36,823 nucleotides of DNA from a virus, in IMG/VR virus record IMGVR_UViG_3300047322_000085, positions 1-36,823 of that record; one strand, written 5' to 3'. Each line of letters starts with the position of its first letter. Position 1 is the first letter of the stretch. A program made the position numbers and the translations under genes. Of the stretch, positions 1 to 36,823 are shown piece after piece. The notes under the pieces are model-generated. The model ran no database searches. It had not been told where the DNA came from and was given only the letters and a program-made list of their open reading frames with translations.

Positions 1-37
1 CCACTACGCCCGCGCGCGAGGTTTCTGCACGCCCTAA
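1..37 (+). CDS. 3' end of an upstream early gene (partial)
   Basis: An open frame enters the window at base 2 and ends at TAA 35-37, giving a C-terminal tail of HYARARGFCTP. Its stop codon merges with the AAGGAG ribosome binding site of the next gene, the tight packing seen throughout this operon. In lambdoid phages the genes just before a RuvC-type resolvase are usually replication genes, but eleven residues cannot identify a family. The call rests on context and could be chance. Confidence 0.4.
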   Translation, partial: HYARARGFCTP

Positions 38-46
38 GGAGCAAGC

Positions 47-532
47 ATGCTGATCTGCGGAATAGACCCCGGCCTCACTGGCGCCGTCGCTTTCATCGAT
101 CACAACGGCTTGCGCTGTGTATTCGACTTGCCGACGAAGCCGATTGCCGATGCTGGTCCTAAGGCACTCGTCAAACGCCAGTGCGACGGTCGTGCGCTCG
201 CTGCGCTGATGCGCGCTCACCATGCAGCTGATGAGCCGGCGCTGGTCGTCATCGAGGATGTGCAGGCAATCGGCGGCAGTGCGATCCAGACCATGGGATC
301 GATGATGCACACCAAGGGGCTCATAGAGGGCGTGCTGGCCGCCAAGGGATACGACGTGGTGTTCGTGCGTCCGCAGGCGTGGAAGCGGTTCTACGGGCTG
401 TCTGCAGACAAGGCTCAGTGCCTGGCGATGGCGAAGCAGCTTTACCCATGCGATGACATTCGACTGGTGAAGCATCACAACCGCGCTGAAGCTGCGTTGA
501 TCGCGCGTTACGGCATGAGGCACTTCGTATGA
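47..532 (+). CDS. RuvC-like Holliday junction resolvase
   Basis: A 161-residue protein of the RuvC/RNase H fold, the usual size for phage and bacterial RuvC. The first acidic catalytic residue is D7 in GIDPGLTGAVAF, the second is E70 in VVIEDVQ, and the C-terminal acidic motif is HHNRAEAALIARYG (143-156). Between them TMGSMMHTKGLIEGVL resembles the DNA-binding helix of RuvC. It would cut branched DNA made during replication and recombination and clear junctions before packaging, a cytoplasmic role that suits the RecT/exonuclease pair on the other strand. The start is set by AAGGAG about five bases upstream of ATG 47. The stop overlaps the next ATG by four bases, so translation is probably coupled. 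The family is firm; substrate preference is not known. Confidence 0.9.
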   Translation: MLICGIDPGLTGAVAFIDHNGLRCVFDLPTKPIADAGPKALVKRQCDGRALAALMRAHHAADEPALVVIEDVQAIGGSAIQTMGSMMHTKGLIEGVLAAKGYDVVFVRPQAWKRFYGLSADKAQCLAMAKQLYPCDDIRLVKHHNRAEAALIARYGMRHFV

Positions 533-723
533 AAGCCGAAATTAATGCGCGGGGCATTCTCTCCATCATCCCGGAGACGCCTCTTGAGGCCTTTGCCTTG
601 CACGCGTGGGGGAAAGCCAACATAGGCATGTACATGATGCATCCCGGCGAGATTAAGACCTTCGAGGTCAGCAACTTGGTCCTCGAATTCAAGGGTGACG
701 ACCTTTTCCCAGGGTTCGTATGA
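529..723 (+). CDS. Small hypothetical early protein
   Basis: A 64-residue protein that I do not recognise. It starts on the ATG overlapping the resolvase stop (ATGA, 529-532) and its own stop overlaps the next gene in the same way, so it lies inside a chain of translationally coupled genes. It has no signal peptide or membrane segment. The middle section (HAWGKANIGMYMMHPGEI) and a closing GDDLFPGFV look like a compact mixed fold. The preserved overlap on both sides is the best argument that it is real. No function can be read from the sequence. Confidence 0.6.
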   Translation: MKAEINARGILSIIPETPLEAFALHAWGKANIGMYMMHPGEIKTFEVSNLVLEFKGDDLFPGFV

Positions 724-974
724 TGGCCTCAATCCTCCAGCTCGCCGGCATGCTCCCGCGCGACCCGCAGTTCCGCGAATGGGCCGCCTCGCACGCCGAG
801 GTCGAGCCGCTCACGGTCGACGAAGCAGCGGAGTTCATCCGCGTCGTCTGCCAGATCACATCCCGCCGCGCGCTCGCGACCGACAAGGCCGCAGAGGCGC
901 GGTTTCATCAGTTCTTGCGCCGGCCCTTCGTAGCCTGGCGGGAACAGCAGCAATCACACAGGAGAGCAGCATGA
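720..974 (+). CDS. Small hypothetical early protein
   Basis: An 84-residue, mostly helical and charged protein without membrane segments. It begins with a double methionine (MMASILQLAGMLP) in an ATGA overlap with the gene before it and ends in another ATGA overlap with the Tad2-like gene at 971. The stretch EVEPLTVDEAAEFIRVVCQ looks like a helix pair. I do not recognise the family. Its place between the resolvase and an anti-defence candidate marks it as an accessory early gene, but that is context and not evidence of function. Confidence 0.6.
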   Translation: MMASILQLAGMLPRDPQFREWAASHAEVEPLTVDEAAEFIRVVCQITSRRALATDKAAEARFHQFLRRPFVAWREQQQSHRRAA

Positions 975-1246
975 ACGATCAAATGGATTTAGGCGAAGCA
1001 CTGCGCGCAGCTAAAGACGGCTATCGGGTGACACGAAAAGCGTGGCCGTCTGGTGTCTTCGTTTATCACGTGCCTGCGGCCTCATATCCGGTCCAGACGG
1101 GCGCAGCCAAGGCGCACTTCGGAGAGGGCTCGATGATTCCGTATCTGGCATACCTGGCGATCAAGCGTGCCGACGACACCGTGTGCGTCTTCAATCCGGG
1201 GATGGACTCGCTGCTTGCCGAAGACTGGCAGATCGTCGGCGACTGA
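971..1246 (+). CDS. DUF2829 / Tad2-like protein, candidate Thoeris anti-defence protein
   Basis: A 91-residue protein matching the pattern of the DUF2829 family: an N-terminal LGEALRAAKDGYRVTRKAW, a central variable stretch, AIKRADDTV, and a hallmark C-terminal DSLLAEDWQIV. Family members called Tad2 are known to bind and sequester the cyclic signal molecules made by ThsB in Thoeris defence, stopping activation of the NADase effector. Here a polar middle section replaces the usual short loop, and CVFNPGMDS stands where PWxPSxxD is common, so ligand range could differ. Start: ATG 971 overlaps the previous stop (ATGA). A longer frame opens at 695 but would run through two coupled genes and is rejected. 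Family assignment is good; inhibition of Thoeris by this copy is inference. Confidence 0.75.
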   Translation: MNDQMDLGEALRAAKDGYRVTRKAWPSGVFVYHVPAASYPVQTGAAKAHFGEGSMIPYLAYLAIKRADDTVCVFNPGMDSLLAEDWQIVGD

Positions 1247-1248
1247 CC

Positions 1249-1437
1249 ATGTGCGCCGGCAACCCCACCGAATCCCTCGCCATCGCCCGCGCTCGCCTGA
1301 CGCCCGAGCAGTGGGCGAAGTTTGAGGCGGATTTTGGGCACTTCTGCGATTACAGCGGATTCAACGAGGACCCATTCAACCGAAATTTCGGATGGGCTTG
1401 GGCCAAGTGGGCCTATCTCTGCGGGAAGGGGCTGTGA
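1249..1437 (+). CDS. Small hypothetical early protein
   Basis: A 62-residue protein beginning two bases after the Tad2-like stop. It contains RARLTPEQWAKFEADFG and an aromatic C-terminal half (FGWAWAKWAYLCGKG), and is soluble as far as can be judged. I do not recognise it. Its last codon overlaps the next ATG (TGATG at 1435-1439), which supports the chosen frame, because a longer frame opening at 1042 would cover the whole Tad2-like gene. Small genes of this kind are common between the recombination and late-regulator genes of lambdoid phages. Confidence 0.55.
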   Translation: MCAGNPTESLAIARARLTPEQWAKFEADFGHFCDYSGFNEDPFNRNFGWAWAKWAYLCGKGL

Positions 1438-1637
1438 TGCCGCTACCGACATTCAAGCCTATGGGCGGTCGCCCAGATCGCCTGCGCCTGAACTGCGAGA
1501 CACCCGAAGCGCAGTCGGTCAGCGGAACGCGCGGCGGCAAGAAGAAGCTCGACGCGAACCAGATCGAGGCGATATGGGACGAAGTGCAGCTTCACACGCG
1601 GATGACATTTCGATGGACGCCAGCCAAGGCGGATTGA
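1437..1637 (+). CDS. Small hypothetical basic protein
   Basis: A 66-residue protein starting at ATG 1437, coupled to the previous stop through TGATG. The N-terminal half is rich in prolines and basic residues (PMGGRPDRLRLN, GTRGGKKKLD) and the C-terminal half is a short amphipathic helix (ANQIEAIWDEVQL). A basic arm of this sort could bind nucleic acid, but no domain is recognised. ATG 1392 upstream is also in frame; it is disfavoured because it lies inside the preceding gene. Confidence 0.5.
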   Translation: MPLPTFKPMGGRPDRLRLNCETPEAQSVSGTRGGKKKLDANQIEAIWDEVQLHTRMTFRWTPAKAD

Positions 1638-1649
1638 ACGGGGATTGAC

Positions 1650-2081
1650 ATGGATCGAATCGACGAACTGCTGTTGGACTGGTACGAGTGGCAGGCAGGC
1701 TACACGCCGAATCTCGGCCATGGCGGCGCTGACCCGGCATGCCGCGACTTCCGCATCAGCCGTCAATGGATGGATTACGACGACCTTGACGCCGAAGTCG
1801 AAATGAACCTGCGCGCGTCGGTCGGCAAGGTTATCGAGCCGATGATCCTCAAGCTCGACATGCGCAGCCGTCTCGCGATCAACACGGCAATGCGCAACTT
1901 TGGCGCTGGCGCGTCGGTCTGGGTCAACCCGCGGCACGCCGAGACGCAGGACGAGGATTACGAGCGCGCCAAGGCGATTCTCTGTCCGCAGATGGTCGCA
2001 GCGGGACTGGTAGAAAAATCTGCTTGTAAACCCGTGAAACGTGGAGTAGATTTCCGATCCGTGGCGCCTTTGCTCGCCTAG
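1650..2081 (+). CDS. Candidate late-gene regulator (antiterminator Q position)
   Basis: A 143-residue protein of a type I associate with phage genomes, with LLDWYEWQAGY at the N terminus, SRQWMDYDDLDAEVE (38-52), a long helical middle and RNFGAGASVWVNPR (102-115). No enzyme motif is visible. It is the last gene of the rightward early operon and is followed by a terminator, a structured non-coding leader and a second terminator before the packaging genes. That is the position of Q in lambda-like phages, so I infer that it lets RNA polymerase read through the late terminator. A GGGGA element lies about eight bases upstream of ATG 1650. It could instead be an unrelated activator or an unrelated conserved protein. 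Confidence 0.55.
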   Translation: MDRIDELLLDWYEWQAGYTPNLGHGGADPACRDFRISRQWMDYDDLDAEVEMNLRASVGKVIEPMILKLDMRSRLAINTAMRNFGAGASVWVNPRHAETQDEDYERAKAILCPQMVAAGLVEKSACKPVKRGVDFRSVAPLLA

Positions 2082-2090
2082 AGAAAACTA

Positions 2091-2125
2091 AGCCCCGGTC
2101 GATTAAGTTCGCCGGGGCTTTTTGT
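2091..2125 (+). terminator. Intrinsic terminator after the early rightward operon
   Basis: A perfect 8-bp stem AGCCCCGG (2091-2098) / CCGGGGCT (2112-2119) with a 13-base loop is followed by TTTTTGTTTT. It sits ten bases after the stop of the Q-position gene and should end early transcripts. Confidence 0.85.
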
Positions 2126-2255
2126 TTTGTCGATACGCTCGCTTCGAGCGTAGGTCTTAAACCCCACGAATTCAAGTTCTGCCAGTCACGCAACGGTCGG
2201 CGTTGCAGCTCACTCCCGGACTGGCTCACCGTGTCTCCACGCGTCCACCGCGTTT
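2126..2255 (+). ncRNA. Structured leader between two terminators (possible small late RNA)
   Basis: This non-coding stretch folds well by eye. One hairpin is CGCTCG (2136-2141)/CGAGCG (2145-2150). An outer 7-bp stem GCCAGTC (2181-2187)/GACTGGC (2219-2225) encloses a second hairpin GCAACG (2190-2195)/CGTTGC (2201-2206). A terminator follows at 2256. An RNA starting near 2130 would be about 150 bases and resembles in layout the short late leader RNA of lambdoid phages. I see no clear sigma70 promoter, which fits activated late transcription or may mean the start lies elsewhere. It does not fold as a tRNA. Confidence 0.4.
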
Positions 2256-2279
2256 GCCCCGCTCGTCGGGGCTTTTTTC
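2256..2279 (+). terminator. Intrinsic terminator before the late operon (tR'-like position)
   Basis: A 6-bp stem GCCCCG (2256-2261)/CGGGGC (2267-2272) with a five-base loop runs into TTTTTT (2273-2278). It lies upstream of every virion gene, so late transcription must start after it or read through it. No gene or strong motif is visible from 2280 to the ribosome binding site near 2394. Confidence 0.75.
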
Positions 2280-2405
2280 TTCCGCAAGGCGTGAGTGCGA
2301 TAACCTCGCCAGCTGTCGACGTCTTGGAAGCCAGGTGTCTCCGCCGGCTCGCCGGAACTCGCTCTGGCGCGGGTGACAGCAACCCCCAATCCATTGGAGC
2401 AAATC

Positions 2406-2879
2406 ATGAGCGATCCGATTGCAGAAGCAGCAGCAAGCCTGAGTGACGCAGCACCGAGCAGCACTGAGCCGCAGCAGCCCGCGCCCGAGGTGACGCCAGC
2501 GGGGGAGCCGTCTTCGTCGCACTCATCTGGCGAAGCTGGTTCGGGTGAAGTGGGAAACGCCGATGCGGGCACGTCGCCCGCTGGTGCTGCTACGCCTGCC
2601 ATTACGGGAAACGTGCTGGTGAACGCGGCGCCGGTGGTTGATGCGCCTGTAATCGATGCGCCTGCTGCTGAGCCGATGCCGATGAGTGCGGAGGAGCATG
2701 CAGCACTTCCGGATTGGGTGAGAAATGCTCAGCCACCTGCCGCTCCTCTGCCGCGCGAATCGCACCTGATGCTGCTCGAAGCCAAGTTCGCCAACGCGCT
2801 CGCCAAGCTGCGCAATGCAGAGCGTGTGTCCGTCGACGAACTCGAAGCGATCTACGTGCACATCAAGGCGGTTATCTAA
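2406..2879 (+). CDS. Hypothetical protein, low-complexity N terminus, first gene of the late operon
   Basis: A 157-residue protein starting at ATG 2406 with TGGAGC seven bases upstream. Residues 1-100 are low-complexity, rich in Ala, Pro, Ser, Glu and Val, with near repeats such as VVDAPVIDAPAAEP. Residues 110-157 form a charged helical tail (LLEAKFANALAKLRNAERVSVDELEAIYVHI) that looks like the only folded part. It immediately precedes the small terminase gene, with three bases between. The longer frame from 2373 lacks a ribosome binding site. I do not recognise a family. A disordered arm with a helical tail would suit a packaging or scaffold-type accessory protein, but that is a guess. Confidence 0.6.
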   Translation: MSDPIAEAAASLSDAAPSSTEPQQPAPEVTPAGEPSSSHSSGEAGSGEVGNADAGTSPAGAATPAITGNVLVNAAPVVDAPVIDAPAAEPMPMSAEEHAALPDWVRNAQPPAAPLPRESHLMLLEAKFANALAKLRNAERVSVDELEAIYVHIKAVI

Positions 2880-2882
2880 GCC

Positions 2883-3278
2883 ATGGCCCGTCCGTCGAAG
2901 TACAAGCCCGAGTACGCCGAACTGGCGATGAACTATTGCCTGCTCGGGGCGACGGACGCGGAAGTCGCTGCTTTCCTCGGTGTTGGCCTGCGGACAGTCG
3001 GAGACTGGAAGCTCGCCCACGAGGACTTCGCCGAGGCGATGAGCACCGGCAAGGACAAGGCAGACGCGAAGGTCGTCGGCGCGCTCTACAAGAACGCGAC
3101 CGGCGGCAACGTCACCGCGCAGATCTTCTGGCTGAAGAATCGCCGGAAAGAGGACTGGCGGGACAAGGTGGATCACTCGCTCACCGGTCCTGACGGCGGT
3201 CCTGTCCAGTTCCAGAGCGTGACGCGCAAGGTTATCGACCCGCGCGAGCCGGGCGAGCCAGAACCGAAGCCGCAATGA
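2883..3278 (+). CDS. terS: Terminase small subunit
   Basis: A 131-residue DNA-packaging protein. The N terminus (ARPSKYKPEYAELAMNYCLLG) and the following helix-turn-helix (TDAEVAAFLGVGLRTVGDWK, about 23-42) are typical of phage small terminase subunits. A second helical part (ALYKNATGGNVTAQIFWLKNR) matches the oligomerisation region of the family. It would recognise the packaging site on replicated phage DNA, form a ring and deliver the DNA to the large subunit. Its stop overlaps the large subunit start (3275-3278), as expected for partners made in fixed ratio. The C-terminal tail is Pro/Glu-rich and probably contacts the large subunit. Confidence 0.9.
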   Translation: MARPSKYKPEYAELAMNYCLLGATDAEVAAFLGVGLRTVGDWKLAHEDFAEAMSTGKDKADAKVVGALYKNATGGNVTAQIFWLKNRRKEDWRDKVDHSLTGPDGGPVQFQSVTRKVIDPREPGEPEPKPQ

Positions 3279-4510
3279 GCGACCTCGTAATCGAGACGCC
3301 ACGCGCTTTCCTGCCGCTTCTGAAGCCGGCGCGATACAAGGGGGCGCACGGCGGTCGAGGTTCCGGCAAGTCCAACTTCTTCGCCGAGCTGTGGCTTGAA
3401 GAAAGCGTGAGCGAAAAGCTCGATTTCGTCTGCATCCGGGAAACGCTCAAGTCGCTTGAGTTCTCGGTGAAGAAGCTGCTTGAGTCGAAGATCCAGACCT
3501 ACAACGCCGGCTATTACTTCGACGTTCAGGACCGCCGTATCCTCACGCGGCATGGTGGTGTGACGATCTTCGAGGGCATGCAGAACCACACTGCCGACTC
3601 CATCAAGTCGCTTGAGGGCTTTGATCGGTCGTGGTTCGCCGAGGCTCAGAAGGCCAGCGAAAAGAGCCTCACGCTGCTGCGCCCAACGATTCGCAAGCCC
3701 GGCTCGCAACTGTGGTTCGACTGGAATCCGGACTCTCCGACCGATCCCATCGACATGCTGCTGCGCGGCGAAGAACTCCCGCCAGATGCTGCGGTGATCG
3801 AGGCGAACTACATGGACAACCCATGGTTGCCCGATGAGTTGCGCGCGGAAATGGAGTTCGACAAGCGCCGCGATCCGGACAAATACGCGCACGTGTGGCT
3901 GGGCAAATACCGGCAGAACAGCGAAGCGCGCGTGTTCAGCAATTGGAGCGTCGAAGAATTCGAGCGGCCGGCGGGCACGATTCACCGCCTGGGCGCCGAC
4001 TGGGGATTCTCGGTCGATCCGTCCGTGCTGATCCGCTGCGACATTGAAGGCAACCGCCTGTACGTCGATTACGAGGCTTACATGGTCGGATGCGAGATCG
4101 TGAACCTGCCCGAGCTGTTCATGAGCGTGCCGGATGCCGAGAAGTGGCCGATCACGGCTGACTCTGCGCGGCCCGAGACGATCAGCCACATGCAGAAGAA
4201 CGGCTTCCCGAAGATCCGCCCGGCTATCAAGGGCGCGAAGTCGCTGGAAGAGGGCGTCGAGTTCCTGAAGTCGTTCGACATCGTGGTGCACCCGCGCTGC
4301 AAGCACCTGATCGACGAACTCACGCTCTACAAATACAAGGAAGACCCGCTAACCGGGGCGATCCTGCCGATTCTCGAAGACAAGGACAACCACGTGATCG
4401 ACGCGCTGCGCTATGCCTGCGAGGGCGCCCGACGTGCTGGGAAGGCTCCGAAGCCGAGCAAACCTGTAATCCGCCGCACCGTGCATGGTGCTGGCGCCTG
4501 GATGGGCTAA
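3275..4510 (+). CDS. terL: Terminase large subunit (ATPase-nuclease)
   Basis: A 411-residue packaging motor. The Walker A motif is GGRGSGKS at 26-33, and the acidic Walker B region is FDRSWFAEAQ near 116-125, followed by the coupling stretch LWFDWNPDSPTDP. The C-terminal nuclease has GADWGFSVDPS near 240 with its first catalytic aspartate, and DNHVIDALRYA near 370 with the last. The length and motifs fit the PBSX/P22-like large terminase group. It cuts concatemeric DNA and pumps it through the portal by ATP hydrolysis. It is coupled to terS by overlap, and its stop abuts the portal start (TAA then ATG). No odd residues were seen. Confidence 0.95.
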   Translation: MSDLVIETPRAFLPLLKPARYKGAHGGRGSGKSNFFAELWLEESVSEKLDFVCIRETLKSLEFSVKKLLESKIQTYNAGYYFDVQDRRILTRHGGVTIFEGMQNHTADSIKSLEGFDRSWFAEAQKASEKSLTLLRPTIRKPGSQLWFDWNPDSPTDPIDMLLRGEELPPDAAVIEANYMDNPWLPDELRAEMEFDKRRDPDKYAHVWLGKYRQNSEARVFSNWSVEEFERPAGTIHRLGADWGFSVDPSVLIRCDIEGNRLYVDYEAYMVGCEIVNLPELFMSVPDAEKWPITADSARPETISHMQKNGFPKIRPAIKGAKSLEEGVEFLKSFDIVVHPRCKHLIDELTLYKYKEDPLTGAILPILEDKDNHVIDALRYACEGARRAGKAPKPSKPVIRRTVHGAGAWMG

Positions 4511-6694
4511 ATGGCACGCAAACGCAAACTCGACGCTGAATCATCGGGCCTTGACCCGATCGTCAAGGAAGCCAAGGAGCGTTTCGCCCGTTGCGAGGAT
4601 GCCGAGTCGTCGTTCCGCAAGCTGTTCGTCGAGGACATGAAGTTTGCAAACGGCGACCCGGATAACAACTGGCAGTGGCCCGACCAGATCCGCCAGTCGC
4701 GCGACGGCGACAATCGCCCGTGCCTGACGATCAACAAGGTGCGTCAGCACAACCTCCAGATCATCAACGACGCGAAGCAGAACAAGCCGAGCATCAAGAC
4801 GTTGCCGATCGACGGCCAGGCTGATGTGCAGATCGCCAAGATTCTCGACGGCATCATGCGGCACATCGAGTACAACTCGCACGCTGAAATCGCCTATGAC
4901 ACGGCGACGGAGTTTGCGGTGCAAGCCGGGCTCGGTTACTGGCGCGTGATCACCGACTACGCGCACGACGGCTCGTTCGAACAGGAAATCTTCATCCGGC
5001 GCGTGAAAGATCCGCTGAGCGTGTACCTCGACCCCGATATCCAGTCAGCCGATGGCGCTGACGCGAAGTTCGGTTTCGTGTTCGAGGACGTGCCGAAGGA
5101 AGAATACGAGGCAATGTATCCGGAAGAGGATCCGGCGAGCGTCACATTCCCGATGGAAGCGACCGGCGATCCGTGGCTCGACAAGAACCACGTGCGCGTG
5201 TGCGAATACTTCTACCGCGCCGAGAAGAAGGACATGCTGGTCAATCATCCGGCCAAAGGCCCGATGAAGCTGTCCGAGGTGGAAGACGAGAAAGAGCGCA
5301 AGGCACTGCTCGAAGACGAAAGCGTGAAGAAGCGCGAGGTCAGCGAGCCGCATTTCAAGTGGTGCAAGATCGCCGGCGACAAGATCATCGATCGCAAGGA
5401 ATGGCCGGGCCGCTATCTGCCGATCGTGCGCGTGGTGGGCGAAGAAATCGTCATCAACGGCAAGGTCGAGCGCAAGGGGCACACGCGCAACATGAAAGAC
5501 GGCCAGCGCATGTACAACTACATGACCTCGGCCAACGTTGAATACATCGCGTTGCAGACCAAGACGCCATACGTCGCGCCTGTTGAAGCTATCGAAGGCT
5601 ACGAGGACGAGTGGGCGAACGCGAACAAGGACAACAAGGCGTATCTGCCCTACAACGGCGTCGATGCCGATGGTCGGGAGATTCCGCGTCCGCAGCGCGA
5701 GCAGCCTCCGGTAGGCGCTTCTGCGTACCTGCAAGCCATGCAAACGGCCCAGCAGGAACTCATGATGACCTCAGGCCAGTATCAGGAGCAGTTCGGCGCG
5801 CCGTCGAACGCTGATGCTGGCGTCGCCATTGCAGCGCGTCAGCGGCAGGGCGACAAGGCGACGTATCACTTTATCGACAACGTTGCGCGCGCGATCCGCT
5901 ACACCGGCCGCATCATGGTCGACCTGATCCCGAAGGTGTACGACACCGAGCGCGTGGTGCGCATCGTCGGCGAAGACGGCAGTGAGGACTTCGCGCAGAT
6001 CAATCCGCAGCAGCCGCACGCCGTGGGCGATGCGCAGGGCAACGCGCAGCAGGCGCCGGCCGATAACTCGAAGCTGAGCGCAGAACAGGCCGCGCAACTG
6101 ATCTACAATCCCGGCATTGGCCGCTACGACGTGACGGTAGAGGTTGGCCCGAACTACGAGACGCGCCGTCAGGAAGCGTTCCACGCGCTCACGCAGATCA
6201 TGTCGCAGGATCAGGACCTGATGAAGGTCGCGGGAGATCTGCTGTTCAAGGCTGCTGATTTCCCGATGGCCGATGAGGTCGCAGAGCGCCTGCACCGTAC
6301 GATCCCGCCGCAGATCCTTGGCGAAGGCCCGACACCGGCAGAAGCCGACATGCACCAGAAGATGCAGCAGATGGAGCAGATGATCAACCATCTGTCGCAG
6401 GCGCTGCAGGACGCGCGCAGCATGCAGGGCCATGAAGAGGCGCACCTGAACATCGACGCCTACAAGGCCGAGACGGACCGCCTGAAGGCCATCGCACCCG
6501 ACATGGCACCGGAACTCATTGCCGCGATTGCCGCACACCTGGTGGCAGAGACGCTGCGCACCGGTGACCCGAGCCAGATTCAGCCGATGCCGAGCGGTGC
6601 GCCGCCCGATCCATCGCAGCAGCAACAGCAGCCCCAACCGAACCCGCCGAGCGCGGGTTTTTCTTTGCCCGCTCAACCTCAACAGGGGGCCTAA
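4511..6694 (+). CDS. P22-type portal protein
   Basis: A 727-residue protein, nearly the length of the P22 portal (725). It opens with a charged helical segment, then KFANGDPDNNWQWPDQIRQS and RPCLTINKVRQHNLQIIND, which are typical of this family, followed by EFAVQAGLGYWRV and VKDPLSVYLDPDIQSADGAD. The C-terminal third is helical and ends in a Gln/Pro-rich tail (SQQQQQPQPNPP), comparable in place to the barrel and tail of long portals. Twelve copies would form the head vertex through which DNA enters and leaves. It begins directly after the terL stop. The high glutamine content near 500-560 and at the end is notable but not unusual for such barrels. Confidence 0.95.
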   Translation: MARKRKLDAESSGLDPIVKEAKERFARCEDAESSFRKLFVEDMKFANGDPDNNWQWPDQIRQSRDGDNRPCLTINKVRQHNLQIINDAKQNKPSIKTLPIDGQADVQIAKILDGIMRHIEYNSHAEIAYDTATEFAVQAGLGYWRVITDYAHDGSFEQEIFIRRVKDPLSVYLDPDIQSADGADAKFGFVFEDVPKEEYEAMYPEEDPASVTFPMEATGDPWLDKNHVRVCEYFYRAEKKDMLVNHPAKGPMKLSEVEDEKERKALLEDESVKKREVSEPHFKWCKIAGDKIIDRKEWPGRYLPIVRVVGEEIVINGKVERKGHTRNMKDGQRMYNYMTSANVEYIALQTKTPYVAPVEAIEGYEDEWANANKDNKAYLPYNGVDADGREIPRPQREQPPVGASAYLQAMQTAQQELMMTSGQYQEQFGAPSNADAGVAIAARQRQGDKATYHFIDNVARAIRYTGRIMVDLIPKVYDTERVVRIVGEDGSEDFAQINPQQPHAVGDAQGNAQQAPADNSKLSAEQAAQLIYNPGIGRYDVTVEVGPNYETRRQEAFHALTQIMSQDQDLMKVAGDLLFKAADFPMADEVAERLHRTIPPQILGEGPTPAEADMHQKMQQMEQMINHLSQALQDARSMQGHEEAHLNIDAYKAETDRLKAIAPDMAPELIAAIAAHLVAETLRTGDPSQIQPMPSGAPPDPSQQQQQPQPNPPSAGFSLPAQPQQGA

Positions 6695-7003
6695 ATGGCC
6701 GGTTACACAGGAATTCTCCAAGACCTCGGCAGCACGACGCCGATCGTTGGTCTGTACCGCATCGCTCAAACGCTCACACCGGCATCCGTCGCGGCTAATA
6801 CGAGCGCTGAGCAGACGTTCACCGTTCCCGGCCTTGCCGTAGGCGATTCGATCGATGTGAACAAGGCATCGCATCAGGTCGGTTTGTCGATTGGCAATGT
6901 GCGCGTCTCCGCGGCGAACACACTGGCGATCCAGTTCGTGAACACGACCGGCGGCGCCATCGTGCCGACGAGTGAGCAATACATCATCGGCGGTCAACGC
7001 TAA
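6695..7003 (+). CDS. Hypothetical small virion-region protein
   Basis: A 102-residue protein starting right after the portal stop. It has a beta-rich pattern of alternating hydrophobic residues (LTPASVAANTSAEQTFTVPGL, then VGLSIGNVRVSAANTLAIQFVNTTGG) and ends in a polar IIGGQR. The look is of a small beta-sandwich, as in decoration or adaptor proteins, and its place between portal and scaffold supports a structural role. There is no membrane segment or signal. A terminator 24 bases downstream means portal and terminase transcripts can stop after this gene. Function is inference. Confidence 0.65.
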   Translation: MAGYTGILQDLGSTTPIVGLYRIAQTLTPASVAANTSAEQTFTVPGLAVGDSIDVNKASHQVGLSIGNVRVSAANTLAIQFVNTTGGAIVPTSEQYIIGGQR

Positions 7004-7026
7004 GACCCAGCAGCACGGCTTTCCAG

Positions 7027-7060
7027 AAGGCCCGTTTCCAGCAATGGAGCGGGCCTTTTT
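7027..7060 (+). terminator. Intrinsic terminator or attenuator between portal-side and scaffold-coat genes
   Basis: AAGGCCCG (7027-7034) pairs with CGGGCCTT (7050-7057). An inner TCCA/TGGA extension closes on a GCAA tetraloop, and the stem runs into TTTTT. It is a strong candidate and sits inside one operon, so it may be partial or bypassed by late antitermination. Confidence 0.75.
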
Positions 7061-7109
7061 GCATTCCGTACCGGTGCGGCATCACCGGGCTCAATCCTTG
7101 GACACGTCC

Positions 7110-7841
7110 ATGCAAACCGAAGAGAACGCTTCAACCGAAGTAGAGAACGTCACGCCTACGGCCTCCACGGAACAGGCGCAACAGCCCGCTGAAGTCAGCA
7201 CGGAACCGGGCGCCGGGCAAACCGCAGAGCAGATCGAGCAGCAGGCGCAGCAGGAAAAGCCGAAGAACGATTGGGTTCAACGCCGCATCGACCAGCTCAC
7301 GCGGGAGAAACACGAGGAAAGACGACAGCGCGAAGAACTCGAAGCGCGGCTGCGGCAATACCAGCAGCCGGCAGAAACCCAGTCTCAACCGAAGCAGATG
7401 ACCGCTGACGAGATTCGGGCCGAAGCAAGGCGCCTCATCCAGCAGGAAAAGTTTGATGAGGCCTGCAACAAGGTGTTCGACGCCGGCAAGGGCGAGTTCG
7501 GTAACGAGTGGGATTCGTCGCTGCGCACGTTCCAGATGCTCGGCGGCGCATCGCCCGAGTTTCTCGAAGCCGTGACGGCGATGGATGCCGGCCACAAGGT
7601 TTTGCATCACCTCGGCCAGAACCCGGAAGTCGCTGAACGCCTGCTGTCCCTTCCTCCGTTGCGCATGGCGCTTGAACTGGCCCGTCTCGAATCGACGGTC
7701 GGTCAGGCGAAACCCAAACCCGTTTCCAACGCCCCCGCACCGATCAACCCGATCGGCGGACGGTCGTCGCCTGTCGAGCCAGAGGAATTCGCCTCGGCCG
7801 CAGAGCAGATCGCGTGGTGGAAGAAACACGGCTCCAAATGA
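7110..7841 (+). CDS. Scaffolding protein
   Basis: A 243-residue, highly charged protein with the composition of a head scaffold. It has an acidic Gln/Glu/Thr-rich N terminus (1-50), a coiled-coil region (RRIDQLTREKHEERRQREEL, about 58-90), a second helical region (DEIRAEARRLIQQEKFDEACN) and a basic-aromatic C terminus (EQIAWWKKHGSK) like the coat-binding helix-turn-helix of P22 scaffold. It directly precedes the coat gene, as in P22. It would guide coat assembly and leave the procapsid before packaging. Start: ATG 7110 follows the terminator and is the first methionine after it; the frame is open back to 6972, but that start lies in the previous gene. The ribosome binding site is weak. Confidence 0.85.
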   Translation: MQTEENASTEVENVTPTASTEQAQQPAEVSTEPGAGQTAEQIEQQAQQEKPKNDWVQRRIDQLTREKHEERRQREELEARLRQYQQPAETQSQPKQMTADEIRAEARRLIQQEKFDEACNKVFDAGKGEFGNEWDSSLRTFQMLGGASPEFLEAVTAMDAGHKVLHHLGQNPEVAERLLSLPPLRMALELARLESTVGQAKPKPVSNAPAPINPIGGRSSPVEPEEFASAAEQIAWWKKHGSK

Positions 7842-7850
7842 GGCTGAAAA

Positions 7851-9053
7851 ATGGCAAACACTCTTCTTAATACCAGCAAGATCCTCGACAAGTCGCTGAT
7901 GATCCTTGAAAACAACCTGGCCTTTTCGGGTCGGGTGAACAAGGAATACAGCGACCAGTTCGCCGTCACTGGCGCAAAGGTCGGCTCGACCGTGAACGTG
8001 CGTAAGCCGGTTCGCTTCGTCGGTTCGACCGGCCCCGCTCTGAACCTCGAAAACGTGGTGGAAACCGTCGTGCCGGTCACGCTCGACACGCAGTTCCACG
8101 TCGACTTCACGTTCTCGTCGCAGGAACTGACGTTGAACATCGACGACTTCGCGGACCGTTACCTGAAGCCGGCCATGGCGACCATCGCCAACAAGATCGA
8201 CTTCGACGGCCTCGGCCTGTACACGTCGGTCGCGAATCAGGTCGGCACCGCAGGCACCACGCCGAGCGACATCGCCACGCTGCTCGCTGCTGGCACGCGT
8301 CTGGACCAGGAAGCCACGCCGCGCGACGGTCAGCGCACAGTCGTTTGGGACCCGGCTGCTAACGGCTCGATGGTCAAGGCCGCTGCCGGCCTGTTCAACG
8401 CGCCGCGCCCGATCAGCGACCAGTACGAAAGCGGCATCTTCGTTCCGGCGCTTGGCTTCGACATCGGCATGGACCAGAACATCCGCCAGGCGACCGCAGG
8501 CACGCGCACCAACGGCACGGTGTCGGGCGCAGGTCAAACGGGTAGCACGCTGCTCGTGACCGGCCTGGGCGCAGGCGGCACCGTCGCCGCAGGCGATACG
8601 TTCACCATCGCAGGCGTGTTCGCAGTCAACCCGCAATCGCGCCAATCGACGCGCGTGCTGCGCCAGTTCACCGTGACTGCTGCGGCAACAGCTGACGGAT
8701 CGGGCAATGCAACGCTGTCGATCTTCCCGGCGATCAATACCGCGGCGTCAAACCAGCAGTACCAGACGGTATCGGCCGGCCCGGCGAACGCTGCTGTCGT
8801 CACGTGGGACGTTGCCGCGGGCACGCAGTACACCGTGAACCTGGCGTACCACAAGAACGCCTTCACGCTCGCGACGGCTGACCTGCAGATGCCGGAAGGC
8901 GTGGACTTCGCCGGCCGCCGCAACCACAAGGGCATCTCCATGCGGATCGTTCGCCAGTACGCGATCGGTACGGACACGTTCCCGTGCCGTATCGACGTGC
9001 TGTACGGCTGGCGCCCGATTTATCAAGAGCTTGCCTGCCGCATCGCCGGCTAA
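7851..9053 (+). CDS. Major capsid protein, P22 coat family
   Basis: A 400-residue protein of the P22 coat (gp5) family, HK97 fold with an added surface domain; P22 coat has 430 residues. Family features include the N-terminal ANTLLNTSKILDKSLMILEN, VNVRKPVRFVGSTGPALN, TFSSQELTLNIDDFADRYLKPA and a conserved VVWDPAANGSMVKA. A Gly/Thr-rich insertion (TNGTVSGAGQTGSTLLVTGLGAGG, near 225-250) corresponds to the inserted beta domain, and the end YGWRPIYQELACRIAG is typical. Several hundred copies should build the T=7 shell around the scaffold. It starts nine bases after the scaffold stop. Confidence 0.95.
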   Translation: MANTLLNTSKILDKSLMILENNLAFSGRVNKEYSDQFAVTGAKVGSTVNVRKPVRFVGSTGPALNLENVVETVVPVTLDTQFHVDFTFSSQELTLNIDDFADRYLKPAMATIANKIDFDGLGLYTSVANQVGTAGTTPSDIATLLAAGTRLDQEATPRDGQRTVVWDPAANGSMVKAAAGLFNAPRPISDQYESGIFVPALGFDIGMDQNIRQATAGTRTNGTVSGAGQTGSTLLVTGLGAGGTVAAGDTFTIAGVFAVNPQSRQSTRVLRQFTVTAAATADGSGNATLSIFPAINTAASNQQYQTVSAGPANAAVVTWDVAAGTQYTVNLAYHKNAFTLATADLQMPEGVDFAGRRNHKGISMRIVRQYAIGTDTFPCRIDVLYGWRPIYQELACRIAG

Positions 9054-9059
9054 TTGATC

Positions 9060-9092
9060 GGGGCCGTCATGTTCGGATCAACATGCGGCCCC
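9060..9092 (+). other. Strong hairpin after the coat gene
   Basis: GGGGCCG (9060-9066) pairs with CGGCCCC (9086-9092), and after one bulged T CATGTT (9068-9073) pairs with AACATG (9080-9085), giving 13 pairs. No T run follows, so it is more likely an mRNA 3'-end stabiliser or attenuator than a full terminator. It lies six bases after the coat stop codon. Confidence 0.6.
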
Positions 9093-9113
9093 TGCATCCT
9101 TCTGGAGTGGCTC

Positions 9114-9461
9114 ATGCCCTACGAATATCAGGAGTTCCCGAAGTGGACGCGCAAAGGCAAGGAAGAGCGCCTTGTGCATTCCCGCGAGGAACTCGAAGCG
9201 CTCGGCGAAGGCTGGTCGGACTATAAGCATGTCCCGCCCAAAGTGCATGTCGATTCCGAAACGTTCCAGCATTACCCCAAGTGGGTCGGCGACAAGCTCG
9301 TGAACAGCGCTGAGGAAGAGGCAGCGTTGGCACCCGCTGAGCCCGAGCCGGAAGAGAGCGACGAGCGCGAGGCGCTGATCAAGATCGCCGACGAGCGCGG
9401 CGTGAAGATCGACAAGCGCTGGTCGAATGACAATATCCGTGCGGCGCTGGTGACGGCATGA
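9114..9461 (+). CDS. Hypothetical head-region protein with HeH/SAP-like C terminus
   Basis: A 115-residue protein following the coat gene. The N-terminal part (PYEYQEFPKWTRKGKEERLVHSREE) and a second similar stretch (YPKWVGDKLVNSAEEEAAL) read like two copies of a short motif, each with PKW followed by a basic step and an acidic helix. After an acidic linker the end (EALIKIADERGVKIDKRWSNDNIRAAL) matches the helix-extension-helix pattern of SAP/HeH/LEM-like modules. Similar small proteins lie between coat and tail-completion genes in other podoviruses. ATG 9114 is chosen because TCTGGAGTGG lies just upstream; ATG 9054 would place the coding region over the strong hairpin at 9060-9092. Function unknown. 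Confidence 0.7.
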   Translation: MPYEYQEFPKWTRKGKEERLVHSREELEALGEGWSDYKHVPPKVHVDSETFQHYPKWVGDKLVNSAEEEAALAPAEPEPEESDEREALIKIADERGVKIDKRWSNDNIRAALVTA

Positions 9462-9601
9462 ACGACGAACGCCTGCAAGAAATTTGCGATCAGGTTGAGC
9501 GCGAATGGGGGATGGGCGGTCTATCAGATGGACTCTATGGTGACTATGCGAAAGAGGTAGCGCGCAGGGTCATTGAAGAACTTTCAAGCGAAAAATCATG
9601 A
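9458..9601 (+). CDS. Small hypothetical protein, 47 residues
   Basis: A 47-residue gene between two four-base overlaps: its ATG overlaps the previous stop (ATGA, 9458-9461) and its stop overlaps the next ATG (9598-9601). The protein is a charged helical sequence with a glycine-tyrosine turn (EREWGMGGLSDGLYGDYAKE). It is short, but filling the gap exactly with start and stop couplings argues strongly that it is expressed. No function is known; a small head-tail joining accessory is possible from position only. Confidence 0.55.
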   Translation: MNDERLQEICDQVEREWGMGGLSDGLYGDYAKEVARRVIEELSSEKS

Positions 9602-10314
9602 CCGGAACTGAACTGATCACGCTGGCGCTGAAGGATATCGGCGCGCTCGGTATCGGCCAGTCCGTGTCTGCCGAAGATACGGCCGATGCGCTCGCGACGC
9701 TGAACATGATGCTCGGCCAATGGGATGCGGATCGGTTGAGCGTCTATCACCTGGTCGACACTGCGCATCAGGCGAACGGGTCGGTTTCCTATACCGTCGG
9801 CATCGGTGGCGACTTCAATGTCACGCGGCCGATCAAGATCAACGCGGCCTATGCGCGCCTGCAAAGCAGTGGCGCGGGCAGCGCGGTCGACTACCGCGTC
9901 ACCATGATCGACGCGCGCGAGGACTATTCGCGCATCAGCCTCAAGACGCTCTCGTCGTTCCCGGAATACGCCTTCTACGACTCGGCCTATCCGCTGGGCA
10001 GCCTGTTCCTGTACCCGGTGCCAAACAGCAGCTACGAGCTGCACATCGTGACCATGGAGACGTTGCCGCAGCTTGCCACGGCTGCGACTGTCGTCAACCT
10101 GCCGCCGCCTTACCTCGCGGCGCTGCGCTACAACCTCGCGATCTACCTGTGCCCGTCCTATCAGCTGGAGCCGACACCTTCACTGGTGCGGCTCGCTATG
10201 AACGCAAAGCGGGTGATCAAGCGCATGAACACGCAGATTCCGTCCCTGACGATGCCGCGCGGTCTGATGACGAAATCGCGCTACAACATCTACAGCGACA
10301 ATTCGAGCAACTGA
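9598..10314 (+). CDS. P22 gp4-like tail accessory / head completion protein
   Basis: A 238-residue protein of the P22 gp4 family. Recognisable parts are TGTELITLALKDIGALGIGQ at the N terminus, ALATLNMMLGQWDAD, and EYAFYDSAYPLGSLFLYPVP, with PPYLAALRYNLAIYLCPSYQ further on. P22 gp4 (166 residues) binds the portal as a ring after packaging, prevents DNA leakage and provides the site for tailspikes and gp10. This copy is longer, with a C-terminal basic tail (NAKRVIKRMNTQIP to the end). Its stop overlaps the gp10-like start (TGATG at 10312-10316), consistent with coupled synthesis of neighbouring tail rings. Confidence 0.9.
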   Translation: MTGTELITLALKDIGALGIGQSVSAEDTADALATLNMMLGQWDADRLSVYHLVDTAHQANGSVSYTVGIGGDFNVTRPIKINAAYARLQSSGAGSAVDYRVTMIDAREDYSRISLKTLSSFPEYAFYDSAYPLGSLFLYPVPNSSYELHIVTMETLPQLATAATVVNLPPPYLAALRYNLAIYLCPSYQLEPTPSLVRLAMNAKRVIKRMNTQIPSLTMPRGLMTKSRYNIYSDNSSN

Positions 10315-11738
10315 TGCGAGTCCCGCTCACAACCGGCGCGTACCAGACGCGCAGCGTGATCGCCGAGGCGCAGCGCTGCGTGAACCTCTACGCCGAGGCG
10401 AACCCGCAGGACGCGCCGTGTCCGTTCACCTATTACCCGACGCCGGGCCTCACGCTCGTGTCCGCGCCTCCGACCCCAGGTGAGAGCCGCGGCATCTACA
10501 CCGCGAGCAACGGCAATCGCTATGACGTAGTTGGCAGCACGGTCTATTTCGTCGATGCTTCGCTCACTTATACAGTGCTCGGACAGCTTACGACGAATAG
10601 CGGGCCCGTCTCGATGGTCGATAACGGGACCAATGCATTCATCGTAGACGGCTCGGTAAACGGCTTCATGGTCGATCTGAAGGAAAACATCATGACGGGT
10701 GTCGGCGACCCGGCCTTCTATGGCGCCGATAAGGTCGATTTCGTCGACGGTTATTTCATCTTCAACAAGCCAGGAACCCAGCAGTTCTACATCTCGCTGT
10801 TTGACGACATCAAGTTCGATTCACTCGACATCGCGTCGAAATCGACGTATTCGGACAATCTGGTGACGCTCGCTGTGATGCACCGCGAAATCTGGCTGTT
10901 CGGCGAACTGACAACCGAGGTCTGGTACAACACCGGCGCGACGGACTTCACGTTTGGCCGCATGCCGGGCGTGTTCATCGAGCACGGGTGCGCCGCCAAA
11001 CATTCAGTCGCAAAGATCGATCTGGCGCTGTTCTGGCTGGGACAGGATCTGCAAGGGCAGAACGTGGTGTTCGCCGGCCGCAACTATATGGCAGAGCGGA
11101 TTTCCACGCATTCTATCGAGCAGGCGCTGTCGTCTTACTCGCGCGTGGACGATGCGATCGGCTTTTCGTATCAGCAGGGCGGCCACGCCTTCTATGTGCT
11201 GACGTTCCCGACGGCGAATGCTACGTGGTGCTTTGACGTGGTGACGGGCCAGTGGGCAGAGCGCGGCTTTCTCGAAGCCGATGGCACGTTCAGCCGGCAT
11301 CGGATGAACTGCCATTCGTTTAACGGCGGCCGGAATCTCGTCGGCGACTGGCAGACGGGCATGGTCTACATGCTCGACCAGAACAACTACACGGACAACG
11401 GCGCCACGATTGAATACGTGCGCGCGTTCCCGCATATCCTAGGCGCCGACGGTAACCGCGTGATGTTCCGCCAGTTCATTGCGGACATGGAAGTCGGTAA
11501 TGGGCTGCCCGATGACTCGGCCGAGCCAGAAATCCGGTTGCGCTGGAGCGATGACCGCGGCCGAAGCTGGGGCAATTACGTTCAAGGCAGCCTCGGCAAG
11601 GTCGGGGAATACCTGACCTCCATCCAGTTCCAGCGGCTCGGCTACGCGCGTGATCGCGTGTTCGAACTGTCGTGGTCGGCGCCGGTGAAGACCGCGCTGA
11701 ACGGCGCATGGGTGGACGTGTCGAGGTCGCGCACGTGA
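10314..11738 (+). CDS. P22 gp10-like packaged-DNA stabilisation protein (tail hub)
   Basis: A 474-residue protein, matching P22 gp10 (472) in length and type. The N terminus (RVPLTTGAYQTRSVIAEAQ, then RCVNLYAEANPQD) is a family signature, as are VMHREIWLFGELTTEVWYN and the repeated beta-propeller-like strands through the middle. In P22 gp10 sits below gp4 and holds the needle and tailspikes. The start is ATG 10314, overlapping the gp4-like stop; a much longer frame from 9720 is an overlap artefact. The stop at 11738 overlaps a GTG start of the next gene. Confidence 0.9.
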   Translation: MRVPLTTGAYQTRSVIAEAQRCVNLYAEANPQDAPCPFTYYPTPGLTLVSAPPTPGESRGIYTASNGNRYDVVGSTVYFVDASLTYTVLGQLTTNSGPVSMVDNGTNAFIVDGSVNGFMVDLKENIMTGVGDPAFYGADKVDFVDGYFIFNKPGTQQFYISLFDDIKFDSLDIASKSTYSDNLVTLAVMHREIWLFGELTTEVWYNTGATDFTFGRMPGVFIEHGCAAKHSVAKIDLALFWLGQDLQGQNVVFAGRNYMAERISTHSIEQALSSYSRVDDAIGFSYQQGGHAFYVLTFPTANATWCFDVVTGQWAERGFLEADGTFSRHRMNCHSFNGGRNLVGDWQTGMVYMLDQNNYTDNGATIEYVRAFPHILGADGNRVMFRQFIADMEVGNGLPDDSAEPEIRLRWSDDRGRSWGNYVQGSLGKVGEYLTSIQFQRLGYARDRVFELSWSAPVKTALNGAWVDVSRSRT

Positions 11739-12241
11739 GCAACTCCACGAACAGCAACATCCCGCAGCCTGGAGCTTCATTTCTTGTCGGCAGGCCCGAG
11801 CCTATCAGCCCCGTATGGTGGGCATTCCTGCTCGCACTGTTTGAGCGCACTGGCGGCACAGGCACGCCGACACCAGTCAAGCAGATCGATTACACGCCGC
11901 TGATTGACGCGCAGGCGCCTTATCCGCTGTCCCCGCCCGCGCAGGATGCGCCCGCCGCGGTGGCATGGCAGCCCTCTCTTGCGGATCTCGCGCCAGAACC
12001 TGTCTCAGTGCCAGTTTTCGCCGTCGATCCAATCGAGGACATTTTCACCGCCGGGACGAATTTCACGCCGGGCACAACTACGACGCTGACGCTCTCGAAG
12101 GGCTACACGTCAGCCGCGGCGGTGCTCGTGCACTTCGACGGCACATTCCAGGCGACGGACCAGTACAGCGTTTCAGGCAACACGATCACCTTCACGTCAG
12201 CTATTCCGGTCGGCGTGTCCAAAGTCTATGCGCGAGGCTAA
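11735..12241 (+). CDS. Fibre-like virion protein sharing a module with the tailspike
   Basis: A 168-residue protein in the place of the P22 tail needle gene. The start is GTG 11735, overlapping the gp10-like stop (GTGA). The N-terminal part resembles short anchors of phage fibre proteins (PQPGASFLVGRPEPISPVWW, followed by a short hydrophobic helix and TGG). After a Pro/Ala-rich linker, residues about 103-168 form a beta module (FTPGTTTTLTL, HFDGTFQATDQYSVSG, AIPVGVSKVY) that is clearly related to residues 99-165 of the tailspike at 18825-21935. It lacks the long coiled coil of a P22 needle. Likely a short fibre or plug at the tail tip; exact role inferred. Confidence 0.7.
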   Translation: MSNSTNSNIPQPGASFLVGRPEPISPVWWAFLLALFERTGGTGTPTPVKQIDYTPLIDAQAPYPLSPPAQDAPAAVAWQPSLADLAPEPVSVPVFAVDPIEDIFTAGTNFTPGTTTTLTLSKGYTSAAAVLVHFDGTFQATDQYSVSGNTITFTSAIPVGVSKVYARG

Positions 12242-12244
12242 AGC

Positions 12245-12577
12245 ATGACGACGAAATACCGCGAAATGGTGGCAGGGCAGACCCTGACGGGCAGCGCCGC
12301 TTCCTACTACACCGCGCCGACATCCACTTATGGCGCCATCCATGCAGCCAGCGTGTGCAATCCGACTGGCGCCGTCGTGACGGTGAATATCTACAAGGTC
12401 CCGACCGGGGGCGCCGCGGGCTCGCCGACGAAGATCGCGAGTAAGGCGGTCAGCGCTGGCGCAACCATCGCTGTTCCCGAAGTAATCAATCACAAGTTGG
12501 AGCCCGGCACGCAGCTTTACGCCGATGGCCTCGCCTGCACGCTGAATATCAGCGGCGTCGAATACGTTCCCAGCTAA
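12245..12577 (+). CDS. Hypothetical small beta-rich virion-region protein
   Basis: A 110-residue protein rich in Gly, Ala, Thr and Val with alternating strand patterns: SASVCNPTGAVVTVNIYKVP-like stretches in the middle and GTQLYADGLACTLNISGVEY at the end. Proteins of this size and composition are common next to fibre genes in phages and may form small trimeric or decoration domains. It starts three bases after the previous stop, and its own stop abuts the next ATG. The family is not recognised. Confidence 0.65.
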   Translation: MTTKYREMVAGQTLTGSAASYYTAPTSTYGAIHAASVCNPTGAVVTVNIYKVPTGGAAGSPTKIASKAVSAGATIAVPEVINHKLEPGTQLYADGLACTLNISGVEYVPS

Positions 12578-13159
12578 ATGAAAAACTTCCACTTCCTCGC
12601 AAACGGCGTTGATGTCAATCCGCTGATGCTCGCGATCCGCCGCCGGCCCGACCTCTGGAAAGAGGACACGTTTCTTCGCCACTACCCGCAAGGGCCGTTC
12701 GGCGAAACCGAGACGATCATGCTGCGCTTCCCGGAGAAGGTCGAAGGGCTCACGGAAGAACAGATCGACCTGTACAAGCAGAACCTGCTTGCCGGATACG
12801 ACCAGTACGAGGCGATCGACTATCCGGCCTATAAGGTGCTGCACGAAGCACGTCCGTTGGTCATGAATCTGATGGCACGCGTCGGCGGTGAGCGGCTTGG
12901 CCGGGTGATGATCAACAAGATTTGCCCGGGCGGCCGGATCTTCGCGCACGCCGACACACCCGAGCAGACGCGCTATTACACGCGCTTTCATATCGTGCTG
13001 CATGGGCTCCCCGGCGCAGTCCTGAAGGCTGGCGATGAGCAGATCAACATGCTCACCGGCGAATGCTTCTGGTTCGACAACAGCCAGGTTCATTCGGTGG
13101 AAAACAACAGCGCCGACGAACGCGTGTCGATGGTCGTCGATATCAGGACTTCGCGATGA
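12578..13159 (+). CDS. Aspartyl/asparaginyl beta-hydroxylase-like Fe(II)/2-oxoglutarate dioxygenase
   Basis: A 193-residue protein whose C-terminal half is a double-stranded beta-helix oxygenase. The iron ligands are visible as H124-A-D126 (FAHADTPEQTRYYTRFH) and H172 (NSQVHSVEN), and R182 ten residues later (DERVSMVVDIR) is placed to hold 2-oxoglutarate. The pattern is that of the aspartyl/asparaginyl beta-hydroxylase group, which oxidises protein side chains. It is encoded between tail and ejection genes and coupled by ATGA overlap to an acetyltransferase, so a virion or host protein is the likely substrate. All key residues are present, so an active enzyme is expected. Substrate unknown. 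Confidence 0.85.
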   Translation: MKNFHFLANGVDVNPLMLAIRRRPDLWKEDTFLRHYPQGPFGETETIMLRFPEKVEGLTEEQIDLYKQNLLAGYDQYEAIDYPAYKVLHEARPLVMNLMARVGGERLGRVMINKICPGGRIFAHADTPEQTRYYTRFHIVLHGLPGAVLKAGDEQINMLTGECFWFDNSQVHSVENNSADERVSMVVDIRTSR

Positions 13160-13614
13160 TCACGTTCACCATTGAGCCGTTCTCCGGCGTCTATGCCGAA
13201 CTGCTGCCGCTGCTGCGCAAGCATTACGGCGAAATCTCGACCCATAAGGATCACGGCGTGCCGCTCGATCCTGTGGTCGAGGTCTATCGCGCGCGTGAGC
13301 TCGACGGCTCTCTGCTGATGGTCATTGGCCGCGAGCGCGGCGAGATCGTCGCCTACTTCGTCTGCTTCATCGCACCGGGCCTGCATTACCGCGACTGCCT
13401 GACGTGCTCGCCTGACATTTTCTTTGTGCGCGAGGACAAGCGGACGGGGCTCGCCGGCGTGCGGATGTTCCGGTTCGTGGAAAAGGAATTGCGGCGCCGC
13501 GGCGTCAGGCGGTGGGCAGTCGGCAGCAAGGTTCAGCACGACGCGTCTGCGTTGTTCAAGTTTCTCGACTTCGAACCTGTCGAGACGACCTACGAAAAGT
13601 GGCTGGGGGATTAA
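13156..13614 (+). CDS. GNAT-family N-acetyltransferase
   Basis: A 152-residue GNAT-type protein. The core strand (YFVCFIAPGLHYRDCLTCSPDI with its neighbours) precedes a pyrophosphate-binding region (EDKRTGLAGVRMFRFVEKEL) and a long helix, then RWAVGSKVQH and the end FKFLDFEPVETTYEKWL, typical of the family. The RTGLAGVRM stretch stands where the Q/RxxGxG/A motif binds acetyl-CoA. Related genes occur in other podovirus tail regions, where their targets are unknown. The start is ATG 13156, overlapping the hydroxylase stop; the frame from 13063 lies inside that gene. Coupling suggests the two enzymes act on the same or neighbouring proteins. Confidence 0.8.
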   Translation: MITFTIEPFSGVYAELLPLLRKHYGEISTHKDHGVPLDPVVEVYRARELDGSLLMVIGRERGEIVAYFVCFIAPGLHYRDCLTCSPDIFFVREDKRTGLAGVRMFRFVEKELRRRGVRRWAVGSKVQHDASALFKFLDFEPVETTYEKWLGD

Positions 13615-13617
13615 ATC

Positions 13618-14373
13618 ATGGTCGCAGCAGCAGTAGCCGGCGCGGCAGTCGTCGGGGGTGTGGCTTCGAGTGCTATGAGTTCCAGCGCCTCCAGAAGCGC
13701 CGCAAACACGCAATCGGATGCGGCAAAGTATTCGGCGGACTTGCAGAACGATCAATGGCAACAGACGCAACAAAATCTGAAGCCATATATGGATCTGGGC
13801 GCGAGCTATATCAACCCACTCAAGGATGCGCTCGCCAATCCGATGTTGACGCAGCAATTCAGCGCCCCAACGGAGGTGCAGGCGCAGGCGACGCCGGGCT
13901 ATCAGTTCACGCTCAATCAGGGGCTGAAATCGGTCCAGAACAGCGCCGCGGCGCGCGGTCTCGGTGTATCTGGAGCGGCCATGAAGGGCGCTGCGAGCTA
14001 TACAACCGGGCTCGCGGATTCGACCTACAACGACGTGTTCAACCGTGCTTTGCAGACGTTCAATACCAACTACAGCAGCGCGGCCAACAACGTGAACCGA
14101 CTCGCGGGCGTCGTCGGCAGCGGTCAGAACGCAGCGGCGACAAATGGCTCACTCGGCGCACAGGCCGTCGGCAACATAGGCAACACGCTCACGAGCGGCG
14201 CCAACGCGCAGGCAGCCGGAACCATTGGAGCGGCTAACGCGCTGTCTAATGGCCTAAATGGCATCACCAATGGCGCCACGAGTTATGCGCTGCTATCGAA
14301 CAATGCAGGAGCCGCGGCGCCGTCTAGCGCGTCAATGGCGGCTGGTAGCAATGGCTACGGCTTCACGGTCTAA
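13618..14373 (+). CDS. DNA ejection (internal virion) protein
   Basis: A 251-residue Ala/Gly/Ser/Asn-rich protein with a hydrophobic N terminus (VAAAVAGAAVVGGVASSAM), then KYSADLQNDQWQQTQQNLKP, GYQFTLNQGLKSVQNSAAARG and ASYTTGLADSTYNDVFNRAL. These features are common in podovirus 'DNA transfer' proteins in the P22 gp7 position, first of three ejection genes. Such proteins leave the head with the DNA and help form a channel across the host envelope. The C-terminal 80 residues are very Ala/Asn/Gly-rich and probably flexible. Placement before two larger ejection proteins supports the call. Confidence 0.8.
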   Translation: MVAAAVAGAAVVGGVASSAMSSSASRSAANTQSDAAKYSADLQNDQWQQTQQNLKPYMDLGASYINPLKDALANPMLTQQFSAPTEVQAQATPGYQFTLNQGLKSVQNSAAARGLGVSGAAMKGAASYTTGLADSTYNDVFNRALQTFNTNYSSAANNVNRLAGVVGSGQNAAATNGSLGAQAVGNIGNTLTSGANAQAAGTIGAANALSNGLNGITNGATSYALLSNNAGAAAPSSASMAAGSNGYGFTV

Positions 14374-14382
14374 GGAACATAC

Positions 14383-15876
14383 ATGCCACTCGATCCTAGC
14401 ATCGCATTGAACGCCAATGCTCCGAAGCCCGCCAATCCATTGCAAGAGGCTTTGTCGATCGCGCAGTTCCGCGCACTGAACGCAAGCGGCCAGGCGCAGC
14501 AACAGCAGCTTGCCGCGAACCGCGCCACTTCTGCCGCCTATCAGCAGGCCACCGATCCGACGACCGGCCAGGTGGACAATAACAAGCTCGTCGGCATCCT
14601 GAGCCAGAACCCTGATGCGGCCTACAACCTGCCGCAGGTGATTCAGGGCATCAACACGCAGAAACAGCAGCAGCAGAACTTACAGACCGGCCAGCTCGAC
14701 CAGTCGATCAAGGCGCAAAGCGGTCTGCGGCAGGGGCTCGGCAGTCTGCTGACGAAGCCTGACCTGTCGCCGCAGGACGTGCAGGGCTTCGCCACGACGC
14801 AACTGCAGGCCGGCGCGATCACGCCTCAGGTGTATCAGGCGGAAATGCAGTCGATGCCGCAGGACCCGCAGCAGCTTCGCCAATGGGTGTCCCAACATTA
14901 CATGTCCGCGCTCAGCGGAGAGACGCAACTACACGCGATGCTGCCGCAGTACGCGCAGATCAACACCGGCCCGGCGACGGTGGCGGTCAATCAGAACCCG
15001 CTCGCATTGAGCGGCGGCGTCGGCACGGTCGGCTACACGGTGAACAACGGGCTGTCGCCCACTGAAGCCGCCGCGCAAGTTCCCGTCGTCAATGCTGACG
15101 GCACGCCCGGCATGCGCAGCAAGGCAAGCGTGCTTCAGGAGCAGGGGCTAGGCGGTCTGCTTCCCCCAGGAGCGCAGGGAAGCGGCATTGGCACCGGGCG
15201 ATATGGCTCGTCGAACAATGGTGTCGTCGCAACCGGGCCTGCTGCAGGCGTGGTCGACGCAACCCAGAAGGCGAACGCGGCCGGCGGTGACATGCTCGCG
15301 GCAGACCAGCAATCGAATGCACAGTCTGGAACCCGCATCAACATGCTCCAGAGCGCACAGCAGGCGCTCGCCAACTCGACCACCGGCAACGGCGCAGACA
15401 AGCTCAACGCGATCAAGAGCCTGCTCGTGACCGCCGGCATCGCGCCGCAAGCGACCGTCGATAGCGTCAAGAACTTCGACGAGGCCAACAAGTACCTCAC
15501 GCAGTATGCGCAGCAGAAAGCGGCCGGCCTCGGCAGCGGGACCGATGCGCAACTGTCCGCGGCGATCTCGGGCAACGGCAATACGCATATCTCGAATCTG
15601 GCCGCGCAGGACGTAGTGAAGGTCAATATCGGGCTTGAGCGTATGGAACAGGCCCGCATGCAGGCCTGGCAGAACTCTGGGCTGCCGCCGTCTGACTATG
15701 CCAAGTGGAAGTCGCAGTTCGGCTCGACGCTCGATCCGCGCGTGTTCGTCGCCGATCAGATGGATCCGGCGAAGGTCAAATCGATGTACGACAAGATGCC
15801 GCCGAACCAGCAGGCCCAGTTCCGCACGCAATATAACTGGGCGGTCCAGAAGGGCTATGTGACAGGGCCGCAATGA
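14383..15876 (+). CDS. DNA ejection (internal virion) protein
   Basis: A 497-residue protein in the P22 gp20 position. It is Gln/Ala/Gly-rich with many amphipathic helices (LQEALSIAQFRALNASGQAQ near the start; QQQQNLQTGQLDQSIKAQ in the first third), lacks cysteines and has no signal or membrane segment, as expected for proteins stored in the head and ejected partly unfolded. The C-terminal third (ADQMDPAKVKSMYDKMPPNQ) is more ordered. It is preceded by AAGGAA nine bases before ATG and ends in an ATGA overlap with the transglycosylase-type ejection protein. Assignment rests on order and composition. Confidence 0.8.
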   Translation: MPLDPSIALNANAPKPANPLQEALSIAQFRALNASGQAQQQQLAANRATSAAYQQATDPTTGQVDNNKLVGILSQNPDAAYNLPQVIQGINTQKQQQQNLQTGQLDQSIKAQSGLRQGLGSLLTKPDLSPQDVQGFATTQLQAGAITPQVYQAEMQSMPQDPQQLRQWVSQHYMSALSGETQLHAMLPQYAQINTGPATVAVNQNPLALSGGVGTVGYTVNNGLSPTEAAAQVPVVNADGTPGMRSKASVLQEQGLGGLLPPGAQGSGIGTGRYGSSNNGVVATGPAAGVVDATQKANAAGGDMLAADQQSNAQSGTRINMLQSAQQALANSTTGNGADKLNAIKSLLVTAGIAPQATVDSVKNFDEANKYLTQYAQQKAAGLGSGTDAQLSAAISGNGNTHISNLAAQDVVKVNIGLERMEQARMQAWQNSGLPPSDYAKWKSQFGSTLDPRVFVADQMDPAKVKSMYDKMPPNQQAQFRTQYNWAVQKGYVTGPQ

Positions 15877-18593
15877 TGGCTGATTACAGCGACCTCTTCG
15901 AAGCGGCCGGCAAGCAGTTCAACGTCGATCCGCGCCTGCTGCGCGCGGTGATGACGCCGGAAAGCTCGGGCAACCCCAATGCGGTTTCGCCCAAGGGCGC
16001 GACCGGTCTCATGCAACTGATGCCGGCCACCGCGAAGGAAATGGGCGTCACTGATCTGACCAACCCGCAGCAGAGCATCTTCGGCGGCGCGCGCTATCTG
16101 GCGCAGCAGCTCGACAAGTACAAAGACCCGGCACTCGCGCTGGCTGCCTATAACGCCGGCCCGGGCAACGTCGACAAGTACGGCGGCATCCCTCCTTTTC
16201 CTGAGACTCAGGCGTATGTAAAGAAGGTGGCCGCCGCGTATCAGGCGCAACCACAGTCACAAGGTCAGAACATGCCGCAACAATTGCCAGGCCTGCCGCC
16301 GACTGCCTCGGATGCCCCCACCGCTGGCGGCGATCCGTTTTCCGCATTGCTCGCGAAGGCAGGGCCTTCTTCTACACCGGGTCAGGGAGCCGCGCCGGCA
16401 GCGAGTGGCGATCCGTTCGCCGCGCTAATGGCAAAAGCGGCTGAACCCGCGAAGGCCGCAGCGCAGTCCACAAGCCCCGCACAAGGTTCCGCGCCCGTCA
16501 CGGTAGGCAATGTATTGGGCGCTGCGCTGGAGCCGCTTGCGACTGCTGCAACGGGCGCCATCGCTGCACCCGTCAGCACCATCGCGCGCGTCGGCGCCGC
16601 GGCTCTGCCGGGCGTCTCGTTCGACCGCGCGAAGCAGATCGGTGAGAGTGTTCGGGATGCGCTGACCTATCACCCGCAGACGGCTGGCGGCCAGCAGGCC
16701 AACGCAGATATTGCACGGGTCGCTAGCAATGCGCTCAGCCCGATTGCCAACAGCGCACCGGTTCAGGCTCTGACGAACGGTTATCAGCAGAACTTCGTCC
16801 AGAACCAGTCGCCGCTCATGGGGACGATCAATGCTGTGATCCCCGGCGCGACTGCGCAGATCGTCGCGCCCGAACTCGCTGGCCGCGTGAATGGTCTCGT
16901 CAAGTCGATCGGCCGCGCCGATGTGCCTGCACCGGCGCCGGGCAGTGTCGAGCTTGCGAACCGCGGTGTTGGCCCGGTTCCGCAGGGACTTCCGCAAGCG
17001 CCGGTAGGGCAGATACCTGTCGCGCCGGCCGCCAACGACCTGTCGGCGATTCTCAAGACGGAGCAACCAGCCGTCGCGCCTCAGCCAGCCGCCACAATCG
17101 CGCGCGCGCCGGCGGCGAATGATGCTGTCGGGATCAACCGTGCGGCGATCAATGACGCGAGCGGCGGCCGGCCTGACCTGCCGCAGGCACCGTCGACGCA
17201 GATCGTACCGGCCAGCGCCGCGGCGAATGATGCGAGCAAGGCAGCGCCGGCCGCCGCGCCCGCTGCGCCCGCCGAAGTGCCGAAGTTCGACGACTCGGCG
17301 CCGTCGACCGTCAAAGCCTCGCTCGCACCGGATCAGCAACAGAAGAATCTCGATCTGATGCGCGAAGTAGGCTTGACCGAGACGCGCCCGAGCGCGATTT
17401 CAGGCGACAAGTTCTCAGCCGGCAATGAGTACCAGCTTGCGAAGAGCGACACGCCGCAGGGCGAAGTGCTGCGCGCGCAATTCGACAAGGAGCGGGCCGC
17501 GCTCGATAACTACTCACAGCAGATTGCGCAGGATACCGGCGCGCGCGCAGCGTCGCCCGAAGAAGCGGGGCAGATCATCCGCCAGCCGCTGCGCGACCTG
17601 AACGACTATTACGACAACGCGGTGAGCGGCGTCTATCAGGCTGCAGACCAGCGCGCGGGCGGCATTGCCGGGATCGATGCGGACTCGTTCAAGTCCATGA
17701 TGGATACCCGCTCGAACTTCGCCGGCAAGTCGGAAAACGGCGCGCTCGGGCGCGGTATCAATGCGTACCTGAAAGAGCAGGGCATCCGCAACGCAGACGG
17801 CACGTTCAACCCGATGACGGCGAAGCAGGCCGAAGGTGTGCGCCAGTACATCAACAGCCAATGGTCGCCGCAGAATTCCGGGCTCATCGGCAAGATCAAG
17901 GAATCGCTCGATACCGATGTCGCCAAGTCCGCGGGCGACGACGTGTATGCGCAGGCGCGCGCGCTGCATGCGGAGCGCAAGAACGTGCTCGACAACCCGA
18001 AAGGGATTTCCTCACTGCTCAACGAGGAAGGGCCGAACGGCATCAATCAGGCCGTTCCTGACGAGAAGATCGGCCAGAAACTGACCTCCATGCCGGTCGG
18101 GCAGCTTCGGCATATCGTCGAGACGCTGAAGAATGTGCCGGAACCATTGCAGCCGGGCGCGCAGCAGGCGTTGGCGGAAATGAAGGGCGTCTTTGCAGAT
18201 GCGGTCAGCAATGCCGGCCAGGGTGCGGAATGGAATGCAGCGAAGGTCACGAAGCAACTCAACGCGCAGCGCTCGCGCATGGGCCTGCTATTCGATGACG
18301 CGGAAATGAGCCGGTTTCGCACGCTTAACGACGCGGGGCACGTGTTGCAGAAGCCGACAGCCTATCCGGGCGCCGCGGTGCAGGGTCACAACCTGCTGCA
18401 AAAGGCGGTCATTCTCGGGCCAGCGGCGGCAACTGCGGGCGCCATGTCGGCGCTGTTCGGCCCGCTCGGTGCTGCGGCAGCGGGACCCGCCGGCACTGTT
18501 CTGACGAGGAAAGCGACCGAGTTTGTCAACCGGCGCGCGGCCAACAAGCTAGCGGAATCGCTGTCCAACCCACGCGTCGACTGGCCGAAGTAA
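15873..18593 (+). CDS. Ejection protein with N-terminal lytic transglycosylase (SLT) domain
   Basis: A 906-residue protein in the P22 gp16 position. Residues 5-125 form an SLT-type transglycosylase: catalytic E30 in TPESSGNPNAVSP, then GATGLMQLMPATA (43-55) and LALAAYNAGPGNV near 90. The enzyme would open the peptidoglycan locally as DNA enters the cell. A long Ala/Pro/Gln-rich linker with repeats of the type PAANDxxxINxAxIND (about 160-480) connects to a helical region and a hydrophobic C terminus (ILGPAAATAGAMSALFGPLG, then AAAAGPAGTVLT) that could insert in the inner membrane. P22 gp16 is 609 residues and lacks an obvious SLT domain, so this is a fused, larger version. Confidence 0.9.
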   Translation: MMADYSDLFEAAGKQFNVDPRLLRAVMTPESSGNPNAVSPKGATGLMQLMPATAKEMGVTDLTNPQQSIFGGARYLAQQLDKYKDPALALAAYNAGPGNVDKYGGIPPFPETQAYVKKVAAAYQAQPQSQGQNMPQQLPGLPPTASDAPTAGGDPFSALLAKAGPSSTPGQGAAPAASGDPFAALMAKAAEPAKAAAQSTSPAQGSAPVTVGNVLGAALEPLATAATGAIAAPVSTIARVGAAALPGVSFDRAKQIGESVRDALTYHPQTAGGQQANADIARVASNALSPIANSAPVQALTNGYQQNFVQNQSPLMGTINAVIPGATAQIVAPELAGRVNGLVKSIGRADVPAPAPGSVELANRGVGPVPQGLPQAPVGQIPVAPAANDLSAILKTEQPAVAPQPAATIARAPAANDAVGINRAAINDASGGRPDLPQAPSTQIVPASAAANDASKAAPAAAPAAPAEVPKFDDSAPSTVKASLAPDQQQKNLDLMREVGLTETRPSAISGDKFSAGNEYQLAKSDTPQGEVLRAQFDKERAALDNYSQQIAQDTGARAASPEEAGQIIRQPLRDLNDYYDNAVSGVYQAADQRAGGIAGIDADSFKSMMDTRSNFAGKSENGALGRGINAYLKEQGIRNADGTFNPMTAKQAEGVRQYINSQWSPQNSGLIGKIKESLDTDVAKSAGDDVYAQARALHAERKNVLDNPKGISSLLNEEGPNGINQAVPDEKIGQKLTSMPVGQLRHIVETLKNVPEPLQPGAQQALAEMKGVFADAVSNAGQGAEWNAAKVTKQLNAQRSRMGLLFDDAEMSRFRTLNDAGHVLQKPTAYPGAAVQGHNLLQKAVILGPAAATAGAMSALFGPLGAAAAGPAGTVLTRKATEFVNRRAANKLAESLSNPRVDWPK

Positions 18594-18746
18594 TGGGAAT
18601 ACGAACCGTATCAGCCAGTGCGTTTGATGGCGCGGCTGCCACACGGGCGCCGTTTTCAGCTTCTGCTCATCGATTTCGAAACGTGTGCCGCGCTTTCTGC
18701 CGAACACGGCGATAACCCGGCCGTGGATATCTAGCACTTCGAACAT
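18549..18746 (-). CDS. Possible small antisense gene between ejection and tailspike genes
   Basis: A 65-residue minus-strand frame (ATG at 18746, GGGGAA six bases upstream). Its sequence looks protein-like (FEVLDIHGRVIAVFGRKRGT, then a hydrophobic LIRFVFPLL) and it overlaps the ejection gene tail by 45 bases. The plus-strand frame that continues the ejection gene past its stop is also open for 46 codons (EYEPYQPVRLMARLPHGRRF and onward), and in GC-rich DNA each could be the mirror of the other. No promoter is evident and the start region overlaps no terminator stem. I keep it as a weak candidate only. Confidence 0.28.
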   Translation of the reverse strand: MFEVLDIHGRVIAVFGRKRGTRFEIDEQKLKTAPVWQPRHQTHWLIRFVFPLLRPVDAWVGQRFR

Positions 18747-18756
18747 GTAGTTCCCC

Positions 18757-18780
18757 AAGCCCTCCCTGTGAGGGCTTTTT
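18757..18780 (+). terminator. Intrinsic terminator after the ejection genes
   Basis: A perfect 8-bp stem AAGCCCTC (18757-18764)/GAGGGCTT (18770-18777) with a five-base loop and a run of five T (18776-18780). Confidence 0.85.
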
Positions 18781-18786
18781 CATTAT

Positions 18787-18814
18787 AGGCCGCCGATGAG
18801 CGGCCTTTTGCTTT
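18787..18814 (+). terminator. Second, tandem intrinsic terminator before the tailspike gene
   Basis: A 7-bp stem AGGCCGC (18787-18793)/GCGGCCT (18800-18806), loop CGATGA, followed by TTTTGCTTTT. With the stem 30 bases upstream it makes a double stop between the virion and tailspike cassettes. Confidence 0.75.
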
Positions 18815-18824
18815 TGAGGCCCAC

Positions 18825-21800
18825 ATGCAGCTTCTACCGAACGCAAAACAGCAGTTCATCGATCAGAACGGGCTTCCCCTCGCGAGCGGTTCCGTTGGAT
18901 TCTATTACCCTGGAACGCTCAATCCGAAGGCGACATTTCAGGATCCGGCCGGCACCATCGCCAATACGAATCCGGTTCTGCTCGACAGCCGCGGGCAGGC
19001 GCTTATCTGGGGCTCTGGGGTCTATCGTCAGATCGTCAAGGATGCCTCTGGCGTCACGATCTGGGATCAGATCACCGAGGATTCAAATGCGGGCCTGACG
19101 GGCAATATCACCGACGCAAAATATGCATCTGGTGTTGATTTCGTTCCAGGCGTGACAACCAGTCTCACACTGCCGGTTGCTCCTGGGGCCACGCAAAACA
19201 TATGGGTATTTTTCGACGCCGGTTTTCAGGCGGACGATCAGTATTCTGTCAGCGGCACAATGCTGACGTTCACAGCGCCTATCCCTGTCGGTGTACAGGA
19301 AGTGAACGTCAAAATTGGCACGACTATCGCGGTCGGTGTCCCATCCGATGGTGCGGTTGGAGACAAGCAGCTCGCATGGGGTAGCACGCTGGATCGTTCG
19401 GTCGATAGTGTCGCGGCACTGCGCGCCCTTCAGAGTTCTCGCTATACGCGAGTCCACACCAAGGGCTATGCGACTGTTGGCGACGGTGGCGAAGGCGAAT
19501 ACTGGCTCGACACGTCAGTCTCCAGTTTCACCCTCGCGACTCCATCTAACGTCTCTTTGACCGCCGCTATTTCTGGTGGTTACCTGACTGCCGGATCATA
19601 CGGATACCGGGTTGCCGCGATTGATGAATCAGGGACGACTGCTGCGTCCGCAACCTCATCAATCAGTACGACCGGCACTACCAGCGCCGTCACCGTTTCA
19701 TGGAATGCCGTGGCCGGGGCGGCCGGTTACATCATCTACGGTCGAACCGCTGGTTCTGAGCAGGAACTGGTACGCGTAAGTTCTTCTTATACGACGTGGG
19801 TCGACACTGGCGGCATTACGAACGGTCTTGGCTTCCCGCGTGCTGGATCTTGGCAATGGGATAACGGCGGCTCACGAATTCAGGCGTCGGACGGCGGCCG
19901 TTATCGATTGCTCGTCGCTGGCGGGCGATACAACATAGAGCAGTTCGGCGCGAAGGCGGACGGCGCTACCGATAACACCGCGGCTATCAATAGCGCGATC
20001 ATCGCTGCGTGGTGCAACGGCGGCGGAGAAATCCTGTTCCGCGCGGGCGTCTACATGTCAGGCCAGATCGTCATGCAGACGAACGTGCACTTGCGCGGAA
20101 TCGGCACGGATCACTCTGGGCATTTCCAGTCGCCGTCGTTTTCAAACACGCTCGGGACGACGCTGCGGCAACTCTCCGGCATCAACCCTGGCAACGGCTT
20201 CCTATTCGTCCCGCTGTACGTCCATAGCAACCGCATCACAAGCATCAACGTCGACGGCAACGCGGGCGGCAACCCGACGCAGGGCGCAACGATCTACGTC
20301 GCGCCCGGCTTCCCGGATTCTGACTTCAGCAACCAATCAGAAGACCTCTACTTTACGCTGCGTGACTGCGGTGTGATGGGCGGTACGACCTTCGGTGTTT
20401 ACGCGGGTGCAGCCGGCCGCGGCGGCCGGATCCTCAACTCGTACATTTATTCGAATCCCGGCGATGGCGTACGCATCCAGACATCCGACTGGACGATCTC
20501 GGAAACGTTGTTCGGAGTGAACGGGAATAACCTGGTCTTTCTCGGCGCGAATGCCTGCCATGTAACCGGCTGCGACATCTTTACGCCACAGGAGACGACG
20601 ATCGGGTCGACCGGATCCAACGTCATCATCAACGATTCGAGTTTCTTCTCTGGCCCGGTTCCATGCGACGGAATCTGGTTCACCAGTTGCGAATTCGACT
20701 ATGCGGCGGAACACGGTGTCGCAATCTACGGCACCAACACGACCGGTATCGTGTTTCAGGGTTGCCGATGGAACTCTAGTTCCATCAACCACGACAACCA
20801 GTATTCGCATATCGCCATTGGTGCGAATGTGATGAGTGGCGGCGTCACGCTCGCGAACTGCGAATTCGATGTTGGGGCCCCGCCAAACCTCGCGCAATAC
20901 GACATTCTGTTCGCCGATACGGCGAAATGGATCAGGGTGTCAAATAACCTGCACCTGTCGGGGTCGAACCGTACCGGCGTATCAAATAGTCTAGCCAGTC
21001 TTCGTATGGGTCCAGGCTCCGCCGATTCAACATGCTTCATGGACGGAGCAGGCCGCGTGTTTGGCTCACAGTTGAGGGTGAACAGCCAAACTGACATTTA
21101 CCAGAGCCAGATCGCTAACTTCTCGGCCGTTGAAAACACGAACGTTCTCGAAGTTCTCGGCGGCAGCGCATCATCCCTCAGCATTCGCACAGTGAACACG
21201 GGTGGTTATGCGCCTGGGGCTTGCGCTGTCTATGTCGGGAAGAACACCTCTACGAGCCGGTCCCTGAATGCCGGCGGCACGATCAACGCAAATGGCGCCG
21301 ATTACGCCGAGTATGAATTAAAGCGCGCCGACTGCGGCGCAATCGCGAAAGGCCAGATCGTCGGCTTCGACGAGCACGGCAAGCTCACTGACAAGTTTGC
21401 GCTCGCGATCCGCTTCGGCATCAAATCCACGGCTCCGAATCTCGTGGGTGGGGACGACTGGCATCTGGCGGCCGGCGATGCACCGGTCGCGCCCATCAAG
21501 CCTGCCGATATCGGCTCTCCGCCGACGCTGGCAGTCAGCAGTCATATGGGCACGGAACAGCGCGCATTGGCCGATTCAGAGTATCGGGCAGCTATGTCCG
21601 AATGGATCGCAAAGAACGCCTTATATTCCGCTGTCATCGCGCAGTACGACATCGATTTGGCCGCCTACAAGGAGGCCTACGCCGCATACGAGGCTAAGGT
21701 CGAAGAACTGCGCGCAACGGTCGATCGCATCGCCTACTGCGGCAAGGTTCCGGTCAACGTCACAGGCGCCAAGCCAGGCCAATACCTCGTTCCTGTTCAA

Positions 21801-21935
21801 TCAACCGACGGAGGCATTGAGGGGTCGCTTGTCGACCAGTCAGCAATCACCTTTGACCAATACAAGATCGCAGTCGGCTGCGTTAGCCGCGTCCGCGAAG
21901 ACGGGCGCGCTGAAGTGGTTGTGAAGGTTTCGTAA
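18825..21935 (+). CDS. Tailspike / tail fibre with beta-helix and self-processing C-terminal domain
   Basis: A 1036-residue receptor-binding protein. Residues 1-95 (QLLPNAKQQFIDQNGLPLAS, VLLDSRGQALIWGSGVYRQ) form a head/tail-anchoring domain common in phages of this kind. Residues 99-165 are the beta module shared with the protein at 11735-12241. About 234-330 is a fibronectin-like domain. From 368 (YNIEQFGAKADGATDNTAAI) to about 750 runs a right-handed beta-helix of the pectate-lyase type, which usually binds or cuts surface polysaccharide. Near 824 begins an ADYAEY domain resembling the Peptidase_G2 intramolecular chaperone (KGQIVGFDEHGKLTD, VGGDDWH), with a helical insert near 920-960. GAGG lies five bases before ATG. 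Substrate is not predictable. Confidence 0.9.
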   Translation: MQLLPNAKQQFIDQNGLPLASGSVGFYYPGTLNPKATFQDPAGTIANTNPVLLDSRGQALIWGSGVYRQIVKDASGVTIWDQITEDSNAGLTGNITDAKYASGVDFVPGVTTSLTLPVAPGATQNIWVFFDAGFQADDQYSVSGTMLTFTAPIPVGVQEVNVKIGTTIAVGVPSDGAVGDKQLAWGSTLDRSVDSVAALRALQSSRYTRVHTKGYATVGDGGEGEYWLDTSVSSFTLATPSNVSLTAAISGGYLTAGSYGYRVAAIDESGTTAASATSSISTTGTTSAVTVSWNAVAGAAGYIIYGRTAGSEQELVRVSSSYTTWVDTGGITNGLGFPRAGSWQWDNGGSRIQASDGGRYRLLVAGGRYNIEQFGAKADGATDNTAAINSAIIAAWCNGGGEILFRAGVYMSGQIVMQTNVHLRGIGTDHSGHFQSPSFSNTLGTTLRQLSGINPGNGFLFVPLYVHSNRITSINVDGNAGGNPTQGATIYVAPGFPDSDFSNQSEDLYFTLRDCGVMGGTTFGVYAGAAGRGGRILNSYIYSNPGDGVRIQTSDWTISETLFGVNGNNLVFLGANACHVTGCDIFTPQETTIGSTGSNVIINDSSFFSGPVPCDGIWFTSCEFDYAAEHGVAIYGTNTTGIVFQGCRWNSSSINHDNQYSHIAIGANVMSGGVTLANCEFDVGAPPNLAQYDILFADTAKWIRVSNNLHLSGSNRTGVSNSLASLRMGPGSADSTCFMDGAGRVFGSQLRVNSQTDIYQSQIANFSAVENTNVLEVLGGSASSLSIRTVNTGGYAPGACAVYVGKNTSTSRSLNAGGTINANGADYAEYELKRADCGAIAKGQIVGFDEHGKLTDKFALAIRFGIKSTAPNLVGGDDWHLAAGDAPVAPIKPADIGSPPTLAVSSHMGTEQRALADSEYRAAMSEWIAKNALYSAVIAQYDIDLAAYKEAYAAYEAKVEELRATVDRIAYCGKVPVNVTGAKPGQYLVPVQSTDGGIEGSLVDQSAITFDQYKIAVGCVSRVREDGRAEVVVKVS

Positions 21936-22139
21936 ATGACCACCAACGGGGTAAGCATGAAAGAGATGGCCGCAAGCGCCGTGAAGGCGACGCCGCCTGT
22001 CGGGGCAAATGTATGGCTTTGGCTCGCCGGCCATGACATCAACTGGTGGGTAGCGCTTCTGACGATCGGATACATCGTCCTGCAGGCGTTCTATTTGATC
22101 AAAAACAACGGTCGGAGGGGGCGGTATGAGCAGCTTTGA
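21936..22139 (+). CDS. Holin, small membrane protein
   Basis: A 67-residue protein with a Trp-rich hydrophobic turn (NVWLWLAGHDINWW) leading into one clear membrane segment (ALLTIGYIVLQAFYLI, about 40-55) and a short basic tail (KNNGRRGRYEQL), the organisation of small phage holins. It would pore the inner membrane at lysis time and release the endolysin. Two in-frame starts, ATG 21936 and ATG 21957, each have a possible ribosome binding site (GAAGG; GGGG), seven codons apart, as in dual-start holins. The endolysin start overlaps its last 14 bases. Confidence 0.75.
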   Translation: MTTNGVSMKEMAASAVKATPPVGANVWLWLAGHDINWWVALLTIGYIVLQAFYLIKNNGRRGRYEQL

Positions 22140-22608
22140 CGATGCGTTCACCGCTCTCATTGGCAACGAGGGCGGCTATTCGAACAACCCGACTGATCCG
22201 GGTGGCGAAACGATGTGGGGTATCACAGCCCGTGTCGCACGCGCGTGGGGCTATACGGGTGCGATGCAAGACCTTCCCCTCGATACTGCGAAGCAGATCG
22301 CGAAGAAGAACTATTGGGATCCGTACCAGTGTGACCAGTTCGATCCGCGCATTGGCTTCCAGGTGTTCGATGCGGCCTATAACGGCGGGCGTCCGGCGCA
22401 GTGGTTGCAGCAGGCAGCCGGTGTAAAGGCTGATGGTGTGATCGGTTCCATCACCGTGGCAGCAGTGCGCGCGGCCGATCCGATGAAGATCATCATGCGC
22501 TTCGACGCTTACCGGCTGCAATACCTCGGCAATCTGTCCACGTGGCCCACCTTCGGCCATGGCTGGGCCAACCGCATCGCCAACAACCTGATTCGAGGTG
22601 CAGCATGA
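22126..22608 (+). CDS. Endolysin, GH108-type N-acetylmuramidase
   Basis: A 160-residue lysis enzyme of glycoside hydrolase family 108. The catalytic glutamate is E15 in IGNEGGYSNNPTDPGGETMWG, the signature of the family. The C-terminal half carries the associated peptidoglycan-binding region (QQAAGVKADGVIGSITVAAV and RFDAYRLQYLGNL). It would cut the glycan chains of peptidoglycan after the holin opens. It lacks a signal peptide, so it needs a holin. GGAGGGGGC lies seven bases upstream of ATG 22126. Its stop overlaps the next start (ATGA). Confidence 0.95.
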   Translation: MSSFDDAFTALIGNEGGYSNNPTDPGGETMWGITARVARAWGYTGAMQDLPLDTAKQIAKKNYWDPYQCDQFDPRIGFQVFDAAYNGGRPAQWLQQAAGVKADGVIGSITVAAVRAADPMKIIMRFDAYRLQYLGNLSTWPTFGHGWANRIANNLIRGAA

Positions 22609-23168
22609 GTGCATGGGATTCAGCATTGAACGTCGTCAAGACGCTCGCGCCGACAATCGCCACCGCATTGGGTGGTCCGCTCGCCGGTGGCGCCGTGGTG
22701 GCGCTCGAAAGCGTCTTTGGCATCACACCAAAACCGGATGCATCGACGGATGACCGGCAATCGTCGCTCGCCGCGGCGATCAGTGGCGCGACACCCGAGC
22801 AGTTGGCTGCGATGCGCGCGAAGGATCAGGATTACGCGCTCGCCATGGCGCAAGCCGGGTTCAAGAACACCGAAACCCTGGCATCCCTCGCAGTCGAGGA
22901 CCGGGCCAGCGCGCGGGCGATGCAGATCAGCACCAAGAGCCTGACGGCGCCGTTTCTTGCGATCTTCGTCACGCTGGGCTTCTTCGGTTGCCTCGCGCTG
23001 ATGATGTTCTATCCGATCCAGAAGGAAGCGCACGACGCCTTGATGCTGATGCTCGGCGCGCTCGGCGCCTCGTGGTCGGCGGTCGTCGCGTACTACTTTG
23101 GCAGTTCGGCGGGGAGCGACCGTAAAACCGAACTGCTCGCACAATCCACGCCGGGGGCATCTCAATGA
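22605..23168 (+). CDS. Lysis-cassette membrane protein, holin-of-3TM type
   Basis: A 187-residue protein with an Ala/Gly-rich hydrophobic N terminus (15-36, APTIATALGGPLAGGAVVAL), a charged helical middle (PEQLAAMRAKDQDYALAMAQ) and two C-terminal membrane segments (about 116-136, APFLAIFVTLGFFGCLALMM, and 146-166). This matches the three-transmembrane holin group found in phages and gene transfer agents. It may be a second holin, an antiholin or an envelope-disruption protein. The start is ATG 22605, overlapping the endolysin stop; the frame from 22542 lies inside the endolysin. Confidence 0.75.
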   Translation: MSAWDSALNVVKTLAPTIATALGGPLAGGAVVALESVFGITPKPDASTDDRQSSLAAAISGATPEQLAAMRAKDQDYALAMAQAGFKNTETLASLAVEDRASARAMQISTKSLTAPFLAIFVTLGFFGCLALMMFYPIQKEAHDALMLMLGALGASWSAVVAYYFGSSAGSDRKTELLAQSTPGASQ

Positions 23169-23404
23169 ACCTGATCCTTCGCTACCTGATGAACTGGCTA
23201 ATCCTGCTCGATCAGGCGCTCAACACACTTGCAGCCGGCTCCCCGAACGAAACCATCAGTGAGCGTGCGGCGAAGGCGCGCAACGCCGGTCGCAGGTGGG
23301 GCTGCGTTCTTTGCCGGTTCCTCAACTGGATCAACCCTGGCCACTGCGATAACGCTCTCACATCAACCATCGGCGACGACGCCGTAATTCCTGACGGTAA
23401 ATAA
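23165..23404 (+). CDS. Small conserved lysis-region protein of unknown function
   Basis: A 79-residue protein with a short hydrophobic start (LILRYLMNWLILLDQALNTL) and the stretch GSPNETISERAAKARNAGRR, a pattern I associate with small proteins next to phage lysis genes. Several cysteines and tryptophans follow (WGCVLCRFLNWINPGHC). It starts in ATGA overlap with the gene before it. It does not look like an Rz or Rz1 spanin: there is no coiled-coil periplasmic domain and no lipobox. A membrane-associated helper role is possible but unproven. Confidence 0.65.
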   Translation: MNLILRYLMNWLILLDQALNTLAAGSPNETISERAAKARNAGRRWGCVLCRFLNWINPGHCDNALTSTIGDDAVIPDGK

Positions 23405-23406
23405 CC

Positions 23407-24231
23407 ATGAAGAAACTCTTTGGTGCGCTTCTTGCGCTTGTCTCGTCGGCCGCCATTTCGGCCACGCTCAATCCTATCCAATTGCTGAACCCGACTGGCT
23501 CGACATCCGGGCAGGTGATTATCTCGACCGGCTCCGGCACGGCGCCCGCATGGAGCAACGTCCCCGCAACGGCCTTGGCGTCTCAGTCGGCTAACTCGGT
23601 CATTGCCAACGTCACAGGCTCTGCTGCATCGCCGACGGTATTCGTCATGCCTTCATGCAGCGCGGCCGGCAATAATTTGCAGTGGACAAGCGGGGCAGGC
23701 TTCACGTGTGCTACCGGTTATGCGCAGCTCGCGTCGCCGACGTTCACAGGAACTGTCACAACGGCTGCTCTGACGGCTACTGGAGCGATCACCCCGAGTC
23801 AGACGGCAGGCATCGTCGGCACCACGACGAACAACAATGCGAATTCGGGGAGCATCGGCGAGCATGTATCGAACAGCGCGACCGGTGCGAGCCTGTCGAA
23901 CTCAACCGTAGTCAACGGAACTAGCATATCTCTTACAGCAGGCGATTGGGATGCCATCGCTCAATGCCGCTTCAACACAACAACTGCCACTATCGCGAGC
24001 GGGGCCGTAGGCATCAGCACGACTTCGGCGACGTACGGGGCATTCGGCACAATCGGCAATTTTGTGAACACGAACAACAGCGTCGCGACGACAAATACGT
24101 TCTATGCCAACACCATCCCCGTCCGCTTGAGCTTGTCGGCAACGACCACGATCTACGCTGTTACATCGGCGACGTTTGCTGCGGGAACTGTCACGGTTGA
24201 CTGCTTTATCCGCGCTCGCCGCGTGCGCTAG
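23407..24231 (+). CDS. Secreted tail-fibre-like protein
   Basis: A 274-residue protein that begins with a signal peptide (MKKLFGALLALVSSAAISA, likely cut near residue 18-19), unusual for a phage fibre. The body is Ser/Thr/Ala/Asn-rich with fibre motifs: NPTGSTSGQVIISTG, ASPTFTGTVTTAA, and a C-terminal beta domain (SISLTAGDWDAIAQCRF to the end) like the tip domains of tail fibres. Export would place it in the periplasm or outside the cell. It could coat the cell, block receptors, help lysis or bind virions after release. It closes the rightward late operon, and its last bases overlap the convergent methyltransferase stop. Confidence 0.8.
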   Translation: MKKLFGALLALVSSAAISATLNPIQLLNPTGSTSGQVIISTGSGTAPAWSNVPATALASQSANSVIANVTGSAASPTVFVMPSCSAAGNNLQWTSGAGFTCATGYAQLASPTFTGTVTTAALTATGAITPSQTAGIVGTTTNNNANSGSIGEHVSNSATGASLSNSTVVNGTSISLTAGDWDAIAQCRFNTTTATIASGAVGISTTSATYGAFGTIGNFVNTNNSVATTNTFYANTIPVRLSLSATTTIYAVTSATFAAGTVTVDCFIRARRVR

Positions 24232-25193
24232 ATCGCTTCTGCGACGGCAACGAAGTTCATCACGCAGAACATCTGCTCAGGGTCTTGCGTCGTCGCGCGC
24301 ATCACCTTGAGCAGTTTCGTCGCACTCCGCACCTTCCGTCTGATCTCGTCCGAGGGATAGGCAATGCTCTCAAGCTTTGCGATCGCTTCGTCGAATTTGC
24401 CTAGTTCTGCATCCGTGGCATCGCGCCGGCTGATTGTCCTGAAGCCGAGACGGTTAAGCAGCGCTTCGACCTCAACTTTGCACAGCCATTCATTCACATC
24501 ATCGTAAGCGCCATCGAAGTGCGCGGCATGGTATTCGGCTGCGCTTTCCCGGTCGAGCAGAATCATGCCCGGCAGCGCATAGTGCGGCTCTTTCAACATG
24601 AACAGAGGGAAGTACGGGTTGCCTGACTTTATGATGATCTTCCCGCCCTTCTTCAGCTTCGAGCGCGCAACCTTGAAAGTTTCCTCGATGGACGGCACGT
24701 GCTCCAGCACATCGAACAGGAACACGTAATCGAAATTAGCCGGTAGATCGCCGGTTACGGTTTCATCGAGTACTGACCCCGCCCGGATTGATGGCGGGTG
24801 ACCGAATGCAGAAAGGATATTGTTTCCGTTAAAGGCTCGTGGCTCACTGTATTCGATGCCGACGGCAGTTGATGCGCCGAGCTTTAATGCAGCACGCATG
24901 GCGTGCCCCGATGCACAGCCAATATCAAGCACGCGTGCGCCGTTCAGATCAAGACCTAGATCGCTCTGCAGATCAGACACCATCCGTAGCACCGCCTGGA
25001 AGGCGCCCATCTCCGATTCGAAACCGAGGTATGCCAGCTTGTTATCGCGCTGGCTGTCGCGCAGGTGGTGAATGTACAGCCGGGTAAAGCCGATGTCTGT
25101 CTCATAGTGCTCAACGATCCGCTGCGCAGCGTCTTCGGCATCATGGTCGAAGTCCGCAAACATTGCCTCGTTTGACTTGTACATCCACGCCAT
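24228..25193 (-). CDS. Class I SAM-dependent methyltransferase (likely lysogenic-conversion gene)
   Basis: A 321-residue Rossmann-fold methyltransferase. The SAM-binding motif I is VLDIGCASGHA (88-98), the acidic end of strand 2 is E114 (VGIEYSE), and motif III/IV is FDYVFLFDVLEHVPS (154-168). The C-terminal part is larger than in small metabolic methyltransferases and resembles enzymes acting on sugars or lipids of surface glycans, though the substrate cannot be read. It is transcribed against the late genes from an AT-rich leader (25194-25290) and, in an integrated prophage, would lie at the edge beside the attachment site. It looks less GC-rich than its neighbours. Ribosome binding site: GAGAAAGAGAC before ATG 25193. 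Confidence 0.85.
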   Translation of the reverse strand: MAWMYKSNEAMFADFDHDAEDAAQRIVEHYETDIGFTRLYIHHLRDSQRDNKLAYLGFESEMGAFQAVLRMVSDLQSDLGLDLNGARVLDIGCASGHAMRAALKLGASTAVGIEYSEPRAFNGNNILSAFGHPPSIRAGSVLDETVTGDLPANFDYVFLFDVLEHVPSIEETFKVARSKLKKGGKIIIKSGNPYFPLFMLKEPHYALPGMILLDRESAAEYHAAHFDGAYDDVNEWLCKVEVEALLNRLGFRTISRRDATDAELGKFDEAIAKLESIAYPSDEIRRKVRSATKLLKVMRATTQDPEQMFCVMNFVAVAEAI

Positions 25194-25508
25194 GTCTCTT
25201 TCTCTCTATCTCTGTCTGTTCAGAATCGCTTTAAAAGCGTTGCGCAGTGTACAACATTTGAAAATATAGATTCCTTCAGAAGATTTACGATTCGCCCATC
25301 AATTTCACTCTAAGACTCGGCTTTACGGGCGATGAGGCGAGGGAGCAAGGCGAAAAGACGGAATATCGCCTTCCCGGCTTCTAATATTTCCCATACACTT
25401 CCCGCAAAACCGCGCCAGAGCTTGCCTGTCCAGTCAAGTAGTTGTTTTGTCATTTTTGGCCCCCAAAAGGCCCCACATTACCTAGAAAGTCAATGTCTGC
25501 GGGGGTTA
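25194..25508. other. AT-rich non-coding stretch: methyltransferase promoter region and left side of attP
   Basis: No gene is supported here. The first 140 bases are AT-rich and hold the upstream region of the methyltransferase. Possible minus-strand -10 elements include TATATT (complement of 25264-25269) and TTTAAA near 25230, but no good -35 accompanies them. Further right is the pair GGCCCCC AAAA GGCCCC near 25460-25475, of uncertain meaning. Confidence 0.4.
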
Positions 25509-25530
25509 TCGAGTCCGGTCCCCGGCACCA
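25509..25530 (+). other. Phage attachment core: 3' end of a tRNA (attP candidate)
   Basis: These 22 bases read as the last part of a tRNA gene: TCGAGT of the T loop, CCGGT as the 3' side of the T stem, CCCCGGC as the 3' acceptor strand, the discriminator A and the encoded CCA. The matching 5' acceptor (GCCGGGG) and the rest of the tRNA are absent, which is what is expected of a phage copy used to restore the host gene on integration. The sequence fits a tRNA-Leu end best, but the isoacceptor is uncertain. It lies 144 bases before the integrase start, in the same orientation. Confidence 0.75.
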
Positions 25531-25636
25531 CGACCGTTTCCGGTCCATTCCACTTTATACAGAAAATCAAGGAAATCAAGGGCCTCTTGCGTAGGTGTAT
25601 TTCCGCTGTTTGCCTCTTTAAATGGATCTTTATACA
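25514..25636 (+). repeat. Short direct repeats around the attachment core (possible integrase arm sites)
   Basis: Three repeat sets lie between core and integrase: TCCGGTCC at 25514-25521 and 25539-25546; the perfect tandem AAATCAAGG at 25564-25572 and 25573-25581; and CTTTATACA at 25553-25561 and 25628-25636. Their position suits arm-type binding sites of a tyrosine integrase or sites of the excisionase. This is inference from placement. Confidence 0.45.
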
Positions 25637-25673
25637 CTGGCGGCCCCAATGCAGCCCCACGCGAGGCCCCACA

Positions 25674-26672
25674 GTGGCATCCATTACCCCATGCAAGGCC
25701 GGATATCGAGCCCAGATCAAGATAGGTCAGGTTCGTGATTCAGCGACGTTCCGCACTCAGCGTGAAGCCAAGGCATGGGCCGCCGCACGCGAGTCCGAGA
25801 TACGCGCTCAGAAGGACATGGCGCCCGGCGAACTGCATACCGTGTCGGACGCTTTCAAGCGATACATACGAGATGTGTCGAGCACCAAACAGGGCGAACA
25901 GAAAGAGGCGTTGAGACTGCAGGCATTCGAACGCGACTTCCCGCATCTGGCCTCCCTCAAGTTGGCGGAATTCAAAACGCCGCAACTGGCCGAGTGGCGC
26001 GATGCCAGGCTGAAGAAAGTCAAGCCTGGTTCAGTCGTTCGCGACATCAACCTGATTCGCAATGTGTTCTACACCGCGCGCGATGAATGGCACTGGCTGA
26101 CGCACAACCCGTTCGCCGGCTTCAAGATTCCGCAGGAAGGGGCGCCGCGAGACCGCCGCGTCGATCCATGGAAAGAGGTAAGGCCTATCTGCAGGGCGCT
26201 CGGGTATCGGGCGGGGCATGCACCTGTGACGAAGAGTCAGGAGGTTGCCCTGGCGTTTCTGTTGGCTCTCAGAACGGCCATGCGTGCTGGCGAGTTGCTG
26301 CAGCTAGGAAAGGACAACTGCGACCTGAAAAAGCGCGTCGCGACGGTCAGGCACAAGATGCAGCATGTGACCGGTCGACCGCGGCTGATCCCAATGACAC
26401 GCCATGCGGTACGGCTGCTGGCGCCTGTTTCAGATCGGGACCGATTCTTTACGGTCGATTCCGGGACTCTGGAGACGCTGTTCCGGCGGGCAAAGCTGAG
26501 ACTGAAGATTGATGGCCTGCATTTTCACGATAGCCGGGCCGAAGCTTTGACGCGGCTCGCGCGAAAGGTGGACGTGCTGACGCTTTCGAAAATCAGCGGT
26601 CACACCGATCTGCGCATGCTCAGTTCGGTTTATTACAGAGAGTCGGCCGAAGATATAGCGGCGCGCATTTAG
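25674..26672 (+). CDS. int: Tyrosine-family site-specific integrase
   Basis: A 332-residue integrase using GTG 25674 with GAGG seven bases upstream. The N-terminal arm-binding part (SITPCKAGYRAQIKIGQVRD) is followed by a SAM-like core-binding domain (PHLASLKLAEFKTPQLAEWR) and the catalytic domain. Of the catalytic residues, the first Arg lies in LRTAMRAGELLQL, the HxxR-type box is HFHDSRAEALTRLA, H follows in KISGHTDLRML, and the nucleophile Tyr is in SSVYYRES near the end. It would recombine attP with the tRNA-borne attB. The frame is open back to 25332, but that region contains the attachment core and codes poorly. The convergent excisionase-like gene overlaps its stop by four bases. Confidence 0.9.
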   Translation: MASITPCKAGYRAQIKIGQVRDSATFRTQREAKAWAAARESEIRAQKDMAPGELHTVSDAFKRYIRDVSSTKQGEQKEALRLQAFERDFPHLASLKLAEFKTPQLAEWRDARLKKVKPGSVVRDINLIRNVFYTARDEWHWLTHNPFAGFKIPQEGAPRDRRVDPWKEVRPICRALGYRAGHAPVTKSQEVALAFLLALRTAMRAGELLQLGKDNCDLKKRVATVRHKMQHVTGRPRLIPMTRHAVRLLAPVSDRDRFFTVDSGTLETLFRRAKLRLKIDGLHFHDSRAEALTRLARKVDVLTLSKISGHTDLRMLSSVYYRESAEDIAARI

Positions 26673-26878
26673 TGTGGCCGCAGCACGGCGTCTATCTGCT
26701 CAATGGGGATCAGTCCACATCGGTTCAGCTTCAGCGTGCCAGCCTTGATCATGTTGTGGATCGTGCGCGCGCTAACCCCCAGCATGTCGGCCGCCTGCTT
26801 CTGGTTGACGTGCGGCGGCCTGGGGTGACGCTCGGCATATCGTTGGATTGCCCGCTCCAACAGTTCGATTTCGCTCAT
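26669..26878 (-). CDS. Excisionase-like helix-turn-helix protein
   Basis: A 69-residue protein with a MerR/excisionase-type helix-turn-helix: NQKQAADMLGVSARTIHNMI (25-44), then GTLKLNRCGLIPIEQIDAVL, the wing and recognition pattern of the HTH_17 group. It sits directly beyond the integrase on the opposite strand at the far end of the leftward early operon, so it would be made on induction and not in the quiet lysogen, as expected of a directionality factor that bends attachment DNA and reverses integrase. It could instead be a transcription regulator. ATG 26878 overlaps the previous stop (ATGA). Confidence 0.75.
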   Translation of the reverse strand: MSEIELLERAIQRYAERHPRPPHVNQKQAADMLGVSARTIHNMIKAGTLKLNRCGLIPIEQIDAVLRPH

Positions 26879-27297
26879 GCTGCTCTCCGCTCATATTCTC
26901 CAAACAGCGCCGCGACCAGTGGGTCACGAAACGCCGGCCGTGCCAGTTCTTTCCTGATCCGCTCGCGCCGTTCGGCGTCTGCTTTTTCCATCTTCGTTTT
27001 GGCGTGCCGCGCCTTGTATGCGCGGTTCTTCGCTCGCCGTTCCTCGGCCGTCTGATTAGGCGGCTTGGGCGCATCGGTGCCGGGTCCAAAAATGAACCGG
27101 GCTACATACCGATAACTCCGGCCCTCCAGCTTCCATCCCTTGATGTGCACGTTGCCCTCAGTCTGAAGCACGTCTAGCACGTCCCTGACACATGGCTGGG
27201 ATATTCCGGAAGCAACGGATATCTCCGGGATGGTCATTGCGCGCCGTTTGATTACGGCGCTCACGTGGGCGATGTTTTCTGCGCGTGGTTTGCTCAT
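26875..27297 (-). CDS. Winged-helix DNA-binding protein with basic tail
   Basis: A 140-residue protein. Residues 8-75 form a winged helix (MTIPEISVASGISQPCVRDV, followed by HIKGWKLEGRSYRYVARFIF as the wing), the rest a strongly basic helical tail (NQTAEERRAKNRAYKARHAK and beyond) ending in PLVAALFGEYERRAA. Similar proteins occur in early regions of phages, where their role is not established. The start is ATG 27297, with GGGAG nine bases upstream and an ATGA overlap with the preceding gene. It might regulate early or excision genes. Confidence 0.65.
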   Translation of the reverse strand: MSKPRAENIAHVSAVIKRRAMTIPEISVASGISQPCVRDVLDVLQTEGNVHIKGWKLEGRSYRYVARFIFGPGTDAPKPPNQTAEERRAKNRAYKARHAKTKMEKADAERRERIRKELARPAFRDPLVAALFGEYERRAA

Positions 27298-27722
27298 TGC
27301 TGCTCTCCCGCTTTCTGTGACAGGGCGGCGATAGCGATGCGCTGCGCCCATGTCGGATCGAGCATTAGCTCAATGTGCTCTTGGTCAGCGATTTGCCGCA
27401 GGGCAGATTCCAACGCATCCCGCCCGTCTCCGGCGGCAATGATTTCCCTGACGCAATCATAGAAGTCGCCCCAATAGAACTCTGGCGAAGCCTCGCTACC
27501 TTCCTTAATCCACTTCCGGGCGATTTCCGTCATGCGCTGAGCATCTACCGCCACCGCCTCTTTCCCTGCTGCCGCGAGTAGAGCGTCGCGCTCGGACTCA
27601 AGGGCGGTGAGGCGGGCGGCTTGCTGCTCGATCAGGTCGGCGGCATTGCGCATGGCATCCAAGTCGCCCGCGTCATGCCAGTCGTCGTTATCACGCAAGC
27701 GCTTAATCAGGTCTTCAAGCAT
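27294..27722 (-). CDS. Hypothetical early protein with coiled coil (Ea22-like style)
   Basis: A 142-residue acidic, helical protein. MRNAADLIEQQAARLTALES and ERDALLAAAGKEAVA form a short coiled coil typical of many phage early proteins of the Ead/Ea22 type, whose function is unknown. A second half with aromatic residues (FYWGDFYDCVREIIAAGDGR) follows. It overlaps the start of the winged-helix gene by four bases. It is likely an accessory protein acting on the host after induction, but no target is known. Confidence 0.6.
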   Translation of the reverse strand: MLEDLIKRLRDNDDWHDAGDLDAMRNAADLIEQQAARLTALESERDALLAAAGKEAVAVDAQRMTEIARKWIKEGSEASPEFYWGDFYDCVREIIAAGDGRDALESALRQIADQEHIELMLDPTWAQRIAIAALSQKAGEQQ

Positions 27723-27749
27723 TATTTGTCTCCTTGGCGAGGGCGCGGA

Positions 27750-28346
27750 TCATTGCTCCAACTCCTTTTCTGCTTGTGCGAGCGCGGCATTCAGTTCTGT
27801 CATCGCATCGTGCGATCCGCCGGCGCGATCCGGGTGATGCTGTGCCGCGCGGCGTCGGTACTCAGCGCGGACAGCAGCAAGATCGCTCACGTCAGGGCCG
27901 ACGCCGATCACTTCGCGCCAATGGCGTTTTGCGCCGGGTGCCGGCAGCGCGGTAAAGCCGGTGAACGCTGCTTCCAGCATGTCGCCAGTGCCCCAGCGTG
28001 CGATACCGCGCAGTGCGTCGATCGTCTTCGCGATGGCGTGCATGTTGTGCTCGACCCAATCCCATCGGTCGCAGGCAAAGCACACTTGCTTGCCGTTGTA
28101 GGTGAAGTAGACGGCGACGCCTTCATCTTCGATCTTCCTGTAGCTCGCGTATGGCAGACCGTCCTGCCGCAAAGGAATGTTCGTCGAGATCACGAGGTTC
28201 CTGCCGCCTAGCCGGCGAACTTCCGCAACCAGGTTATCGCGCGCTACGGCGAACGACGTCGAGAACGCAGCGCGGGCACGACGGTACGACGCAGTGCGCT
28301 TGCGCCCCACGGGCCATTGCAGTGGATATGCAGTGGTGTCGCTCAC
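27750..28346 (-). CDS. J-domain (DnaJ-like) protein
   Basis: A 198-residue protein with a C-terminal J domain: AAVRAEYRRRAAQHHPDRAG contains the HPD tripeptide at 171-173, and SHDAMTELNAALAQAEKEL completes the helical hairpin. The N-terminal 130 residues (YRRARAAFSTSFAVARDNLV, RKIEDEGVAVYFTYNGKQVC, FACDRWDWVEHNMHAIAKTI) form a separate domain. J domains stimulate host DnaK ATPase, so this protein may recruit DnaK to a phage complex, as lambda does in origin activation by other means. The start is GTG 28346 with GGAGG seven bases upstream, overlapping the Lar-like stop. Confidence 0.8.
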   Translation of the reverse strand: MSDTTAYPLQWPVGRKRTASYRRARAAFSTSFAVARDNLVAEVRRLGGRNLVISTNIPLRQDGLPYASYRKIEDEGVAVYFTYNGKQVCFACDRWDWVEHNMHAIAKTIDALRGIARWGTGDMLEAAFTGFTALPAPGAKRHWREVIGVGPDVSDLAAVRAEYRRRAAQHHPDRAGGSHDAMTELNAALAQAEKELEQ

Positions 28347-28906
28347 GATTTCCCTCCGCTCACAGGTTGCGCGGCGAGAAGGGCGCGCAGGTCACCGACA
28401 AAGCCGTCGATGTTCTTGCGCGAGATAGCCTCCCCGAGTTCAGTCGTCCACTCGGACCAGCGCAGAAACAATTCTTCAACGTCGCGCCCAGAAAGAAACG
28501 CCGCCCGCTCGTCCTGCTCGGCAGATTGCGCGGGCTGTTGTGGGGCGGCGAGATAGAGTTGCGTCCCGACTTCGAGTGGGCGCGTTGCCTCGATGATCGT
28601 TCCAATGTCGTCAGGATTGTCACGGACAATCGCCACCGGCTCCGCCGCCACCTTTTCGGCGGTGAGTGCGGCGCGGCGATTCCAGGCGCGAATGGCTGCG
28701 GCGTTGCCGGGAGTTTCCTCGTCGTCGTCGTCCTGCATGCCGACCGGTCCACGCATACAGCAAGCTTCATGTTCGCCGACGCTGCTGTCGCATTGAACGA
28801 AGCAAGCGGTGTAGTCAAGCCGCTCAACGAATAGATCGGTGCCGCCACAGAACGGGCACGGCTTCAGTTCCTCACCGCTCGGCGAAGTGTGATTTGTCGT
28901 GTTCAT
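28343..28906 (-). CDS. Lar-like restriction alleviation protein
   Basis: A 187-residue protein whose N terminus carries a Lar-type zinc-ribbon signature: LKPCPFCGGTDLFVERLD (first CxxC pair at C17 and C20), a CDSS...HEACCMRGP segment and AIRAWNRRA. Lar of the Rac prophage eases type I restriction by altering EcoKI behaviour. Here a C-terminal extension of about 110 residues with an acidic helix (DERAAFLSGRDVEELFLRWS) is present. Proteins with this N terminus are common in phages and not all are tested, so the anti-restriction role is inference. ATGA overlap with the gene before it. Confidence 0.7.
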   Translation of the reverse strand: MNTTNHTSPSGEELKPCPFCGGTDLFVERLDYTACFVQCDSSVGEHEACCMRGPVGMQDDDDEETPGNAAAIRAWNRRAALTAEKVAAEPVAIVRDNPDDIGTIIEATRPLEVGTQLYLAAPQQPAQSAEQDERAAFLSGRDVEELFLRWSEWTTELGEAISRKNIDGFVGDLRALLAAQPVSGGKS

Positions 28907-29649
28907 TTGCTGTCCTTTGCGCGGGCGGCGTCGATAGCGCGATTCACTGCGAGCGCGAATTCATCATCTGTCGGGGGCATGCCAACGCACCGCAGGCTCA
29001 GATACGATTCGCTGCTAGTTTCGACGACCTGGCACATCAGAACGCCCCAAAGCGCTTTCATTCGCTCCGTAGCATCAGTCACCGCCTCGTCTGCTTGCTC
29101 GGCGTCACCGCACTTCACCGGCTGGTCAAGGCGCGTATCGCAGATGAAATCAACCGCCGCCGCGATCTTTTCATCGTCCGTTCGGGTGTCGCTATCGCGT
29201 GCCGCAAGTGCCTGGCGGGCCAACTCTAGAACGTGCTCGCTCGCCTGGACGGGCGCGCCGCTTATGAAGCGCTCACGCGCTGTACCGAATTCCGCTTGCT
29301 CGCACGATTGCGCGGGAGCGGTGGAGAGAGCTTCAAGCGCATCTTCAATCGCCGTGTTGTAGCCAAAGCGGTACTGCGATTCTGGCTCATCGGTCGGTCC
29401 GCACTCGCCCTCGGGCCACGGCTGGAATAGCGCGCGGATTTGCTCAGTCGCCGTGCACCCGCCTGAAGATAGCCGGGCTGCGGCAGCTTCCAGCATCGTG
29501 CGAGCATGCCCACCGACACCATGCGGAACAAGCGATCCGGTCGCATCTAGGTCAAGCAGCGCCGTGATAGCGCTGACCAGTTTGGCGTTATCGCCGTTGA
29601 ATTTGTCCGTCATAGCCTCTCCAGCGATCTTGGTAGTGGTGGTATTCAT
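28903..29649 (-). CDS. Hypothetical early protein
   Basis: A 248-residue acidic, largely helical protein without membrane segments. Parts such as EQIRALFQPWPEGECGPTDE and DDEKIAAAVDFICDTRLDQP suggest several small helical units, perhaps fused modules of the early phage type. Two starts are possible: ATG 29649, overlapping the upstream stop, and ATG 29613 (MTDKFNGDN), which has the better ribosome binding site GGAGAGG. No function is recognised. Confidence 0.6.
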   Translation of the reverse strand: MNTTTTKIAGEAMTDKFNGDNAKLVSAITALLDLDATGSLVPHGVGGHARTMLEAAAARLSSGGCTATEQIRALFQPWPEGECGPTDEPESQYRFGYNTAIEDALEALSTAPAQSCEQAEFGTARERFISGAPVQASEHVLELARQALAARDSDTRTDDEKIAAAVDFICDTRLDQPVKCGDAEQADEAVTDATERMKALWGVLMCQVVETSSESYLSLRCVGMPPTDDEFALAVNRAIDAARAKDSK

Positions 29650-30008
29650 GCCGTCTCGTCAGCGTGCGTCGCCCAAACCGCAAACGGGCCGTCTTCGTTG
29701 TCGCAGATGTCGATCAGCCACCAACCAGGCGGCGGTGACGGGTCCCATTCGGATATGTCGCCGTTGCCGTTGTCGAAGTACGAGACGTATGCCGGGTGTT
29801 CCAACGGCTCCGTTTCGAGGTAGACGATTTGCGTCTGGATGCCAGCACGCCGCTCAAGATCGGCCCATTGCTCTTTCGTGCAATGTTCGGCGCCGTCCAT
29901 CGTCACTTGCCAGAAGTGAATGAGATCGGGATGGCTCCAGTAGCCGTTTTCGTCGCGAGTGACGGGGATTTTCTGAAGGAGCTTCACTGCGTCTGTATCG
30001 GTATTCAT
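29646..30008 (-). CDS. Hypothetical early protein
   Basis: A 120-residue acidic protein rich in aromatic residues (DLIHFWQVTMDGAEHCTKEQ, HPAYVSYFDNGNGDISEWD, PPPGWWLIDICDNEDGPFAV). The acidic surface and aromatic content are reminiscent of small inhibitors or DNA mimics, but no family is recognised and that similarity is loose. AAGGA lies about seven bases before ATG 30008. The stop overlaps the next start. Confidence 0.6.
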   Translation of the reverse strand: MNTDTDAVKLLQKIPVTRDENGYWSHPDLIHFWQVTMDGAEHCTKEQWADLERRAGIQTQIVYLETEPLEHPAYVSYFDNGNGDISEWDPSPPPGWWLIDICDNEDGPFAVWATHADETA

Positions 30009-30029
30009 GTCGGGTTCCTTGCGGGTGGG

Positions 30030-31055
30030 TCAGGCGAACTCAAAGCCACGCTCGCGGATCCGATCGCGTTGCAGGGCTTCGTATGCCGGGTTCAATTCGC
30101 ATCCGATGAACTTTCGGCCGAGCCGCGCGGCGACCTGCCCGGTGGTGCCGCTACCGAAAAACGGATCGAACACAACGTCGCCGGCCCGCGAGCCCGCAAG
30201 CACGCATGGTTCGACGAGTGCTTCGGGGAAGGTGGCGAAGTGGGCGCCCGGGTATGCTTCAGTTGCGATCGTCCAGACGCTTCGGCGGTTCGCCGTCGAA
30301 AGATCGACCTCGCCGTCTGCGCGCGTCTTCTGAGCATAGGCAAGCAGTCCTGCCTTCGTTCTGTGTCGCTCGTCGCCGTCGGCGTATGCAACGGCGCCCT
30401 TCGGCGGGTTTACGTTGCCGGCCGTCTTGTACTTGTCGCGCGCTTTGAAGTTCATCGTGTCGAAAGACTGGATCTTCGTCTCGAGACTGGCAGGCACACG
30501 GATCGACGCCATATCGCAGTAGTAGCTCGAGCTCTTCGTGAGCAGGAAGATGTACTCGTGCGCCTTGGTGCAACGGTCCTGTACTGATTCCGGCATCGGG
30601 TTCGGCTTGTGCCATACGATGTCCTGCCGGAGATACCAGCCGGCGTCTTGCAGTGCGAACGCGAGGCGCCACGGCTGGCCCATCAAGTCTTTGGCCTTCA
30701 GACCGGTATAGCGCTTGGCGCGGCCGATCCCGCTGTCTCCATGAAGCGCTGCCACGTGCTTTCCGCCAGTTGATCCGCCCCATTTGCTGTCGTTCGCGTA
30801 CGCGTCGCCCATATTCACCCATGCGGTACCGTCGTCGGCGAGCAGCTCGCGGCACAGTTCAAATACGCCCGTAAGCGTGTCGATGAATTCGCGCAGCGTC
30901 GGCTCGTGCCCGATCTGGCCGTCGACGCCATAGTCGCGCAAGCCCCAATACGGCGGCGATGTGACGATCGTCTGCACCTTTACGCCGTCGGCGATCATCG
31001 CGCGCATGGTGTCGCGGCAATCACCGAAGTGGCATTGATCGATCCAGTTGCTCAT
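30030..31055 (-). CDS. Site-specific DNA methyltransferase (N4-C or N6-A type, beta order)
   Basis: A 341-residue DNA methyltransferase. Catalytic motif IV is TSPPYWGLRDYG starting at residue 32, near the N terminus, and SAM-binding motif I is DPFFGSGTTGQ near 297, near the C terminus, the beta arrangement. SPPY is most frequent in N4-cytosine enzymes but also seen in N6-adenine ones. In between lies a variable target-recognition stretch (GQPWRLAFALQDAGWYLRQD, NPMPESVQDRCTKAHEYIFL). No matching restriction enzyme is nearby, so it is an orphan methylase that may protect phage DNA or regulate it. GAGGGAA lies upstream of ATG 31055. Confidence 0.9.
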   Translation of the reverse strand: MSNWIDQCHFGDCRDTMRAMIADGVKVQTIVTSPPYWGLRDYGVDGQIGHEPTLREFIDTLTGVFELCRELLADDGTAWVNMGDAYANDSKWGGSTGGKHVAALHGDSGIGRAKRYTGLKAKDLMGQPWRLAFALQDAGWYLRQDIVWHKPNPMPESVQDRCTKAHEYIFLLTKSSSYYCDMASIRVPASLETKIQSFDTMNFKARDKYKTAGNVNPPKGAVAYADGDERHRTKAGLLAYAQKTRADGEVDLSTANRRSVWTIATEAYPGAHFATFPEALVEPCVLAGSRAGDVVFDPFFGSGTTGQVAARLGRKFIGCELNPAYEALQRDRIRERGFEFA

Positions 31056-31085
31056 ATTCCCTCGCCGGCATAGCCGAACAGTTGT

Positions 31086-31112
31086 AAAAAACGGGCGCTG
31101 ACCTAGCCGCCC
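31086..31112 (-). terminator. Intrinsic terminator inside the leftward early operon
   Basis: Read on the minus strand, GGGCG (complement of 31108-31112) pairs with CGCCC (complement of 31093-31097), followed one base later by TTTTTT (31091-31086). A second GC-rich hairpin lies upstream in the transcript (31121-31137). It could limit expression of the methyltransferase and later genes unless antitermination acts. Confidence 0.6.
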
Positions 31113-31145
31113 TAAGCACGCCGCGCCGTCTGCGCGGTTCGGGGG

Positions 31146-31727
31146 TTACTGGATGCGCGTCTCGTCCTGCGCGAGGTCGCTGCCTTCGAAGGGATCACGC
31201 TCATCGTCCTGCGGCTCGCTGTCGAACAGGGTCGGCATGTGGTCCGGCGGCGTCAGGTCGATGAAGATTTCCTGCTGCAGGCGCGTCGCGACCTTGCCGT
31301 GGTCGATCTCGTCTTTAGGATGCGCTGTGACCTTGAAAGCAACACCGACAGAACCGCCTTCCTGCGCCACGAAGCGGATGTCTTTCAGGCCACATTCCGT
31401 GAGCAGCACATCATCGGCGCCGGTTGCCCCAATCCGGATGCGGAGCATGAACCCGGCGTATTTGCGGTCCCAAGCCAAATTCCGCATGAACGGGAAGCGC
31501 AGCTCAGTCAGCTCGTTGTCGTCGTATTCGAGCGGCAGACCGCCGGGCGTCGGTTGCGGCTTGCGATAGAGCATCGGACGCAGCGCACTGTCGAACTGGT
31601 CGAGGATCGAACCCGAGCCGACGAGATAGAGGCCGATGGAAAGGGCTGGGATTCTGTCCTTGCCGTGCTTCTCCGACACGTTGGTCACGGAACTTATCTT
31701 GGCCAACTGGTTGCTTATGGAAAACAT
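31146..31727 (-). CDS. Hypothetical recombination-cassette protein (possible SSB equivalent)
   Basis: A 193-residue protein next to recT and the RecE-like exonuclease. It has a beta-rich centre (MLRIRIGATGADDVLLTECG, then KDIRFVAQEGGSVGVAFKVT) and a strongly acidic C-terminal tail (PTLFDSEPQDDERDPFEGSD), features shared by single-strand binding proteins, which often accompany RecT/exonuclease pairs. No classic OB-fold signature is recognised, so this is inference. GGAG precedes ATG 31727 by seven bases. Its reading frame follows the inserted endonuclease gene. Confidence 0.6.
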   Translation of the reverse strand: MFSISNQLAKISSVTNVSEKHGKDRIPALSIGLYLVGSGSILDQFDSALRPMLYRKPQPTPGGLPLEYDDNELTELRFPFMRNLAWDRKYAGFMLRIRIGATGADDVLLTECGLKDIRFVAQEGGSVGVAFKVTAHPKDEIDHGKVATRLQQEIFIDLTPPDHMPTLFDSEPQDDERDPFEGSDLAQDETRIQ

Positions 31728-31736
31728 TGAACGCTC

Positions 31737-32291
31737 CTAATGATCTGAAAACTTCCAGTAATACCCTTTGTGATATGGTTTCCGACCGTTGCAGCATTCG
31801 CTAATTCGAGCGTTACAAAACCCTGCTCTGGCCGCTTCCGTTGCGCTTACCCATTGCTTTGTTTCGCCGGTCACCATATCGATCGCTATTACAGCTTTGC
31901 TAGCCGGCGCAGTTGCGCCTCTTGTATCTTTAGCTGCCCCGATTCTTCCGAGTGAGTCGTATGAATGCTGCATATTTTCAGATGCAGTCACCCATTCGAG
32001 ATTCTCGAAACGATTGTCGGTGCGGATTCCGTTCTTGTGATTGACCTGAAGTCCCTCTGCGTATCCATCGCAAAACGCTTGAGCAACAAGTCGATGTACA
32101 AGAGTCATCTTGTTACCCGGAAGTGTGATTCGGTAAGAGCCGTTGGTCTTGATAAATACCAATCTGAGCTGACGCCCCTTTAGCCTTAGCGTTTGATTTC
32201 CGCGAGGCACATTTCGATCCAAAGAGCGAACATTACCTAGACTGCTAACTTCGTATCCGGGATAACCGTCAATGGGGCGCCATATCTCCAT
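31737..32291 (-). CDS. Free-standing HNH homing endonuclease (NUMOD4-HNH)
   Basis: A 184-residue endonuclease. Residues 1-25 (EIWRPIDGYPGYEVSSLGNV) are a NUMOD4 DNA-binding module. HNH follows: VHRLVAQAF (65-73), LQVNHKNG (81-88) and DNRFENLEWVTASENMQHS (92-110). A C-terminal NUMOD1-like segment starts at KAVIAIDMVTGETKQW. Such enzymes cut DNA at a long target in related phages lacking the gene and so copy themselves. It starts one base after the recT stop and ends nine bases before the next gene, so it is wedged into the operon. The base composition looks lower in GC than either neighbour, consistent with recent arrival. Confidence 0.9.
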   Translation of the reverse strand: MEIWRPIDGYPGYEVSSLGNVRSLDRNVPRGNQTLRLKGRQLRLVFIKTNGSYRITLPGNKMTLVHRLVAQAFCDGYAEGLQVNHKNGIRTDNRFENLEWVTASENMQHSYDSLGRIGAAKDTRGATAPASKAVIAIDMVTGETKQWVSATEAARAGFCNARISECCNGRKPYHKGYYWKFSDH

Positions 32292-32292
32292 C

Positions 32293-33348
32293 TCAGGCGC
32301 CGAGCAGGATTTCGCGACGGTCGTCGTAGGCCTGCTGCAACTTCACGAGCTCGGCCTGCGGAAGATCGCGCCCGCTGTCGAGCACCATCGACAGCGTGTC
32401 GACGTCATCGGCCTTCTGCATCTGCGCGAGCAAGTCGCCGTAAGCGAGGACGATCGCATCCGCCTGTTGCTGGCGCTGGTCCGTGATCTCGCCGGTGGAC
32501 TGGTCGACGTGGCCGTCGTCGTCATCCGTTTCGCTCGGCGTGATGTAGTCGCCCTCCAGCACCGTGTCGAGTGCCTGCGAACGACCGGCAGCGCCAACCT
32601 CATCGAGCGCCGCAGCAGACGCCAGTTCGATGCTCACCGGCAGGTACTTGAACAGGCGGCGCAACACCGTCTTGCGGCCCATTTCCTCGTAATGCTGGCC
32701 CCATACAGACGCGGCCTTGTCGCGCGCCGACTTGTAGTTCTGGCTGGCGTTGCGGATCTCGTTGACCTGCTCCGCGCTCATGATCTCGAACGCATGACCG
32801 CCGCCAACCAGTTTCGCCACCGCGTAGAACGCGATCACGTTGCCGCGGTTGTTCATTGCCGGACGGTGCTCAAGACGCTCATCAAGGCCATACGAGTACT
32901 CAAAGTGGTCGTTCGCGCAGACTGCATGCGCGGCGATGCTGACGACCTGGCCCGAGCGGCGCGCGAGGTCGATCAACCCCTTGTAGCCGATCACGATCTG
33001 CACTTCGGTGGCGACCGTGACCCATTCGTTACCCTGTTTCTTGCGCTTCTCGAATGGGATCAGGTAGGCGTGACCGAGCGGTGTGTTCGGCTCAAGGCCG
33101 AGTTGCGAGCACTGGACGACTGCACCCATGAGCGATTCGACCGTGCATGCCATGAGCTTCGGGGTCGTGCGCAGCGCGCCGAGCGCAATCTTGAGCATCC
33201 GATCGGGCGACACGTGGCGCGGCAACACCGCGGCGAGCGTCGACTTCTGCGACTCGAAGAACGACTTCACGTTGCCGATCCCAGCTTCTTTCGCGACCAT
33301 CTTCGAGGTCTGCTTCAGGTTCGCGAGGTTGGTTGTCTGTTGTGCCAC
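32293..33348 (-). CDS. recT: RecT-type single-strand annealing recombinase
   Basis: A 351-residue RecT family protein: SPDRMLKIALGALRTTPKLM, TVESLMGAVVQCSQLGLEPN, GHAYLIPFEKRKKQ, EVQIVIGYKGLIDLARRSGQ and ASVWGQHYEEMGRKTVLRRL are all family landmarks. It anneals single strands exposed by the exonuclease encoded just upstream, for recombination-dependent replication and repair. The start is GTG 33348; its GAGGAA ribosome binding site is formed by the last two codons of the exonuclease gene. The C-terminal 80 residues are acidic and variable. Confidence 0.95.
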   Translation of the reverse strand: MAQQTTNLANLKQTSKMVAKEAGIGNVKSFFESQKSTLAAVLPRHVSPDRMLKIALGALRTTPKLMACTVESLMGAVVQCSQLGLEPNTPLGHAYLIPFEKRKKQGNEWVTVATEVQIVIGYKGLIDLARRSGQVVSIAAHAVCANDHFEYSYGLDERLEHRPAMNNRGNVIAFYAVAKLVGGGHAFEIMSAEQVNEIRNASQNYKSARDKAASVWGQHYEEMGRKTVLRRLFKYLPVSIELASAAALDEVGAAGRSQALDTVLEGDYITPSETDDDDGHVDQSTGEITDQRQQQADAIVLAYGDLLAQMQKADDVDTLSMVLDSGRDLPQAELVKLQQAYDDRREILLGA

Positions 33349-33350
33349 GG

Positions 33351-34163
33351 TTATTCCTCAGTGATGAGAGCCCAGGAGGGCAAGCGGATAATGTCGATGC
33401 CCGTCGAATACCCAGGCCACGTGTTGGTGCGCTCGCACTCGGCATACGTGCGCAGGTTCTTGCAGTACTTCTGGCGGCCGGCTTCAAGGCTTTCCTCGTC
33501 GAGCATGAAAGCGTTGGCGGCGTAGGGGTATTCGGTTTCCACAGCGACGAACACGAAGCCGAGAACGGGGCGGCCGCTGGCTGCTGCGTAGCCATCGCTA
33601 TAGAACGCGGCCTGCACGTCGTACCGCTTGCGGGCGACCTGTTTGCGGAACTCGTGCGGGCTCGCGCTGCTGTAGGTCTTGAGGTCGAGCAGGATCACGC
33701 CAGCTTCGCCGCAGTCGTTCACCCAGTCAGGCCGGCAGCGGCACTTGACGCCCGTTTCTTCGTCAGTCCAGAAGGCCGACACTTCAGCCTTCCCATTAGC
33801 CAGCGCTTCGCCGATCTCCGGCAGCGCGCGCACCGACACCGCCTGACGCGTGGCTGCCTCGTACTGGTCATGCTGGATTGCCACGCGGTTCGGATTCGCT
33901 TCGACGAACTCTTTCCAGACCTTCGTATTGCGGTTGACCGACGGGCCGATGACGTAGCGCGACTCGAATTCATCCGGCTCCAGCACGGCGCAGTGCGCGA
34001 GATTGCCTTCGAGCTGGCCCGACTTCGTCACCGGCGCCGGCCGGTTCGGATCGCGATGGCGCGCATAGAAGATCGCCGGCGACAGGTCGAGCGTGTCGAG
34101 CTGCGACTTCGATACCTCTGGCATCGCGTGGTACTCGTCGATGTTCAGATAGTTGTGGATCAC
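33351..34163 (-). CDS. RecE-like PD-(D/E)XK exonuclease
   Basis: A 270-residue nuclease of the RecE/exonuclease VIII group. The active site shows D146 in CRPDWV and D160-L-K162 in VILLDLKT, with RYDVQAAFYSDG (180-191) as the following helix. It is shorter than RecE and corresponds to the catalytic part. It would degrade one strand from double-strand ends and load RecT. The start is GTG 34163, overlapping the upstream stop (GTGA). Its end encodes the recT ribosome binding site, so the two are coupled. Confidence 0.9.
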   Translation of the reverse strand: MIHNYLNIDEYHAMPEVSKSQLDTLDLSPAIFYARHRDPNRPAPVTKSGQLEGNLAHCAVLEPDEFESRYVIGPSVNRNTKVWKEFVEANPNRVAIQHDQYEAATRQAVSVRALPEIGEALANGKAEVSAFWTDEETGVKCRCRPDWVNDCGEAGVILLDLKTYSSASPHEFRKQVARKRYDVQAAFYSDGYAAASGRPVLGFVFVAVETEYPYAANAFMLDEESLEAGRQKYCKNLRTYAECERTNTWPGYSTGIDIIRLPSWALITEE

Positions 34164-34306
34164 GTCGCACTCCGGTGCACCGGTTGTTCCGCACGCTCAA
34201 ACAGCGAAGGCGTCGCGAAGTAGAGAATCAGACACGCCATTAGCGTGCCGAGGATCATGGCGAGGACCGGACGTTCGTCGAGGTAGTCGGATAAGCGGCG
34301 GATCAC
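34160..34306 (-). CDS. Small single-pass membrane protein
   Basis: A 48-residue protein with a charged N terminus (IRRLSDYLDERP) and one membrane segment (VLAMILGTLMACLILYFAT). It starts at GTG 34306, overlapping the preceding stop, and ends in GTGA overlap with the exonuclease gene. It is probably an inner-membrane protein. Small early membrane proteins in phages often affect host physiology or exclude other phages, but nothing here tells which. Confidence 0.55.
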   Translation of the reverse strand: MIRRLSDYLDERPVLAMILGTLMACLILYFATPSLFERAEQPVHRSAT

Positions 34307-34536
34307 GCGAGACCTCGCACAGCGCAGTGGTTGAAGTGCTTTGCGATGTACGACGGCACCCATGCACTACTGATCCGCACCCGCGGCTCCACGCCGCGAC
34401 GAACCAGAGCAGCCTTTGCAGCCTCCTGACGCCGTTCAGTGCGGGCGCACAGCGCCTGGTATTCCGAGTCCACCAGTTCGGCGCGCGAGAGCTTTACGCC
34501 GGTGCGCACGTGGCGCAGGTCGAGGTTCTTAACCAT
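34303..34536 (-). CDS. Small hypothetical basic protein
   Basis: A 77-residue basic, helical protein (HVRTGVKLSRAELVDSEYQA, RTERRQEAAKAALVRRGVEP). Start ATG 34536 has GGAGG five bases before it; an in-frame ATG at 34557 lacks one. It overlaps the end of the membrane-protein gene upstream by eight bases and the GTG of the one downstream by four. No family is recognised. Confidence 0.6.
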   Translation of the reverse strand: MVKNLDLRHVRTGVKLSRAELVDSEYQALCARTERRQEAAKAALVRRGVEPRVRISSAWVPSYIAKHFNHCAVRGLA

Positions 34537-34717
34537 GTAAGCCTCCGAAGATCGCAAGAAAGCGCTCGCCGAAAAACACGAGCATCAGCAGCGCGAAGAA
34601 AAAGAAGCCGGCGACGAAGCACTGCGCGCCGATGATCACGTCAGCGTCGACCAGGTCAGCCAGCGTCGGCTGATCGCGCCGGGCGCGGTACTGGCGACGG
34701 CGGTAGAGGGTCGTCAT
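34529..34717 (-). CDS. Small membrane protein
   Basis: A 62-residue protein with a basic N terminus (TTLYRRRQYRARRDQP), an acidic turn and one long, very hydrophobic segment (AGFFFFALLMLVFFGERFLA). The basic side should remain in the cytoplasm. It starts at ATG 34717 in TGATG overlap with the 26-codon gene before it. Function unknown. Confidence 0.55.
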   Translation of the reverse strand: MTTLYRRRQYRARRDQPTLADLVDADVIIGAQCFVAGFFFFALLMLVFFGERFLAIFGGLHG

Positions 34718-34797
34718 CACGCTGCACCCCGCACAAACGCGCAGCAGCACAGTGCGAGGAAGCCCCAGAGCAGGAATAGGATGGCGATGCCGCTCAT
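34717..34797 (-). CDS. Hydrophobic 26-residue micro-protein
   Basis: A 26-codon frame, from ATG 34797 to TGA 34717-34719, encoding an almost wholly hydrophobic helix with three adjacent cysteines (LFLLWGFLALCCCAFVRG). Its start overlaps the stop of the previous gene (ATGA) and its stop overlaps the start of the next (TGATG), so it joins two genes without a gap. Expression is plausible from that coupling. It could be a single-span membrane peptide or only a coupling frame. Confidence 0.45.
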   Translation of the reverse strand: MSGIAILFLLWGFLALCCCAFVRGAA

Positions 34798-35105
34798 GAT
34801 TGGCTCCGGGCGCGGAGCATGGCGTCGGCAAGTCCATACGCATCAACTGCGATCAGATCTGGCGTCGAATTGTTGTGGTAACTGCCACGACGTTCATCGC
34901 CGGGGTAGGACAACATTCCTGAGAGCGCCTTTCCAGCAAACCAGTCACGCAGCGTCATTCCGCCAGAAGCCAATACGACATACCCGTTTTGCGTGTACTG
35001 CAAAACTGGGAAAGCGTGGCCGCCGTCTTTGATCTCGCTCATTGCTGTCTCCGCATTGACGCATTGCTGTGCGAATGAAGTCTTGAACGTGTCCCAGTCG
35101 CTCAT
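34794..35105 (-). CDS. Small conserved phage protein, GMTLRDWFAGKA type
   Basis: A 103-residue protein with the motif order of a widespread phage family of unknown function: GGHAFP near 33, GMTLRDWFAGKALSGML near 54-70 and DAYGLADAMLRAR at the end. ATG 35105 has GGGAG eight bases upstream; a second ATG (MSEIKDGG) is possible 21 codons later. Its stop overlaps the micro-protein start. Expression should come early, from pL. Confidence 0.7.
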   Translation of the reverse strand: MSDWDTFKTSFAQQCVNAETAMSEIKDGGHAFPVLQYTQNGYVVLASGGMTLRDWFAGKALSGMLSYPGDERRGSYHNNSTPDLIAVDAYGLADAMLRARSQS

Positions 35106-35299
35106 TGCAGTGCTCCCGTAATTTGTGCGTTCTGAAGCTCTGACATGTGCATTGCCGCACGCAGATCCGCGGCCGACTTGATGCACTGCGCGGCAAGAAA
35201 ACCTGCAACCTGATCGTCAATCGGTGCCTTCAGCAGGTGGTCGGCCGTCACGTTCAGAACGCTCATGGCTTCGATGATCTTTTCGAGGCGGACTTCCAT
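35102..35299 (-). CDS. Small hypothetical early protein
   Basis: A 65-residue helical protein (EVRLEKIIEAMSVLNVTADH, then LRAAMHMSELQNAQITGAL). ATG 35299 is chosen with AGGAGG six bases upstream; a GTG one codon earlier is too near the ribosome binding site. It is in TGATG overlap with the gene before it and ATGA overlap with the one after. No family is recognised. Confidence 0.6.
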   Translation of the reverse strand: MEVRLEKIIEAMSVLNVTADHLLKAPIDDQVAGFLAAQCIKSAADLRAAMHMSELQNAQITGALQ

Positions 35300-35598
35300 C
35301 ACATACCTCCTGCAAGGCGGCGCCTAACGATCTGCTCTTTCACCTGATCGAGCAGGCAATAGATCGTGTGCACGTCCGCATTGCTGCCGCGCGCCAGCGC
35401 CTCCATAAACGCTTCCTTCTGCGGCCCGGTCATTTCGACGCACTCTTCGAGCAGATCGTCAAAGCTGACTTCGCGCTCGATACGCTCGCGGCGGTCGTAG
35501 GCGATCAGCGCCGAGCGGTCGAGCGCATCAAGCTCGCGGTCGAACATCCAGTCGCCGTACTTCATGGTCTTGTTGATGACAAGCGGAATCGCGCTCAT
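35299..35598 (-). CDS. Small hypothetical early protein
   Basis: A 99-residue charged helical protein with KYGDWMFDRELDALDRSALI and RRERIEREVSFDDLLEECVE. It lies three bases after the small Cys/His gene at the head of the leftward operon. No membrane segment, signal or known domain is visible. A role in early host takeover is possible from its position only. Confidence 0.6.
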   Translation of the reverse strand: MSAIPLVINKTMKYGDWMFDRELDALDRSALIAYDRRERIEREVSFDDLLEECVEMTGPQKEAFMEALARGSNADVHTIYCLLDQVKEQIVRRRLAGGM

Positions 35599-35601
35599 GG
35601 C

Positions 35602-35730
35602 TCAGCCCCAGCAGATGTCGTCGTAGAAAATCGTCGTGAAGTAGCAGTGCACCAGGTGACCGTTGCGGCACCGGTAGTCAGAGCTGTGCAGAACGCCGTG
35701 GCGCAGATTTACGTAGCTGTGGGTTTGCAT
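35602..35730 (-). CDS. Cys/His-rich 42-residue protein, first gene of the pL operon
   Basis: A 42-codon frame with ATG 35730 and a good ribosome binding site (GAGGTGA about five bases upstream), ending at 35602. The protein holds three cysteines and four histidines among aromatic residues (LRHGVLHSSDYRCRNGHLVH, then CYFTTIFYDDICWG), so a small metal-binding knuckle (C-x2-N-x-H ... H-C) is possible. It lies about 30 bases after the predicted pL start and would be the first product of the operon, the place of antiterminator N in lambda, but it is not basic and does not resemble N. Confidence 0.55.
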   Translation of the reverse strand: MQTHSYVNLRHGVLHSSDYRCRNGHLVHCYFTTIFYDDICWG

Positions 35731-35766
35731 TTCGGTCACCTCGTGTGTGGTGTTGCTGTGAGGTGA

Positions 35767-35795
35767 AGATTAGCAATCACTAAACCGCGAGTCAA
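35767..35795 (-). promoter_or_regulatory. pL-type early leftward promoter
   Basis: On the minus strand TTGACT (complement of 35790-35795) is followed after exactly 17 bases by TAATCT (complement of 35767-35772). Transcription should start near 35760, 30 bases before the first gene. Operator-like repeats flank and overlap it. Confidence 0.7.
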
Positions 35796-35808
35796 GTAAA
35801 GACTAAAC
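35779..35808 (-). promoter_or_regulatory. Left operators (two GTTTAGT copies)
   Basis: ACTAAAC occurs at 35779-35785 and 35802-35808, that is GTTTAGT on the minus strand, one inside the pL spacer and one just upstream of its -35. The same heptamer recurs at the right operators (36484-36539). Binding here would block pL. Confidence 0.6.
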
Positions 35809-35826
35809 TTTTATTTGTAACAAGGC

Positions 35827-35848
35827 TAGCCCCGACGATGCGGGGCTA
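35827..35848 (-). terminator. Hairpin after the repressor operon (possible terminator)
   Basis: A perfect 8-bp stem TAGCCCCG (35827-35834)/CGGGGCTA (35841-35848) with a six-base loop lies 26 bases after the 59-codon gene. No strong T run follows on the minus strand, so termination may be weak or the hairpin may protect the mRNA end. Confidence 0.5.
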
Positions 35849-35874
35849 AATGACGATGAAGCGCGGAGGGTGAA

Positions 35875-36054
35875 TCAGTGGCAGTGGGACGTGATGACGC
35901 GAACGGCCATCAGCAGGTGATGCGCAATTTCATTCAGCAAGTCTTCGGTCTCTTCGCGGCTGGGAGGCAGTTTAAGTTTGTGGCCGACGCTCTTGCGTGA
36001 TCTGTAGGAGTCGAGGTCTATGACTTCGTCACTTTTTTCGGCGCTTGATTGCAT
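35875..36054 (-). CDS. 59-residue protein co-transcribed with the repressor
   Basis: A 59-codon frame, ATG 36054 to TGA 35875-35877, with AGAGGA about eight bases upstream. It overlaps the end of the repressor gene by 26 bases in another frame. The protein has an acidic start (QSSAEKSDEVIDLDSYRSRK), a basic-to-helical centre (HKLKLPPSREETEDLLNEIA) and ends HLLMAVRVITSHCH. Downstream of the repressor it would be made in lysogens, where lambda carries rex genes. No family is recognised. The complete frame, ribosome binding site and hairpin after it support a real gene. Confidence 0.55.
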   Translation of the reverse strand: MQSSAEKSDEVIDLDSYRSRKSVGHKLKLPPSREETEDLLNEIAHHLLMAVRVITSHCH

Positions 36055-36475
36055 GTGAGGGATCCTCTCGTATTGCAGCGCTGAGCTGCTGCTCGGCTAA
36101 CCGGAATTCATCTATCCCGGATGAACCATTGTGAGGGACCGGTAAGGAGTTCGCAATCTGCAGAATTCCCGTGATCATCGGAAACATTTTTCGGGCCGGA
36201 TCGCTAATGGCGTCCAGACGGGTGATCCACTGAATCAGGTTCAAAGCGTCAGCGGTAAGAGGCACTTTTTGGCTTGTATTCGATGAATCGAGACCGTCGT
36301 CAGAATCCAAAAAACCGGTGCCCATTCCATAGTCGGCCTCAAGCCGGCGCGCTAGTCGCTCACCAAATGAGCCCCCTGCCTTGATCTGTGAGAACAGGCT
36401 TTTGTCTTTTGCGGGAGCGGTATGCGTTTCGAGCCAACGCATCAGGTTGGCGCGGCGGATGTCTTGAATGTCCAT
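36029..36475 (-). CDS. CI-like repressor lacking a C-terminal peptidase domain
   Basis: A 148-residue protein. Residues 1-60 resemble the N-terminal helix-turn-helix of CI repressors in GC-rich phages (DIQDIRRANLMRWLETHTAP, LFSQIKAGGSFGERLARRLE, then ADYGMGTGFLD). The rest is a helical segment (ADALNLIQWITRLDAISDPA) and a basic tail (AIKRRKK), with no Ser-Lys LexA-type protease. It starts 9 bases beyond a weak promoter (TATAAG on the minus strand, complement of 36493-36498) with no ribosome binding site, as in short-leader repressor transcripts. It should bind the GTTTAGT operators and hold pL and pR closed. Confidence 0.75.
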   Translation of the reverse strand: MDIQDIRRANLMRWLETHTAPAKDKSLFSQIKAGGSFGERLARRLEADYGMGTGFLDSDDGLDSSNTSQKVPLTADALNLIQWITRLDAISDPARKMFPMITGILQIANSLPVPHNGSSGIDEFRLAEQQLSAAIREDPSHAIKRRKK

Positions 36476-36483
36476 GACGAAAG

Positions 36484-36539
36484 TTTAGTATCTTATAAAT
36501 TAGTATTCACTTGACTTGCCGTTGAGTGAACACTAAACT
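36484..36539 (+). promoter_or_regulatory. Right operators (three GTTTAGT-type copies)
   Basis: GTTTAGT lies at 36484-36490, the variant AATTAGT at 36499-36505 and ACTAAAC (GTTTAGT on the other strand) at 36533-36539. The second and third are halves of the inverted repeat TTAGTATTCACT (36501-36512)/AGTGAACACTAA (36526-36537), which spans pR. Repressor or Cro bound here would control pR and the repressor promoter. Confidence 0.65.
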
Positions 36540-36540
36540 C
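36512..36540 (+). promoter_or_regulatory. pR-type early rightward promoter
   Basis: TTGACT (36512-36517), a 17-base spacer and TAAACT (36535-36540) predict transcription from about 36547 into the Cro-like gene. The -35 and spacer closely match pL on the opposite strand. Confidence 0.7.
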
Positions 36541-36571
36541 CGTTTGAATCATTAACCTTTCGAGGCAGCGA

Positions 36572-36811
36572 GTGGATCTCAAGACCTACGTCGCGAGCGA
36601 GCGCGGAGCGGCAAAGAAACTTGCCGACAGTCTCGGTATCTCGCCTTCATATCTCTCCCAACTGATCAGCGGCAGGTCAGCGGTCTCTCCGGAACGGGCC
36701 GTCGACATCGAAAGAGCGACCAGCCTGGCTGTCACGCGCCGCGATCTTTTCCCGGAAAACTGGCAACGCATCTGGCCGGAACTCCAGGCAGAACAACCAG
36801 CCGCCGCCTGA
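36572..36811 (+). CDS. Cro/YdaS-like helix-turn-helix regulator
   Basis: A 79-residue protein starting at GTG 36572 with GAGG six bases upstream. It has the YdaS/Cro type helix-turn-helix: GAAKKLADSLGISPSYLSQL (12-31), then SGRSAVSPERAVDIERATSL and a closing RRDLFPENWQRIWPEL. It is the first gene after pR and faces away from the repressor, the place of Cro in lambdoid phages. It would bind the same operators and favour lytic growth. YdaS-like proteins can also act as antitoxin-type regulators in other prophages, but no toxin is seen here. Confidence 0.85.
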   Translation: MDLKTYVASERGAAKKLADSLGISPSYLSQLISGRSAVSPERAVDIERATSLAVTRRDLFPENWQRIWPELQAEQPAAA

Positions 36812-36823
36812 ATCCCCGCAGGC

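Follow-up and report, generated by a model that had tools for sequence, protein, structure and literature searches.

The window, an IMG/VR virus record of 36.8 kb (IMGVR_UViG_3300047322_000085) analysed over the whole of its 36,823 nucleotides, has the gene order of a P22-type short-tailed phage: terminase subunits, portal, scaffold, major head protein, head-tail adaptor, Hc3 and small tail-fibre-like genes come first, followed by OX, GNAT, a gp7-type ejection gene, a gene in the gp20 position and a transglycosylase-bearing ejection gene, and then by a tail spike-like gene, holin, endolysin and integrase. OX (12578..13159, + strand) encodes a PF05118 2-oxoglutarate/Fe(II) oxygenase of 193 aa, assigned by Pfam, alignment, AlphaFold (AF2) modelling and PDB folds, and GNAT (13156..13614, +) a GNAT-fold protein of 152 aa, assigned by PHROG 1249, AF2 and Foldseek. 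The stop codon of OX and the ATG of GNAT share the bases ATGA, giving the four-base overlap that had been read from the sequence in a first-pass annotation; a mechanical ORF caller puts the GNAT start at 13063, but relatives align from 13156, which is the start used here. Upstream of the pair lie the head-closure gene Hc3 (P22 gp10-like; 10311..11738, +; PHROG 578, E 5e-117, the match beginning at residue 198 of the mechanical ORF 9720-11738), a small tail-fibre-like protein of 189 aa as called, with an uncertain start (11672..12241, +; PHROG 18673 tail fiber, E 1.7e-5), and, directly 5' of OX, a 110-aa protein (12245..12577, +; PHROG 20100, E 2.6e-5). Immediately downstream is a gp7-type ejection (pilot) protein of 251 aa with the N-terminus MVAAAVAGAAVVGG, which we propose as the substrate (13618..14373, +; PHROG 598 'DNA ejection', E 4e-33). 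It is followed by a second ejection protein by position (497 aa; 14383..15876, +), which occupies the gp20-like slot between the gp7-type and transglycosylase-type genes as P22 gp20 does and had no match in the PHROG search, and by a third, of 906 aa, with an N-terminal lytic transglycosylase domain (15873..18593, +; PHROG 2013, 669, 13449 and 342). The pair therefore sits between tail and ejection genes as originally described, with Hc3 and the tail-fibre-like ORF on one side and the phrog_598 and transglycosylase-type ejection proteins on the other. Two methyltransferase genes were also observed in the window: a class I enzyme between a tail-fibre-like ORF and the integrase (24228-25193, -), possibly a moron gene, and a DNA methyltransferase outside the virion block (30030-31055, -; PHROG 67, E 2e-71).

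OX matched Pfam PF05118 Asp_Arg_Hydrox at E 1.6e-13 (51.2 bits, cut-off 22.6), and its metal/2-oxoglutarate set, H124-x-D126...H172...R182, was invariant in an alignment of 64 relatives with identity down to about 32%, in agreement with the oxygenase and intact HxD...H...R set called from the window alone. For the AF2 model (pLDDT 92.2) the closest solved folds were L-proline cis-4-hydroxylase and AspH, which are double-stranded beta-helix oxygenases like OX and were recovered by both profile and structure matches. The best PDB match was 4p7w (TMq 0.67), of which the profile aligns only chain residues 65-184, and the structural neighbours included 4iw3, a bacterial prolyl hydroxylase solved with EF-Tu. 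AspH, however, is much longer, with a TPR domain and EGF-like substrates, whereas the 193 aa of OX leave no room for a TPR domain; moreover, the first metal motif of AspH (5apa/5jqy) aligns as HTG, without a carboxylate ligand, where OX has HAD. Judged by these profile and structural comparisons, OX is a PF05118 member but not AspH proper. Of the earlier label 'protein-hydroxylase', the oxygenase assignment stands, while the word 'protein' went beyond the matches, the solved kin being free-proline hydroxylases (4p7w, 1e5r) as much as AspH. Elsewhere, two cyanobacteria encode proteins of 670-810 aa that end in an OX-type domain (L250:8111-10540 and L257:38-2041) and gave no clear Pfam match in their N-terminal part, and in one metagenome contig (L027:5218-5796) the OX gene carries an in-frame stop after codon 73, with similarity running to its end and a full-length GNAT match.

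GNAT scored below threshold against Pfam Acetyltransf_1 (14.5 bits, cut-off 20.7) and matched PHROG 1249 'acetyltransferase' at E 4e-10. Its AF2 model has a mean pLDDT of 95.8 and an unambiguous GNAT fold, so that the GNAT call, too, was upheld by the PHROG profile and the model. The best PDB matches in Foldseek were a RimI-type ribosomal-protein-alanine N-acetyltransferase and AAC(3), at TM about 0.7-0.79, the closest solved fold being the RimI-type N-terminal acetyltransferase 7n1l at 13-14% identity; several phage GNATs matched at TM 0.84-0.91. Eight positions were invariant in 60 sequences, with H23, R59, Y67, H77, Y78, D87 and K125 as the named set. In the CoA loop (R/Q-x-x-G-x-G/A), R96 is present in 59/60 and G/A101 in 58/60, while the middle Gly is found in 13/60, and the loop appears partly canonical. 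Searches against PADLOC returned no match for GNAT and only a fragment match for OX (E 0.034); a defence function for the pair, which PADLOC does not support, was rejected.

OX and GNAT each served as a separate query for relatives in viral contigs, bacterial genomes and phage records, and the linkage statistics that follow describe this phage group and are not a random sample, since the queries came from the group. Both genes were found in 381 of 400 loci, a count that includes repeats of the same contig, and one GNAT locus was without a detectable OX. Among 256 distinct OX loci, GNAT came directly after OX in 238, the order being the same throughout, and the overlap was exactly four bases at 228 of the 368 junctions measured. 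The downstream region was readable for 230 distinct pair loci, and in 223 of them a gp7-type ejection gene lay at most 1.5 kb after the pair, nearly always at once. Chance is excluded, because the pair recurs in the same order in hundreds of loci: OX and GNAT form a real, conserved, overlapping late-gene unit. The gene-order comparison suggested by the first-pass annotation as a check on co-occurrence thus found homologues that were adjacent, not single and scattered. Hosts in the genome records include Achromobacter, Massilia, Paraburkholderia, Acinetobacter, Janthinobacterium, Rhodanobacter, Cupriavidus and sphingomonads. Departures from the arrangement were of several kinds: in OX-only loci (Variovorax, Ramlibacter and others) the gene right after OX is an ejection-like one whose product starts MPW; in another group of loci a different GNAT (phrog_1249) takes second place after OX; the pair does not adjoin the ejection gene in Limnohabitans phage DC33 and in L310; and the lone GNAT homologue of L505 lies in the terminase-portal region. 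By eye, an extra HNH-like ORF stands between OX and GNAT in two loci (L152:3701-4195 and L382:7465-7983), the HNH match of the latter being weak (E 0.16).

We then compared nonsynonymous divergence (dN) between the window and the relatives L060/L130, in which, for the late genes so compared, synonymous differences amount to about 0.73-0.85 per site and synonymous sites are saturated or nearly so. In these relatives dN was 0.10 for OX and 0.09 for GNAT, as against 0.39 for Hc3, 0.50 for gp7, 0.62 for the major head protein (MCP) and 0.73 for gp20. Recent transfer as the source of the pair's high identity was rejected for L060/L130 because of the saturation, or near saturation, of synonymous sites, and on these divergence values OX and GNAT are under strong purifying selection where such sites are saturated. 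Across 22 loci at intermediate distance, GNAT had a median dN of 0.18, the lowest of the genes measured in more than one locus; in the same loci OX fell into two classes, with a median dN of 0.47, which is not low. Partners also change: L236 pairs an OX at 84% identity with a GNAT at 46%, and L189 an OX at 52% with a GNAT at 88%. The two genes reassort independently and therefore need not act on one site; low dN together with changing partners suggests that each function is maintained, yet that the pair is not locked as one co-evolving complex.

The ejection protein that follows the pair has a distinctive start. When 88 representatives sharing less than 60% identity were aligned, its positions 2-5 (V-A-A-A) proved 85-92% conserved, equal to the structural glycines. 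Of 212 distinct pair loci, 180 have Val as the second residue. In 72 distinct control loci with a cupin-like protein in the slot, this residue is never Val and in 71 of them is Ser, Thr or Ala; for OX-only loci, Pro is the usual second residue of the ejection-type proteins (the MPW starts). After clustering at 50% identity with the first 12 residues left out, Val-2 was present in 47/68 pair clusters and 0/24 cupin-slot clusters (Fisher p 5e-10, a value that ignores shared ancestry and serves as a guide only). The start of the ejection protein thus appears to vary with the presence of GNAT, as an association in which shared ancestry is ignored. Mistaken start codons were rejected as the source of the VAAA pattern, since the Val codon is mostly GTC, GTT or GTA and seldom GTG. 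In many of the exceptions to Val-2 the protein is extended at its N-terminus by 15-28 residues, and VAAA comes after this extension without a preceding start codon, so that the conserved feature looks like a mature N-terminus, although VAAA may simply be the edge of a membrane segment. The extensions are reminiscent of the 20-residue leader of P22 gp7, which is removed by host OpdA; when the gp7 leader is removed, P22 still reaches about 60% of its normal burst (PMC8402733). In the extended proteins (L142, L164, L172, L241, L243 and L264) the extension often ends in Tyr/Phe-Cys-x before VAAA, and with its conserved cysteine it looks like a cleaved leader. The alignment of 88 representatives revealed no conserved OX target residue in the ejection protein, and no conserved Asp or Asn stood out. 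Pro56, which is 95% conserved, was considered as the target and set aside as not specific, because P22 gp7, which has no such pair, has a similar Lys-Pro-Phe motif (by eye).

The slot itself has a precedent. One paper proposed a GNAT in such a place as the counterpart of T7 gp13, on the ground that both adjoin internal virion proteins (PMC6775973); the earlier statement that no substrate is defined for such a pair is still true, but it left this precedent out. In Cobaviruses, Zobellviridae and VpV262 a GNAT that matches ours in sequence or fold lies between the tail genes and the first internal virion protein; unlike here, however, no OX partner was seen, and the protein that follows starts with MAVS or MSKA instead of VAAA. 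The homologues of Zobellviridae, again without OX, stand between the tail tube and an internal virion protein, in the T7 gp13 position. T7 gp13 (PF11090) and P22 gp14 (DUF2824, 'virion stability factor'), of 138-151 aa, are encoded immediately 5' of the first ejection gene, in the same slot as GNAT, but have no OX neighbour. No homology of GNAT to either was detected (hhalign probability <1% against both), and PDB profile searches with T7 gp13 and P22 gp14 retrieved no GNAT; although the slot is the same, we therefore do not claim GNAT as a homologue of these proteins.

Two named phages carry related pairs. The isolated Pseudomonas fluorescens phage PfAn1 has the whole arrangement of OX (58% identical to that of the window), GNAT (47%) and then an ejection protein beginning MVAAAVG (XRX11818.1), the two enzymes being annotated simply as hypothetical and putative acetyltransferase. 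In Limnohabitans phage DC33, ORF8, an OX-family protein (32% identity), is directly followed by a GNAT relative, as here, but the pair lies in the packaging region and not before an ejection gene. ORF8 was published as an aspartyl/asparaginyl beta-hydroxylase and auxiliary gene, one example of the PF05118 genes that phage studies have listed as auxiliary, and the passages of that paper found in our search do not discuss a GNAT neighbour or a virion role (PMC12195039). The DC33 record (L002, PQ492659.1) is filed under Inoviridae, while its paper describes a Caudoviricetes species with a 39-kb genome, and the taxonomy line looks wrong.

We tentatively propose that the pair is a late-expressed unit that modifies the phage's own ejection protein, with GNAT as an N-terminal acetyltransferase; position and sequence covariation point to the ejected protein as the best candidate substrate. 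Building on predicted folds, we infer co-transcription, catalysis, substrate, site and benefit as follows. OX, GNAT and the gp7-type ejection protein would be made from one message and translated together. The ejection protein would lose its initiator Met or, in some relatives, probably the 15-28-residue leader, exposing Val-Ala-Ala-Ala, and GNAT would act as a dedicated N-alpha-acetyltransferase on this newly exposed N-terminus. OX would hydroxylate the same or a neighbouring ejection protein before procapsid packing, and this modification would maintain the N-terminal segment, which is hydrophobic and rich in glycine, in a state suited to packaging or to inserting into the host envelope. Among the peptides VAAAVAGAAVVGG, SWVAAAV and PWGAAIG, GNAT would be expected to acetylate the VAAA start only. 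The target of OX is the weakest part of this model, its solved neighbours acting on free proline, protein Asp/Asn and other substrates. A wider form of the proposal, which we hold to be rather doubtful, is that phages carry enzymes that modify their own pilot protein, namely an N-alpha-acetyltransferase for the mature Val-Ala-Ala N-terminus of gp7-type proteins and a 2-oxoglutarate oxygenase, and that the pre-ejection slot (T7 gp13, P22 gp14, cupin, GNAT, OX) is a general site for finishing factors.

The pair could instead modify a host protein late in infection, such as a ribosomal protein, EF-Tu or an envelope protein, with the slot being only the place where the cassette is inherited or exchanged. 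In some comparisons both enzymes are much better conserved than all virion proteins tested, and remain so across phages with very diverged virion sequences, as a conserved host target would lead one to expect; the contrast between fast gp7-type evolution (dN about 0.5) and near-constant enzymes fits a conserved or host target as well. The GNAT fold, moreover, resembles RimI, which acts on a ribosomal protein, and the prolyl hydroxylase with EF-Tu (4iw3) is among the structural neighbours of OX. A host target, however, would leave unexplained why the late-operon place right before the ejection genes is fixed across phages of diverse hosts, and why the N-terminus of the ejection protein covaries with the slot gene; we regard it as unlikely.

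It is also conceivable, though improbable, that the two proteins serve mainly as assembly chaperones for ejection proteins, in the manner of T7 gp13 and P22 gp14, with catalysis being vestigial. Such a role would suit the shared genomic slot, the variable glycine of the GNAT CoA loop and the published equation of the slot GNAT with T7 gp13 (PMC6775973), but a vestigial OX should lose its metal site, whereas all four catalytic residues are invariant in 64 relatives, and in GNAT the set H23, R59, Y67, H77, Y78, D87 and K125 is invariant in 60 sequences.

We give similarly little weight to a target elsewhere in the virion, where the enzymes would modify the portal, capsid, tail fibre or scaffold in place of the ejection protein. 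The DC33 pair and the lone GNAT homologue of L505, both in the terminase-portal region, and the small tail-fibre-like and 110-aa proteins just upstream of OX speak for such a target, but placements away from the ejection gene are rare, and the small upstream genes are often absent or strongly diverged where the pair is kept. Least of all do we expect an auxiliary metabolic pathway for a free amino acid, for instance proline, which OX would hydroxylate and GNAT acetylate. Among solved structures the best neighbours of OX are indeed free L-proline hydroxylases, but these enzymes (290-292 aa) have about 100 extra residues, in their C-terminal part, that the 193-aa OX lacks, and a late place in the virion operon with tight association to the ejection gene is unexpected for a metabolic pair.

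Modification of the ejection protein by the pair would bear on how short-tailed phages load their ejection proteins and turn them into a conduit across the host envelope. We know of no agreed function for the small gene before the ejection genes (T7 gp13, P22 gp14), and the presence of a conserved enzyme pair in the gp13/gp14 slot, together with a candidate substrate whose terminus changes with the enzyme, leads to a specific prediction. If true, it would add oxygen- and acetyl-CoA-dependent protein modification to virion maturation, and the phage would chemically finish its own injection machinery. A literature search of partial coverage, on phage hydroxylase with acetyltransferase and ejection, virion hydroxylation or acetylation, and virion N-terminal acetylation, found nothing relevant; while a GNAT in this slot was already known, neither the paired oxygenase nor the covarying terminus of the ejection protein has a precedent in the literature searched.

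Other occupants of the slot were observed along the way. In many related podoviruses (L412-L421, L422-L501) it holds a cupin-like protein with invariant His residues (phrog_12032/24280, named tail fibre adhesin), after which the next protein starts M-S/T/A, often followed by an aromatic residue; this protein may be another finishing factor for ejection proteins. The slot protein of Pseudomonas phage PAE2 (L412:1866-2273) has a weak Acetyltransf_4 match (E 0.027) and is possibly a degenerate GNAT. Finally, the GNAT model matched a 132-aa viral 'host specificity protein A' from Citrobacter phage CR8 (Foldseek E 2e-4, TM 0.48); 132 aa is the length of CR8 gene 7 (L410 18240-18638), and T7 gp7-type proteins may have a GNAT-like fold.
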